Below are positions 1 to 37,045 of a stretch of DNA of 37,045 nucleotides, piece after piece (the first letter of the stretch is position 1; each line of letters starts with the position of its first letter). The translations under genes were made by a program, and so were the position numbers. This DNA comes from a virus: positions 1 through 37,045 of the IMG/VR virus record IMGVR_UViG_3300008448_000276; one strand, given 5' to 3'. The notes under the pieces are model-generated. The model ran no database searches. It saw nothing but the letters and a program-made list of their open reading frames with translations, and was not told where the DNA came from.

Positions 1-2
1 CT

Positions 3-683
3 GGAAATTTATTTAAAGGTGCTGGTAGATTTATACCAGGTCTAAATGTTGTTGCCGGAGGTCTTGGAACAGCATATGATCTTAGTCGTGGTGATTATGG
101 TGGAGCAGCCTTAAGTGCAGCATCGATGCTTCCTTTTGTTGGGACACCTGCAGCGATCGCAAGACTTGGATTGGAGGGTTATAGAATGACCCAAAAAAAT
201 AAACCAGGAGCTTCTACTACACCACCAACCAAATCAATACCATCAGCAAAACCAGCAGATTCTTCTGCACCAGCAGCTCCTGCACCAGCAGTAGTTCAAC
301 CCCAGACTCCAGCAATATCAACAGTGCCGATGCAATTCAATGTTGATCAAAATAACACATTTTCTGTAGCATCCCAAAGTTTAATGCAGTCTGCTTCTTC
401 TGGAGCACCTAATTTGGAGTCTTATCAGCAAGGAACGCAAGAAGCTTCTCCCACTAGTTATAGTACTGCAAATATTCAAGCACCACCAAAAGAACAAACA
501 CCGATTGGAACTTTGCCAGCGGCAAAACCAAATGTAATTTTAACAGGTGGACAATCAAAAGCTCCTGTACCACAACCTTCTGGTTCTTCCGATCCAATAA
601 GTGATGTTCCACTTATATCTTCCGGAAATAGTGATAATTTTTATGTTTTATATTCTCAATTAAACTATAATGTAGTAGTGTAA
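3..683 (+). CDS. Virion structural protein, C-terminal part (5' end outside window)
   Basis: The reading frame is open from the first bases of the window, so this is the last 226 codons of a longer gene; the ATG at 126 is internal. The visible start is Gly/Ala-rich and weakly hydrophobic (about residues 1-50). The rest is a low-complexity linker rich in Pro, Ala, Ser, Thr and Gln. It lies three bases upstream of the tail lysin and leads the hub genes, so a tail or baseplate role (tape-measure-like or hub-associated) is inferred from context. No enzymatic motif is visible. The exact family is not recognised. Confidence 0.7.
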   Translation, partial: GNLFKGAGRFIPGLNVVAGGLGTAYDLSRGDYGGAALSAASMLPFVGTPAAIARLGLEGYRMTQKNKPGASTTPPTKSIPSAKPADSSAPAAPAPAVVQPQTPAISTVPMQFNVDQNNTFSVASQSLMQSASSGAPNLESYQQGTQEASPTSYSTANIQAPPKEQTPIGTLPAAKPNVILTGGQSKAPVPQPSGSSDPISDVPLISSGNSDNFYVLYSQLNYNVVV

Positions 684-686
684 AAA

Positions 687-2531
687 ATGGCAATCATATC
701 TCCATCAATTAATACACAAAGAATAAGTGGAGTTTCTCGTCAAATTGGTAGGGGAGTAGTAGATGCTGGAAAATCAATTAAAAATATCACCCAAGTAGTT
801 TTTAAAAACACAAAAGTAAAAAGAGAATCTTTTGCTCAGACAAAGTTAATCAGGGATAGAAGAGTTGAATATGAAAGAAGAAAGCAAATAGAAGATGAAC
901 TAGAGGCACCTGATAAAGTTGTAAAGGGAGGTGCCGCTCAACTTGCTCAATCAGATACTTCTAAAGGACTTTTTGGAAGACTATTAGGATTTCTTGGATA
1001 TCTTACTGCTGGGTGGTTAATGAAAAATCTACCACAGTGGATAGCGTGGGGTAAAGAATTTATTGGTAGAGTTCAAAGAGCAGGGGAAATCGCAGGTGGA
1101 TTTTTAAAAAATATGATTAACATATTTGCTGGAACGTGGAGTGTTCTTGGATCTGTAGCACAAAATATTGCATCTTTCGATTTCTTTGACACCTCAAAAC
1201 GTGTTAGAAGAGCTATGGATGAATTGAATGGTACGGTTGGAAGTATGAGTAATCAAATTCAAGAAGCCTTTAGTTTGGTTACAACTCCATTTTCACAACA
1301 ACCTCAACAAACACAACCAGATGCTTATGAAGAACAAGGACCTGGAGTTTATGCTACTGCAGGATTATCTGGAGAGGCTCAACGAAGAATAGGAAACGAT
1401 GCTGCATTTTTAAGTGAAGTGAGGAGAGTTTCTCAAAAATATGGAATTAAAGAAGGTGATTTGTTGGGATTAATAGCTTCTGAAAGTGGATTTAATCCGG
1501 CGGCGGGGAAAATAGGTGATCATGTTGGTTTGATTCAATTTGGTGTAGAAGAAGCAAAGTCTGTTGGAACAAGTCAAGCGGATTTAAAAAGAATGAGTCG
1601 AGCAGAGCAAATGAAGTATGTTGATAAGTATTTTGAGACTCGCAGATTGAAACAAGGTGCGGGAGCTGGGCAGCTTTATGCAACTGTATTTGCTCCAGCA
1701 TATGCATCTGGTGATCCCAATAAAGTTCTTTATAGTTCACCTTCTAGAGAATATTCTTCAAATGCCCCTCTTGATACTAATCAAGATGGAAGAATAACTG
1801 TCGCTGAAATGGGTGGAAGAATTGAAAGGAAGAAAAAAGAATTTGGCATTTCTGACAATATTTCTTTCGCAGAGAGGTCCCCAACTTCTATTCAAAATCA
1901 AAGCGGCGGTGGAGGTAAAATAGTTCAATATTTGCACGGAGATCCTAGCAGACCTGGATATGAACCAAAAGGGCACTGGAATCATGATCACTTTAGTTTT
2001 ACAACCCGCGCAGCAGCTGTTAAAGCATTTTTAGCATTAAGGCAGCAAGGATATCAACCTTATGAATTTGAAGGATATACCAGAGTTGGAAAACACTCTC
2101 CAACTGGAGGGCATTTTGGACCAGTGGGGGGAAAGGCAACATATGATGATACGACAGATGGTACAGCATTTGATATTCCATATCATTCTTATGGAAGTGG
2201 TCCTATAGGAAAAGCAGATTATGCAAAGTCTCTTAAAGCATATCAAATTGTAAGTGCCGCAATTGGTGGTGGAGTGGGAGGAGCAGAAGGACTACCACAA
2301 GCACAAATTGCATCTGTTCCTCAACAATCACAAACAGTTCCTTCATCAATTACACCAAGTATTTCTGGAATGGATTTGATTATTGCTCTTGCCCAACAAG
2401 ATGAACAATATATGGGCGCGGCGGCTGCTCAACCTACTGGAGGTGGAGCAATATCGCAACAAATTCCCGAGTCTGCATTGTTAAATAACTTTATCAAGAA
2501 TAAACTTCTGCTAGATTTAGCGTATCTATAA
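687..2531 (+). CDS. Tail-associated lysin with lytic transglycosylase-like domain
   Basis: A 614-residue protein that probably opens host peptidoglycan during DNA injection. Residues 1-90 are basic and charged. Residues 93-120 are hydrophobic and could insert in or cross a membrane. Residues 240-290 resemble a soluble lytic transglycosylase core: SESGFNP with putative catalytic Glu266, followed by GLIQF at 281-285. Residues 363-374 form an EF-hand-like loop (DTNQDGRITVAE). Residues 408-520 carry HWNHDHF and a GTAFDIPY motif recalling metallopeptidase domains of phage lysins; that assignment is tentative. Its stop overlaps the next start (TAATG). The neighbouring gp5-like protein shows no lysozyme domain, so this protein likely carries the muralytic activity that gp5 has in T4. 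Confidence 0.72.
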   Translation: MAIISPSINTQRISGVSRQIGRGVVDAGKSIKNITQVVFKNTKVKRESFAQTKLIRDRRVEYERRKQIEDELEAPDKVVKGGAAQLAQSDTSKGLFGRLLGFLGYLTAGWLMKNLPQWIAWGKEFIGRVQRAGEIAGGFLKNMINIFAGTWSVLGSVAQNIASFDFFDTSKRVRRAMDELNGTVGSMSNQIQEAFSLVTTPFSQQPQQTQPDAYEEQGPGVYATAGLSGEAQRRIGNDAAFLSEVRRVSQKYGIKEGDLLGLIASESGFNPAAGKIGDHVGLIQFGVEEAKSVGTSQADLKRMSRAEQMKYVDKYFETRRLKQGAGAGQLYATVFAPAYASGDPNKVLYSSPSREYSSNAPLDTNQDGRITVAEMGGRIERKKKEFGISDNISFAERSPTSIQNQSGGGGKIVQYLHGDPSRPGYEPKGHWNHDHFSFTTRAAAVKAFLALRQQGYQPYEFEGYTRVGKHSPTGGHFGPVGGKATYDDTTDGTAFDIPYHSYGSGPIGKADYAKSLKAYQIVSAAIGGGVGGAEGLPQAQIASVPQQSQTVPSSITPSISGMDLIIALAQQDEQYMGAAAAQPTGGGAISQQIPESALLNNFIKNKLLLDLAYL

Positions 2532-3868
2532 TGTCAACTAAAAAATCCATATATGAAGAATTTGTTTTAGAATCCAATGATCGTAAAAGATCTGTTGACA
2601 TCACTACAGGTGTAATTTCTGTTGATTATTATGAAGATGTATTTTCACCAACAATTACGGCAAAAATAAAAGTTGTTAATACTGGTAATACAGTTGTTCA
2701 AGAAGGCGGAACTGAAAAGCAATCAATTTATAATGGTCTCCCACTTCGTGGTGGTGAGAGAGTATCTCTCAAAATTGCAGGAAACTCTGAAAAAAATCCT
2801 GGACTAGATTTTTCTAAAAAAGTACAAGATTACTTTTATGTTTCTAGTATTACTGATGTTATTTCAGAAACTAATCAGGAAAGTTTTACTCTCCATTTGG
2901 TGTCGAGAGAAGCAATTACAAATGAGACAGTTCGTGTAGGTACAAAATATCCAACGAGTTTGAAGATAAGTGATTCTGTCGAAAAAATTTTAAAAGATAC
3001 GTTAAAAACTTCCAAAATTGGCACAATTGATAAAACTTCCAATAAGTATGGATTTATTGGAAACATGAGAAAACCATTTACAATTTTGGTTTGGTTAGCA
3101 TCAAAAGCAGTACCAGAAAGTTCCGGAAGTGCAACAGCAGGATTTTTATTTTTTCAAACTAAAGATGGATTTCAATTTAGATCGATTGATGATTTGATAA
3201 AACAGGAAGCAAAGGCGACATATACTTATAGTCAAGCTACAGTTTCTTACGATGAAAATAATAATAAAATTGATAATGATACAAAAATTCTCAATTATGT
3301 CACTGTAAAAAATCAAAACTTAATTGAAAAACTTAAATTAGGAACATACGGAAGTCATCGTATGTTTTTCAATCCATTAGATTTTTCTTTTTCAAAACCA
3401 GAAGAAGGATTATTTAAACTTGAAAACTATTCTGGAAAAACTAAAAATCTTGGTAGTCAAATTAAATTACCACCGCTTTCTGAAGGATCTGATAAAACTT
3501 TAGGTGATGTTCCAACTCGTATTATTACTGCTGTTTATGATATTGGAACTTTAGAGAAAGACGCATCAACATCAATCAATTCTGATCAATCTGAATATCA
3601 GTCTCAATCTTTAATGAGATATAATATTCTGTTTTCTCAGGTTTTGACAGTTATTATTCCATCAAACACAAATTTGAGAGCAGGTGATATTATTGATTGT
3701 CGTTTTCCGAAAATCACTCAATCGGAAACAACAGAAAACGATCCTGAAACTAGTGGTCTATATATGATTAAAGAGTTGTGTCATCATTTTGATAGTGATT
3801 CATCTTATACTTCTTTAAAACTAATACGAGATACTTTTGGTATCAATGTAGAAGCAAAGGCAAAATAA
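2531..3868 (+). CDS. Baseplate hub protein, gp27-like
   Basis: A 445-residue protein likely to form the ring at the centre of the baseplate on which the gp5-type spike sits. The N-terminus (YEEFVLESNDRKRSVDITTG) and beta-rich body resemble hub proteins of the gp27/gpD/VgrG-N class. The stretch SLKISDSVEKIL near residue 142 followed by AGFLFFQTKDGFQF near 205 is typical of phage hub domains. It overlaps the lysin stop by one base and is followed directly by the gp5-like gene, the partner expected for a hub. Position supports the call more strongly than primary sequence, which is divergent from T4 gp27. Confidence 0.65.
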   Translation: MSTKKSIYEEFVLESNDRKRSVDITTGVISVDYYEDVFSPTITAKIKVVNTGNTVVQEGGTEKQSIYNGLPLRGGERVSLKIAGNSEKNPGLDFSKKVQDYFYVSSITDVISETNQESFTLHLVSREAITNETVRVGTKYPTSLKISDSVEKILKDTLKTSKIGTIDKTSNKYGFIGNMRKPFTILVWLASKAVPESSGSATAGFLFFQTKDGFQFRSIDDLIKQEAKATYTYSQATVSYDENNNKIDNDTKILNYVTVKNQNLIEKLKLGTYGSHRMFFNPLDFSFSKPEEGLFKLENYSGKTKNLGSQIKLPPLSEGSDKTLGDVPTRIITAVYDIGTLEKDASTSINSDQSEYQSQSLMRYNILFSQVLTVIIPSNTNLRAGDIIDCRFPKITQSETTENDPETSGLYMIKELCHHFDSDSSYTSLKLIRDTFGINVEAKAK

Positions 3869-5836
3869 ATGTTAGACCAGTCATTACTACAAAGTCATTT
3901 TATTGGTAGAGATGGATTCCGTTGGTGGATCGGGCAGATTCCACCACTTTCTACTATGGGAAAACAAGTAGAAGGTGGTGGATGGGGAAATCGTTTTAAA
4001 GTAAGAATACTTGGTTATCATCCTTACAGTGAAGCAGAACTTCCTAACGAAGATTTGCCATGGGCACAATGTTTAATTCCAACTACTGCAGGAAGTGGTG
4101 CAGCAAACGTTGCAACTGGAGTTCAATTGCAGCAAGGTGATGTTGTTCTTGGATTCTTTTTAGATGGCGATAATGCTCAGATTCCGGTTATTTTAGCAAC
4201 ATTTGGTAGAAGTGATTCTGTCCCATCTACTTCATATAAGTCTCCATTTGAAGCTTTTACTGGGTTCTCTGAACTCATGCAAAAAAATATCAAACAAACT
4301 CCGAGTGAAAATAATCAACCAACTGAAAATTCTTTACGTTCTCCTATTAGTGCTAGCGACGAGATCGCCCAAAAAGTATCACAAAAAGTTGGTGAAAAAG
4401 TAGTTTCAGAAAATTCAGCTATTTGTAAAAAAGTTCATTTAGCAAATACTGTAAAAAATACTCAACTTGATAAGATCAAAGCAAAAGTTGATAATTTAAT
4501 GAAGGATCTCAAAAAGTTTCAAGGAGATCTTCAAAGAATTCAGCAAGCAATTGATAAAGCTACGGATGATATTGTAAAATATTGCAATGAATTTATTGGT
4601 TCATCTATTGATTTTATTATCAATGGGGATAAAGATAAAGGAGGAAAATTCCCTGGATTAAAAGGTTTGTTAAAAGAAGGATTAAAATTACTATATCAAT
4701 CAGTTTATTCTCAAGTTCTTGCAGCTACAGGAAATCCAGTCGCAGCTCATCTTGCTGGCGTTGCCGCACAAGAGGCAATGTTGATACCAGTCAAAGTTCT
4801 TGAAGGATCATTCGGTTGTATTGCTGGAGCAGCTATTGATCAACTCAAATCTCTTGTATCCGATATTTTACAATCTACATTAGATAACGTAGATAGATTT
4901 ACAAGTTGTGCAACAGAACAATTTGCCGGATCAGTTTTAAACTCTGTTATTGGAGTGCTTGAAAACTTATTCAATGGTCCATTAGAAGGAATAGCGACAT
5001 TACTAAAATTCTTCGAAGACTTTAATTTGGGTAATCTTTTAAGAGAAGGAATTGGAATGTTTTCTGAATCTGGAATTGGATTTGGTTGCAATCAAGATGC
5101 TAGTGCATTCAAGAGCTTAGTAAATGAATGGGGCGTTGGTTGTGGACCATCTGGATCCCTTTCTACGTTGGCAAATTCAATGGTGAATTCTTACCAATCA
5201 GTTAAAAATATTACAAATATTATCAGTTCTGGTGTAGATATTGCATCTGTTAAAGAATGTTTTACTGATGCTATAGAAAACGCCCTACCACCTGTTATTA
5301 ATATTTTTGGTGGTCGCGGATCTGGTTGTACCGCAATTCCTATTTTTGGTAATCTTGTAACACAATTAAATGGTAACGTTACTGCAAGTATTATAGGTAT
5401 ACAAATTACAAACTCTGGATCTGGATATGAATATCCACCATTTATTGAAATCACTGATGAAATAGAACAAGGATACGGAGCAGTTGCTCGATCAGTTATC
5501 AATGAAAAGGGGGAAGTGACTGGAATTTACATGGTTTCTGAAGGTGAAAATTACTCTGTTGGGGATATTGAAGAATATTCTGTTGTTAATGTTCTTGTTG
5601 AAAATGGTGGAAGTGGGTATAAAGATGTTAAGGTGACGGATAATCTTGGCAACGATTATGATGCTCAACTTGATAATGGGCGTATCTATAAAATCACACC
5701 TCTAAATAATGTTGTCGATAGTTTACCAGTTCTAACAGTTTCTTCGAATACTGGAACTGGAGCAATTTTACGTCCACTTCTTGGGGCTCCTAAGTTTAGT
5801 GGAGAACTTCAAACAGTAGTTGACTGTGTAACCTAA
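3869..5836 (+). CDS. Baseplate hub / tail spike protein, gp5-like, without lysozyme domain
   Basis: The first 120 residues match the OB-fold of T4 gp5 in pattern: FRWWIGQI, then GNRFKVRILGYHPY, then LPWAQCLIPTT, then GVQLQQGDVVLGFFLDG and PVILATFGR. The middle (about 170-330) is helical and partly coiled coil, with small hydrophobic stretches. The C-terminus has beta repeats of the type SGSGYEYPPFIEI and NGGSGYKDV, common in cyanophage virion proteins. T4 gp5 has a lysozyme domain after the OB-fold; none is visible here. The beta-helical needle of gp5 appears to be the next gene. The start directly follows the preceding stop. Confidence 0.75.
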   Translation: MLDQSLLQSHFIGRDGFRWWIGQIPPLSTMGKQVEGGGWGNRFKVRILGYHPYSEAELPNEDLPWAQCLIPTTAGSGAANVATGVQLQQGDVVLGFFLDGDNAQIPVILATFGRSDSVPSTSYKSPFEAFTGFSELMQKNIKQTPSENNQPTENSLRSPISASDEIAQKVSQKVGEKVVSENSAICKKVHLANTVKNTQLDKIKAKVDNLMKDLKKFQGDLQRIQQAIDKATDDIVKYCNEFIGSSIDFIINGDKDKGGKFPGLKGLLKEGLKLLYQSVYSQVLAATGNPVAAHLAGVAAQEAMLIPVKVLEGSFGCIAGAAIDQLKSLVSDILQSTLDNVDRFTSCATEQFAGSVLNSVIGVLENLFNGPLEGIATLLKFFEDFNLGNLLREGIGMFSESGIGFGCNQDASAFKSLVNEWGVGCGPSGSLSTLANSMVNSYQSVKNITNIISSGVDIASVKECFTDAIENALPPVINIFGGRGSGCTAIPIFGNLVTQLNGNVTASIIGIQITNSGSGYEYPPFIEITDEIEQGYGAVARSVINEKGEVTGIYMVSEGENYSVGDIEEYSVVNVLVENGGSGYKDVKVTDNLGNDYDAQLDNGRIYKITPLNNVVDSLPVLTVSSNTGTGAILRPLLGAPKFSGELQTVVDCVT

Positions 5837-6405
5837 TGGCAGAAAGAGAAAAGAATATTTACAAAAGACAACTGATTAGTTTCAATCCTAACTTTAGAAT
5901 TGATACTGCAAACCCTCAAATGGGTAGTCAGGGGACGGACGTTTATAAAATTTATGGCGTAACTGACAGTGGTGATAATCAGTCTTCCATTAGTCTAAGT
6001 AGTGGCGGATTGATGGGAATATATAATGACCATACAATTCAAATATCTGGTGGAACTAATAATGAAGAAGGTAGAGAAGATATAGTTATTATTGGGAATA
6101 ATGGCAATGTTTCCATTTCAGCTAATGGAATGGTTAGAATTTATGCAACCAATATCATGATTGAAGCAGAAGAAGATATTCATTTTAAAGCTGGTAGAAA
6201 TATCAACTTTAAATCTGGGGCGGGGCGAATAATGATAGATGGTCAACAAGTTGATGTAAAAGGATCTAGTGGTAATATGATTGCGGCACTTGGATTAGAT
6301 TTTACCAAATCAGTTTTTGAAGGAAGTTTTGTAGGGTCTGATTTAGTCGAAGCTCTTGTGACAGGATTAACTAATAGTGTAATAGACTCTGTATTTGGAA
6401 AATAA
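5836..6405 (+). CDS. Beta-helical tail spike (gp5 C-terminal-like)
   Basis: A 189-residue protein dominated by short alternating beta repeats: ISGG, VIIGNNGNVSISANGMV, IMIEAEEDIHFKAGRNINFKS. This is the pattern of the triple-stranded beta-helix that forms the gp5/VgrG needle. In T4 this domain is the C-terminus of gp5; here it is a separate gene whose ATG overlaps the gp5-like stop (TAATG), so the needle seems to be a separate polypeptide. It ends in a short helical tail. Function is inferred from repeat pattern and position. Confidence 0.65.
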   Translation: MAEREKNIYKRQLISFNPNFRIDTANPQMGSQGTDVYKIYGVTDSGDNQSSISLSSGGLMGIYNDHTIQISGGTNNEEGREDIVIIGNNGNVSISANGMVRIYATNIMIEAEEDIHFKAGRNINFKSGAGRIMIDGQQVDVKGSSGNMIAALGLDFTKSVFEGSFVGSDLVEALVTGLTNSVIDSVFGK

Positions 6406-6407
6406 TT

Positions 6408-6725
6408 ATGTCAATTCTTACATCTACAAAATATTATAGTTCTGATACTTTTTTTAATGGAAATGTAACCTTTTTTAAGGATATAAATTTACTTGGTCAA
6501 ATAAATCTTGATAATTTATATGTAAATAAATTAGGAGTTGGAGTAGCACTCACAGCAAATCATTTAAAAGTAGGAACAGCAGTTACAATTGCAAGTGGTG
6601 TTGTGACTGCTTCTAATGGATTTATTAGTGCTGCAAATACTACTCCAGTAAGAATTTCGCTAAGTGGAAATAGAGTTGTATTTACTGCCGTTGGTATCGG
6701 ATCAACCTCTTTTGTTCTGGCTTGA
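6408..6725 (+). CDS. Small fibre-like structural protein
   Basis: A 105-residue protein rich in Val, Thr, Ser, Gly and Asn. The GVGVALTANHLKVGTA and GIGSTSFVLA segments resemble the beta repeats of the large fibre proteins downstream. It follows the spike gene by two bases and its stop lies inside the -35 box of the next promoter. It is probably a virion component such as a spike cap or short fibre. No family recognised. Confidence 0.55.
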   Translation: MSILTSTKYYSSDTFFNGNVTFFKDINLLGQINLDNLYVNKLGVGVALTANHLKVGTAVTIASGVVTASNGFISAANTTPVRISLSGNRVVFTAVGIGSTSFVLA

Positions 6726-6765
6726 CACCCGTCTCCAACTGCCCTATAATATGGGGGTAATCAAC
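6722..6765 (+). promoter_or_regulatory. Consensus sigma70-type promoter with GGTAATCAA leader
   Basis: TTGACA at 6722-6727, a 17-base spacer and TATAAT at 6745-6750 form an exact consensus promoter. Its -35 overlaps the stop of the upstream late gene. GGTAATCAAC at 6756-6765 lies just downstream; the same word follows TATAAT at 31613, 33339 and 36790. The promoter would let host RNA polymerase read the small gene at 6777 early in infection. Confidence 0.85.
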
Positions 6766-6776
6766 GGAACCACCAA

Positions 6777-6977
6777 ATGAGCACCGCACAAGAGACCGTC
6801 CAAGGCATTGTGATTGATGTATGCACTCGCTCTTTCCTTCTCCTGAGCGATCAGGGTAGTGAGCGTATGGTTGAGTGTGAAACCGTCCAAGAGTTTATGA
6901 ACGTACTGGAAGTTGTCACCGCTCAACTTGATCCTGAACAGATTGAATATGCTGACCTTGCAATTTATGGCGAGTGA
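6777..6977 (+). CDS. Conserved small cyanophage-type protein, unknown function
   Basis: A 66-residue acidic protein with an N-terminal beta-rich stretch (VQGIVIDVCTRSFLLLSDQG) and a helical middle. The function is not recognised. It is the first gene after the consensus promoter at 6722, about 20 bases from the predicted transcription start, and has no good Shine-Dalgarno. Its stop is followed at once by a second promoter. Early expression is inferred. Confidence 0.7.
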   Translation: MSTAQETVQGIVIDVCTRSFLLLSDQGSERMVECETVQEFMNVLEVVTAQLDPEQIEYADLAIYGE

Positions 6978-6993
6978 TGCTATAATATAAATA
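6978..6993 (+). promoter_or_regulatory. Overlapping extended -10 (TGCTATAAT) and T4-type late promoter (TATAAATA)
   Basis: TGC at 6978-6980 plus TATAAT at 6981-6986 make an extended -10 promoter. TATAAATA at 6986-6993 is an exact match to the T4 late promoter and shares one base with the TATAAT. Both point to the antitoxin-like gene at 7009 and the tRNAs, suggesting transcription both early and late. Confidence 0.65.
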
Positions 6994-7008
6994 TCGACAA
7001 AGAAACGA

Positions 7009-7182
7009 ATGGAAGTTTTCACGGTGGAAGAATTTCAAGAGAGGTTTGATGAACTGATGGAACGTGTTGAAAACGGAGAGCGATTAGGTATAATCAACGA
7101 GAACGGACAGGCAGCAGTTATGATACCTGCGGATGATGACTTCATACGAATACACACAGAGTGTAATAACGAAGCATCATAA
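7009..7182 (+). CDS. Phd/YefM-like antitoxin, no partner toxin visible
   Basis: A 57-residue protein read directly from the sequence. It begins MEVFTVEEFQERFDELMERV and continues ENGERLGIINENGQAAVMIP. This follows the Phd/YefM fold: a short strand, a helix with F..RF..L..RV, then strand-turn-strand I.NENGQAAVMIP. In the family this N-terminal part dimerises and binds operator DNA, and the C-terminus inhibits the toxin; here the C-terminus is very short (ADDDFIRIHTECNNEAS). No Doc- or RelE-like toxin lies beside it. It could block a host toxin or autoregulate the 6978 promoter; both are inferences. Confidence 0.6.
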   Translation: MEVFTVEEFQERFDELMERVENGERLGIINENGQAAVMIPADDDFIRIHTECNNEAS

Positions 7183-7189
7183 ACCGCAA

Positions 7190-7277
7190 GCGAGTGAGAC
7201 TTGGTAGTCAGAGGAGTCTTATAAACTCTTTCCGCCAGATTAGCGGCTTTGACCTGGTTCGAATCCAGGCACTCGTA
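7190..7277 (+). tRNA. tRNA-like gene with long variable arm; anticodon reads UAU as folded
   Basis: Acceptor GCGAGTG (7190-7196) pairs with CACTCGT (7270-7276) with one G-U, discriminator A7277. The T-arm is CCTGG-TTCGAAT-CCAGG. The anticodon stem GGAGT/ACTCT holds loop CTTATAA, placing TAT at 7220-7222. A variable arm with CCGC/GCGG follows, as in class II tRNAs (Leu, Ser, Tyr). UAU would be Ile (AUA), which is normally class I, and three bases rather than one separate the D and anticodon stems. It may be a divergent or decayed tRNA-Leu, or a tRNA of unusual identity. CCA is not encoded in full. Confidence 0.55.
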
Positions 7278-7280
7278 CCT

Positions 7281-7353
7281 GCCCTTTTAGCAATCTGGTG
7301 AATGCACCGAACTCATAATTCGGCTGAGGCGTGTTCGATCCACGCAAGGGGCA
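7281..7353 (+). tRNA. tRNA-Met (CAU)
   Basis: Complete 73-base cloverleaf. Acceptor GCCCTTT pairs with AAGGGGC (one U-G), D-stem GCA/TGC, anticodon stem CCGAA/TTCGG with loop CTCATAA (anticodon CAT at 7314-7316), T-arm GCGTG-TTCGATC-CACGC, discriminator A. The first acceptor pair is G-C, which favours elongator Met. A lysidine-modified Ile tRNA reading AUA cannot be excluded by sequence. CCA is not encoded. Confidence 0.85.
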
Positions 7354-7356
7354 CTT

Positions 7357-7387
7357 GACCATTACGACTCCAAGAGTTATGATGGTC
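7357..7387 (+). other. Inverted repeat between tRNA genes
   Basis: GACCAT (7357-7362) pairs with ATGGTC (7382-7387). After a 3x3 internal loop, GACTC pairs with GAGTT around a CAA loop. It lies in the spacer between tRNA-Met and tRNA-Leu and could be a processing signal or a remnant; it has no tRNA T-arm of its own. Confidence 0.4.
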
Positions 7388-7393
7388 CCACAA

Positions 7394-7478
7394 GCGAGTA
7401 TGGTGGAATCGGTAGACACACCAGACTTAAAATCTGTTGGGCATAACGCCCGTGGGAGTTCAAGTCTCCCTACTCGCA
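7394..7478 (+). tRNA. tRNA-Leu (UAA)
   Basis: Complete 85-base class II tRNA. Acceptor GCGAGTA pairs with TACTCGC, discriminator A7478. The D-arm contains the typical GGTGGAATCGGTAGACAC of bacterial tRNA-Leu. Anticodon loop CTTAAAA gives TAA at 7428-7430. The long variable arm contains GGGC/GCCC, and the T-arm is GGGAG-TTCAAGT-CTCCC. UUA is a common Leu codon in the AT-rich phage genes, which would explain carrying it. CCA is not encoded. Confidence 0.93.
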
Positions 7479-7482
7479 TAAA

Positions 7483-7490
7483 AATAAATA
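7483..7490 (+). promoter_or_regulatory. T4-type late promoter (AATAAATA)
   Basis: NATAAATA motif 22 bases upstream of the ATG at 7512, at the spacing seen for the other late-type boxes in this window. Confidence 0.5.
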
Positions 7491-7511
7491 TAAGATATCG
7501 GGCACACCCCT

Positions 7512-7817
7512 ATGTCTTATCGTATCGATCACGCATACTGCTGGTACAATAATGGCAGTATGATTGTGAAGATGTACTTTATCAATCACGTTCCATTTAC
7601 ATTTGACGAACTTCCAGACGGGCACTTATATGATCTAGATCTTTGTAGAGAAGCAGATAAGAATCGCACATTTGAACCAGATGATCTATATAAAAACTCT
7701 TTTTATCTTATAGACGAACAGGCTCATCCTTGCCTCTTTCCAATTGAGTTAGAGAATCCTGAAGATATGCCAGATGATGACTATTACATCTATGACGAGG
7801 AAGATTTAATGGGATAA
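7512..7817 (+). CDS. Hypothetical acidic protein
   Basis: A 101-residue protein rich in Asp, Glu and Tyr, with an acidic C-terminus (EDMPDDDYYIYDEEDLMG). No family recognised. It is the last gene of the small insert between the baseplate and fibre genes, behind a late-type box at 7483, and its 3' end overlaps the next late-type box at 7813. The ATG at 7512 is the only reasonable start. Confidence 0.65.
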   Translation: MSYRIDHAYCWYNNGSMIVKMYFINHVPFTFDELPDGHLYDLDLCREADKNRTFEPDDLYKNSFYLIDEQAHPCLFPIELENPEDMPDDDYYIYDEEDLMG

Positions 7818-7820
7818 ATA
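7813..7820 (+). promoter_or_regulatory. T4-type late promoter (GATAAATA)
   Basis: NATAAATA box overlapping the stop of the preceding gene and 33 bases upstream of the giant fibre gene, which it probably drives. Confidence 0.55.
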
Positions 7821-7852
7821 AAACATAGAAATCCTATGGTCGTTGCAGTCCG

Positions 7853-10800
7853 ATGCCTCTTAATAAATTAGATAATTTCATTAAAAATACTGAAGGTCGT
7901 ATTCTTTATGTAAATCCAAACGACCTTGATTCCACAGATTCTATCGAAAATGAAGGAAATTCTCTGGCTCGTCCATTTAAGACGATTCAGAGAGCACTTT
8001 TAGAATCTGCAAGATTTTCATATGTAAAGGGAAGTACAAACGATATTACTGAAAAGACCACCATTTTACTATTTCCTGGTGAGCATTTAGTTGATAATAG
8101 ACCTGGTTATGCAATTTACAATAATGGTGGGGCAAAAGCAGTTGATAGATCTGGAGCAGAATCTTTAGCAGCGGCAGTTTTTTCTTTAGGTTTGGATTCT
8201 AATTTTGATCTAACTCAAGAAGATAACCAGCTTTATAAATTTAACAGTTATTATGGTGGGGTTATAGTACCCAGAGGAACTTCAATTGTTGGTCTTGATC
8301 TAAGAAAGACTAAAATTAGAGCAAAATACGTTCCAAATCCAACTGATTCTGTAGTACCTAGCACATCCATTTTTAGAATTACTGGCGCTTGCTATTTTTG
8401 GCAAATGTCATTCTTTGATGCTGATCCTTCAGCAACAGTTTATACAAATCCAGATAACTTTGGATTATCTTATAGATCTTTACCAACATTTTCTCACCAT
8501 AAATTAACCTGCTTTGAATATGCAGATGGTGTGAACAATATTGGAACATATGGTCTTACCGACCTTGATATGTATTATAGTAAGCTTTCAAATGCTTATA
8601 ATGCTTATCGTGAAATTGATCAGAAATATCCAGCAGATCCTCTTGGTTTTGCAAAGAGAAATCCAGAATGGGAAATTGTTGGTGCTTTTGCTGCAGATCC
8701 AATCAATATTTCATCGATCATTTCTGGAAATGGATCTACTGGATCAGCGATTATTACTGTTACTACACCAGAAGCACATGGATTGAATGCGGGAACTCCA
8801 ATTAAGATTAAGGGAGTTAGTGGGTCAGGACTAACATCGCCATATAATATTTCGACCGTCGTTCAAAATGTTCTTAGTGCAACTCAATTTACTTATCTTC
8901 TCCCAGCATTTTCATCCTATCCAACACTTAATCCAAATCCAAGTGCAGCTTCAGCAACAGTAACCGTCGAAACTGACACAGTATCTGGCGCATCTCCATA
9001 TATCTTTAACTGCTCACTCAGATCTGTCTGGGGTATGCAAGGAATGCACGCTGATGGTGCAAGAGCATCTGGTTTCCGTTCTATGGTTGTTGCTCAGTTT
9101 ACTGCTGTATCAATTCAAAAAGACGACCGTGCATTTGTTAAATATAATCCAACAAGTAGAACATATGAATCTGTAAATTATGTAACAGTTTATGGATCTG
9201 AATTGCCAGATGGGGCATCGCAGACTGATTCTGGAAAAGTCTATCATTTAGATCCTGACGCTGTTTATAGAAATGGTTGGGAAACAAGTCATATTAAACT
9301 TTCAAATGATGCATTTATTCAGATTGTTTCCGTTTTCGCAATTGGATTTAATAAGCATTTTGATGCTCGATCAGGTGGAGACGCTTCAATTACAAACTCC
9401 AACTCTAACTTTGGTCAAATCTCACTAATTTCCAGTGGATTTAAAAAGGAAGCCTTCAATAAAGATGATTCTGGATACTTAACTGGTATTATATGCCCAA
9501 GAGCAATTGTATCAGATGAAGAAAATGTAGAGTGGTTGTCATTAAACGTTGGATTGACAACTCAGGTTGGTATATCAAGTCATTTATACCTCTTTGGGTA
9601 TAATGCAAAAGATCTTCTCCCATCATCAATCACACAAGGATATAGAGTTGGTGCGAGAGTTAATGATAAATTGTATATTACTGGTGCAGGAACTACATAT
9701 TCTGCAAATATTTACATGTGCGATAATGCGATCGCAGTAAGTGGACTAACAACAGCTAGAGGTGCATCAAGTTCATTTAAGTCGTATCGTGTAACTTCTG
9801 GACCAGATTTAAATGGTTCCTTCACAATTGGAGCAAATGCACTATTAACTGGAGAAACTGTAAAAATTATTAGTGAAGATGGCGACTTACCTGAGAATAT
9901 TACCGCACACCAAACATATTATGTTATCAATAATAATGACAATAACACGATTAAATTAGCAGCATCATTCACTAATGCTACCCAAGGAAATGAAATTAGT
10001 GTTTATGGTGGAACAAATCTAACAATTTTAAGTAGAGTTTCTGAGAAAGAATCTGGCGATTTAGGATCTCCTGTTCAGTATGATCCTCAAAATAACAATT
10101 GGTTTATTCATGCCGAAACTGGGAACGCTATCTATAGTGCATTTGCTTCAGGTGGAGTAGCAACATTTGGTGAGACAACAGACCTATCTTTCATAAGACG
10201 TATTTCGGATGAAAGAAGTCTTGATGAAAAAATTTATAAGTTAAGAGTTGTTATTCCAAAAGAAATTCCAAATGCAAAAGATCCAGAATCTGGATTTGTT
10301 ATGCAAGAATCTAGCACTACTGGTGCCAGAAATGATGCAGATTTTACAAAGGTATCTCTCGCAAACACCGACTATCAATTTAGAAGGAATCCAAAATTTA
10401 TTTCAACTTGTACTGTAAGTTCCGGAACAGTTACGGTTCTTACAGAAATGCCCCATAAATGTTTAATTGGGGAGTATGTAAATATCCGAAACGTTACAGA
10501 TACAAGTAATACTACAGGGATTTTCAATGTAGGGTATAACGGAAGATTCCAAATTACTGAAGTGACAGATGCCTTTACATTTAAATATTCAACGACAGAT
10601 GTTGATGGAGTAGCACATGTAGTCCCTAGCAATTCTACTAACAACACAAATAACAGAACTTCTTCTCTACCTAGGTTTGAGAGAAATGATTGGAGAGGGA
10701 ATCTATTTGTTTATAGAAATGAAGTTATTTCTCCATACATTTACAATAAACAGGATGGAATATATCATTTATATGCATTGAATGCAAACAATGCAATGAC

Positions 10801-13078
10801 CGATGAGTTTACAAACTTAAAATACTCTCAACTTCCCGTTGATTTATATCCACAACTTGATAGAGATAATATTAATGATAATCCAGTTCCAGCAAAGACA
10901 TTTGCAAAACGATCCCCAATTGGTGCCGTTAATACAAATGATTTAAAGAGAAGTGTTACGAGAGAAACTATTGACCTGACTATGCAAGAAGTGGGATTAG
11001 GTCTCACTATTTCCTCGGTTGTTTCAACTTCTGGAGTTGCAACTATTACTTTCCCAAGATTCCATGGACTATCTGGAATCGTCACAGGTGCAATCACTGC
11101 TGGTGCAAACTATACACCAACTGTTGGTGTTGCGACCTATTACAATGTAAAGCTTTTAAATGGATCTCAAACAGGATCTTGGAATGGTGCTACGGCAAAA
11201 GTTGTAGTAAGCACTGGAGCAGTTAGTGAAGTTGAAATTATGTCTCCAGGATCTGGATACAGTGCCTCTAGTTTGTATTTTGATCAGACAAAAATTGGCA
11301 CAGGAAACGGCGCCGCTAGATATGTAATTACTGCTGCAGGAATCTCTACAAATATTGATGACATTGTTTGTGTGACTGGTATTGGATCTACATCTGAAGC
11401 GTACTATAGAATTACTTCGATTGGATCTTCCACATCAATTGCGGTTGCCAAAACTGCAGGAGATCCAACACCTCTAAGAAATGCCTATGTATATCTTGTG
11501 GGACCTTCTGTTGGGCTTACTTCATCATTATATTCCAGTACAACTGGAATTACAACTTTTACTACACGTTCCGCACACGGATTACTTGCAGGAAATAGAT
11601 TCCAAATTAACAACATAAACAATAGCAATCTTGGAGTTTATATTGTTAAAGAAAGACTAGGAGTTAATACATTTACCGCTGTAACAGGATCAGTTGGTAT
11701 TGCAACCACTGCAGGATATGTATTCAGTCGAGGATTAGATTCGAACGAAGCTATATCTGACAGTACAGCAGAAAATTATGGTGTTCGTGGATTTAGTTTC
11801 TATGATAACAATAAATTTACTTTATCGACGGGAATTGGCACAGAAAGCACCATTTATTATAGAGCAATAAGTGGTATTGGAACTGCTCAAAGATTACCAT
11901 TAGGATCTTATATCCAAGTTGATAATGAAATAATGAGATTAGTTAGCACAGGAAATACCTCTGCTACCGTTATTCGTGGATCTCTTGGATCTCTTCAAGA
12001 AAGTCATGACCAGAATTCTCTAATTCGTAAAATTAATCCTCTTGCTGTAGAATTCCGTAGACCTTCGATTATTCGTGCTTCTGGTCATACATTTGAGTAT
12101 CTTGGATATGGACCTGGAAACTACTCAACCAGTTTACCTCAAATTCAAGTTAAAACTTTGAATGATGAAGAAAACTTCTTAGCAAACTCTCAAGAACGTG
12201 ATGCTGGGGTTGTAGTTTATACTGGAATGAACAACAATGGAGACTTTTTCAGTGGAAATACTAAAACATCTTCAACCAGTGGAGAGGTAATTTCTTTTGA
12301 TATTCCAAGTCCCACTATAACTGGTCAAACTCCAAATAAATTAAGTGCTGTATTTGATGAAGTAACTATAAAAGAAAGACTTCTTGTAGAAGGTGGATCT
12401 TCTGGTAAGGTTCTATCTCAATTCGATGGTCCTGTTAACTTTAACAGAGATTTGAGAATTAAATCTGTTGCAACATTTAATAATACTGTAAGATTAACAC
12501 AAGGTGCAGATTCAACAGCTCCTCACAATGGCGATTTAATTGTTGCTGGCGGTGTTGGAATTGGTAAGAGCGTTAACATCGGCGGAACTCTTTATTGTTC
12601 TACGGTTAAATTTGATAACATTAGGATTGCAATTAGTTCTACAAATACAATTGATACGAGCAGTGGTAATTTAAGTATTGGAGCAACTTCAGGAAGTCGC
12701 GTTGCAATTTTAACTGACACAACAATTGCAGGTATATTAAGTGTAACTGATGATATCACAGCATTTTGGACTTCTGATGAAAGATTGAAGGACAATATCG
12801 CACCAATTGATGATCCTCTTGCAAAGGTTCTTTCAATAAGTGGTAATACATTTGATTGGAACGAAAAATCTAATAAGTCTGGTCATGATGTTGGTGTTAT
12901 TGCACAGGAAATTGAAAAAGTTCTTCCAGAAGCAGTCATAACAAGAGATAATGGATATCTTGCAGTTGATTATCACAAGGTTGTACCTCTATTAATCGAA
13001 GCTGTCAAGGAATTAACTGCTAAGGTTGAAAGTTTGGAACATGATTTTGCATCTCTTCAGAAACTCTTAGATAAATAA
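7853..13078 (+). CDS. Giant tail-fibre protein with C-terminal S74 self-cleaving chaperone
   Basis: A 1741-residue virion protein. The N-terminus (RILYVNPNDLDSTDSIENEG) begins a long beta-rich region resembling pectate-lyase-like beta-helix fibre proteins of cyanophages. Several beta modules follow, containing phrases such as ITTFTTRSAHGLLAGNRF that repeat in variant form. Residues 1638-1741 form a peptidase S74 (endosialidase-type intramolecular chaperone) domain: the TSDERLKDNI motif, then HDVGVIAQEIEKVLPEAV and YHKVVPLLIEAVKEL with a terminal coiled coil. Ser1641 and Lys1646 have the spacing of the known Ser-Lys dyad, so cleavage before Ser1641 would release about 101 residues after trimer folding. 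It is likely a long tail fibre that contacts the host. Confidence 0.82.
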   Translation: MPLNKLDNFIKNTEGRILYVNPNDLDSTDSIENEGNSLARPFKTIQRALLESARFSYVKGSTNDITEKTTILLFPGEHLVDNRPGYAIYNNGGAKAVDRSGAESLAAAVFSLGLDSNFDLTQEDNQLYKFNSYYGGVIVPRGTSIVGLDLRKTKIRAKYVPNPTDSVVPSTSIFRITGACYFWQMSFFDADPSATVYTNPDNFGLSYRSLPTFSHHKLTCFEYADGVNNIGTYGLTDLDMYYSKLSNAYNAYREIDQKYPADPLGFAKRNPEWEIVGAFAADPINISSIISGNGSTGSAIITVTTPEAHGLNAGTPIKIKGVSGSGLTSPYNISTVVQNVLSATQFTYLLPAFSSYPTLNPNPSAASATVTVETDTVSGASPYIFNCSLRSVWGMQGMHADGARASGFRSMVVAQFTAVSIQKDDRAFVKYNPTSRTYESVNYVTVYGSELPDGASQTDSGKVYHLDPDAVYRNGWETSHIKLSNDAFIQIVSVFAIGFNKHFDARSGGDASITNSNSNFGQISLISSGFKKEAFNKDDSGYLTGIICPRAIVSDEENVEWLSLNVGLTTQVGISSHLYLFGYNAKDLLPSSITQGYRVGARVNDKLYITGAGTTYSANIYMCDNAIAVSGLTTARGASSSFKSYRVTSGPDLNGSFTIGANALLTGETVKIISEDGDLPENITAHQTYYVINNNDNNTIKLAASFTNATQGNEISVYGGTNLTILSRVSEKESGDLGSPVQYDPQNNNWFIHAETGNAIYSAFASGGVATFGETTDLSFIRRISDERSLDEKIYKLRVVIPKEIPNAKDPESGFVMQESSTTGARNDADFTKVSLANTDYQFRRNPKFISTCTVSSGTVTVLTEMPHKCLIGEYVNIRNVTDTSNTTGIFNVGYNGRFQITEVTDAFTFKYSTTDVDGVAHVVPSNSTNNTNNRTSSLPRFERNDWRGNLFVYRNEVISPYIYNKQDGIYHLYALNANNAMTDEFTNLKYSQLPVDLYPQLDRDNINDNPVPAKTFAKRSPIGAVNTNDLKRSVTRETIDLTMQEVGLGLTISSVVSTSGVATITFPRFHGLSGIVTGAITAGANYTPTVGVATYYNVKLLNGSQTGSWNGATAKVVVSTGAVSEVEIMSPGSGYSASSLYFDQTKIGTGNGAARYVITAAGISTNIDDIVCVTGIGSTSEAYYRITSIGSSTSIAVAKTAGDPTPLRNAYVYLVGPSVGLTSSLYSSTTGITTFTTRSAHGLLAGNRFQINNINNSNLGVYIVKERLGVNTFTAVTGSVGIATTAGYVFSRGLDSNEAISDSTAENYGVRGFSFYDNNKFTLSTGIGTESTIYYRAISGIGTAQRLPLGSYIQVDNEIMRLVSTGNTSATVIRGSLGSLQESHDQNSLIRKINPLAVEFRRPSIIRASGHTFEYLGYGPGNYSTSLPQIQVKTLNDEENFLANSQERDAGVVVYTGMNNNGDFFSGNTKTSSTSGEVISFDIPSPTITGQTPNKLSAVFDEVTIKERLLVEGGSSGKVLSQFDGPVNFNRDLRIKSVATFNNTVRLTQGADSTAPHNGDLIVAGGVGIGKSVNIGGTLYCSTVKFDNIRIAISSTNTIDTSSGNLSIGATSGSRVAILTDTTIAGILSVTDDITAFWTSDERLKDNIAPIDDPLAKVLSISGNTFDWNEKSNKSGHDVGVIAQEIEKVLPEAVITRDNGYLAVDYHKVVPLLIEAVKELTAKVESLEHDFASLQKLLDK
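13070..13077 (+). promoter_or_regulatory. T4-type late promoter (GATAAATA)
   Basis: NATAAATA box overlapping the last codons of the giant fibre gene and 17 bases before the next fibre ATG. The short distance leaves a leader of roughly ten bases. Confidence 0.5.
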
Positions 13079-13094
13079 CTAAAAACCATATAAG

Positions 13095-14921
13095 ATGGCA
13101 AATTTTAGAAAGTCATTTAATCTTCGCAATGGTGTTCAAGTTGATGATGATAATTTTATTGTAAATGCAAATGGTCTAGTTGGCATTGGTACATCGGTGC
13201 CAATTGAAACTTTAGATGTTCGTGGAACTACGAGAATTGTTGGATTATTGACAGCATCATTGCTTAATGCACCCAATATTCAAATAACCGGATTTGGAAC
13301 TTTTGGTACAATAACAGATGGAACTGTTAGAATCAGTGGTGGAATTGTTACAGCAACAACTGGAGTTGTCACATATTATGGTGATGGTAAAGGTTTAGTT
13401 AATATTCCAACTTCTCAATGGGTTGATGTTGATCCAGGAGCTGGCACCACAAGTATATACGCGGCTGGACGAGTTGGTATTGCAACAACAAACCCAGTAC
13501 AACCATATTTTCTTCAGGTTGGAGGAAATCCAGATTCTACTGTAGGTCCAAGCACCGGTGGGGTAGGAATTAATTCGCGTGGAAATATCAAAGCATCTGG
13601 TATTATTACAGCGTCCACTTATTTTAGTGGACTCCATTTTGGAGAAGTAAATTCAACAGGAATTTCAACTTTCACAGTTATTACTATAGGCACGGGGACA
13701 ACAATAACAAGTGGTGTTATTACATCTACTCAATTTGTAGGTTCTTTTGTAGGAATTGCAACTTCTGCATTATCTCTTACTGGAAATCCAAGTATTGGTG
13801 TTGGAACAGTAACGGCAATACAAGTTAGAGCTGGTTTATCCACGGTTGGAATTATCACAGTATTAAATGAATTGGATGTTGGAATTGGTGCAACAGTATT
13901 CACTGCACTAGTTAATGGTTTTATTGGTATTGGAACAGCAAACCCAACCTCACAACTCCAAATTCGAAGATCTAGTACAGCATTATTTGAGATTATTTCA
14001 AATACTAGTGTAGCTACAATTAGTGTTGGGCAATCTGTTGGTGTCGGAAAGAGTACAGGAACTATAAGGTTTGGTGATGATGATAAAACTTTTGATATTG
14101 TTAATAATGATACTGGAAATCTCAATTTCTACTTACATTCTGGATCCCCAGGTATTAACACTGGTAGATTTGAATGGTATTATGGGCAAACAAATACTCA
14201 ATTAATGTCGTTAACTTATGGAGGAAGATTAGGACTTGGTAAAACAAATCCAGATCGAACTCTTCATGTCGTTGGTACATCTACTGTAACTGGAGCTGCC
14301 TTTTTCGGTGGTAATGTTGACATTTATGGAACATTAACAGCGGCAACATTAACTCTTCCATCTGTAATTTCGGGCAGCAATATTGAGGCAACAACTGGTA
14401 TATCTACATTTAATAACTTAGATGTTTTAGGGAATATATTAGTATCTTTTGGTTCTTCAATTGGAATTGGAACAACAACACCAACTGTTGATTTAGATGC
14501 AAAGGGTAAAACAAGTTTGTTTGGTTCAATAGGAATTGCAACGGACGTATTTTATGGTACTGAAGTTGTAGCTTTATCTGGAAATGCAGTAATTCCAACT
14601 GGTGGTGTTGGAATTGGAACGACGTATTTAAATCCAATATTGGGTGCAGTTCAAATATATTCAAGGAGACTTGACTTTTATAATGGCGAGATATTCCTTG
14701 ATTCTGATAGCGTCCTTGGATTTAACACAAATAGTGCAAAAGCTATAATTGATTTCAGTAGTGTTGGATCTGCTACAACTCGTCCTGTAATGGTTATTCC
14801 TAATATTTCAACTGCTACCAGAACTGGAATAGCTCAAACTCCAGCTGGTTCAATGATTTTTAATACAACGACTTCAAAATTCCAAGGATACACTGGAGTC
14901 GCTTGGACAGACTTTCACTAA
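13095..14921 (+). CDS. Tail-fibre protein with GIGT-type beta repeats
   Basis: A 608-residue protein made largely of repeats containing GIGT or VGIGT followed by TxPxxxLDVRG-like text (residues about 30-50, 270-290, 370-390, 455-475). These are typical of trimeric beta-structured fibre shafts in cyanophages and of proteins that precede S74 domains. Here the C-terminus ends without an S74 domain (TSKFQGYTGVAWTDFH). It is rich in Gly, Thr, Val and Ile. It lies between the giant fibre and the Gly-rich adhesin, so it probably forms a shaft segment linking them. Confidence 0.75.
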   Translation: MANFRKSFNLRNGVQVDDDNFIVNANGLVGIGTSVPIETLDVRGTTRIVGLLTASLLNAPNIQITGFGTFGTITDGTVRISGGIVTATTGVVTYYGDGKGLVNIPTSQWVDVDPGAGTTSIYAAGRVGIATTNPVQPYFLQVGGNPDSTVGPSTGGVGINSRGNIKASGIITASTYFSGLHFGEVNSTGISTFTVITIGTGTTITSGVITSTQFVGSFVGIATSALSLTGNPSIGVGTVTAIQVRAGLSTVGIITVLNELDVGIGATVFTALVNGFIGIGTANPTSQLQIRRSSTALFEIISNTSVATISVGQSVGVGKSTGTIRFGDDDKTFDIVNNDTGNLNFYLHSGSPGINTGRFEWYYGQTNTQLMSLTYGGRLGLGKTNPDRTLHVVGTSTVTGAAFFGGNVDIYGTLTAATLTLPSVISGSNIEATTGISTFNNLDVLGNILVSFGSSIGIGTTTPTVDLDAKGKTSLFGSIGIATDVFYGTEVVALSGNAVIPTGGVGIGTTYLNPILGAVQIYSRRLDFYNGEIFLDSDSVLGFNTNSAKAIIDFSSVGSATTRPVMVIPNISTATRTGIAQTPAGSMIFNTTTSKFQGYTGVAWTDFH

Positions 14922-14938
14922 TTGAAGGAGGAAGGTAA

Positions 14939-16141
14939 ATGGCAGCAACAGTATCAACAGCAGGTCCATACTATTCTACTGGATCAATTAGTTTTAGTTC
15001 TTTAAGATCTAATTTTCGTGCCCAAAGGAGAAAAGAGTCCTCTGCTGGAATTGCAACATTTGTAGATGATACTGACGAGATTAGTGCCTCACAACTAAGA
15101 AGACTTACAATTACCAGTGGAACTAGTGAATATGCCCCTAATGCTGGAGTTGGAACCGATCCAAATGTTCCAACTGCTACAGAAAATGCTGGAATTAGTA
15201 CATATCTAAATTGGAAAACATCTCAATTTAGAAATTCAATCAAATACTATTATATCACACAATCTGGTACAAATCTTAACTTTGCTATTGATGCACAATC
15301 TTGGAATAGTAATTTAGATAAAAATGTTAGAAAAATTTTATTTGTTGATGGGACTTGTGGTTCGAATGATGCTACTCTTCCAGCAGCAACATTTAATGCA
15401 ACTGCATATAATTTTACTATCGATAATTATGGAAGTATTTTGGGTGCAAGTGGTAAAGGTGGTGGAACAACTGGAGCGGATCCTATAGATGGGCAAAAAG
15501 GTGGTGATGCTCTACAATTTGTATCTACAAATGGATCCAACAATGTAATTCTAGTTAGAACTGGTTCAAAGATATATGGTGGCGGAGGCGGTGGAGAAAA
15601 AGGTAAAACAGGTACTAATGGAAGTAATGGAACATGTTATCAATCTCAAGTTTTTGGAACTGGTTGTCAGGGGGGAAGTAATAGTTGTCCAGGAGGATGG
15701 AATCAAATAGGATCATGGAACAATTGTTGTTCCTGGGCTCGTGGGTGTTCTGGAAATAATTGGTATAAAAACTGTGCTAGAAGTTATACAATCTCTGGTG
15801 GAACAGGTGGTTCTGGTGGTAATGGTGGTCCAGGTAGAGGATATAACTGGCAAGAACCTAATTCATTAAGTGGTGCGACTGCTCCAGCAGTTCCATCAGT
15901 TTCAACTTGTCCTGGTCCTTATTCTAATAGTCCTGCCCCGACTAGTGGAAAACAAGGAGAGAATGGCGCATCAGGAGGTGAATGGGCAACTAATGGTGGA
16001 AGTGTTGATGCTTCTGGTACAAATTTAGTAACTAGAACTGGTGGTTCTGGTGGTGGTTCTGGTAGGGCAGTATTTGGATCAGATTATACTATGTCTGGAC
16101 CTTTTACTAACGCTAATATTGTTAAAGGGACATATGGGTAA
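14939..16141 (+). CDS. Glycine-rich, cysteine-rich adhesin-like tail-fibre protein
   Basis: A 400-residue protein with a strong Shine-Dalgarno (AAGGAGGAAGG, 14925-14935). The N-terminal 160 residues are mixed alpha/beta. From about 165 onward it is glycine-rich, with a run of six Gly at 214-219 and GGTGGSGGNGGPG near 287-299, recalling the glycine-rich motifs of T-even gp38 receptor-binding tips. Residues 233-279 hold seven Cys (233, 243, 250, 263, 264, 270, 279), unusual for a cytoplasmically assembled fibre; they may bind metal or form disulfides. The end GSGRAVFGSDYTMSG resembles other cyanophage fibre tips. Receptor binding is inferred. Confidence 0.68.
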   Translation: MAATVSTAGPYYSTGSISFSSLRSNFRAQRRKESSAGIATFVDDTDEISASQLRRLTITSGTSEYAPNAGVGTDPNVPTATENAGISTYLNWKTSQFRNSIKYYYITQSGTNLNFAIDAQSWNSNLDKNVRKILFVDGTCGSNDATLPAATFNATAYNFTIDNYGSILGASGKGGGTTGADPIDGQKGGDALQFVSTNGSNNVILVRTGSKIYGGGGGGEKGKTGTNGSNGTCYQSQVFGTGCQGGSNSCPGGWNQIGSWNNCCSWARGCSGNNWYKNCARSYTISGGTGGSGGNGGPGRGYNWQEPNSLSGATAPAVPSVSTCPGPYSNSPAPTSGKQGENGASGGEWATNGGSVDASGTNLVTRTGGSGGGSGRAVFGSDYTMSGPFTNANIVKGTYG

Positions 16142-16147
16142 TAAATA
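16140..16147 (+). promoter_or_regulatory. T4-type late promoter (AATAAATA)
   Basis: NATAAATA box overlapping the adhesin stop and 28 bases upstream of the ATG at 16175. It would drive the zinc-ribbon and oxygenase genes. Confidence 0.55.
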
Positions 16148-16174
16148 TTTGTAATTGGTTGAATTTTCATTAGT

Positions 16175-16501
16175 ATGTCTGAAGAGAAAGAGTATCCTTC
16201 ATTATTTGAGCAAGGAAAAAATTTAGCTGAATTTTCTTTTGAACTTATTAAACGAGCTTTGATGAGTGAAGCTCTGTTAGTTTCTGATGAAGTTCAAAGT
16301 CAAAGAATGCAAATATGCACATCTTGTGAAAAATATGATAAATTACAAGATCGTTGTGTAGAATGTGGTTGTTTTATACAACCCAAAACTAGATATGCAT
16401 TAGATTCTTGTCCATTACATAAGTGGAAGGAATCTAATATTGATTGGATGAATGGAAAATTTGATACTATAATTGGAGATATAGAAAAAAATGAATCTTG
16501 A
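16175..16501 (+). CDS. Zinc-ribbon protein following the tail-fibre genes
   Basis: A 108-residue protein with an N-terminal amphipathic helix and a cysteine cluster: CTSC at 48-51, CVEC at 61-64, Cys66 and Cys79. Two CxxC pairs ten residues apart suggest a zinc ribbon. Molecular role unknown; such proteins may bind nucleic acid or act as an assembly or modification factor. It overlaps the next gene by 11 bases, so it is probably co-translated with the oxygenase-like proteins. Confidence 0.7.
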   Translation: MSEEKEYPSLFEQGKNLAEFSFELIKRALMSEALLVSDEVQSQRMQICTSCEKYDKLQDRCVECGCFIQPKTRYALDSCPLHKWKESNIDWMNGKFDTIIGDIEKNES

Positions 16502-17048
16502 GCAGTCTAGTTATGGTATTATGCCTATGTTTATTGTTCCATATCTTCAACTAGAAGTAAGTAATTGGGGGGATAAAAAGAAAAAGTTGTTAAAATTAAT
16601 GGACAACTCTGATTTAGAACTAGATTCTATTATCTTAACCTCTTTTACTGACAAAGATTCCGCTACAAATCAAAATGATTTGATAGAGTCTATATTTGAA
16701 GAAGAATTAAATCATATGAAAAAATCCTTTAATTTTAATGATTGTTCGATAAAAAAGTCTTGGTTTCAAGAACAGACAAAAAATATGTTTCATCCAATTC
16801 ATCATCACTGTGGTAATGGTATAATGATGAGTTCAGTTTGTTATATCGAATATGATTCTTCTGTTCACACTGCAACTGAATTTATATCTCCATATGTAGA
16901 TTCTATAAGTTGCTCTTATTTACATTTTATGCCAGAGGTAAAGGAAGGTACAATAATATTTTTCCCATCAAATGTTTTACATCAAACAGTACCAAGTATT
17001 TCAGATAAACCTAGAAAAATTATTTCCTTTAATTTAGAGGTAAAATGA
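16491..17048 (+). CDS. Putative 2-oxoglutarate/Fe(II) oxygenase
   Basis: A 185-residue protein whose C-terminal half resembles the 2OG-Fe(II) oxygenase group of phages: HPIHHHCGNG near 101-110, a strand VCYIEY, then EGTIIFFPSNVLHQTVP at 152-168 and Arg175 followed by IISFNLE. His104 or His106 and His164 would be iron ligands, and Arg175 would bind 2-oxoglutarate. The acidic ligand expected two residues after the first His is not obvious, so activity is uncertain. The substrate is unknown; its place behind the fibre genes allows protein hydroxylation or a host-surface role. Confidence 0.6.
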   Translation: MNLEQSSYGIMPMFIVPYLQLEVSNWGDKKKKLLKLMDNSDLELDSIILTSFTDKDSATNQNDLIESIFEEELNHMKKSFNFNDCSIKKSWFQEQTKNMFHPIHHHCGNGIMMSSVCYIEYDSSVHTATEFISPYVDSISCSYLHFMPEVKEGTIIFFPSNVLHQTVPSISDKPRKIISFNLEVK

Positions 17049-17539
17049 GCGTTATTTTTTCAGAAAACAAATATCCAATTGCTAAAACTATTTCTTGGGA
17101 TGATATTGTTGAGAAGATATCCAAAGAATATTCTGATATGATTATTATTTGGAATGAGTTTGAAGTTCAAGCAAATACAAATAATATAAGCAATAAAAAA
17201 CTGGTTGCTTTTAATGAATCATCGTGTCCTCCGACTTTCTTTTTAAGACATGATTATTATCCTGGAACTATAGGAAAAACATTTAAAGATGTAAGTGAAG
17301 ATTGTGGTGTTCAGGTAATGCATACTTACATTTCTTTTGGTAGTGATAGTATGACCTTTGGAAATCATAAAGACCCTGTAGATGTTTTACTTGTTCAAGC
17401 AAAAGGTACTACTTCATACATTTGCGATGATATTACACATGTCTTAAATCCTGGAGATAGTTTATTCATACCTAAAGGATCTTATCATAATCCGATTGTT
17501 TCTGGACCAAGAATAACTTTAAGTTTTTCTTGGGAATAG
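17045..17539 (+). CDS. Putative cupin/JmjC-like Fe(II) oxygenase
   Basis: A 164-residue protein with a classic facial triad. His108-Lys-Asp110 (GNHKDPVDV) and His148 (IPKGSYHNP) frame the cupin core VLNPGDSLFIPKG, followed by the strand ITLSFSWE. This is the layout of JmjC/cupin-type 2-oxoglutarate oxygenases. ATGA overlap with the preceding oxygenase-like gene implies co-expression. The substrate is unknown. The hydroxylase call is inferred from motifs; a non-catalytic cupin is possible. Confidence 0.6.
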   Translation: MSVIFSENKYPIAKTISWDDIVEKISKEYSDMIIIWNEFEVQANTNNISNKKLVAFNESSCPPTFFLRHDYYPGTIGKTFKDVSEDCGVQVMHTYISFGSDSMTFGNHKDPVDVLLVQAKGTTSYICDDITHVLNPGDSLFIPKGSYHNPIVSGPRITLSFSWE

Positions 17540-17553
17540 AGTAAAGACACTTT

Positions 17554-17590
17554 GAGAACCGTCCACTGGGTCGCACCAGGGGCGGTTCTC
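17554..17590 (+). terminator. Long hairpin between the late operon and the helicase promoter
   Basis: GAGAACCGTCC (17554-17564) pairs with GGGCGGTTCTC (17580-17590), with one G-U. Inside, CTGG pairs with CCAG around a GTCGCA loop. It lies 15 bases after the stop of the late gene and ends three bases before the -10 element of the next promoter. There is no T-tract, so it is either an unusual terminator or an operator in the -35 region. Confidence 0.55.
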
Positions 17591-17599
17591 TGCTATAAT
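17591..17599 (+). promoter_or_regulatory. Extended -10 promoter (TGCTATAAT) for the helicase
   Basis: TGC plus TATAAT (17594-17599) lie 14 bases before the helicase ATG. No -35 consensus is present at the expected distance; that space is taken by the hairpin at 17554-17590. The same TTCTGCTATAAT-like word occurs before 35118 and in weaker form before 18892. Confidence 0.65.
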
Positions 17600-17612
17600 A
17601 GTCCTATACGCA

Positions 17613-18848
17613 ATGAGGTCAGTGATTCAACTCCGTCCCCACCAGCAACGTGCTCTGGATGCCCTTGCCAAGTACCTGAAAGGTCAAGTGGTCATTCCCA
17701 CTGGCGGTGGTAAGACCCTTGTGGGAATTTGTGATGCTCTCCGTGAGTTTCAGTCTGATGCTCCGAAGACCATTGTGGTGTGCTGTCCAAGAATCCTCCT
17801 GGCAGAGCAGTTGTCTGCTGAGTACCTTGAGTTTATCACTAACGTTGCTGTTCTGCACGTTCACAGTGGTGAGACTCATCACCAGAGCACAACCAAACCT
17901 TCTGAGATCTACAACTGGTCTCGTCGTGCCTACAAGCACCAACTGATCTTCACCACCTACAATTCTCTGCAGCGTCTTCAACAGGCAGATATTCACGTCG
18001 ATACGATTTACTTTGATGAAGCACACAACTCTGTCCAACGTCACTTTTTCCCTGCTACGGAGCACTTCGCTTCTGCTGCTAACCGCTGCTATTTCTTCAC
18101 TGCTACTCCTAAGCATTCTGCTACTATTTCCAAACCTGGGATGAATGATTCCAAGGTTTATGGTCAGGTGATTTGTAATGTTCCTGCACCTGAACTTGTA
18201 GAGGGTGGTTTCATCGTTCCTCCTAAAGTTGTGGTGCAGCAGTTTGAGATGCTGGGTAAAGGTCAGATTGTCGCTGATGTTGACTGTGAGAACCTGATTC
18301 AGACGATTGATGCTCAGGATGTGGGCAAGGTTCTGATCTGCTCTAAGGCAACCAAACAGATTGTTTCTCTGGTTTCTCAGACTGATTTCTGTAAGCAACT
18401 GGAGGATCGTGGTTTCTCTTGGATGTATATCACGTCCAAGACTGGTGCCGTGATTGACGGTCAGAAGGTCAATCGTGAGGTGTTCTTTGACACTCTGAGT
18501 GCTTGGGGCAAGGACAACGACAAGAAGTTTGTGGTTCTTCATCACAGCATTCTGTCTGAAGGCATCAATGTGTCTGGTCTGGAGGCAGTTCTGTTTATGC
18601 GTTCGATGGATTACATTGGTATTTCTCAGACCATTGGGCGGGTGATCCGCCTGCACAAGGACGACGCTGCTGCCCTACAGAGTGGCAGGATCGCCCCAGG
18701 CGCCCTTCAGGACTACACCAAGTCCTTTGGACTGGTCTGCATCCCCGTCTACTCTTCTGTGGGCATCAGCACCGCTAAGAAGGTCCAAGCGGTGGTCGAT
18801 ACTGTCTTCCAGCAGGGTTTGCCTGCCATCAGCGTTGTCAAACGCTGA
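17613..18848 (+). CDS. SF2 DEAH-box helicase (UvsW-like / type III restriction Res-subunit-like)
   Basis: A 411-residue ATP-dependent helicase. Motifs in order: LRPHQQRAL at 7-15, Walker A PTGGGKT 29-35, CCPRILLAEQL 57-67 (motif Ia), FDEAH 134-138, TATP 163-166, and motif VI QTIGRVIR 339-346. In T4-like phages UvsW of this class unwinds branched DNA and R-loops, helping switch from origin- to recombination-dependent replication. This protein lacks the N-terminal extra domain of T4 UvsW (about 500 residues), so the specific name is not assigned. It has its own promoter. Its third positions look richer in G and C than the fibre genes upstream. Confidence 0.85.
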   Translation: MRSVIQLRPHQQRALDALAKYLKGQVVIPTGGGKTLVGICDALREFQSDAPKTIVVCCPRILLAEQLSAEYLEFITNVAVLHVHSGETHHQSTTKPSEIYNWSRRAYKHQLIFTTYNSLQRLQQADIHVDTIYFDEAHNSVQRHFFPATEHFASAANRCYFFTATPKHSATISKPGMNDSKVYGQVICNVPAPELVEGGFIVPPKVVVQQFEMLGKGQIVADVDCENLIQTIDAQDVGKVLICSKATKQIVSLVSQTDFCKQLEDRGFSWMYITSKTGAVIDGQKVNREVFFDTLSAWGKDNDKKFVVLHHSILSEGINVSGLEAVLFMRSMDYIGISQTIGRVIRLHKDDAAALQSGRIAPGALQDYTKSFGLVCIPVYSSVGISTAKKVQAVVDTVFQQGLPAISVVKR

Positions 18849-18854
18849 GTTTTC

Positions 18855-18863
18855 TGCTAAATT
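18855..18863 (+). promoter_or_regulatory. Weak extended -10-like element (TGCTAAATT)
   Basis: TTTCTGC followed by TAAATT, a degenerate copy of the TTCTGCTATAAT word used at 17594 and 35088. It lies 29 bases before the ATG at 18892. Confidence 0.35.
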
Positions 18864-18891
18864 ACTTACACAATTAAGGAGGAATCCCTCA

Positions 18892-19035
18892 ATGCGCTGC
18901 AAAGTTCAACTTTTTGTTGCTGGTAAAGTTTTTGATGAGATTGTAGAGGCACGTGATTATCAAGAAGCACGTCAAGTTGCCCTTGCCCGCAACCCTAATG
19001 CTAAAGTCATGGGTGTTACCGCAGTATTTGGATGA
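18892..19035 (+). CDS. Small conserved cyanophage-type protein
   Basis: A 47-residue protein starting MRCKVQLFVAGKVFDEIVEA. The start is fixed by a perfect Shine-Dalgarno, AAGGAGGAA at 18877-18885; an in-frame extension to 18682 lies inside the helicase gene and is rejected. It is a compact beta-alpha-beta protein with R and A. No function recognised. It overlaps the next gene by four bases (ATGA). Confidence 0.72.
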   Translation: MRCKVQLFVAGKVFDEIVEARDYQEARQVALARNPNAKVMGVTAVFG

Positions 19036-19283
19036 GTGATCGTTTTCAAAAACCTTTTATCGATCGTCCTGGTATTCTTGACGCAATTCCAGGAGATCCT
19101 CAAGGTTATGTTACCAAAGATGGTATGTGGGCTGCTGTTCCAATGATAAATTCTAAAAAATTTGTCATCATTCACAATGGACAGCAAGTTCATGTAGCAA
19201 ACAACTACAAGTCCGCAAAAACCTACATTCAAAAGTCCGCAAAAGGTGCATCGGTATCTAGTCTAGATCAATTTCTTGGTTAA
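19032..19283 (+). CDS. Hypothetical small protein
   Basis: An 83-residue protein with a basic C-terminal half (NYKSAKTYIQKSAKGASVSSL) and an N-terminal YVTKDGMWAAVPM strand region. ATGA overlap with the preceding gene implies translational coupling. No family recognised. Confidence 0.68.
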   Translation: MSDRFQKPFIDRPGILDAIPGDPQGYVTKDGMWAAVPMINSKKFVIIHNGQQVHVANNYKSAKTYIQKSAKGASVSSLDQFLG

Positions 19284-19306
19284 ATAGTATAACTATTACG
19301 CTGATT

Positions 19307-19477
19307 ATGGAAGAAACTCCTGAAGTCAAATGGAATCGTGGTCTTGATCTGTTTATTGAGAGCGTTCATAAACCAGACCACGAACTTCGTCAATGTGCTC
19401 ACAATCAGAAATGCTATCACGAACTGATGGCAGTTCGTGAGCATGTATTAGACTATCTAAAAACAATCAGACGATGA
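19307..19477 (+). CDS. Hypothetical 56-residue protein
   Basis: Read directly as MEETPEVKWNRGLDLFIESV followed by a His/Cys-containing helix (DHELRQCAHNQKCYHELM) and a helical end. The two Cys and three His are close enough to bind a metal, but no known motif fits. The start is the first ATG after the gap, and the stop overlaps the next ATG (ATGA). Confidence 0.65.
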   Translation: MEETPEVKWNRGLDLFIESVHKPDHELRQCAHNQKCYHELMAVREHVLDYLKTIRR

Positions 19478-19710
19478 CTTATTACGCTTGGTTTATCGTA
19501 TTTGCAGTGGCAGCATACTTCATCGTGACTGATGGAAGTATTGCTGCTGCTTTTTATTATGTTTTTAGGTTAGTAAAAGCATACATTCAACGCCAATGGT
19601 GGTGGATAACTAACAATCCACGAAATCCTGTGGTAAAATATTTTATGTGGCGTCGTTCTATGAAACTCGCTAAAGAGTTGCAGAAATATTTCGACGAAAA
19701 AAATAAATAG
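19474..19710 (+). CDS. Small membrane protein
   Basis: A 78-residue protein with one or two hydrophobic segments near residues 5-33 (AWFIVFAVAAYFIV and IAAAFYYVFRLV), then a strongly basic, aromatic C-terminus (RQWWWITNNP, WRRSMKLAK). The basic tail would stay in the cytoplasm. Function unknown. ATGA overlap with the gene upstream; its stop lies inside the late-type box at 19702. Confidence 0.65.
   Translation: MTYYAWFIVFAVAAYFIVTDGSIAAAFYYVFRLVKAYIQRQWWWITNNPRNPVVKYFMWRRSMKLAKELQKYFDEKNK
19702..19709 (+). promoter_or_regulatory. T4-type late promoter (AATAAATA)
   Basis: NATAAATA box 22 bases before the ATG at 19731 and overlapping the preceding stop. It is the only late-type box found within the run of small genes. 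Confidence 0.45.
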
Positions 19711-19730
19711 TCTCATACCTGGAGGAATAT

Positions 19731-20045
19731 ATGCTTTCCACACAGTATCGTCTTCGATTGGAAGCAATCTGTGAAAAGATTGTGCTTCATGAAGAAGTGA
19801 GTTTAGAAGATATGATTTGGGCAGAGAAGTTGGCAAAGTCCAACCGTTCCGCTGCTACTATCCTTCGGCAGGCAAGGAGGAGAGCAGAGAACCCAGATAT
19901 GAATGAAATGGATGACTTTCTTAACCAATTAGACATCGGTGGATTTGGTAATGATCGCTTTGGTAAGCGTGGGTTTGATAGTGTCGATGATATGATTGAT
20001 TGGTGGACAGAAGATAAACCAGATGATTGGAGGCAAAGAGATTGA
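19731..20045 (+). CDS. Conserved hypothetical helical protein
   Basis: A 104-residue protein with a good Shine-Dalgarno (CTGGAGGAATAT). Residues 1-50 are helical and charged (LEAICEKIVLHEEVSLEDMIWAEKL in pieces), and the C-terminus is acidic with DWWTEDKPDDW. No family recognised. It may be a regulatory or virion protein, given the late-type box upstream. Confidence 0.68.
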   Translation: MLSTQYRLRLEAICEKIVLHEEVSLEDMIWAEKLAKSNRSAATILRQARRRAENPDMNEMDDFLNQLDIGGFGNDRFGKRGFDSVDDMIDWWTEDKPDDWRQRD

Positions 20046-20242
20046 CCTACGAAGAGTTCATACACAAAGGCACTGAATTCTATATGGAAATGGTGCGTCT
20101 TGTTGATACTAAACTCAAATATCGTATGGACTTTACGGAAGAAGAGAAGGAAATAAAAGATCACATTATGGAGTTTCAGCATCAGGTGAAACTGAATGAG
20201 TTAAGAGACAAGTTCGAAAAGTGTTGGGAGGTTGAGGAATGA
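20042..20242 (+). CDS. Hypothetical helical protein, TTG start
   Basis: A 66-residue helical, charged protein. Two TTG starts are possible; 20042 is chosen because GGAGG at 20029-20033 lies eight bases upstream and because TTGA overlaps the stop of the previous gene. The alternative TTG at 20027 would lie before the ribosome site. Rich in Glu and Lys; possible coiled coil at the C-terminus. Function unknown. Confidence 0.62.
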   Translation: MTYEEFIHKGTEFYMEMVRLVDTKLKYRMDFTEEEKEIKDHIMEFQHQVKLNELRDKFEKCWEVEE

Positions 20243-20442
20243 AATCCTTTCAAGATTTCTTATCAGAAGAAGAAAAATCATCAAAAGCAACCGCAGGTTA
20301 TATTAATGAACCAAAAGGTAATGAAAAGTGTTCCAACTGTAATATGTGGAGACCACCTAATGCCTGCACTGCTGTAAAAGGTAAGATTTCCCCTGACGGA
20401 TGGTGTAAATGGCATCAGTATGATCGAAAAAATCAATCTTGA
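20239..20442 (+). CDS. Cysteine-motif protein, HiPIP-like pattern
   Basis: A 67-residue protein with CSNC at 31-34, Cys43 and GWCKWH at 55-60. The pattern C-x2-C ... C ... GWC-x-(W/H) is that of small high-potential iron-sulfur-like proteins often seen in phages and could also bind zinc. The N-terminus MKSFQDFLSEEEKSS is helical. ATGA overlap upstream. A role in redox or DNA-linked metabolism cannot be judged from sequence. Confidence 0.6.
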   Translation: MKSFQDFLSEEEKSSKATAGYINEPKGNEKCSNCNMWRPPNACTAVKGKISPDGWCKWHQYDRKNQS

Positions 20443-20467
20443 CAAGACTTGACAAATACCCTATAAT
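20439..20467 (+). promoter_or_regulatory. Consensus sigma70-type promoter
   Basis: TTGACA at 20439-20444, a 17-base spacer and TATAAT at 20462-20467 give a perfect consensus. A second TTGACA lies at 20449-20454, too close to act with this -10. It overlaps the end of the preceding gene and probably supplies the long run of small genes from 20490. Confidence 0.85.
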
Positions 20468-20489
20468 ACACCCAAATACACCCATTATT

Positions 20490-20693
20490 ATGGACTATAA
20501 ACCTTATAGTATGGAATGGAGTCGGCGGAGGTATCTTGCCGAAGCAATCCAACAATACTTTGATACTGATGCGTCTTTGGATGTAGTTCTGGACGACATT
20601 GTGAGTGTGCTTGAAGAGAATGTAGAACACCACAAGAGTCGTGCTGAACGCTTTCAGGAAGTTCTGACTGGTCTGAAGTCTCTTCCTTACTGA
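20490..20693 (+). CDS. Hypothetical helical protein
   Basis: A 67-residue protein, MDYKPYSMEWSRRRYLAEAI at the N-terminus, then acidic helices. The ATG at 20490 is chosen because the upstream in-frame extension runs through the promoter at 20439-20467. The leader would be only about 15 bases and shows no Shine-Dalgarno, so initiation near the 5' end is likely. No family recognised. Confidence 0.68.
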   Translation: MDYKPYSMEWSRRRYLAEAIQQYFDTDASLDVVLDDIVSVLEENVEHHKSRAERFQEVLTGLKSLPY

Positions 20694-20694
20694 T

Positions 20695-20877
20695 ATGAAA
20701 CCCAACTTCCGTAAGGTTCTTGAGATGGCACTGGAAGAAGGTGTCCGTTATGGATACAATCGTGCCCATAAACACGTAGAGAATCCACACCAAGATGCTG
20801 TAGTTGATTGTGTGGTTGATGCTGCGATGAATTCTATATATGAATGGTTCGAATTTGAGGATAACTGCAATGAATAA
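20695..20877 (+). CDS. Conserved small helical protein
   Basis: A 60-residue protein, MKPNFRKVLEMALEEGVRYG, with His/Asn-rich middle and an acidic end. It appears all-helical. It follows the previous stop by one base. Function unknown. Confidence 0.65.
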   Translation: MKPNFRKVLEMALEEGVRYGYNRAHKHVENPHQDAVVDCVVDAAMNSIYEWFEFEDNCNE

Positions 20878-21034
20878 TCCCATTTCTTACGTGAAAAATA
20901 CACGTGTAATATACTCAAAATTTCTGGAACAAAAAGTTAGAGAAGTTCAGGTCCAATTTGCTGATGAGGACCCAGCATGGATTCCTTACGAAACTTTAAT
21001 CGCTATTGAGAAGGTATTAAATGGATCTAATTAA
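20870..21034 (+). CDS. Hypothetical small protein
   Basis: A 54-residue protein, MNNPISYVKNTRVIYSKFLE onward, with a beta-rich centre (REVQVQFADEDPAWIPYETL in part). Start at 20870 is supported by GAGGA eight bases upstream; it overlaps the previous gene by eight bases. Resembles small KTSC- or SH3-like folds only vaguely; no call made. Confidence 0.6.
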   Translation: MNNPISYVKNTRVIYSKFLEQKVREVQVQFADEDPAWIPYETLIAIEKVLNGSN

Positions 21035-21320
21035 TTTTAAACATCGCTATGACTTTGGGCACGAAGTATATGTCCAGATTCTGAACATTAGACCTAAAAA
21101 GTATCAGTGGTCTTTGCTTCAGTTTTCTGTAAGTTGGAATGACTTTCCTTCTTCACCTTATATTCAGATTACTTCAGGTAGTAATGGTCTGTTGAGTATT
21201 TTGTTCTGGGCATATAAGTTTGGGTTTGATATTGATGTGTTTTCCAGAACTTGGAACTGGGATTATATGAAAGAAGTGGATGAAAAGGAAACTGAATATC
21301 TTGGGATGGATGAGTGCTGA
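21021..21320 (+). CDS. Hypothetical aromatic-rich protein
   Basis: A 99-residue protein rich in Trp, Tyr and Phe, with beta-like segments (YVQILNIRPKKYQWSLLQFS) and an acidic C-terminus. GAGAAGG precedes the ATG. It overlaps the previous gene by 14 bases. Function unknown. Confidence 0.65.
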   Translation: MDLINFKHRYDFGHEVYVQILNIRPKKYQWSLLQFSVSWNDFPSSPYIQITSGSNGLLSILFWAYKFGFDIDVFSRTWNWDYMKEVDEKETEYLGMDEC

Positions 21321-21721
21321 TGTTTAGTAAAGCACTGAAAGGAACTGATAAAAAGAAAACCACCTTGAACTGGTGGGAGTATTGGATTGGTCATTGTTGG
21401 ATGACTGGATGGCAAAGTATTGCTATGACTTTCCGCATCTGGGCAGACCTAATGACATCAAACTATGATGGTTATGCCCTGATGAAAGAAGATGACCCAG
21501 AAACAGAATGTATTGAATGGTTCTGGGCATCAATCAATGAAGATGATGTGTATCCCAAAGAGTTCCTGGAACACCTGATGCAAATGGTAGAAGACGTTGA
21601 GCTTGGTAAAGTAGAAACATATCCTATGGATGAAGTGTTGGAAAGAGTGAAAAAATGGTCAGATAAAGTATTGGAAGATGTAGATTTAGATGAGGAGTTG
21701 TCTGATGAAGAACCTACCTGA
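21320..21721 (+). CDS. Hypothetical acidic protein
   Basis: A 133-residue protein with a Trp-rich helix near the N-terminus (LNWWEYWIGHCWMTGW) and a strongly acidic helical C-terminus. ATG at 21320 is preferred over GTG at 21314 because it overlaps the preceding stop in the usual way and follows GGATG/GAG-type ribosome sequence. Possible membrane-associated helix around residues 15-40. Function unknown. Confidence 0.62.
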   Translation: MFSKALKGTDKKKTTLNWWEYWIGHCWMTGWQSIAMTFRIWADLMTSNYDGYALMKEDDPETECIEWFWASINEDDVYPKEFLEHLMQMVEDVELGKVETYPMDEVLERVKKWSDKVLEDVDLDEELSDEEPT

Positions 21722-21893
21722 TAAATTTGACCTGGATATTATGTGGACGGTGGCGACCTCAACCAGTATCGAAACTGGCACAAGACCCCACTACGGGTTC
21801 GCCCAGATGCTGTATGATTACCTCATAGACAAACAACTCCCCGTTGGACTTTATGAACCTCAAAGAGAAGAAAGCACTTCTGAAAAAACTTGA
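21705..21893 (+). CDS. Hypothetical small protein
   Basis: A 62-residue protein, MKNLPDKFDLDIMWTVATST at the start. GAGGAG seven bases upstream supports ATG 21705 over the in-frame ATG at 21690. It overlaps the previous gene by 17 bases and the next by 41. Function unknown. Confidence 0.58.
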   Translation: MKNLPDKFDLDIMWTVATSTSIETGTRPHYGFAQMLYDYLIDKQLPVGLYEPQREESTSEKT

Positions 21894-22110
21894 GCAGACA
21901 GGCACTACCTGTATGAATTGTGGGCAAAAGTATGGTGTTTATTCCGTAGGTTGTTCCTCCGTATGGAATGGTGTATGTGGTGTGTGTGGTGAAGAAAAGC
22001 GGGTGACTGAATCCCGTGACTTTGCTTACTTTATTACTGGTATTCGCAAACTGAAACTGGAGATTCAAAATGAGAAGAGTAACAGTCAGACCCAAAAGCA
22101 AGAAGGCTAA
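21853..22110 (+). CDS. Conserved phage zinc-ribbon protein
   Basis: An 85-residue protein with a basic helix (KEKKALLKKLEQ) then TCMNCGQKYGVYSVGCSS and GVCGVCGE. Cys pairs near 20-23 and 42-45 suggest a zinc ribbon, with an extra Cys near 33. Similar proteins with GVYSxGCSSxW occur in many tailed phages; their role is not known. A helical tail follows. Large overlaps with both neighbours show dense packing. Confidence 0.66.
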   Translation: MNLKEKKALLKKLEQTGTTCMNCGQKYGVYSVGCSSVWNGVCGVCGEEKRVTESRDFAYFITGIRKLKLEIQNEKSNSQTQKQEG

Positions 22111-22264
22111 GAACCGCCTTGCGAATATGATGGACAACAACCCTATCTGTATTGTTGAGCAGGACAAGGGTGATGGTATGCTGTTTCTCGCATCAGAAAA
22201 CGGCAAATACTTCTTCTGGGTGAATATCAACGACTTCTGGGAATGTGATTGGGAGGTGCTCTAA
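22070..22264 (+). CDS. Hypothetical small protein, basic N-terminus
   Basis: A 64-residue protein beginning MRRVTVRPKSKKAKNRLANM, strongly basic, followed by a beta-rich, aromatic half (GKYFFWVNINDFWECDWEVL). GGAG lies upstream of the ATG. It overlaps the previous gene by 41 bases. Nucleic-acid contact is possible from the basic start but not shown. Confidence 0.62.
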   Translation: MRRVTVRPKSKKAKNRLANMMDNNPICIVEQDKGDGMLFLASENGKYFFWVNINDFWECDWEVL

Positions 22265-22467
22265 TGTCTATGATTGATACTCTCAACTACTTTATTGAAG
22301 ACCAACAAGGGCATCTCCAGTGTCTTGAATGGGACATTCGTGAAGAAACCAATCAAGAAAATCCTGACCTTGATTGGTATTGTGAAGAATACGACATTAC
22401 AGAACAACGTATTGAAGATCTACAAAAGATCAAATCTGTTATTGAGATTATGGAGATTGACGAATGA
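22264..22467 (+). CDS. Hypothetical acidic helical protein
   Basis: A 67-residue protein, MSMIDTLNYFIEDQQGHLQC, rich in Glu and Asp with heptad-like spacing in the C-terminal half. GGGAGG eight bases upstream fixes the ATG at 22264. Function unknown. Confidence 0.64.
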   Translation: MSMIDTLNYFIEDQQGHLQCLEWDIREETNQENPDLDWYCEEYDITEQRIEDLQKIKSVIEIMEIDE

Positions 22468-22661
22468 CTTACGACGAACTCTACGAGCACATTGTCAACT
22501 ACATTGCTCAACCACTGGATGATAAGCGTAAAGCGTGTCTGATTCTTGGTGCTGTGATGGAGTTTAACCTTGATTGTCTTGATGAAGGTGTAGATCCACG
22601 CACACTTGATATGACTGGTTTTGTGAATGAGAAACTTGATGAGTTGGAGGAAACCAAATGA
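22464..22661 (+). CDS. Hypothetical small protein
   Basis: A 65-residue acidic helical protein (MTYDELYEHIVNYIAQPLDD). ATGA overlaps at both ends tie it to its neighbours. Function unknown. Confidence 0.62.
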   Translation: MTYDELYEHIVNYIAQPLDDKRKACLILGAVMEFNLDCLDEGVDPRTLDMTGFVNEKLDELEETK

Positions 22662-22834
22662 ACTACCTATGCTTTGTTGATGGTCTTTTAGAATACGCCA
22701 GCACTTCTGAAAGCAGTTTTGCTCACTATCAGTTGGTGTATGCTGAAGAGCACAAAGATGCTGATGTTCAGTATCTGACTCTGACTGATGAAGAGTATGA
22801 TGCTATGTTTCCCTATGAAGAGGAAGAAGAATGA
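22658..22834 (+). CDS. Hypothetical 58-residue acidic protein
   Basis: Read directly: MNYLCFVDGLLEYASTSESS then a Tyr/Asp-rich stretch ending PYEEEEE. ATGA overlaps with both neighbours (22658-22661 and 22831-22834), and GGAGG lies upstream. The pattern of strand then acidic helix recalls other proteins of this run. Function unknown. Confidence 0.62.
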   Translation: MNYLCFVDGLLEYASTSESSFAHYQLVYAEEHKDADVQYLTLTDEEYDAMFPYEEEEE

Positions 22835-23085
22835 GATTTCGTGATATTGAGTTCCGTTGGTGTAAATTCAACAACAAGTATGAACTCGTTAGGTGGCATG
22901 AATGTGAAGGCAAAGAGTATTGTTATGTGATTGCTTTCTTTGATAAAGGCAAAGAGTGTTATGATATGAGAACCATTGGTGATCGGTTCTTTGAGGATAA
23001 AGATGCCTGGGTTGTTGGTAAGTATGGTCTGGAATTTCTAAATGAAATCTTTGAGATTGAAAGAATTGAAGAGGAACTGAAATGA
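22831..23085 (+). CDS. Hypothetical small protein
   Basis: An 84-residue protein with beta-like N-terminal segments (FRDIEFRWCKFNNKYELVRW), two nearby Cys (CEGKEYC) and an acidic C-terminal helix. The strand pattern is a plausible small beta-sheet fold. ATGA overlaps at both ends. Function unknown. Confidence 0.62.
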   Translation: MRFRDIEFRWCKFNNKYELVRWHECEGKEYCYVIAFFDKGKECYDMRTIGDRFFEDKDAWVVGKYGLEFLNEIFEIERIEEELK

Positions 23086-23408
23086 CTATCAAAGCAACTG
23101 AACTTCTCAAACTCTTTACCAAAGCAAAACAACTTGATTTAAGTGTTGAGGTTCGTGAGGACAAAGATGGTGATTATGTAATTCGTATCTTTGAGATGTT
23201 CCGTCCAGAAAACTTTGATGAAAATGTAGTCATCACTCAAAAAGGTGAGAGTGATTGGAATAAGGGTGATTATAGTTTTGATTTTATGATGGATGTTCTT
23301 GATGGAGCGTTGGAAGAAAAACGACAAGAGAAAATCAAAGAACAAAAACGACAAGAACTTCTTGCTCGTTTGACTTCTGAAGAAAAGGAATTGCTTGGAG
23401 TAAAATGA
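23082..23408 (+). CDS. Hypothetical protein with charged C-terminal helix
   Basis: A 108-residue protein: an N-terminal helix (TELLKLFTKAKQ), beta strands (VEVREDKDGDYVIRIFEMF), then a long Lys/Glu/Gln helix (EEKRQEKIKEQKRQELLARL) likely to form a coiled coil. ATGA overlaps both sides. Function unknown. Confidence 0.64.
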   Translation: MTIKATELLKLFTKAKQLDLSVEVREDKDGDYVIRIFEMFRPENFDENVVITQKGESDWNKGDYSFDFMMDVLDGALEEKRQEKIKEQKRQELLARLTSEEKELLGVK

Positions 23409-23977
23409 CTGAAAGATTAAATCACAAACTTGATACAAGCAAACTCAAAACCATCAAAGATGTAAAGAATGTCTTTGAGTGTATGGGTTTGTATTCTAAT
23501 GCGAGTGAAGACAACGAACAGTATGAACTCCTCAAAGAATACTTCACCATCCCAAATGAGCCACAAGAAATCAAATTTGAATTACCACGCAAGTCATTAG
23601 AAGAAATCTCACAAGAGTTAAACAAGAAGATTGATAAACAGATTGAGGATGTAGAATACAAGTTCGCACAACTCAAATACCATCAAGAGTATCGTTATAA
23701 TCAAAAGTTTGATCGTATTATTGAGAACTTTGAATCCGCAAAAAAATATGGTAGTTTTCCAACTAGAATTACAATAGGTAATTTAGATTGTTCTAAACTT
23801 ACTGCGACTGGTAGTAATATTACTTCCAATTTTGTGATTAAATCTGGTGGTAAAGAAGTAGGATATTATACGATGGGTAATGGATATTTGAGATATTATA
23901 TGAATAAGAAACCGACTGCGATTAGTCGTTGGTTTATGAAAAATTGTCTTTCTTTTGTATGGATAGATGAGAAATGA
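23405..23977 (+). CDS. Hypothetical protein with coiled-coil centre
   Basis: A 190-residue protein, one of the largest in this run. Residues 55-110 are charged and helical (EEISQELNKKIDKQIEDVEY), consistent with a coiled coil. The C-terminal 70 residues are beta-rich (TATGSNITSNFVIKSGGKEV). No catalytic motif found. ATGA overlaps with both neighbours. Confidence 0.65.
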   Translation: MTERLNHKLDTSKLKTIKDVKNVFECMGLYSNASEDNEQYELLKEYFTIPNEPQEIKFELPRKSLEEISQELNKKIDKQIEDVEYKFAQLKYHQEYRYNQKFDRIIENFESAKKYGSFPTRITIGNLDCSKLTATGSNITSNFVIKSGGKEVGYYTMGNGYLRYYMNKKPTAISRWFMKNCLSFVWIDEK

Positions 23978-24159
23978 CTGAACGAGTAAAATTCACACAC
24001 ATCGCTCGTACAATTGATCCAAAGACCCGTATTCATTATTTGGATGCGATTGATGAGAATGGTATTCATTGGATGGCACAAATGGAAACTGATGTAGAAC
24101 GCTGGATTACATACAAAGAGATCTGGTATCAAGACCCACAACAACCATTAGACCTATGA
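23974..24159 (+). CDS. Hypothetical small protein
   Basis: A 61-residue protein with alternating hydrophobic residues (VKFTHIARTIDPKTRIHYLD), probably a small beta-sheet. Several Trp residues in the C-terminal half. ATGA overlap on both sides. Function unknown. Confidence 0.62.
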   Translation: MTERVKFTHIARTIDPKTRIHYLDAIDENGIHWMAQMETDVERWITYKEIWYQDPQQPLDL

Positions 24160-24395
24160 CACCTGAAGATAAGTATGCTCTCAAAGAATTGCTCCGTGGT
24201 GTTGGTGTATTTGCTGGTGCCTCTGTTGTATTCATTATTATTCTGATTGTGCTTGCTCATTTTGCTTCAGGTGGTAAACCATTGGAACCATCCTTTGAGG
24301 TTGTTGATACATACAAAGGGTGTGATGTTGTGCGTTATGCTCCGCATCAAGTGGCAGAGTACAAGTATTTCCTCTATTGTGAGAAGAACCAATGA
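24156..24395 (+). CDS. Single-pass membrane protein
   Basis: A 79-residue protein with a clear transmembrane helix at about residues 15-38 (GVGVFAGASVVFIIILIVLA). The C-terminal 40 residues include two Cys (Cys55, Cys74), which would allow one disulfide if they face the periplasm. The N-terminus is charged. Function unknown; an envelope role in infection is possible. Confidence 0.68.
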   Translation: MTPEDKYALKELLRGVGVFAGASVVFIIILIVLAHFASGGKPLEPSFEVVDTYKGCDVVRYAPHQVAEYKYFLYCEKNQ

Positions 24396-24622
24396 CCAAA
24401 CATCCAACAAACGATTGGGAATGGGAAGATACTGCTGAAGAGGCTTTTGTTCAGTGGTTTAATGATGACTATGGGAGTCCTTATTCCCTTCGTTCAGAGT
24501 GGTTCTTTGGTGATTGTAAAGTACAAGACGAGAACACATTAAAAGATCTGATGTACAAGTGGCTTCACGCATCGTTTCTTTCGGGTTATAATACTGGGAG
24601 ATGTTCCAAGACCAATGAATGA
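24392..24622 (+). CDS. Hypothetical acidic, Trp-rich protein
   Basis: A 76-residue protein, MTKHPTNDWEWEDTAEEAFV, with many Trp, Asp and Glu. The opening NDWEWEDTAEE resembles the NEWSWEETAET start of the protein at 27846, so the two may be distantly related. ATGA overlap with the preceding gene. Function unknown. Confidence 0.62.
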   Translation: MTKHPTNDWEWEDTAEEAFVQWFNDDYGSPYSLRSEWFFGDCKVQDENTLKDLMYKWLHASFLSGYNTGRCSKTNE

Positions 24623-24797
24623 AGACATCCAAATGCCTAATGGAGACTTTCTAAAGAACTATCCAGATGTGACCCGTGTTGAAGTCATTACTGGTGAAGG
24701 ACGAGAGTTCGTTCGTTATGAATGTTCTAATGTTCAGGTAAGTCTTCAAGATGACGGACAAACACTTAAAGTATTTCTTTTTACGACTTATGACTGA
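24615..24797 (+). CDS. Hypothetical small beta-rich protein
   Basis: A 60-residue protein with regular strands (VTRVEVITGEGREFVRYECS, VQVSLQDDGQTLKVFLF). Overlaps the previous gene by eight bases and the next by eight. Function unknown. Confidence 0.6.
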   Translation: MNEDIQMPNGDFLKNYPDVTRVEVITGEGREFVRYECSNVQVSLQDDGQTLKVFLFTTYD

Positions 24798-25395
24798 CGA
24801 TATGCCCTGGGTTAACCTTACACAAGAAGAAGTAGAAGAACTCCGCAAACAAAAGCACGAACTCACTGAATACGGCAAACAGAGGTTGAGAGAACTTATG
24901 AATAAGGATAAGGACTTAATCTTCTATACAAACGGTAAAGAAACATCCCGTATGTCTTCTCCAACTCTTGAAAATCTTACTCTTGGAACCAAAGCACCAG
25001 AAACTAAACTTGAAATCAAAATGACTGAACCACTTCACGCAAAAGTATCCGAAGAAGATTATCAAAAAGTTCTGGAACTTATGAATAATCAAGAACCATA
25101 TCCTGATGCGATGTTTGAGGAAGCAGAACGTCGTGAGAAGAGTAATCGTATTCTTCAACGATATAATGACTTTCACAATCTTGAAACTTCTGGACTTCCT
25201 CACGGCACACCAATCACACCAGAGCATCAGCAGATTATTGCAATGGAAAGTATGATTGATGCTATTCGTTGTGAATATCTCAATCGGGAGTATAATCATA
25301 TTGCGATTGAAGATATTGAGAATTTGATTGAACGACTTCGTGAGCAAGCAAATGAGTTTCTTGAACGAGTGAGGAAGAACAATGAAACTGTGTAA
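24790..25395 (+). CDS. Protein with TacA/DUF1778-antitoxin-like segment
   Basis: A 201-residue, mostly helical protein. ATG 24790 is chosen because it overlaps the previous stop; an in-frame extension to 24751 lies inside the neighbour. Residues 85-113 read KVSEEDYQKVLELMNNQEPY followed by PDAMFEEAE, similar in layout to the C-terminal toxin-binding peptide of DUF1778/TacA antitoxins (VSEEAY..L...., Pro-rich, short helix). The same layout recurs at 25785-26132. No ribbon-helix-helix DNA-binding part is seen. A role in neutralising a GNAT toxin is speculative. Confidence 0.58.
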   Translation: MTDDMPWVNLTQEEVEELRKQKHELTEYGKQRLRELMNKDKDLIFYTNGKETSRMSSPTLENLTLGTKAPETKLEIKMTEPLHAKVSEEDYQKVLELMNNQEPYPDAMFEEAERREKSNRILQRYNDFHNLETSGLPHGTPITPEHQQIIAMESMIDAIRCEYLNREYNHIAIEDIENLIERLREQANEFLERVRKNNETV

Positions 25396-25597
25396 AGATT
25401 GCAAGTATTATCGTAAGGATTGGTTCTCTCATCTATTTGGAATGGGACACCGACATGATACTTGTGTATCACCAAATACTTCCACAAATCTTGTAACTGG
25501 TAATGAGAGCAGGTTCTGTGATATGCTCCGTGCTAAATGTTGGGAATCACTTGATTACTCTTGTGGTCCTGATGGTAAGTTCTGGGAAGCAAAATGA
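25382..25597 (+). CDS. Small cysteine-cluster protein
   Basis: A 71-residue protein beginning MKLCKDCKYYRKDWFSHLFG. Cys4, Cys7, Cys28, Cys46, Cys53 and Cys61 follow a C-x2-C ... C ... C ... C ... CG pattern seen in small phage proteins that probably bind zinc or an iron-sulfur cluster. The C-terminal GPDGKFWE is characteristic of that group. Overlaps the preceding gene by 14 bases. Confidence 0.64.
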   Translation: MKLCKDCKYYRKDWFSHLFGMGHRHDTCVSPNTSTNLVTGNESRFCDMLRAKCWESLDYSCGPDGKFWEAK

Positions 25598-25788
25598 CTA
25601 AACTAGTAAGGTGGGAAGAAAATCCTGACGAAATTGTCCTGGAAGAGGTGGAAATGTTTCACCTGGAAAGTATGAATGAACGGAGTCTGTGGGTGGGTAT
25701 TTACACACAAGAGAAGAAGATTTACCACTTGAATATTCACGCAGATGGTGATAAACTGAGATACTACTGGAGTGATGAAACGCTGTGA
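25594..25788 (+). CDS. Hypothetical small beta-rich protein
   Basis: A 64-residue protein with alternating strands (EIVLEEVEMFHLES, LWVGIYTQEKKIYHLNIHAD). Probably a compact beta-sheet. ATGA overlap before and a GTGA overlap after. Function unknown. Confidence 0.62.
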   Translation: MTKLVRWEENPDEIVLEEVEMFHLESMNERSLWVGIYTQEKKIYHLNIHADGDKLRYYWSDETL

Positions 25789-26132
25789 GATTTGAAGAAC
25801 CAACAAGATTAGAGCTTTTCCTTGACGGATTCCATGACATCTGTTATGCTTTGGAATGTTATAATGACGGACATAAATGGGGTTATGGTGAGTTTTGGGA
25901 GAGTTTGAGTATTGGTTGGTTTGAGGAATACATCTATCCTTATGATGACCCCTACAATATAACCATCAGTCCAGAACGAAGGTTGAGATTGGGACAAGAA
26001 CCAGAAAGGATTATTGTATCCGAAGAAGCATATGATGAACTTGTGCGACGAATCAATGAACCACCAGACCCTGCTGTTGTGGAAAGAATTAAAGAACTGA
26101 TGAATCGTAAAGCACCTTGGGACAATGACTGA
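25785..26132 (+). CDS. Protein with C-terminal TacA/DUF1778-antitoxin-like tail, GTG start
   Basis: A 115-residue protein starting with GTG in a GTGA overlap. Residues 1-60 are acidic and aromatic with no recognised fold. Residues 75-113 read RIIVSEEAYDELVRRINEPP, then DPAVVERIKEL and MNRKAPWD. This matches the C-terminal part of DUF1778 antitoxins, which ends in a helix, a PP-containing bend, a second helix and a terminal (K/R)-x-PW; that part blocks GNAT acetyltransferase toxins. The DNA-binding ribbon-helix-helix is absent. It could protect host translation from a TacT-type toxin; inference only. Confidence 0.6.
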   Translation: MRFEEPTRLELFLDGFHDICYALECYNDGHKWGYGEFWESLSIGWFEEYIYPYDDPYNITISPERRLRLGQEPERIIVSEEAYDELVRRINEPPDPAVVERIKELMNRKAPWDND

Positions 26133-26310
26133 AAAAGATAAGATATTTCGTAATGTTTGGCAATGTGCCTATCAACGTAGATACAATGCTATGTGCAAAG
26201 GGGATTGGGAACTGTATAGTCGTGAACACCAAACTTTGCTAATGTGTCTTAAAATAGCAAAGTGGACAACATTCGACACTGATAAACCACATTACTTAAA
26301 ATATGATTGA
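26125..26310 (+). CDS. Hypothetical small protein
   Basis: A 61-residue basic protein (FRNVWQCAYQRRYNAMCKGD) with two Cys and several Trp/Tyr, mostly helical. Overlaps the preceding gene by eight bases. Function unknown. Confidence 0.6.
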   Translation: MTEKDKIFRNVWQCAYQRRYNAMCKGDWELYSREHQTLLMCLKIAKWTTFDTDKPHYLKYD

Positions 26311-26482
26311 GATGAAAGTTAGCGAACACAACCTTACTGATTGGAACCTAAACGAAGAAGAACTCAATGCCCTTATTGCTCTATCAAAAGACAAAATGAA
26401 AGCATGTGAGGATAAAATGTGCGAACTCTTTTATGGAATGCTTGCTGGTAAACTGATTATTATGAAAAATGAGCGGTCTTGA
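26303..26482 (+). CDS. Hypothetical 59-residue helical protein
   Basis: Read directly: MIEMKVSEHNLTDWNLNEEE then a helix with two Cys (MKACEDKMCELFYGML). ATG 26303 overlaps the previous stop; ATG 26312, three codons later, is an equal alternative. It overlaps the next gene by 14 bases. Function unknown. Confidence 0.55.
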   Translation: MIEMKVSEHNLTDWNLNEEELNALIALSKDKMKACEDKMCELFYGMLAGKLIIMKNERS

Positions 26483-26666
26483 AGTATTCAAACAAACATC
26501 AGATGAACCTTACATTCGTCACGATTATAAGTTAATTTTTGAGGATGGTAAGCAAGTTGTCTTTGATAACTATGAAGATGTTCAACTTACTTGGTTTCAA
26601 CGTGGTGGAAATTTTTTGAGTCATGTTGAAGTATTAGACAAGATACAACAAAGGGGGTTTAAATGA
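26469..26666 (+). CDS. Hypothetical small beta-rich protein
   Basis: A 65-residue protein with strands YKLIFEDGKQVVFDNYEDVQ and a short C-terminal helix. The pattern resembles small KTSC-like or WYL-extension-like folds but no call is made. Dense overlaps with neighbours. Function unknown. Confidence 0.6.
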   Translation: MSGLEVFKQTSDEPYIRHDYKLIFEDGKQVVFDNYEDVQLTWFQRGGNFLSHVEVLDKIQQRGFK

Positions 26667-26857
26667 TATCAGTTTATGATTTGATGCACGACGAACGTCG
26701 TTATGGTTGGGTCGTAGATAAACGCTATGACTGGATTAATATGTTGAATAAAATGCAAAAAAATAATCCACAACGTTTCAAAGAGTTTCAATACTCTCAG
26801 GAGACAATTTATTACCACCTAGATAGAATACAACAAGAGCAAAACACTTACGACTAA
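26663..26857 (+). CDS. Hypothetical small protein
   Basis: A 64-residue helical protein rich in Asp, Tyr, Gln and Asn (MISVYDLMHDERRYGWVVDK). ATGA overlap upstream and one-base overlap downstream (TAATG). Function unknown. Confidence 0.62.
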   Translation: MISVYDLMHDERRYGWVVDKRYDWINMLNKMQKNNPQRFKEFQYSQETIYYHLDRIQQEQNTYD

Positions 26858-27330
26858 TGAGTGAAGTAATTTTTAAAAAGCATAGGGTCTTCCGTGAAAC
26901 AGAAGCAGTTGTCTTTTATGATATTTCTGTAGAGAACTCTAACGCACAAGACCTAGTATGTCATACTGGTCCTGCTATTTCCCCTCCCGATGATATTGTA
27001 GGAGCAAAACAGTTTTATATTCACTATCATCAGATAGACCACAACCGTGTGCTGTCTGGTATTCGTACATTCGAACTGGTGAATCCAGAGTGGCGTTATC
27101 CTTACCATATTGTTCACCTAAACCGTTCTTCTGGTGCTCTTGTCATTCCTAAAATGACCTTCCATCGTTCTTATTCTGGTGAGGATGGTTCGATTGTCAT
27201 TAACCAGGCAATTCGTGACGAAGAGTTTAATCCTGAGACAGAGTTTGTTCCTGTATCAGCAGCAAAAAACCCAGACCTTTATCATATCCTTGCTCACGAA
27301 AAACCAGTTATTCATACCCTAGGAGAGTAA
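26857..27330 (+). CDS. Conserved hypothetical beta-rich protein
   Basis: A 157-residue protein with many strands and His residues (FYIHYHQIDHNRVLSGIRTF; YPYHIVHLNRSSGALVIPKM). The even spacing of strands suggests a beta-sandwich. His residues are plentiful but no HxD...H or HExxH motif stands out. Start overlaps the previous stop by one base. Function unknown. Confidence 0.66.
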   Translation: MSEVIFKKHRVFRETEAVVFYDISVENSNAQDLVCHTGPAISPPDDIVGAKQFYIHYHQIDHNRVLSGIRTFELVNPEWRYPYHIVHLNRSSGALVIPKMTFHRSYSGEDGSIVINQAIRDEEFNPETEFVPVSAAKNPDLYHILAHEKPVIHTLGE

Positions 27331-27331
27331 T

Positions 27332-27493
27332 ATGAATTTTCGCCAAGACCAGTGGAAACTTATTTTTACCGCAGTTCGCCGTTATCAAATTGAGAGGTGT
27401 ATTAATGATAGTGCAGAATATTGGGAGTGTAGCGCGATTCTTGATGAGCTTTTCGATGAAGTCTACACCCAAAACAGAGAACAACCCACCTGA
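27332..27493 (+). CDS. Hypothetical 53-residue protein, paralogue of the next gene
   Basis: Read directly as MNFRQDQWKLIFTAVRRYQI followed by ERCINDSAEYWECSAILDEL. AGGAGAG upstream supports the start. It shares the pattern F....(W/L).L...AV.R.Q ... AIL..L with the protein at 27501-27671, so the two look like a tandem duplication. Small helical phage proteins with this layout are common, of unknown function. Confidence 0.62.
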   Translation: MNFRQDQWKLIFTAVRRYQIERCINDSAEYWECSAILDELFDEVYTQNREQPT

Positions 27494-27500
27494 ACCTACT

Positions 27501-27671
27501 ATGCCTGAGCAACCATTTACCAACGAAGAATTGGAACTGATGATTGATGCTGTCTGGCGTCGTCAGAGATGTTTTATCGCAGGGGATAGACGTTTTAGGG
27601 AATATGGTGCTATACTGGAGAAGTTGAGGGGCACGCTCCCTTATCGTTTCGTAATTGATGAGTTTAGGTGA
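27501..27671 (+). CDS. Hypothetical 56-residue protein, paralogue of the preceding gene
   Basis: MPEQPFTNEELELMIDAVWR, a basic segment (RQRCFIAGDRRFREYG), then AILEKL. ATG 27501 is used because it follows the previous stop by seven bases; the in-frame extension to 27390 lies wholly inside the neighbour. Its stop overlaps the next start (TGATG). Function unknown. Confidence 0.6.
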   Translation: MPEQPFTNEELELMIDAVWRRQRCFIAGDRRFREYGAILEKLRGTLPYRFVIDEFR

Positions 27672-27844
27672 TGGACTACACAGAAGAATTTCCATTCGAT
27701 CAGTTTCCCTGGAAACTTGTATATAAGGATGGAAATGAAACACGGAAATGTTATTTTCAAACTGAAGACCATCGTAAAAAACACGTTGAACGCTACAATT
27801 TGAAAAAGAAAGATATTAAACTAAGTTATAAATTTGAGGACTAA
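27671..27844 (+). CDS. Hypothetical 57-residue basic protein
   Basis: Read directly: MDYTEEFPFDQFPWKLVYKD, then Lys/Arg/His-rich (RKKHVERYNLKKKDIKLSYK). An acidic start and strongly basic end. The FPWKLVYKDG strand resembles HDYKLIFEDG in the 26469 protein. Function unknown. Confidence 0.6.
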   Translation: MDYTEEFPFDQFPWKLVYKDGNETRKCYFQTEDHRKKHVERYNLKKKDIKLSYKFED

Positions 27845-27845
27845 A

Positions 27846-28037
27846 ATGACGACACGCACTTTTACTGATAAAAATAAAAATGAATGGAGTTGGGAGGAGA
27901 CTGCAGAAACCATTGCAGCACTCAAGCAACTTCATAAAGAAACTGTTGTTATTACCGATTTGAGAAAACCTCATGATTATCAAGGTCCTCTGTATGCACC
28001 CCATCCCGATTTGAAGAATGGAAAAGAAACTGATTGA
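27846..28037 (+). CDS. Hypothetical small protein
   Basis: A 63-residue protein, MTTRTFTDKNKNEWSWEETA, helical then Pro/Asp-rich. GAGGA six bases upstream fixes ATG 27846 over the in-frame TTG at 27834. NEWSWEETAET echoes the 24392 protein. Function unknown. Confidence 0.6.
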   Translation: MTTRTFTDKNKNEWSWEETAETIAALKQLHKETVVITDLRKPHDYQGPLYAPHPDLKNGKETD

Positions 28038-28224
28038 TGATTGCTTTTACGTTGAACAAAAAAAACATGGACTCTGGGATTCAACAGATCTTGAAGGAAA
28101 AGGATTGGTCACGGCTCTCACTGAAGAGTCATGTATATCAGGAACCCGTTTTTATCTTAAAGGACGGCAGGAAGGTTGGGCTGAGACCAAAACATATGAT
28201 GGTAAAGTAGGTGGAAAACTCTGA
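28018..28224 (+). CDS. Hypothetical small beta-rich protein
   Basis: A 68-residue protein with alternating strands (CFYVEQKKHGLWDSTDLEGK; GTRFYLKGRQEGWAETKTYD). Overlaps both neighbours (20 and 14 bases). Function unknown. Confidence 0.6.
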   Translation: MEKKLIDDCFYVEQKKHGLWDSTDLEGKGLVTALTEESCISGTRFYLKGRQEGWAETKTYDGKVGGKL

Positions 28225-28375
28225 TTATCCGTATCATGAGTTAGATCCTACTACTCCTTGGTATGAGTGGTTGATGTACTGTGAAATATGTCATCAACTC
28301 AATGTTCCTGGTCAACCAAGGTGGCAAAGATATGCTGCTTATCGCAATTACTTGAAAGAAGTTGGGGTATTATGA
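28211..28375 (+). CDS. Hypothetical 54-residue protein, GTG start
   Basis: Read directly: GTG start, MENSDYPYHELDPTTPWYEW, then MYCEICHQLNVPGQPRWQRY and a short helix. CEIC with a following His could bind a metal with partners elsewhere. The frame is open for 54 codons, fills the space between its neighbours and ends in an overlap with the next ATG. No strong Shine-Dalgarno. Function unknown. Confidence 0.55.
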   Translation: MENSDYPYHELDPTTPWYEWLMYCEICHQLNVPGQPRWQRYAAYRNYLKEVGVL

Positions 28376-28593
28376 CTAAACAAGATCCTTATTGGTTTTT
28401 TAAGAAGTGGGGGTTTCCAGAGACTCTTCCAATGGATGATATTTACGAAAGACTTACCTATTTGGAAGATCGTGTTAAAGTGTTAGAAGAAGAAAACATT
28501 GGGATGACGAATGCTCTCTATGAACTTGAGAATTCTCTTGACGCTCGCATAGATATTATTGCCGAGCGTTGTGGAATTAGATACGATGTATGA
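28372..28593 (+). CDS. Hypothetical coiled-coil protein
   Basis: A 73-residue protein, MTKQDPYWFFKKWGFPETLP, then a long heptad-patterned helix (YERLTYLEDRVKVLEEENIG and on). ATG 28372 overlaps the previous stop (ATGA); an in-frame extension to 28288 is not supported. A short coiled-coil oligomer is likely. Function unknown. Confidence 0.62.
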   Translation: MTKQDPYWFFKKWGFPETLPMDDIYERLTYLEDRVKVLEEENIGMTNALYELENSLDARIDIIAERCGIRYDV

Positions 28594-28762
28594 AGAATTA
28601 GATGCTTTCGAAAAAGCACTTGCACATTTTGGAACCCGAGTAGATATTATCATTGCTCTTGAAATGGGTGGTAAAATAGATTCACAGTCTGCATATAAAG
28701 AAATTAAGGCAGAGTTGAAAGAACTTAAGAAAGCAAAAAAAATGTACGCTAAGGAACGGTAA
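28586..28762 (+). CDS. Hypothetical small helical protein
   Basis: A 58-residue protein, MYEELDAFEKALAHFGTRVD, ending in a Lys-rich helix (ELKELKKAKKMYAKER). Overlaps the previous gene by eight bases. GTG at 28571 is an alternative start. Function unknown. Confidence 0.57.
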   Translation: MYEELDAFEKALAHFGTRVDIIIALEMGGKIDSQSAYKEIKAELKELKKAKKMYAKER

Positions 28763-28763
28763 A

Positions 28764-29366
28764 GTGGATATTTTAATTAAAGATAATTATTTTGAGAATC
28801 CAGATTATATGAGAGAATTGGGTTTATCTAATTCCACATATAGAATTAATAATGATTTACATGGTCCAGGAGGATGGAAAGGTAAAAGGACAAAACCTTT
28901 CCGACTGGAAAATAGTACCTGTATATGTTGCGATCAATTGGTTGTACATGAGTCAAGTGTTAAAAAATTTATATCTAAGCAATCCAAAGAAATTTTAGAT
29001 CTTTGTACAAATTACTATAATCTCGATGATGATCTTTTGATAACTTCATATTTTCATATAACAACAAGAGAAACAGAAAATTCTTTGATGAATTTTTCAA
29101 GAGATAAATTTCACCTTGATAATGATAGCATTGTTGCTGGGGTTGTATACTTAACTCCTGATGCTCCCTCTACAGCAGGAACTTCAATTCTAGATGCAAA
29201 TAAAAATCAATTCGTAAATGTGGAAAATAAGTACAATCGTCTTATAGCTTACGAAGCCTCCGTAATTCATGGAATTTCTGAATTATTTGGGAACTCTGAT
29301 GATACTGGAAGATTAACATTCACATTTTTTATTCATGATATAGAATCCACTGCTACTCATAATTAA
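28764..29366 (+). CDS. Putative 2OG/Fe(II) oxygenase
   Basis: A 200-residue protein with a full facial triad: His117-Leu-Asp119 (DKFHLDND) and His169 (YEASVIHGIS), with Arg183 (DTGRLTFTFFI) placed to hold 2-oxoglutarate. Strands AGVVYLTPDAP and TAGTSILDA complete a double-stranded beta-helix. This layout fits the DUF6445-like phage oxygenases; the substrate is unknown. GTG start one base after the preceding stop. It looks more AT-rich than the small genes on both sides and resembles the oxygenase genes at 16491 and 17045, hinting at separate origin. Confidence 0.65.
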   Translation: MDILIKDNYFENPDYMRELGLSNSTYRINNDLHGPGGWKGKRTKPFRLENSTCICCDQLVVHESSVKKFISKQSKEILDLCTNYYNLDDDLLITSYFHITTRETENSLMNFSRDKFHLDNDSIVAGVVYLTPDAPSTAGTSILDANKNQFVNVENKYNRLIAYEASVIHGISELFGNSDDTGRLTFTFFIHDIESTATHN

Positions 29367-29367
29367 A

Positions 29368-29535
29368 ATGCAAGACTCACTTAAAATTACACAAAATGAA
29401 GATGGTTCTTTCACAATGGACTGGGACCCACAAGACCCAAACTGGAAGTGGTTAAATGGGTTGACACAGAAGGAGATTCAGGTTATTATGGAGCAAGCGA
29501 TCAAAGACTTCCTCGATGACCTCCAATCCAAATAG
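29368..29535 (+). CDS. Conserved 55-residue cyanophage-type protein
   Basis: Read directly: MQDSLKITQNEDGSFTMDWD, then DPQDPNWKWLNGLT and an amphipathic helix. The strand-turn-strand start (ITQNEDGSFTMDW) and Trp-rich middle are distinctive. Overlaps the next gene by 20 bases. Function unknown. Confidence 0.65.
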   Translation: MQDSLKITQNEDGSFTMDWDPQDPNWKWLNGLTQKEIQVIMEQAIKDFLDDLQSK

Positions 29536-30205
29536 TCCTGACTTTAATTATAAAAAGTATTCACTCGAAAAGTTGCAGGAGTGGGTGCATGATGCATTGA
29601 GTTGTGGTGAGGCATCACCTCACGAAATCTATTCTGCAATTCGTGAAGCAGTGCGTGAAGACTATTACTATTATAAAGACCATTGTAGTCGTGCTTATGG
29701 ATTACTTGAACTTTTGAGTGGTCATCGTCCTGTTGCAGATAACTCTACGTTTGTTTGTGATAAAGATGATAAGTCCCCAGAGTGTCAAAGTGCTTGGAAT
29801 GACTTCTGGGAAGAAAATTACTATCCAGAAGAATATAAACAATATACCGAAGAAGAAATGAATGCAATGTGCGATAAAGCAGCATCGGAGCAAGAAAAAG
29901 AAAAGTGCCGTGAATATAATTTGCGTGAGGCAGAGTATTATGATAAACGTGCTAAACTTGATGCAGACTATGCGGCAATCAAGGCAGCAGGCGGATATGA
30001 ATGGACTCCTCTTCCAGAAACTAAAAAAGATAAACCAAAAAAGTGGGTTCTTCTTGTTGAAGAAGTTAGAGATGAGGACACTGATAAAGATGAATGCTGT
30101 GTAACATTCCCTGATGATCTTCTGGAAGCAGTAAATCTAAAAGAAGGTGATGAAATTGAGTGGGTTGATAAAGGTGATGGATCTTATTTGCTGAAGAAAG
30201 TATAA
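29516..30205 (+). CDS. Helical protein with C-terminal AbrB/SpoVT-like domain
   Basis: A 229-residue protein. Residues 1-160 are helical, acidic and contain four Cys. Residues 176-229 read KKWVLLVEEVRDEDTDKDEC then CVTFPDDLLEAVNLKEGDEI and EWVDKGDGSYLLKKV. This is the swapped-hairpin AbrB/MazE pattern (strand, VxFPxxLLxAxxLKEGDEIxW, strand LxK), a DNA-binding dimer in transition regulators and antitoxins. The long N-terminal fusion is unusual for antitoxins, so a regulator is equally possible. Confidence 0.66.
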   Translation: MTSNPNSPDFNYKKYSLEKLQEWVHDALSCGEASPHEIYSAIREAVREDYYYYKDHCSRAYGLLELLSGHRPVADNSTFVCDKDDKSPECQSAWNDFWEENYYPEEYKQYTEEEMNAMCDKAASEQEKEKCREYNLREAEYYDKRAKLDADYAAIKAAGGYEWTPLPETKKDKPKKWVLLVEEVRDEDTDKDECCVTFPDDLLEAVNLKEGDEIEWVDKGDGSYLLKKV

Positions 30206-30441
30206 TGTATACGATTCAACTTCTTGCCCCGTTTGTTGCTGGTCTTTGTTTTGAAAACTTTATGACAAAACAAGGAGAACTTTGTAATATTAGACAACCT
30301 CCCGATGTTGTGCTAAAATATGACAAACAAAACCCCAAAGATGCTTGTTATAAAGACGGTATCTATTATCCCCGTTGTAAAGATTTAGATAATCCAGATA
30401 TTCTTTATTATCATAATTTGTTTAAAAGTGAGGTTAAGTAA
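30205..30441 (+). CDS. Hypothetical small protein, hydrophobic N-terminus
   Basis: A 78-residue protein starting MYTIQLLAPFVAGLCFENFM, a mildly hydrophobic stretch that could be a weak signal or membrane anchor, followed by four Cys and many Tyr/Asp/Lys. TAATG overlaps on both sides. Function unknown. Confidence 0.6.
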   Translation: MYTIQLLAPFVAGLCFENFMTKQGELCNIRQPPDVVLKYDKQNPKDACYKDGIYYPRCKDLDNPDILYYHNLFKSEVK

Positions 30442-30671
30442 TGGCACTATCACAATCTGTTGAAGAATCACTGAAAGAAGCAGAAGGATCTCTTCGTAAT
30501 GCTTTATCCTACGCAGCACGTCAAGAACGTCCTATGGTATGTTCAGTAATAGCAGACCTTATTCATCGCATTGAAACACTTCAAACGACTGATAATCTTC
30601 TTGATAAATTAGAAAACCGTAAACCAGGAGACTCTGGTTTCTTTGGAACATTTTTTGGAAAAGATGACTGA
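30441..30671 (+). CDS. Conserved small helical protein
   Basis: A 76-residue protein (MALSQSVEESLKEAEGSLRN) predicted all-helical, ending GFFGTFFGKDD. The last Gly/Phe segment is distinctive. It overlaps the previous gene by one base and the next by eight. Function unknown. Confidence 0.65.
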   Translation: MALSQSVEESLKEAEGSLRNALSYAARQERPMVCSVIADLIHRIETLQTTDNLLDKLENRKPGDSGFFGTFFGKDD

Positions 30672-31011
30672 AAAGAAAAACTCTTGGCAAGAATGGTGGG
30701 ATTCTGATGCTTGTAAGAAACTTCAGAAAGAATCTGAAGAGGCAAAACAACGAGCAGTGGGAAAGTATTTTATGCTTTCTGAAGAAGACAAACTTGATAT
30801 GCTCCAAGCAATTTGTTATATTATGTGTAAGGCAGAGAGTGAGGGAACCAGTCATCGTGGTCTCCAAGATGCTCTGGGTGTCTATCCTGCTGGTTTCTGG
30901 GTAAGTGAACTGATGGATGTTCATAATGCTCTTTGGTCTTATTATCACGATAAGAAAAAAGAAAAGGAATTGCAGGATGATCTTGATGCCCTAGATAATT
31001 TTATTAAGTAA
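30664..31011 (+). CDS. Conserved hypothetical helical protein
   Basis: A 115-residue protein, MTEKKNSWQEWWDSDACKKL, helical throughout, with two Cys near residue 60 (CYIMC) and a Lys/Glu-rich C-terminus. ATG 30664 overlaps the previous stop; the in-frame TTG at 30643 is rejected. It closes the dense small-gene run. Function unknown. Confidence 0.63.
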   Translation: MTEKKNSWQEWWDSDACKKLQKESEEAKQRAVGKYFMLSEEDKLDMLQAICYIMCKAESEGTSHRGLQDALGVYPAGFWVSELMDVHNALWSYYHDKKKEKELQDDLDALDNFIK

Positions 31012-31053
31012 TATGTCATGATCCCAAAGAAAACATTAAGTTTCTAGATAGTA

Positions 31054-31302
31054 ATGTATATGAATGCTAACATTGGGGCACATCGCAAGAAACTTATGAC
31101 TCTCGCAAAAACTGGCACAGAAGTTCTTACAAAAGAAGAATGGGACGAACTTGTTGCACTGAAAGATGCAATTACCTATGCTCCACAAACAGTTTCTGCA
31201 GAAAAGATGGAAAAATTCACCGAACTAATGGTTCGTTCACTTGAAGGTAAATGTGATCCTCCTGCTCCTAAGAACTGGAGAGGCACTCCTTTGAGTGAAT
31301 GA
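31054..31302 (+). CDS. Hypothetical small helical protein
   Basis: An 82-residue helical protein. The first ATG at 31054 is used; ATG 31060 two codons later is also possible. The middle contains LTKEEWDELVALKDAI, and the end is Pro-rich (CDPPAPKNWRGTPLSE). It follows the first real gap (42 bases) after the packed run. Function unknown. Confidence 0.6.
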   Translation: MYMNANIGAHRKKLMTLAKTGTEVLTKEEWDELVALKDAITYAPQTVSAEKMEKFTELMVRSLEGKCDPPAPKNWRGTPLSE

Positions 31303-31305
31303 AAA

Positions 31306-31313
31306 AATAAATA
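31306..31313 (+). promoter_or_regulatory. T4-type late promoter (AATAAATA)
   Basis: NATAAATA box 23 bases upstream of the CP12-like gene, at the spacing seen for the other late-type boxes in this window. Confidence 0.45.
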
Positions 31314-31335
31314 AGTATTATCTCTATACAAAACA

Positions 31336-31548
31336 ATGGACAACATTGATCAGCACATTCAAAAAGATAAGCAAATTCTTGATGATCCACAAACATCTCC
31401 ACAAGCGAGAAGGCATACTGAAGAAGAATTAGAAGCACTTGAAGCATACAAACTAAATCACCCAGATGATCAACACGATCCAACACCACTAGAACTCTAC
31501 TGCGATACTCATCCTGATGCCGCTGAGTGTAAGATCTATGATGATTGA
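31336..31548 (+). CDS. cp12: CP12-like Calvin-cycle inhibitor
   Basis: A 70-residue protein. The C-terminus LELYCDTHPDAAECKIYDD carries the CP12 hallmark: a Cys pair (Cys55 and Cys64) around a Pro-containing loop, then E-C-x-x-Y-D-D at the very end, which binds GAPDH. The helical centre (TEEELEALEAYKLNHP) fits the family. CP12 joins GAPDH and phosphoribulokinase into an inactive complex, slowing carbon fixation. In cyanophages it is proposed to divert carbon to the pentose phosphate pathway for nucleotide synthesis. The N-terminal Cys pair of plant CP12 is missing. Confidence 0.78.
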   Translation: MDNIDQHIQKDKQILDDPQTSPQARRHTEEELEALEAYKLNHPDDQHDPTPLELYCDTHPDAAECKIYDD

Positions 31549-31563
31549 GGACAGTTAAAAAAC

Positions 31564-31622
31564 TGGTACACTGACCCCCTTGACTCCTGTTGAGGGGGTA
31601 TTATAATATTCAGGTAATCAAT
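31564..31622 (+). promoter_or_regulatory. Promoter of the first nuclease/methyltransferase pair
   Basis: TGGTAC at 31564-31569 lies 38 bases before TATAAT (31602-31607). TTGACT at 31580-31585 is a 16-base-spaced -35 inside a hairpin. GGTAATCAAT at 31613-31622 is the leader word shared with three other promoters. A box like TGGTAC (TGGCAC elsewhere) precedes four other promoters at 35-37 bases. Confidence 0.7.
31574..31599 (+). terminator. G/C-rich hairpin overlapping the -35 region
   Basis: ACCCCCTTGAC pairs with GTTGAGGGGGT (11 pairs, two G-U) around a TCCT loop. It contains the -35 hexamer of the downstream promoter and is followed by an A/T-rich tract (ATTATAATATT). It could end transcription of the CP12 gene, act as an operator, or both. 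Confidence 0.5.
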
Positions 31623-31630
31623 CAGTCCCA

Positions 31631-31642
31631 CCCAGTAGTGGG
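31631..31642 (+). promoter_or_regulatory. Small hairpin two bases before the nuclease-like start codon
   Basis: CCCA-GTAG-TGGG ends two bases before ATG 31645. The region has no clear Shine-Dalgarno, and the stem would occupy the ribosome-binding zone. This could hold down translation of a potentially toxic nuclease. The ATG at 31654 is an alternative start clear of the stem. Confidence 0.35.
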
Positions 31643-31644
31643 CA

Positions 31645-32361
31645 ATGAGTATTATGTTTATTGCTGATCTGTCTAAAGTCCGTGAGACCCGTCAAGTTAA
31701 AACGAACAAAGGTCTTGCTGAAACTATTATTCACACAGAAAACTTCACCGATAAAGATCTGAAGTCTTTTCTGAACTTTAAATCTTTCGATCGTCTTACT
31801 GAGTTGCTTGGTGAAAATCGTCAGTATGTCTATGATCTTTGCACTGGCAAGAGGGAAATTACTGCTTACGATTATGCACTGACTATGGCACATGGTTGTG
31901 CTATTTTGGCATCTCGCCAAGGTTCTAAGGATGAATCTTTTGTTCTTGATGAAATCAACAAAGTCTCCAAAGGTTTTGGGATTTATGTTCAGTCTCTGAA
32001 TAATCAAGATCTTCGTCCCACAAAAGATGGGCAGATTTTGAACAAAGAGGAGTTCAAGAAATCTGGTTTGTCTAAACTTGATTGCCTTAAATCGATTGAT
32101 GGTGTTATCAATGGCAAAGTTGAAGGTTATATCTTTGCCAAGATTGTGTTTGGTGAAGGTGGACATCAAGATAATGTCTTTCACGAAGCAGCACAATTTG
32201 GAGATTGGGCACAAAAGTTTGGTAAAGAGGATAAAATCTATGTCTTGTTGATTGACACTGATCTTAAAGCAAAGTATAATGAACTGAAAGAAAAGTATGA
32301 CTCTGGCAATGTCTGGGTTGTAAATCACACCGAATTTCAACAACGTCTTGGTATTGAATGA
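31645..32361 (+). CDS. Putative restriction endonuclease paired with a methyltransferase
   Basis: A 238-residue protein, not recognised as a named enzyme. Residues 40-95 look helix-turn-helix-like. Residues 145-183 (CLKSIDGVINGKVEGYIFAK, then GEGGHQDNVFHE) offer Asp152, Lys166 and Glu181. This could be a rearranged PD-(D/E)XK nuclease site, with Lys and Glu about 15 positions apart as in EcoRII/Cfr10I-type enzymes. The C-terminus KIYVLLIDTDLKAK...VWVVNHTEFQQRL is typical of restriction enzymes. It overlaps the adenine methyltransferase gene by ATGA, which is the strongest argument. Confirmation requires a profile search. Confidence 0.5.
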   Translation: MSIMFIADLSKVRETRQVKTNKGLAETIIHTENFTDKDLKSFLNFKSFDRLTELLGENRQYVYDLCTGKREITAYDYALTMAHGCAILASRQGSKDESFVLDEINKVSKGFGIYVQSLNNQDLRPTKDGQILNKEEFKKSGLSKLDCLKSIDGVINGKVEGYIFAKIVFGEGGHQDNVFHEAAQFGDWAQKFGKEDKIYVLLIDTDLKAKYNELKEKYDSGNVWVVNHTEFQQRLGIE

Positions 32362-33287
32362 GTAAACAATTGTTGGGTCAGTTTTATACAACAACTGACC
32401 CATTTTCAATTTCAGATGCCTTTAGCGCCTGGTATCAAATGGTTCCCAAGGATCAAACGATTCTAGAACCATTTGCTGGTGCTGGGCATCTTTTTTCATA
32501 TGTTGATGCTAACTGGAGTGGATTTGATTTAGAACCTAATCATCCAGATGTCATTCAACAGGATACAATTAAAGAGTTTCCAATTGGATATAAGGTTTGC
32601 ATTACAAATCCACCATATCTTGCAAAGACTGTTGTATCCAGGAAGAAACTACCTGTAGTGTTAAATCATGAAGATTTGTACTTAGATGCACTACAGAAGT
32701 GTCTGGACCATTGTGAATATGTCGCTGCGATTATTCCTAGTACGTTTTGGAATCAGAATCTATTCAAGGATAGACTCTATGCCTGGGACAAATTTGATAT
32801 GGAATTATTTTCAGATACGGACAATCCAGCAGGTGTTGCATATTTTGTACCAAATAATGTGAGTAGAACTCGTACTTTCATTAATGGTAAAGAAGTCCAC
32901 CTAAATGTAGAGAATACGCCTATAACAATTGATTTTCCTGTAATTTTCAACCCACAGGGTCTGTCGCCCTTCCTGGTAAATGGAATTGACACCGTAGAGC
33001 AGAATAACATTCATATTCGTAAAATTGAGGGATTTGATACTTCAAGTTTAGTAGATAAGACTGGTAAATGTAAATCAACCAATAGAAATATGTTCCCAAT
33101 CGAATGTGAATACTTGAGAGGGGAAGATCTACCAAAGATCAATCAAATGATCAATGATTGGAGAGAAGAAACTCAGGATTTTTACCTTACAAGTTTTAAA
33201 TCCTGTAAAAAAGATGGCAAGTATCGAAAAAGAATCTCATTTAAAGAGGTTCGATGGTTATTGCATAGGTTTTATAGTCCACTTTAA
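32358..33287 (+). CDS. N6-adenine DNA methyltransferase
   Basis: A 309-residue SAM-dependent methyltransferase. GQFYTT at 7-12 is motif X-like, EPFAGAG at 37-43 is motif I (SAM binding), FDLEP at 56-60 is motif II, and NPPY at 84-87 is the catalytic motif IV of N6-adenine enzymes. The order (X, I, IV) is that of gamma-class enzymes such as M.TaqI. It would modify phage or host DNA at a specific site, protecting against the paired nuclease or host restriction. ATGA overlap with the preceding gene. Confidence 0.85.
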   Translation: MSKQLLGQFYTTTDPFSISDAFSAWYQMVPKDQTILEPFAGAGHLFSYVDANWSGFDLEPNHPDVIQQDTIKEFPIGYKVCITNPPYLAKTVVSRKKLPVVLNHEDLYLDALQKCLDHCEYVAAIIPSTFWNQNLFKDRLYAWDKFDMELFSDTDNPAGVAYFVPNNVSRTRTFINGKEVHLNVENTPITIDFPVIFNPQGLSPFLVNGIDTVEQNNIHIRKIEGFDTSSLVDKTGKCKSTNRNMFPIECEYLRGEDLPKINQMINDWREETQDFYLTSFKSCKKDGKYRKRISFKEVRWLLHRFYSPL

Positions 33288-33291
33288 GAAC

Positions 33292-33348
33292 TGGCACACT
33301 GCCCTCGTCTCTGCCCCGACTCTGCCCTATAATTACAAGGTAATCAAC
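33292..33348 (+). promoter_or_regulatory. TGGCAC / TATAAT / GGTAATCAA promoter
   Basis: TGGCAC 33292-33297 lies 36 bases before TATAAT 33328-33333; GGTAATCAAC follows at 33339-33348. No -35 consensus is present. It serves the gene at 33359 and probably the second nuclease/methyltransferase pair. Confidence 0.7.
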
Positions 33349-33358
33349 AAACGCCCCA

Positions 33359-33745
33359 ATGGCAACCCGCTCTCGCATTGGTATCGAACTCTCTGATGGT
33401 TCCATCCTGTCTGCTTATCACCACTGGGATGGTTATGAGTCTTGGTTGGGTCGTATTCTGAAGACGCACTACAATAGCAAAGAACTTGCCGCCGAACTGA
33501 TTGACGGTGGTGATATGAGCACCTGCTGGAATGAAGAAAATCAACCCGAGTATTATAGTGCTCGCGGTGAGAATTGCCCTCCTCGCCTTGATGCTGACCT
33601 GTGTGAGTATCTTCTTCCTGATAATAGCGAAGAGTATGCTTATGTGTTTCGCAATGGTGAGTGGGTGTGCTACAACATGAATCAGTTTGATGATTCGAAA
33701 CTGCCTGAAATCGTTGAAATTCCTTCTGGTGCCCTTGCTGCTTGA
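33359..33745 (+). CDS. Conserved phage protein (MATRSRIGI family)
   Basis: A 128-residue protein starting MATRSRIGIELSDGSILSAY and containing HHWDGYESWLGRIL, a layout met in many tailed phages. The family has no assigned function. The remainder is acidic and ends in EIVEIPSGALAA. It follows its own promoter after a 25-base leader lacking a Shine-Dalgarno. Confidence 0.7.
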   Translation: MATRSRIGIELSDGSILSAYHHWDGYESWLGRILKTHYNSKELAAELIDGGDMSTCWNEENQPEYYSARGENCPPRLDADLCEYLLPDNSEEYAYVFRNGEWVCYNMNQFDDSKLPEIVEIPSGALAA

Positions 33746-33747
33746 TT

Positions 33748-34380
33748 ATGACTTACACTACAAATCGCCCTTTCCTTAAAAATCACAAAGTTCACGACTT
33801 TCATCAATCACTATCCAGAGAGAAAAGGATTATCGAAAGTGGTGAGCATCTTGCCGTCATTCATCAACTGAATATTGAGTTTGAAAAGATTGGTTTGAGG
33901 ATTGACTTTGATACTTTTGAAGATAATTATGGGAATGACAATCTATCTCAATTTAAAAATAGAGCAGGAGTAGATGCAACTTTTAATCTGATTTCTATTA
34001 AAACTGGAAAGATCGTAAAGAAAGGATTCACGATCGATTACAAGTTCCGCGATCCTAATGCTATTTGGGATGACTTTCTTGCAGAGGTTGTAAGTCAAGA
34101 TTTTATTCGGTTCAATTCAAAGAAACCGATCGTGCAGGGTTGGGCAACTTGCAAACATAAGATTAATGATGCTATACTTTATATTCTTCCCTACCATAAA
34201 AAAGCAACTCTTGTAATGCGTGAAGAATTGAAGAAAGGATTTGAGAAAAATCGTTTCCCTCTTGATGATCGCCGCCGCAAGATTGCAAAAAATAAAGGTT
34301 GGGATACTATCAGTTATGTGATTGATTGGGATCGCCTAACTAAAGTATGTCCAAGCACAATTATATTCGACTATGAGTGA
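33748..34380 (+). CDS. Putative PD-(D/E)XK-type nuclease paired with a methyltransferase
   Basis: A 210-residue protein. ATG 33748 follows the previous stop by two bases. AGVDATFNL (Asp76) and FTIDYKFRD (Asp97, Lys99) give the D...DxK spacing of PD-(D/E)XK nucleases, on strands separated by a turn. Downstream CKHKINDAILYILP fits the beta-strand that follows the active site. Basic C-terminus (DDRRRKIAKNKGW). It overlaps the next methyltransferase gene by eight bases, implying a coupled pair. It may be a restriction enzyme or another phage nuclease. Confidence 0.48.
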   Translation: MTYTTNRPFLKNHKVHDFHQSLSREKRIIESGEHLAVIHQLNIEFEKIGLRIDFDTFEDNYGNDNLSQFKNRAGVDATFNLISIKTGKIVKKGFTIDYKFRDPNAIWDDFLAEVVSQDFIRFNSKKPIVQGWATCKHKINDAILYILPYHKKATLVMREELKKGFEKNRFPLDDRRRKIAKNKGWDTISYVIDWDRLTKVCPSTIIFDYE

Positions 34381-35047
34381 TGTAAAACTTTATAACGACG
34401 ATTGCATGAATGTGCTCCCCTCCCTTGCGGATGGGAGCATTTCGCTTACCCTTACCGATATACCATACGATGAGGTAAATCGTAAGAGTGGTGGATTAAG
34501 AAATCTTGATAAAAGTCATGCAGATATTATTACATTTCCACTTGATGAGTTTATAGATGAAGTAGTTCGCGTAACTTCTGGAAGCATTTATATCTTTTGT
34601 GGTTCAGTTCAAGTCTCACACATTCGCAACCGATTGATAGAGCACGGTTTATCTGTGAGACACTGTATATGGGAGAAAACTAACCCATCTCCTATGAATG
34701 GACAATATATCTGGCTTTCAAGTATAGAGAACTGTGTGTTTGCTAAGAAGTCTGGTGCGACATTTAATGAGCATTGTAAGTCTGCTGTGTGGCGTTCTCC
34801 AACAGAACATTATAAAGATCACCCCACACCAAAACCAGTTAAGTTAATGTCAAGATTGATTGAAGCAAGTTCGAATATAGGTGATACTGTCTTGGATCCT
34901 TGTATGGGAAGTGGTGCAATTGGTGTTGCTGCTAAACAGTGTGGTAGAAATTTTGTTGGTGTTGAAATGAATTCGGAATATTTCAAACTGACAGAAGAGA
35001 GAATTAACAGTCAAAGCGACAGTATTTTGTCTTTTATGGACAGTTAG
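34373..35047 (+). CDS. DNA methyltransferase, beta-class N6/N4 type
   Basis: A 224-residue SAM-dependent enzyme. The catalytic motif IV comes first: TDIPYD at 28-33, a variant of DPPY. HPTPKPV at 150-156 and SAM motif I DPCMGSGAIG at 175-184 follow near the C-terminus. This IV-to-I order and the D-x-P-Y variant fit the N6_N4_Mtase family, including adenine and N4-cytosine enzymes. Substrate base cannot be decided. It probably modifies the site cut by the adjacent nuclease-like protein or defends phage DNA. Confidence 0.82.
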   Translation: MSDVKLYNDDCMNVLPSLADGSISLTLTDIPYDEVNRKSGGLRNLDKSHADIITFPLDEFIDEVVRVTSGSIYIFCGSVQVSHIRNRLIEHGLSVRHCIWEKTNPSPMNGQYIWLSSIENCVFAKKSGATFNEHCKSAVWRSPTEHYKDHPTPKPVKLMSRLIEASSNIGDTVLDPCMGSGAIGVAAKQCGRNFVGVEMNSEYFKLTEERINSQSDSILSFMDS

Positions 35048-35052
35048 GTGAT

Positions 35053-35093
35053 TGGCACAATACTCAACTTTGATAAGGGTTTTCTGCTATAAT
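35053..35093 (+). promoter_or_regulatory. TGGCAC plus extended -10 promoter (TGCTATAAT)
   Basis: TGGCAC 35053-35058 lies 35 bases before TATAAT 35088-35093, which is preceded by TTTTCTGC as at 17594. No -35 consensus is seen. It forms the promoter of the 41-residue gene at 35118. Confidence 0.65.
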
Positions 35094-35117
35094 AGTCAGG
35101 TAGTTGAGGAACTCGCC

Positions 35118-35243
35118 ATGAATCTGACTGAGTTGATTGAAGAAATCCGTGAGATCGAAATCTATGGTTCCGATCCTGTAGATTGGATGGGTTATCTGAG
35201 TTCTGATGACTACTGGGTGCCAGATGAGGAACTGGCACACTGA
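35118..35243 (+). CDS. Conserved 41-residue protein
   Basis: MNLTELIEEIREIEIYGSDP then VDWMGYLSSDDYWVPDEEL. ATG 35118 is chosen because GAGGA lies seven bases upstream and because the longer frame (from 35052) runs through the promoter at 35088. Helical start and acidic end. Its last codons encode the TGGCAC box of the next promoter. Function unknown. Confidence 0.65.
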   Translation: MNLTELIEEIREIEIYGSDPVDWMGYLSSDDYWVPDEELAH

Positions 35244-35275
35244 CCCTCTCAGGGGTGCCTAGGTGCCGCTATAAT
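35233..35275 (+). promoter_or_regulatory. TGGCAC / TATAAT promoter
   Basis: TGGCAC 35233-35238 lies 37 bases before TATAAT 35270-35275. Inverted repeat GGCAC ... GTGCC with inner CCCT/AGGG lies between them. CATACGCAAT follows, as TATACGCAAT follows the helicase promoter at 17594. It drives the gene at 35297. Confidence 0.65.
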
Positions 35276-35296
35276 AAGCACATACGCAATCAACCG

Positions 35297-35656
35297 ATGC
35301 TTACCCTCAACAAAGAGTTCAGCGCCTTCTGTGCCCAGCGTGATGCTCAGAACACCATTCAACTGAATGTTGTCAAGTGGACCTGGATGTTCTGCGATGC
35401 TCTGCGTGATGCTGCCCCCGATGGTTATGACTACATCTTTGAGTCTGGCAACAAGTATCACAAGGTTATTATGATCGATTCCAGTGGTTCTCGCTCTGTC
35501 CACTGCTTCATTGATAAGAAAACTGGTGAAGTGTATAAGTCTGCCAGTTGGAAGTCTCCTGCCAAAGGTGTTCGCTACGATCTGCGAATCATTGAGCAGC
35601 GTGAATGGTTGCTTCAAAATGCTGACTGGGCAGGTGCCTATCTTTACGCTCGCTGA
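35297..35656 (+). CDS. Conserved phage protein, unknown function
   Basis: A 119-residue protein starting MLTLNKEFSAFCAQRDAQNT. ATG 35297 is chosen because an upstream in-frame start at 35255 lies before the -10 box. The segment SVHCFIDKKTGEVYKSASWK followed by SPAKGVRYDL is a well-conserved phage pattern of unknown function. The fold is probably alpha/beta. Confidence 0.72.
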   Translation: MLTLNKEFSAFCAQRDAQNTIQLNVVKWTWMFCDALRDAAPDGYDYIFESGNKYHKVIMIDSSGSRSVHCFIDKKTGEVYKSASWKSPAKGVRYDLRIIEQREWLLQNADWAGAYLYAR

Positions 35657-35919
35657 TGTTCATTCCAACCCAACACTTTCTTCAAATGACTTACGCCAAC
35701 GACATCAAAGACCTGACTATTACCAAGTCCCTGCGACTGTTGCGTGATGGTTTCAAGAGTGAGTTTGCTACATCTGTCTTTGCAGATGAGCGAACGACTG
35801 AACTTTTTGCCGAACTTGCTAGCGAGTTTGTTGATGCTAACATTCCTGTGGTTGATGAAGACAATCGTATGGAACTTGCTATGATGCTGCTGGAATCTCT
35901 AGATATTATTGCTCGCTAG
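35656..35919 (+). CDS. Hypothetical helical protein
   Basis: An 87-residue acidic helical protein. ATG 35656 overlaps the previous stop (TGATG); ATG 35686 (MTYANDIKDLTITK) is an equal alternative, with no Shine-Dalgarno to decide. Function unknown. Confidence 0.6.
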   Translation: MFIPTQHFLQMTYANDIKDLTITKSLRLLRDGFKSEFATSVFADERTTELFAELASEFVDANIPVVDEDNRMELAMMLLESLDIIAR

Positions 35920-35929
35920 TTTGTAGAAA

Positions 35930-36166
35930 ATGAAGAAATTACTCTTACTTTTACCACTTACATTTCTTCCAATTCCTGCACAAGCAATTACTTGGGGTGA
36001 ATTTTGGGCACCATTCACTTATGAACGCCCATATTATCAACCACGATATTATCAACCAATGTGTAGGAGGAAAGTATATCGTGAAGAGTATTATCCACCC
36101 ACACGTTGGGAACCTGGGTATATAAGATCTTGGTACGAATGGGTTACTGTTCCTTGTGATTATTGA
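35930..36166 (+). CDS. Secreted Tyr/Pro-rich small protein
   Basis: A 78-residue protein with a clear Sec signal peptide: MKK, hydrophobic core LLLLLPLTFLPIP and an AQA cleavage site after residue 19. The mature 59 residues are rich in Tyr, Pro, Arg and Trp (ERPYYQPRYYQPMCRRKVYR) and contain two Cys, which could form one disulfide in the periplasm. Function unknown; it could act on the cell envelope or at the surface. Confidence 0.68.
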   Translation: MKKLLLLLPLTFLPIPAQAITWGEFWAPFTYERPYYQPRYYQPMCRRKVYREEYYPPTRWEPGYIRSWYEWVTVPCDY

Positions 36167-36168
36167 TT

Positions 36169-36258
36169 ATGACCTTTATTCTTTGGTGGTTAGGATTAAC
36201 TACTGTTGCTCTGTTCTTTAACTACTGTCTTCATGCCAATAATGATGACCAAGACTGA
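36169..36258 (+). CDS. Tiny membrane protein (29 residues)
   Basis: MTFILWWLGLTTVALFFNYC then LHANNDDQD: one transmembrane helix with a short acidic tail. It follows the secreted protein by two bases. Very small phage membrane proteins are often holin-like or bind envelope enzymes; nothing more can be said. Confidence 0.55.
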   Translation: MTFILWWLGLTTVALFFNYCLHANNDDQD

Positions 36259-36306
36259 CAAACTCATCTTCATTTCTTCGTTCATTTGGTTTTTGCATTG
36301 GGGTCA

Positions 36307-36783
36307 ATGTCTTACATCACGTATTCTGGATACGGTTATTCTAAACGCCTCTGTGAGGACGTTACCACTTGGTTTCTGAATCGATTCCTTCCACGTCATA
36401 AGATTGAAGTAGAAATTCTTCATCGTGGTCTGCGACGTGAAGGTGTTTATGGTTATTGTGATTATGTGGGCGAATCTTATCGTCCCCGTGAGTTTCTGAT
36501 TGAACTTAACACCTACATGCATGAAGAGTTGTATATAAAAACTCTTTTGCATGAACTGGTCCACCTGCGGCAGTGGGTAGTCGGTTCGCTGCGGTTCCGA
36601 TACGGAAAATTGTGTTATTCTAAAGAACCTGTCGAAAAGTATGACTATTGGCATCAACCACACGAAATAGAGGCACGGGAGCAAGAAGAAACGCTATATC
36701 TTGAGTACCTATTTGATAAGAATGGGTGGACGGATCAGCAAGTGGCACAGTTCTTCCCGAACCGCCTGATGCAGGCAGTATAA
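36307..36783 (+). CDS. SprT-like zinc metalloprotease
   Basis: A 158-residue protein with HELVH at 82-86 (HExxH zinc site and catalytic Glu83) and a downstream HEIEAREQE (119-127) that can supply the third ligand, as in SprT-like enzymes. ATG 36307 follows GGGG; an in-frame TTG at 36286 is less likely. SprT/Spartan-type proteases degrade proteins attached to DNA; here the substrate is unknown. The C-terminus (DGWTDQQVAQFFP-like) is helical. Its stop overlaps the -10 of the next promoter. Confidence 0.72.
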   Translation: MSYITYSGYGYSKRLCEDVTTWFLNRFLPRHKIEVEILHRGLRREGVYGYCDYVGESYRPREFLIELNTYMHEELYIKTLLHELVHLRQWVVGSLRFRYGKLCYSKEPVEKYDYWHQPHEIEAREQEETLYLEYLFDKNGWTDQQVAQFFPNRLMQAV

Positions 36784-36799
36784 TTACAAGGTAATCAAG
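36743..36799 (+). promoter_or_regulatory. TGGCAC / TATAAT / GGTAATCAA promoter
   Basis: TGGCAC 36743-36748 lies 36 bases before TATAAT 36779-36784, and GGTAATCAAG is at 36790-36799. A hairpin (GCCTG-ATG-CAGGC) sits just upstream of the -10. It lies within the 3' end of the metalloprotease gene and serves the gene at 36809. Confidence 0.7.
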
Positions 36800-36808
36800 G
36801 GAACCGCA

Positions 36809-36970
36809 ATGGTTGCTGACACTACCACCGACGCCCAGTTGCGCCGCACGATTCAGAAGACGATTGAGAATGAAATGCCACTTCAACTTCTGAAGCGCAT
36901 TGTTTATGAGGTGCGTTGTGAAGAAATGGGCATTCGCCCTGATGGTTGGAAACTCTACCCTGAGGACTGA
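36809..36970 (+). CDS. Hypothetical 53-residue protein
   Basis: Read directly: MVADTTTDAQLRRTIQKTIE then a helix and EEMGIRPDGWKLYPED. It has the same GGTAATCAA leader as three other genes but no clear Shine-Dalgarno. Mostly helical. Function unknown. Confidence 0.6.
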   Translation: MVADTTTDAQLRRTIQKTIENEMPLQLLKRIVYEVRCEEMGIRPDGWKLYPED

Positions 36971-36971
36971 A

Positions 36972-37045
36972 ATGACTTCACTTTTATCAATTCTCATTCC
37001 TGGTGCTATTTTTATCGGCACACCTTTCTTGATTGCTAAGTTGTT
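36972..37045 (+). CDS. Membrane protein, N-terminal part (runs off the window)
   Basis: MTSLLSILIPGAIFIGTPFL then IAKL; the frame continues beyond the end of the window. The first 24 residues form a hydrophobic segment, either a signal anchor or the first transmembrane helix. It starts one base after the preceding stop. Function unknown. Confidence 0.5.
   Translation, partial: MTSLLSILIPGAIFIGTPFLIAKL

Follow-up and report, generated by a model that had tools for sequence, protein, structure and literature searches.

What would a nuclease-like gene joined to a DNA methyltransferase gene do in the genome of a lytic cyanophage? We addressed this question in virus record IMGVR_UViG_3300008448_000276, whose 37,045 bases are referred to here as the window. 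Baseplate and tail genes, a CP12-like gene and the closest relatives, S-SRM01 and S-SKS1, identify the virus as a T4-like cyanophage. An initial annotation had proposed a phage-borne restriction-modification pair coupled through an ATGA overlap, and both reading frames were confirmed, with the nuclease stop and the methyltransferase start sharing positions 32358-32361 (Table 1). On the evidence below, the two genes very probably form a type II restriction-modification pair carried by this phage: they are adjacent and separate, the first has a predicted nuclease fold with the acidic and lysine residue set, and the second carries methyltransferase motifs I and IV. The predicted nuclease fold with its invariant residues, the strict pairing of the two genes and purifying selection on both support the original proposal. 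The family to which the pair belongs has a name in databases already; what is new is the divergent member in its unusual carrier and a conserved putative promoter inside the nuclease gene.

Table 1. Features of the two gene pairs and their control regions in the window.
Feature	Position	Strand	Basis
AACTGGTACACTG element, one of three exact AACTGGYACACTG copies in the window	31561..31573	+	copies at 31561, 33289, 35230
11-bp hairpin containing the -35 box	31574..31599	+	z -3.1
P_R, proposed promoter for the pair, TTGACT-16-TATAAT	31580..31607	+	11/12 consensus
5-bp stem right before the nuclease ATG	31627..31642	+	z -2.8
Restriction endonuclease-like gene, 238 aa, predicted PD-(D/E)XK core (E97, D152, K166, E181)	31645..32361	+	profile, conservation, model
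Putative methyltransferase promoter P_M within the nuclease gene, TTGACA-17-TATAAT (12/12)	32252..32280	+	77 bases ahead of the methyltransferase ATG
Predicted DNA adenine (amino) methyltransferase gene, 309 aa, FAGAG + NPPY; start overlaps the nuclease stop (ATGA)	32358..33287	+	motifs, profile matches
Second nuclease-like gene, 212 aa, V77-D78 ... D99-Y-K101	33742..34380	+	conserved residues, model
Second DNA methyltransferase gene, 224 aa, N6_N4_Mtase	34373..35047	+	profile matches

The methyltransferase matched the DNA methyltransferase family PHROG 18657 (E 2.5e-170), with a further PADLOC match and a weak match to Eco57I in Pfam. Its motif I (FAGAG) and motif IV (NPPY) are kept in 13 viral relatives, and this layout is the one predicted for an amino-methyltransferase acting on N6 of adenine or N4 of cytosine. 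The NPPY motif makes adenine the likely target base, and the earlier description of a clear NPPY adenine methyltransferase agrees with both motifs and the PHROG match.

In a profile search, the nuclease matched PHROG 18366, 'restriction endonuclease II', end to end (residues 1-237, E 1.3e-105), and RefSeq gives the same name to its relatives in S-RSM4, ACG-2014e/i, S-H38, P-SSM3 and P-SSM4. Identity to relatives in cyanophage isolates ranged from 33 to 70%; the window protein is a divergent member of PHROG 18366, whose cyanophage members share the downstream methyltransferase, and it differs in nothing essential from those of the phages just listed. The suggestion that the gene might represent an undescribed nuclease family thus has to be narrowed: the family is already annotated in PHROG and RefSeq, although the protein itself matched no entry in Pfam, NCBIfam or the PDB sequences. 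Queries of the PDB sequences with the nuclease, the methyltransferase and two nuclease profiles yielded no credible relative and no link between the nuclease and characterised restriction enzymes; rows for 4rzp and Mediator were chance matches. PADLOC gave the nuclease a weak 'control protein' row alone (E 0.02), and a plasmid collection contained no relative. No functional study of the family was found in the literature, where it appears as annotation alone, and the literature found, with most subscription journals outside its coverage, contained no description of the window's gene pair. If the restriction-enzyme reading is true, the family would supply restriction enzymes lacking PDB sequence relatives. 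Relatives of the nuclease occur in 49 viral loci and one archaeal metagenome-assembled genome (MAG). Across 29 aligned relatives, E97, P125, D152, K166, G170, G172, G173, Q175, N177, V178, E181 and D204 are invariant; D152, K166 and E181 had been singled out beforehand as nuclease-type residues, and E97, which had gone unnamed, is equally constant.

The AlphaFold model of the nuclease (mean pLDDT 90.2) places E97 in a helix, followed by strands, one starting at D152 and one holding K166, a helix with E181 and a strand ending near D204; in the model, this helix-strands-helix-strand order is that of a PD-(D/E)XK core. Structural comparison with VIA-align returned mostly type II restriction enzymes, headed by BstEII (Z 8.3, rmsd 5.1, 187 aligned) and followed by PspGI (7.4), AgeI (7.3), Bse634I (7.1), BsoBI (6.7), Cfr10I (6.6), BsaWI (6.6), NgoMIV (6.4), MunI (6.4) and SgrAI (6.1); these are modest matches, and even a Z of 7-8 can reflect a common arrangement. 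Interspersed with these rows were Can2 and further nucleases sharing the fold, and in Foldseek the top match was no restriction enzyme but Can2, a CRISPR ancillary nuclease (E 2.8e-4). With scores this modest and Can2 at the head of the Foldseek list, the predicted PD-(D/E)XK fold class is well supported and the nearest family is not. BstEII, PspGI, AgeI, Bse634I, Cfr10I and NgoMIV are the nearest type II enzymes by fold and have in common with the window nuclease a lysine and then, in the following helix, a glutamate, but share no detectable sequence similarity with it. The Cfr10I/NgoMIV family has the pattern K-x12-RxE. The window nuclease, for which fold comparison with that family gave Z 6.4-7.4 and sequence searches gave no match, has K166-x14-E181 without the arginine, and its K166-E181 and D152-K166 spacings are unlike those of the Cfr10I pattern. 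Neither a confident match to a non-nuclease family nor a fold without a nuclease core turned up in the profile and structure searches, and the nuclease-like reading of the initial annotation stands.

Several structural rows are of repair type, for example a Pyrococcus repair endonuclease and EndoMS, as would be expected if the protein were a resolvase- or mismatch-type repair or recombination enzyme sharing an operon with the methyltransferase. We regard this as very improbable, since restriction enzymes provide the best rows over the full length and the nuclease is tied to a methyltransferase. Moreover, 16 phage records, all cyanophages, encode nuclease relatives (34-70% identity, several of them bearing the RefSeq name above) against 411 that carry the tail gene, a distribution unlike that of a core repair enzyme and one that marks the nuclease as an accessory trait.

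The pairing itself was examined in the 49 viral loci, of which 44 had enough flanking sequence; in all 44, a frame with NPPY or NPPF lies downstream of the nuclease. In the remaining five, a contig end truncates the locus, with the first methyltransferase residues visible in two (L048, which is the same contig as L023, and L065). As an upstream background, one motif-bearing ORF was found in 158 kb. Conversely, all methyltransferase loci with upstream flank contain the nuclease, and none has the methyltransferase alone. A distant pair was found in the archaeal MAG, where a nuclease with 36% identity over 106 aa is followed by a methyltransferase with 28% identity over 299 aa (E 2e-25). This MAG contains two members of the nuclease family (L129 1150-3437; L034 169-891), one of them with a methyltransferase partner; the archaeal locus is the single match in genome contigs, which were searched with narrow patterns. 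When 293 archaeal genomes from the same phylum were searched by profile, no genome matched besides the MAG with its two copies, and these members may possibly represent viral contamination. Since strict pairing over such wide divergence would otherwise be hard to explain, it argues that the two genes act together.

The same data bear on whether the nuclease could be a homing-type mobile endonuclease that lies beside the methyltransferase by chance. Free-standing homing endonucleases do occur in cyanophages (PMC3037559), and in some phages unrelated genes stand between nuclease and methyltransferase; yet a mobile enzyme of that kind is not bound to a methyltransferase, whereas here the order is fixed and the pairing strict across the 44 flanked loci and out to the archaeal MAG, and the distances of the two proteins correlate. 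These points leave the homing reading little credit, and we retain that of a restriction-modification pair. The insertions occupy the same place in each case (L002 4703-5815, L004 4702-5739, L020 5724-6758, L059 4708-5935), leave the pair still together, and belong to PHROG 33124, PHROG 2615 and one family without a match. Two other arrangements were seen beyond the methyltransferase. In L032 (6774-8498) and also in L063, a 575-aa HATPase_c_3 (GHKL-type) ATPase follows the pair, perhaps as a third component, and in P-SSM4 and P-SSM3 (L006 5607-6587, L007 5614-6594), a second, dam-like methyltransferase follows directly.

Both genes are under purifying selection, with dN/dS of 0.06-0.19 for the nuclease and 0.07-0.31 for the methyltransferase in nine comparisons. 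The two proteins have correlated pairwise distances (Mantel r 0.75, 0/5000 permutations), with departures such as that in S-H38 and L016 (nuclease 70-73%, methyltransferase 46-48% identical). The mismatch in L003 and L016, where the nuclease is 70-73% and the methyltransferase only 46-48% identical to that of the window, suggests exchange of the partner gene.

Many phage methyltransferases function without a nuclease. The methyltransferase might accordingly be an anti-restriction mask against host enzymes, with the nuclease as a decaying passenger; for a second methyltransferase in the window (Table 1), 21 of 52 related loci, L008 among them, have no nuclease-like gene beside it. A decaying gene, however, is difficult to reconcile with nuclease dN/dS about as low as that of its partner, with the invariance of catalytic-type residues across 29 relatives and with the lack of any methyltransferase-only locus where upstream flank is present, and we consider the passenger reading unlikely.

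Turning to the control of the restriction-modification pair, the region ahead of the nuclease contains several candidate elements (Table 1). A TATAAT-like site and the start of a gene follow each copy of AACTGGYACACTG within a few tens of bases; allowing at most two mismatches, the window contains five matches against 1.5 expected, a number reached in 0 of 100 shuffles. The element also occurs in the relatives L008, L081 and L084 and is possibly a shared phage promoter element. The site P_R fits the dedicated promoter that had been proposed, but promoter-like sites across the region are as numerous as in shuffled sequence. Similarly, the hairpin described as operator-like is real, and related versions occur in L008 (z -4.8) and L028 (z -4.2). 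Because its position in L029 and in the P-SSM4 clade is occupied by a hairpin with a T-run behind it, we read the window hairpin as probably a terminator for the upstream CP12-like gene that has merged with the promoter, which is simpler than assuming an operator. The third element, reported as a hairpin over the start codon, exists as a short stem positioned just before the ATG. By eye, a stem of 5 bp or shorter precedes the nuclease start in 11 other aligned sequences, with one compensatory change (L008), and the stem may limit nuclease translation.

Within the nuclease gene, we recognised the perfect promoter-like site P_M, which the initial annotation had missed together with the second nuclease-like/methyltransferase pair. 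Under synonymous resampling of the nuclease gene, a 12/12 site arises only 6% of the time. P_M is an exact 12/12 match in all 10 dereplicated lineages with permitting residues and an 11/12 match in two more. In these 12 lineages, the codon for D204 is always GAC, even though it accounts for 20% of all Asp codons there and the neighbouring Asp206 varies; likewise, position 203 always ends in TT, whereas seven other conserved Ile/Val sites vary. Elsewhere, GAC at 204 was found in 6 of 16 lineages (Fisher p 0.0009), a figure not readable as the outcome of independent trials, given that the lineages share ancestry. The codon signal is limited to lineages with Tyr at 211, a subset chosen after the pattern was seen, and across the whole nuclease gene in 28 pooled lineages there is no peak of synonymous conservation at P_M. 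Lineages with Phe at 211 (L010, L014, L017, L021) have no P_M, though in several of them the methyltransferase follows alike. The codon pattern points to selection on the DNA itself. By analogy with EcoRI, P_M probably expresses the methyltransferase alone, a clear regulatory prediction. In EcoRI and Eco29I, the restriction gene precedes the methyltransferase gene, an upstream promoter serves both and a methyltransferase promoter lies inside the restriction gene (PMC3874152). The window pair has this gene order and, as putative sites, the two promoters in common with the two operons, which have different carriers and no sequence relation found to it; they also have known reverse promoters, whereas none is seen as a strong site in the window pair. 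Two further perfect TTGACA-17-TATAAT sites lie on the + strand, at window positions 6722 and 20439; the - strand of the window has no such site at 11/12 or better.

From the anatomy of the locus, we infer cleavage, a shared target, promoter activity and a purpose as follows. The methyltransferase would mark adenines at one short sequence of the phage DNA, protecting replicating and packaged genomes, and the PD-(D/E)XK nuclease would cut the same sequence where it is unmarked, be it in the host chromosome or in another phage's DNA. P_R would drive both genes and P_M the methyltransferase alone, while the stem before the nuclease start would hold nuclease output down; P_M and the stem would thereby favour the methyltransferase over the nuclease, with protection coming first.

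Such a pair would be ordinary in kind and unusual in its carrier, and the destruction of unmarked DNA by some cyanophages may be due to it. As to its purpose, we lean slightly towards breakdown of host DNA, which may well be its role without being clearly favoured; exclusion of rival phages, with which the accessory distribution is also compatible, is a plausible but less probable purpose. In chloroviruses, restriction-modification nucleases are believed to break down host DNA and were not responsible for mutual exclusion (PMC7019647). Those pairs, as in PBCV-1, are likewise virus-borne with nuclease and methyltransferase genes side by side; chloroviruses, however, are eukaryotic algal viruses that package the nuclease in the virion. 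A survey of jumbo phages has argued that modifying its own DNA lets a phage attack that of its host or rivals (PMC7824862), and a 2010 review pointed to the absence of denA, denB and ndd from cyanomyoviruses, whose degradation of host DNA is either poor or follows an undescribed route (PMC2984593). The restriction-modification pair is a concrete candidate for host DNA degradation in a minority of cyanomyoviruses. More tentatively still, some T4-like cyanophages without the T4 genes that serve host DNA breakdown (denA, denB and ndd) might discriminate self by methylation and destroy host DNA with a restriction enzyme, protection being timed by P_M, and the window would hold two such pairs.

The second pair lies just downstream of the first, and its genes overlap by 8 bases. 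The model of its nuclease-like protein (pLDDT 80) resembles I-Ssp6803I, SPARDA nuclease domains, Hje and EcoRV-type enzymes at Z 3-6.6, and profile comparison found no relation between the second and the first nuclease. Wherever flank was available, the second nuclease-like gene has a methyltransferase neighbour. In L008, where the second methyltransferase stands without a nuclease-like gene beside it, the first pair is 99% identical to that of the window.
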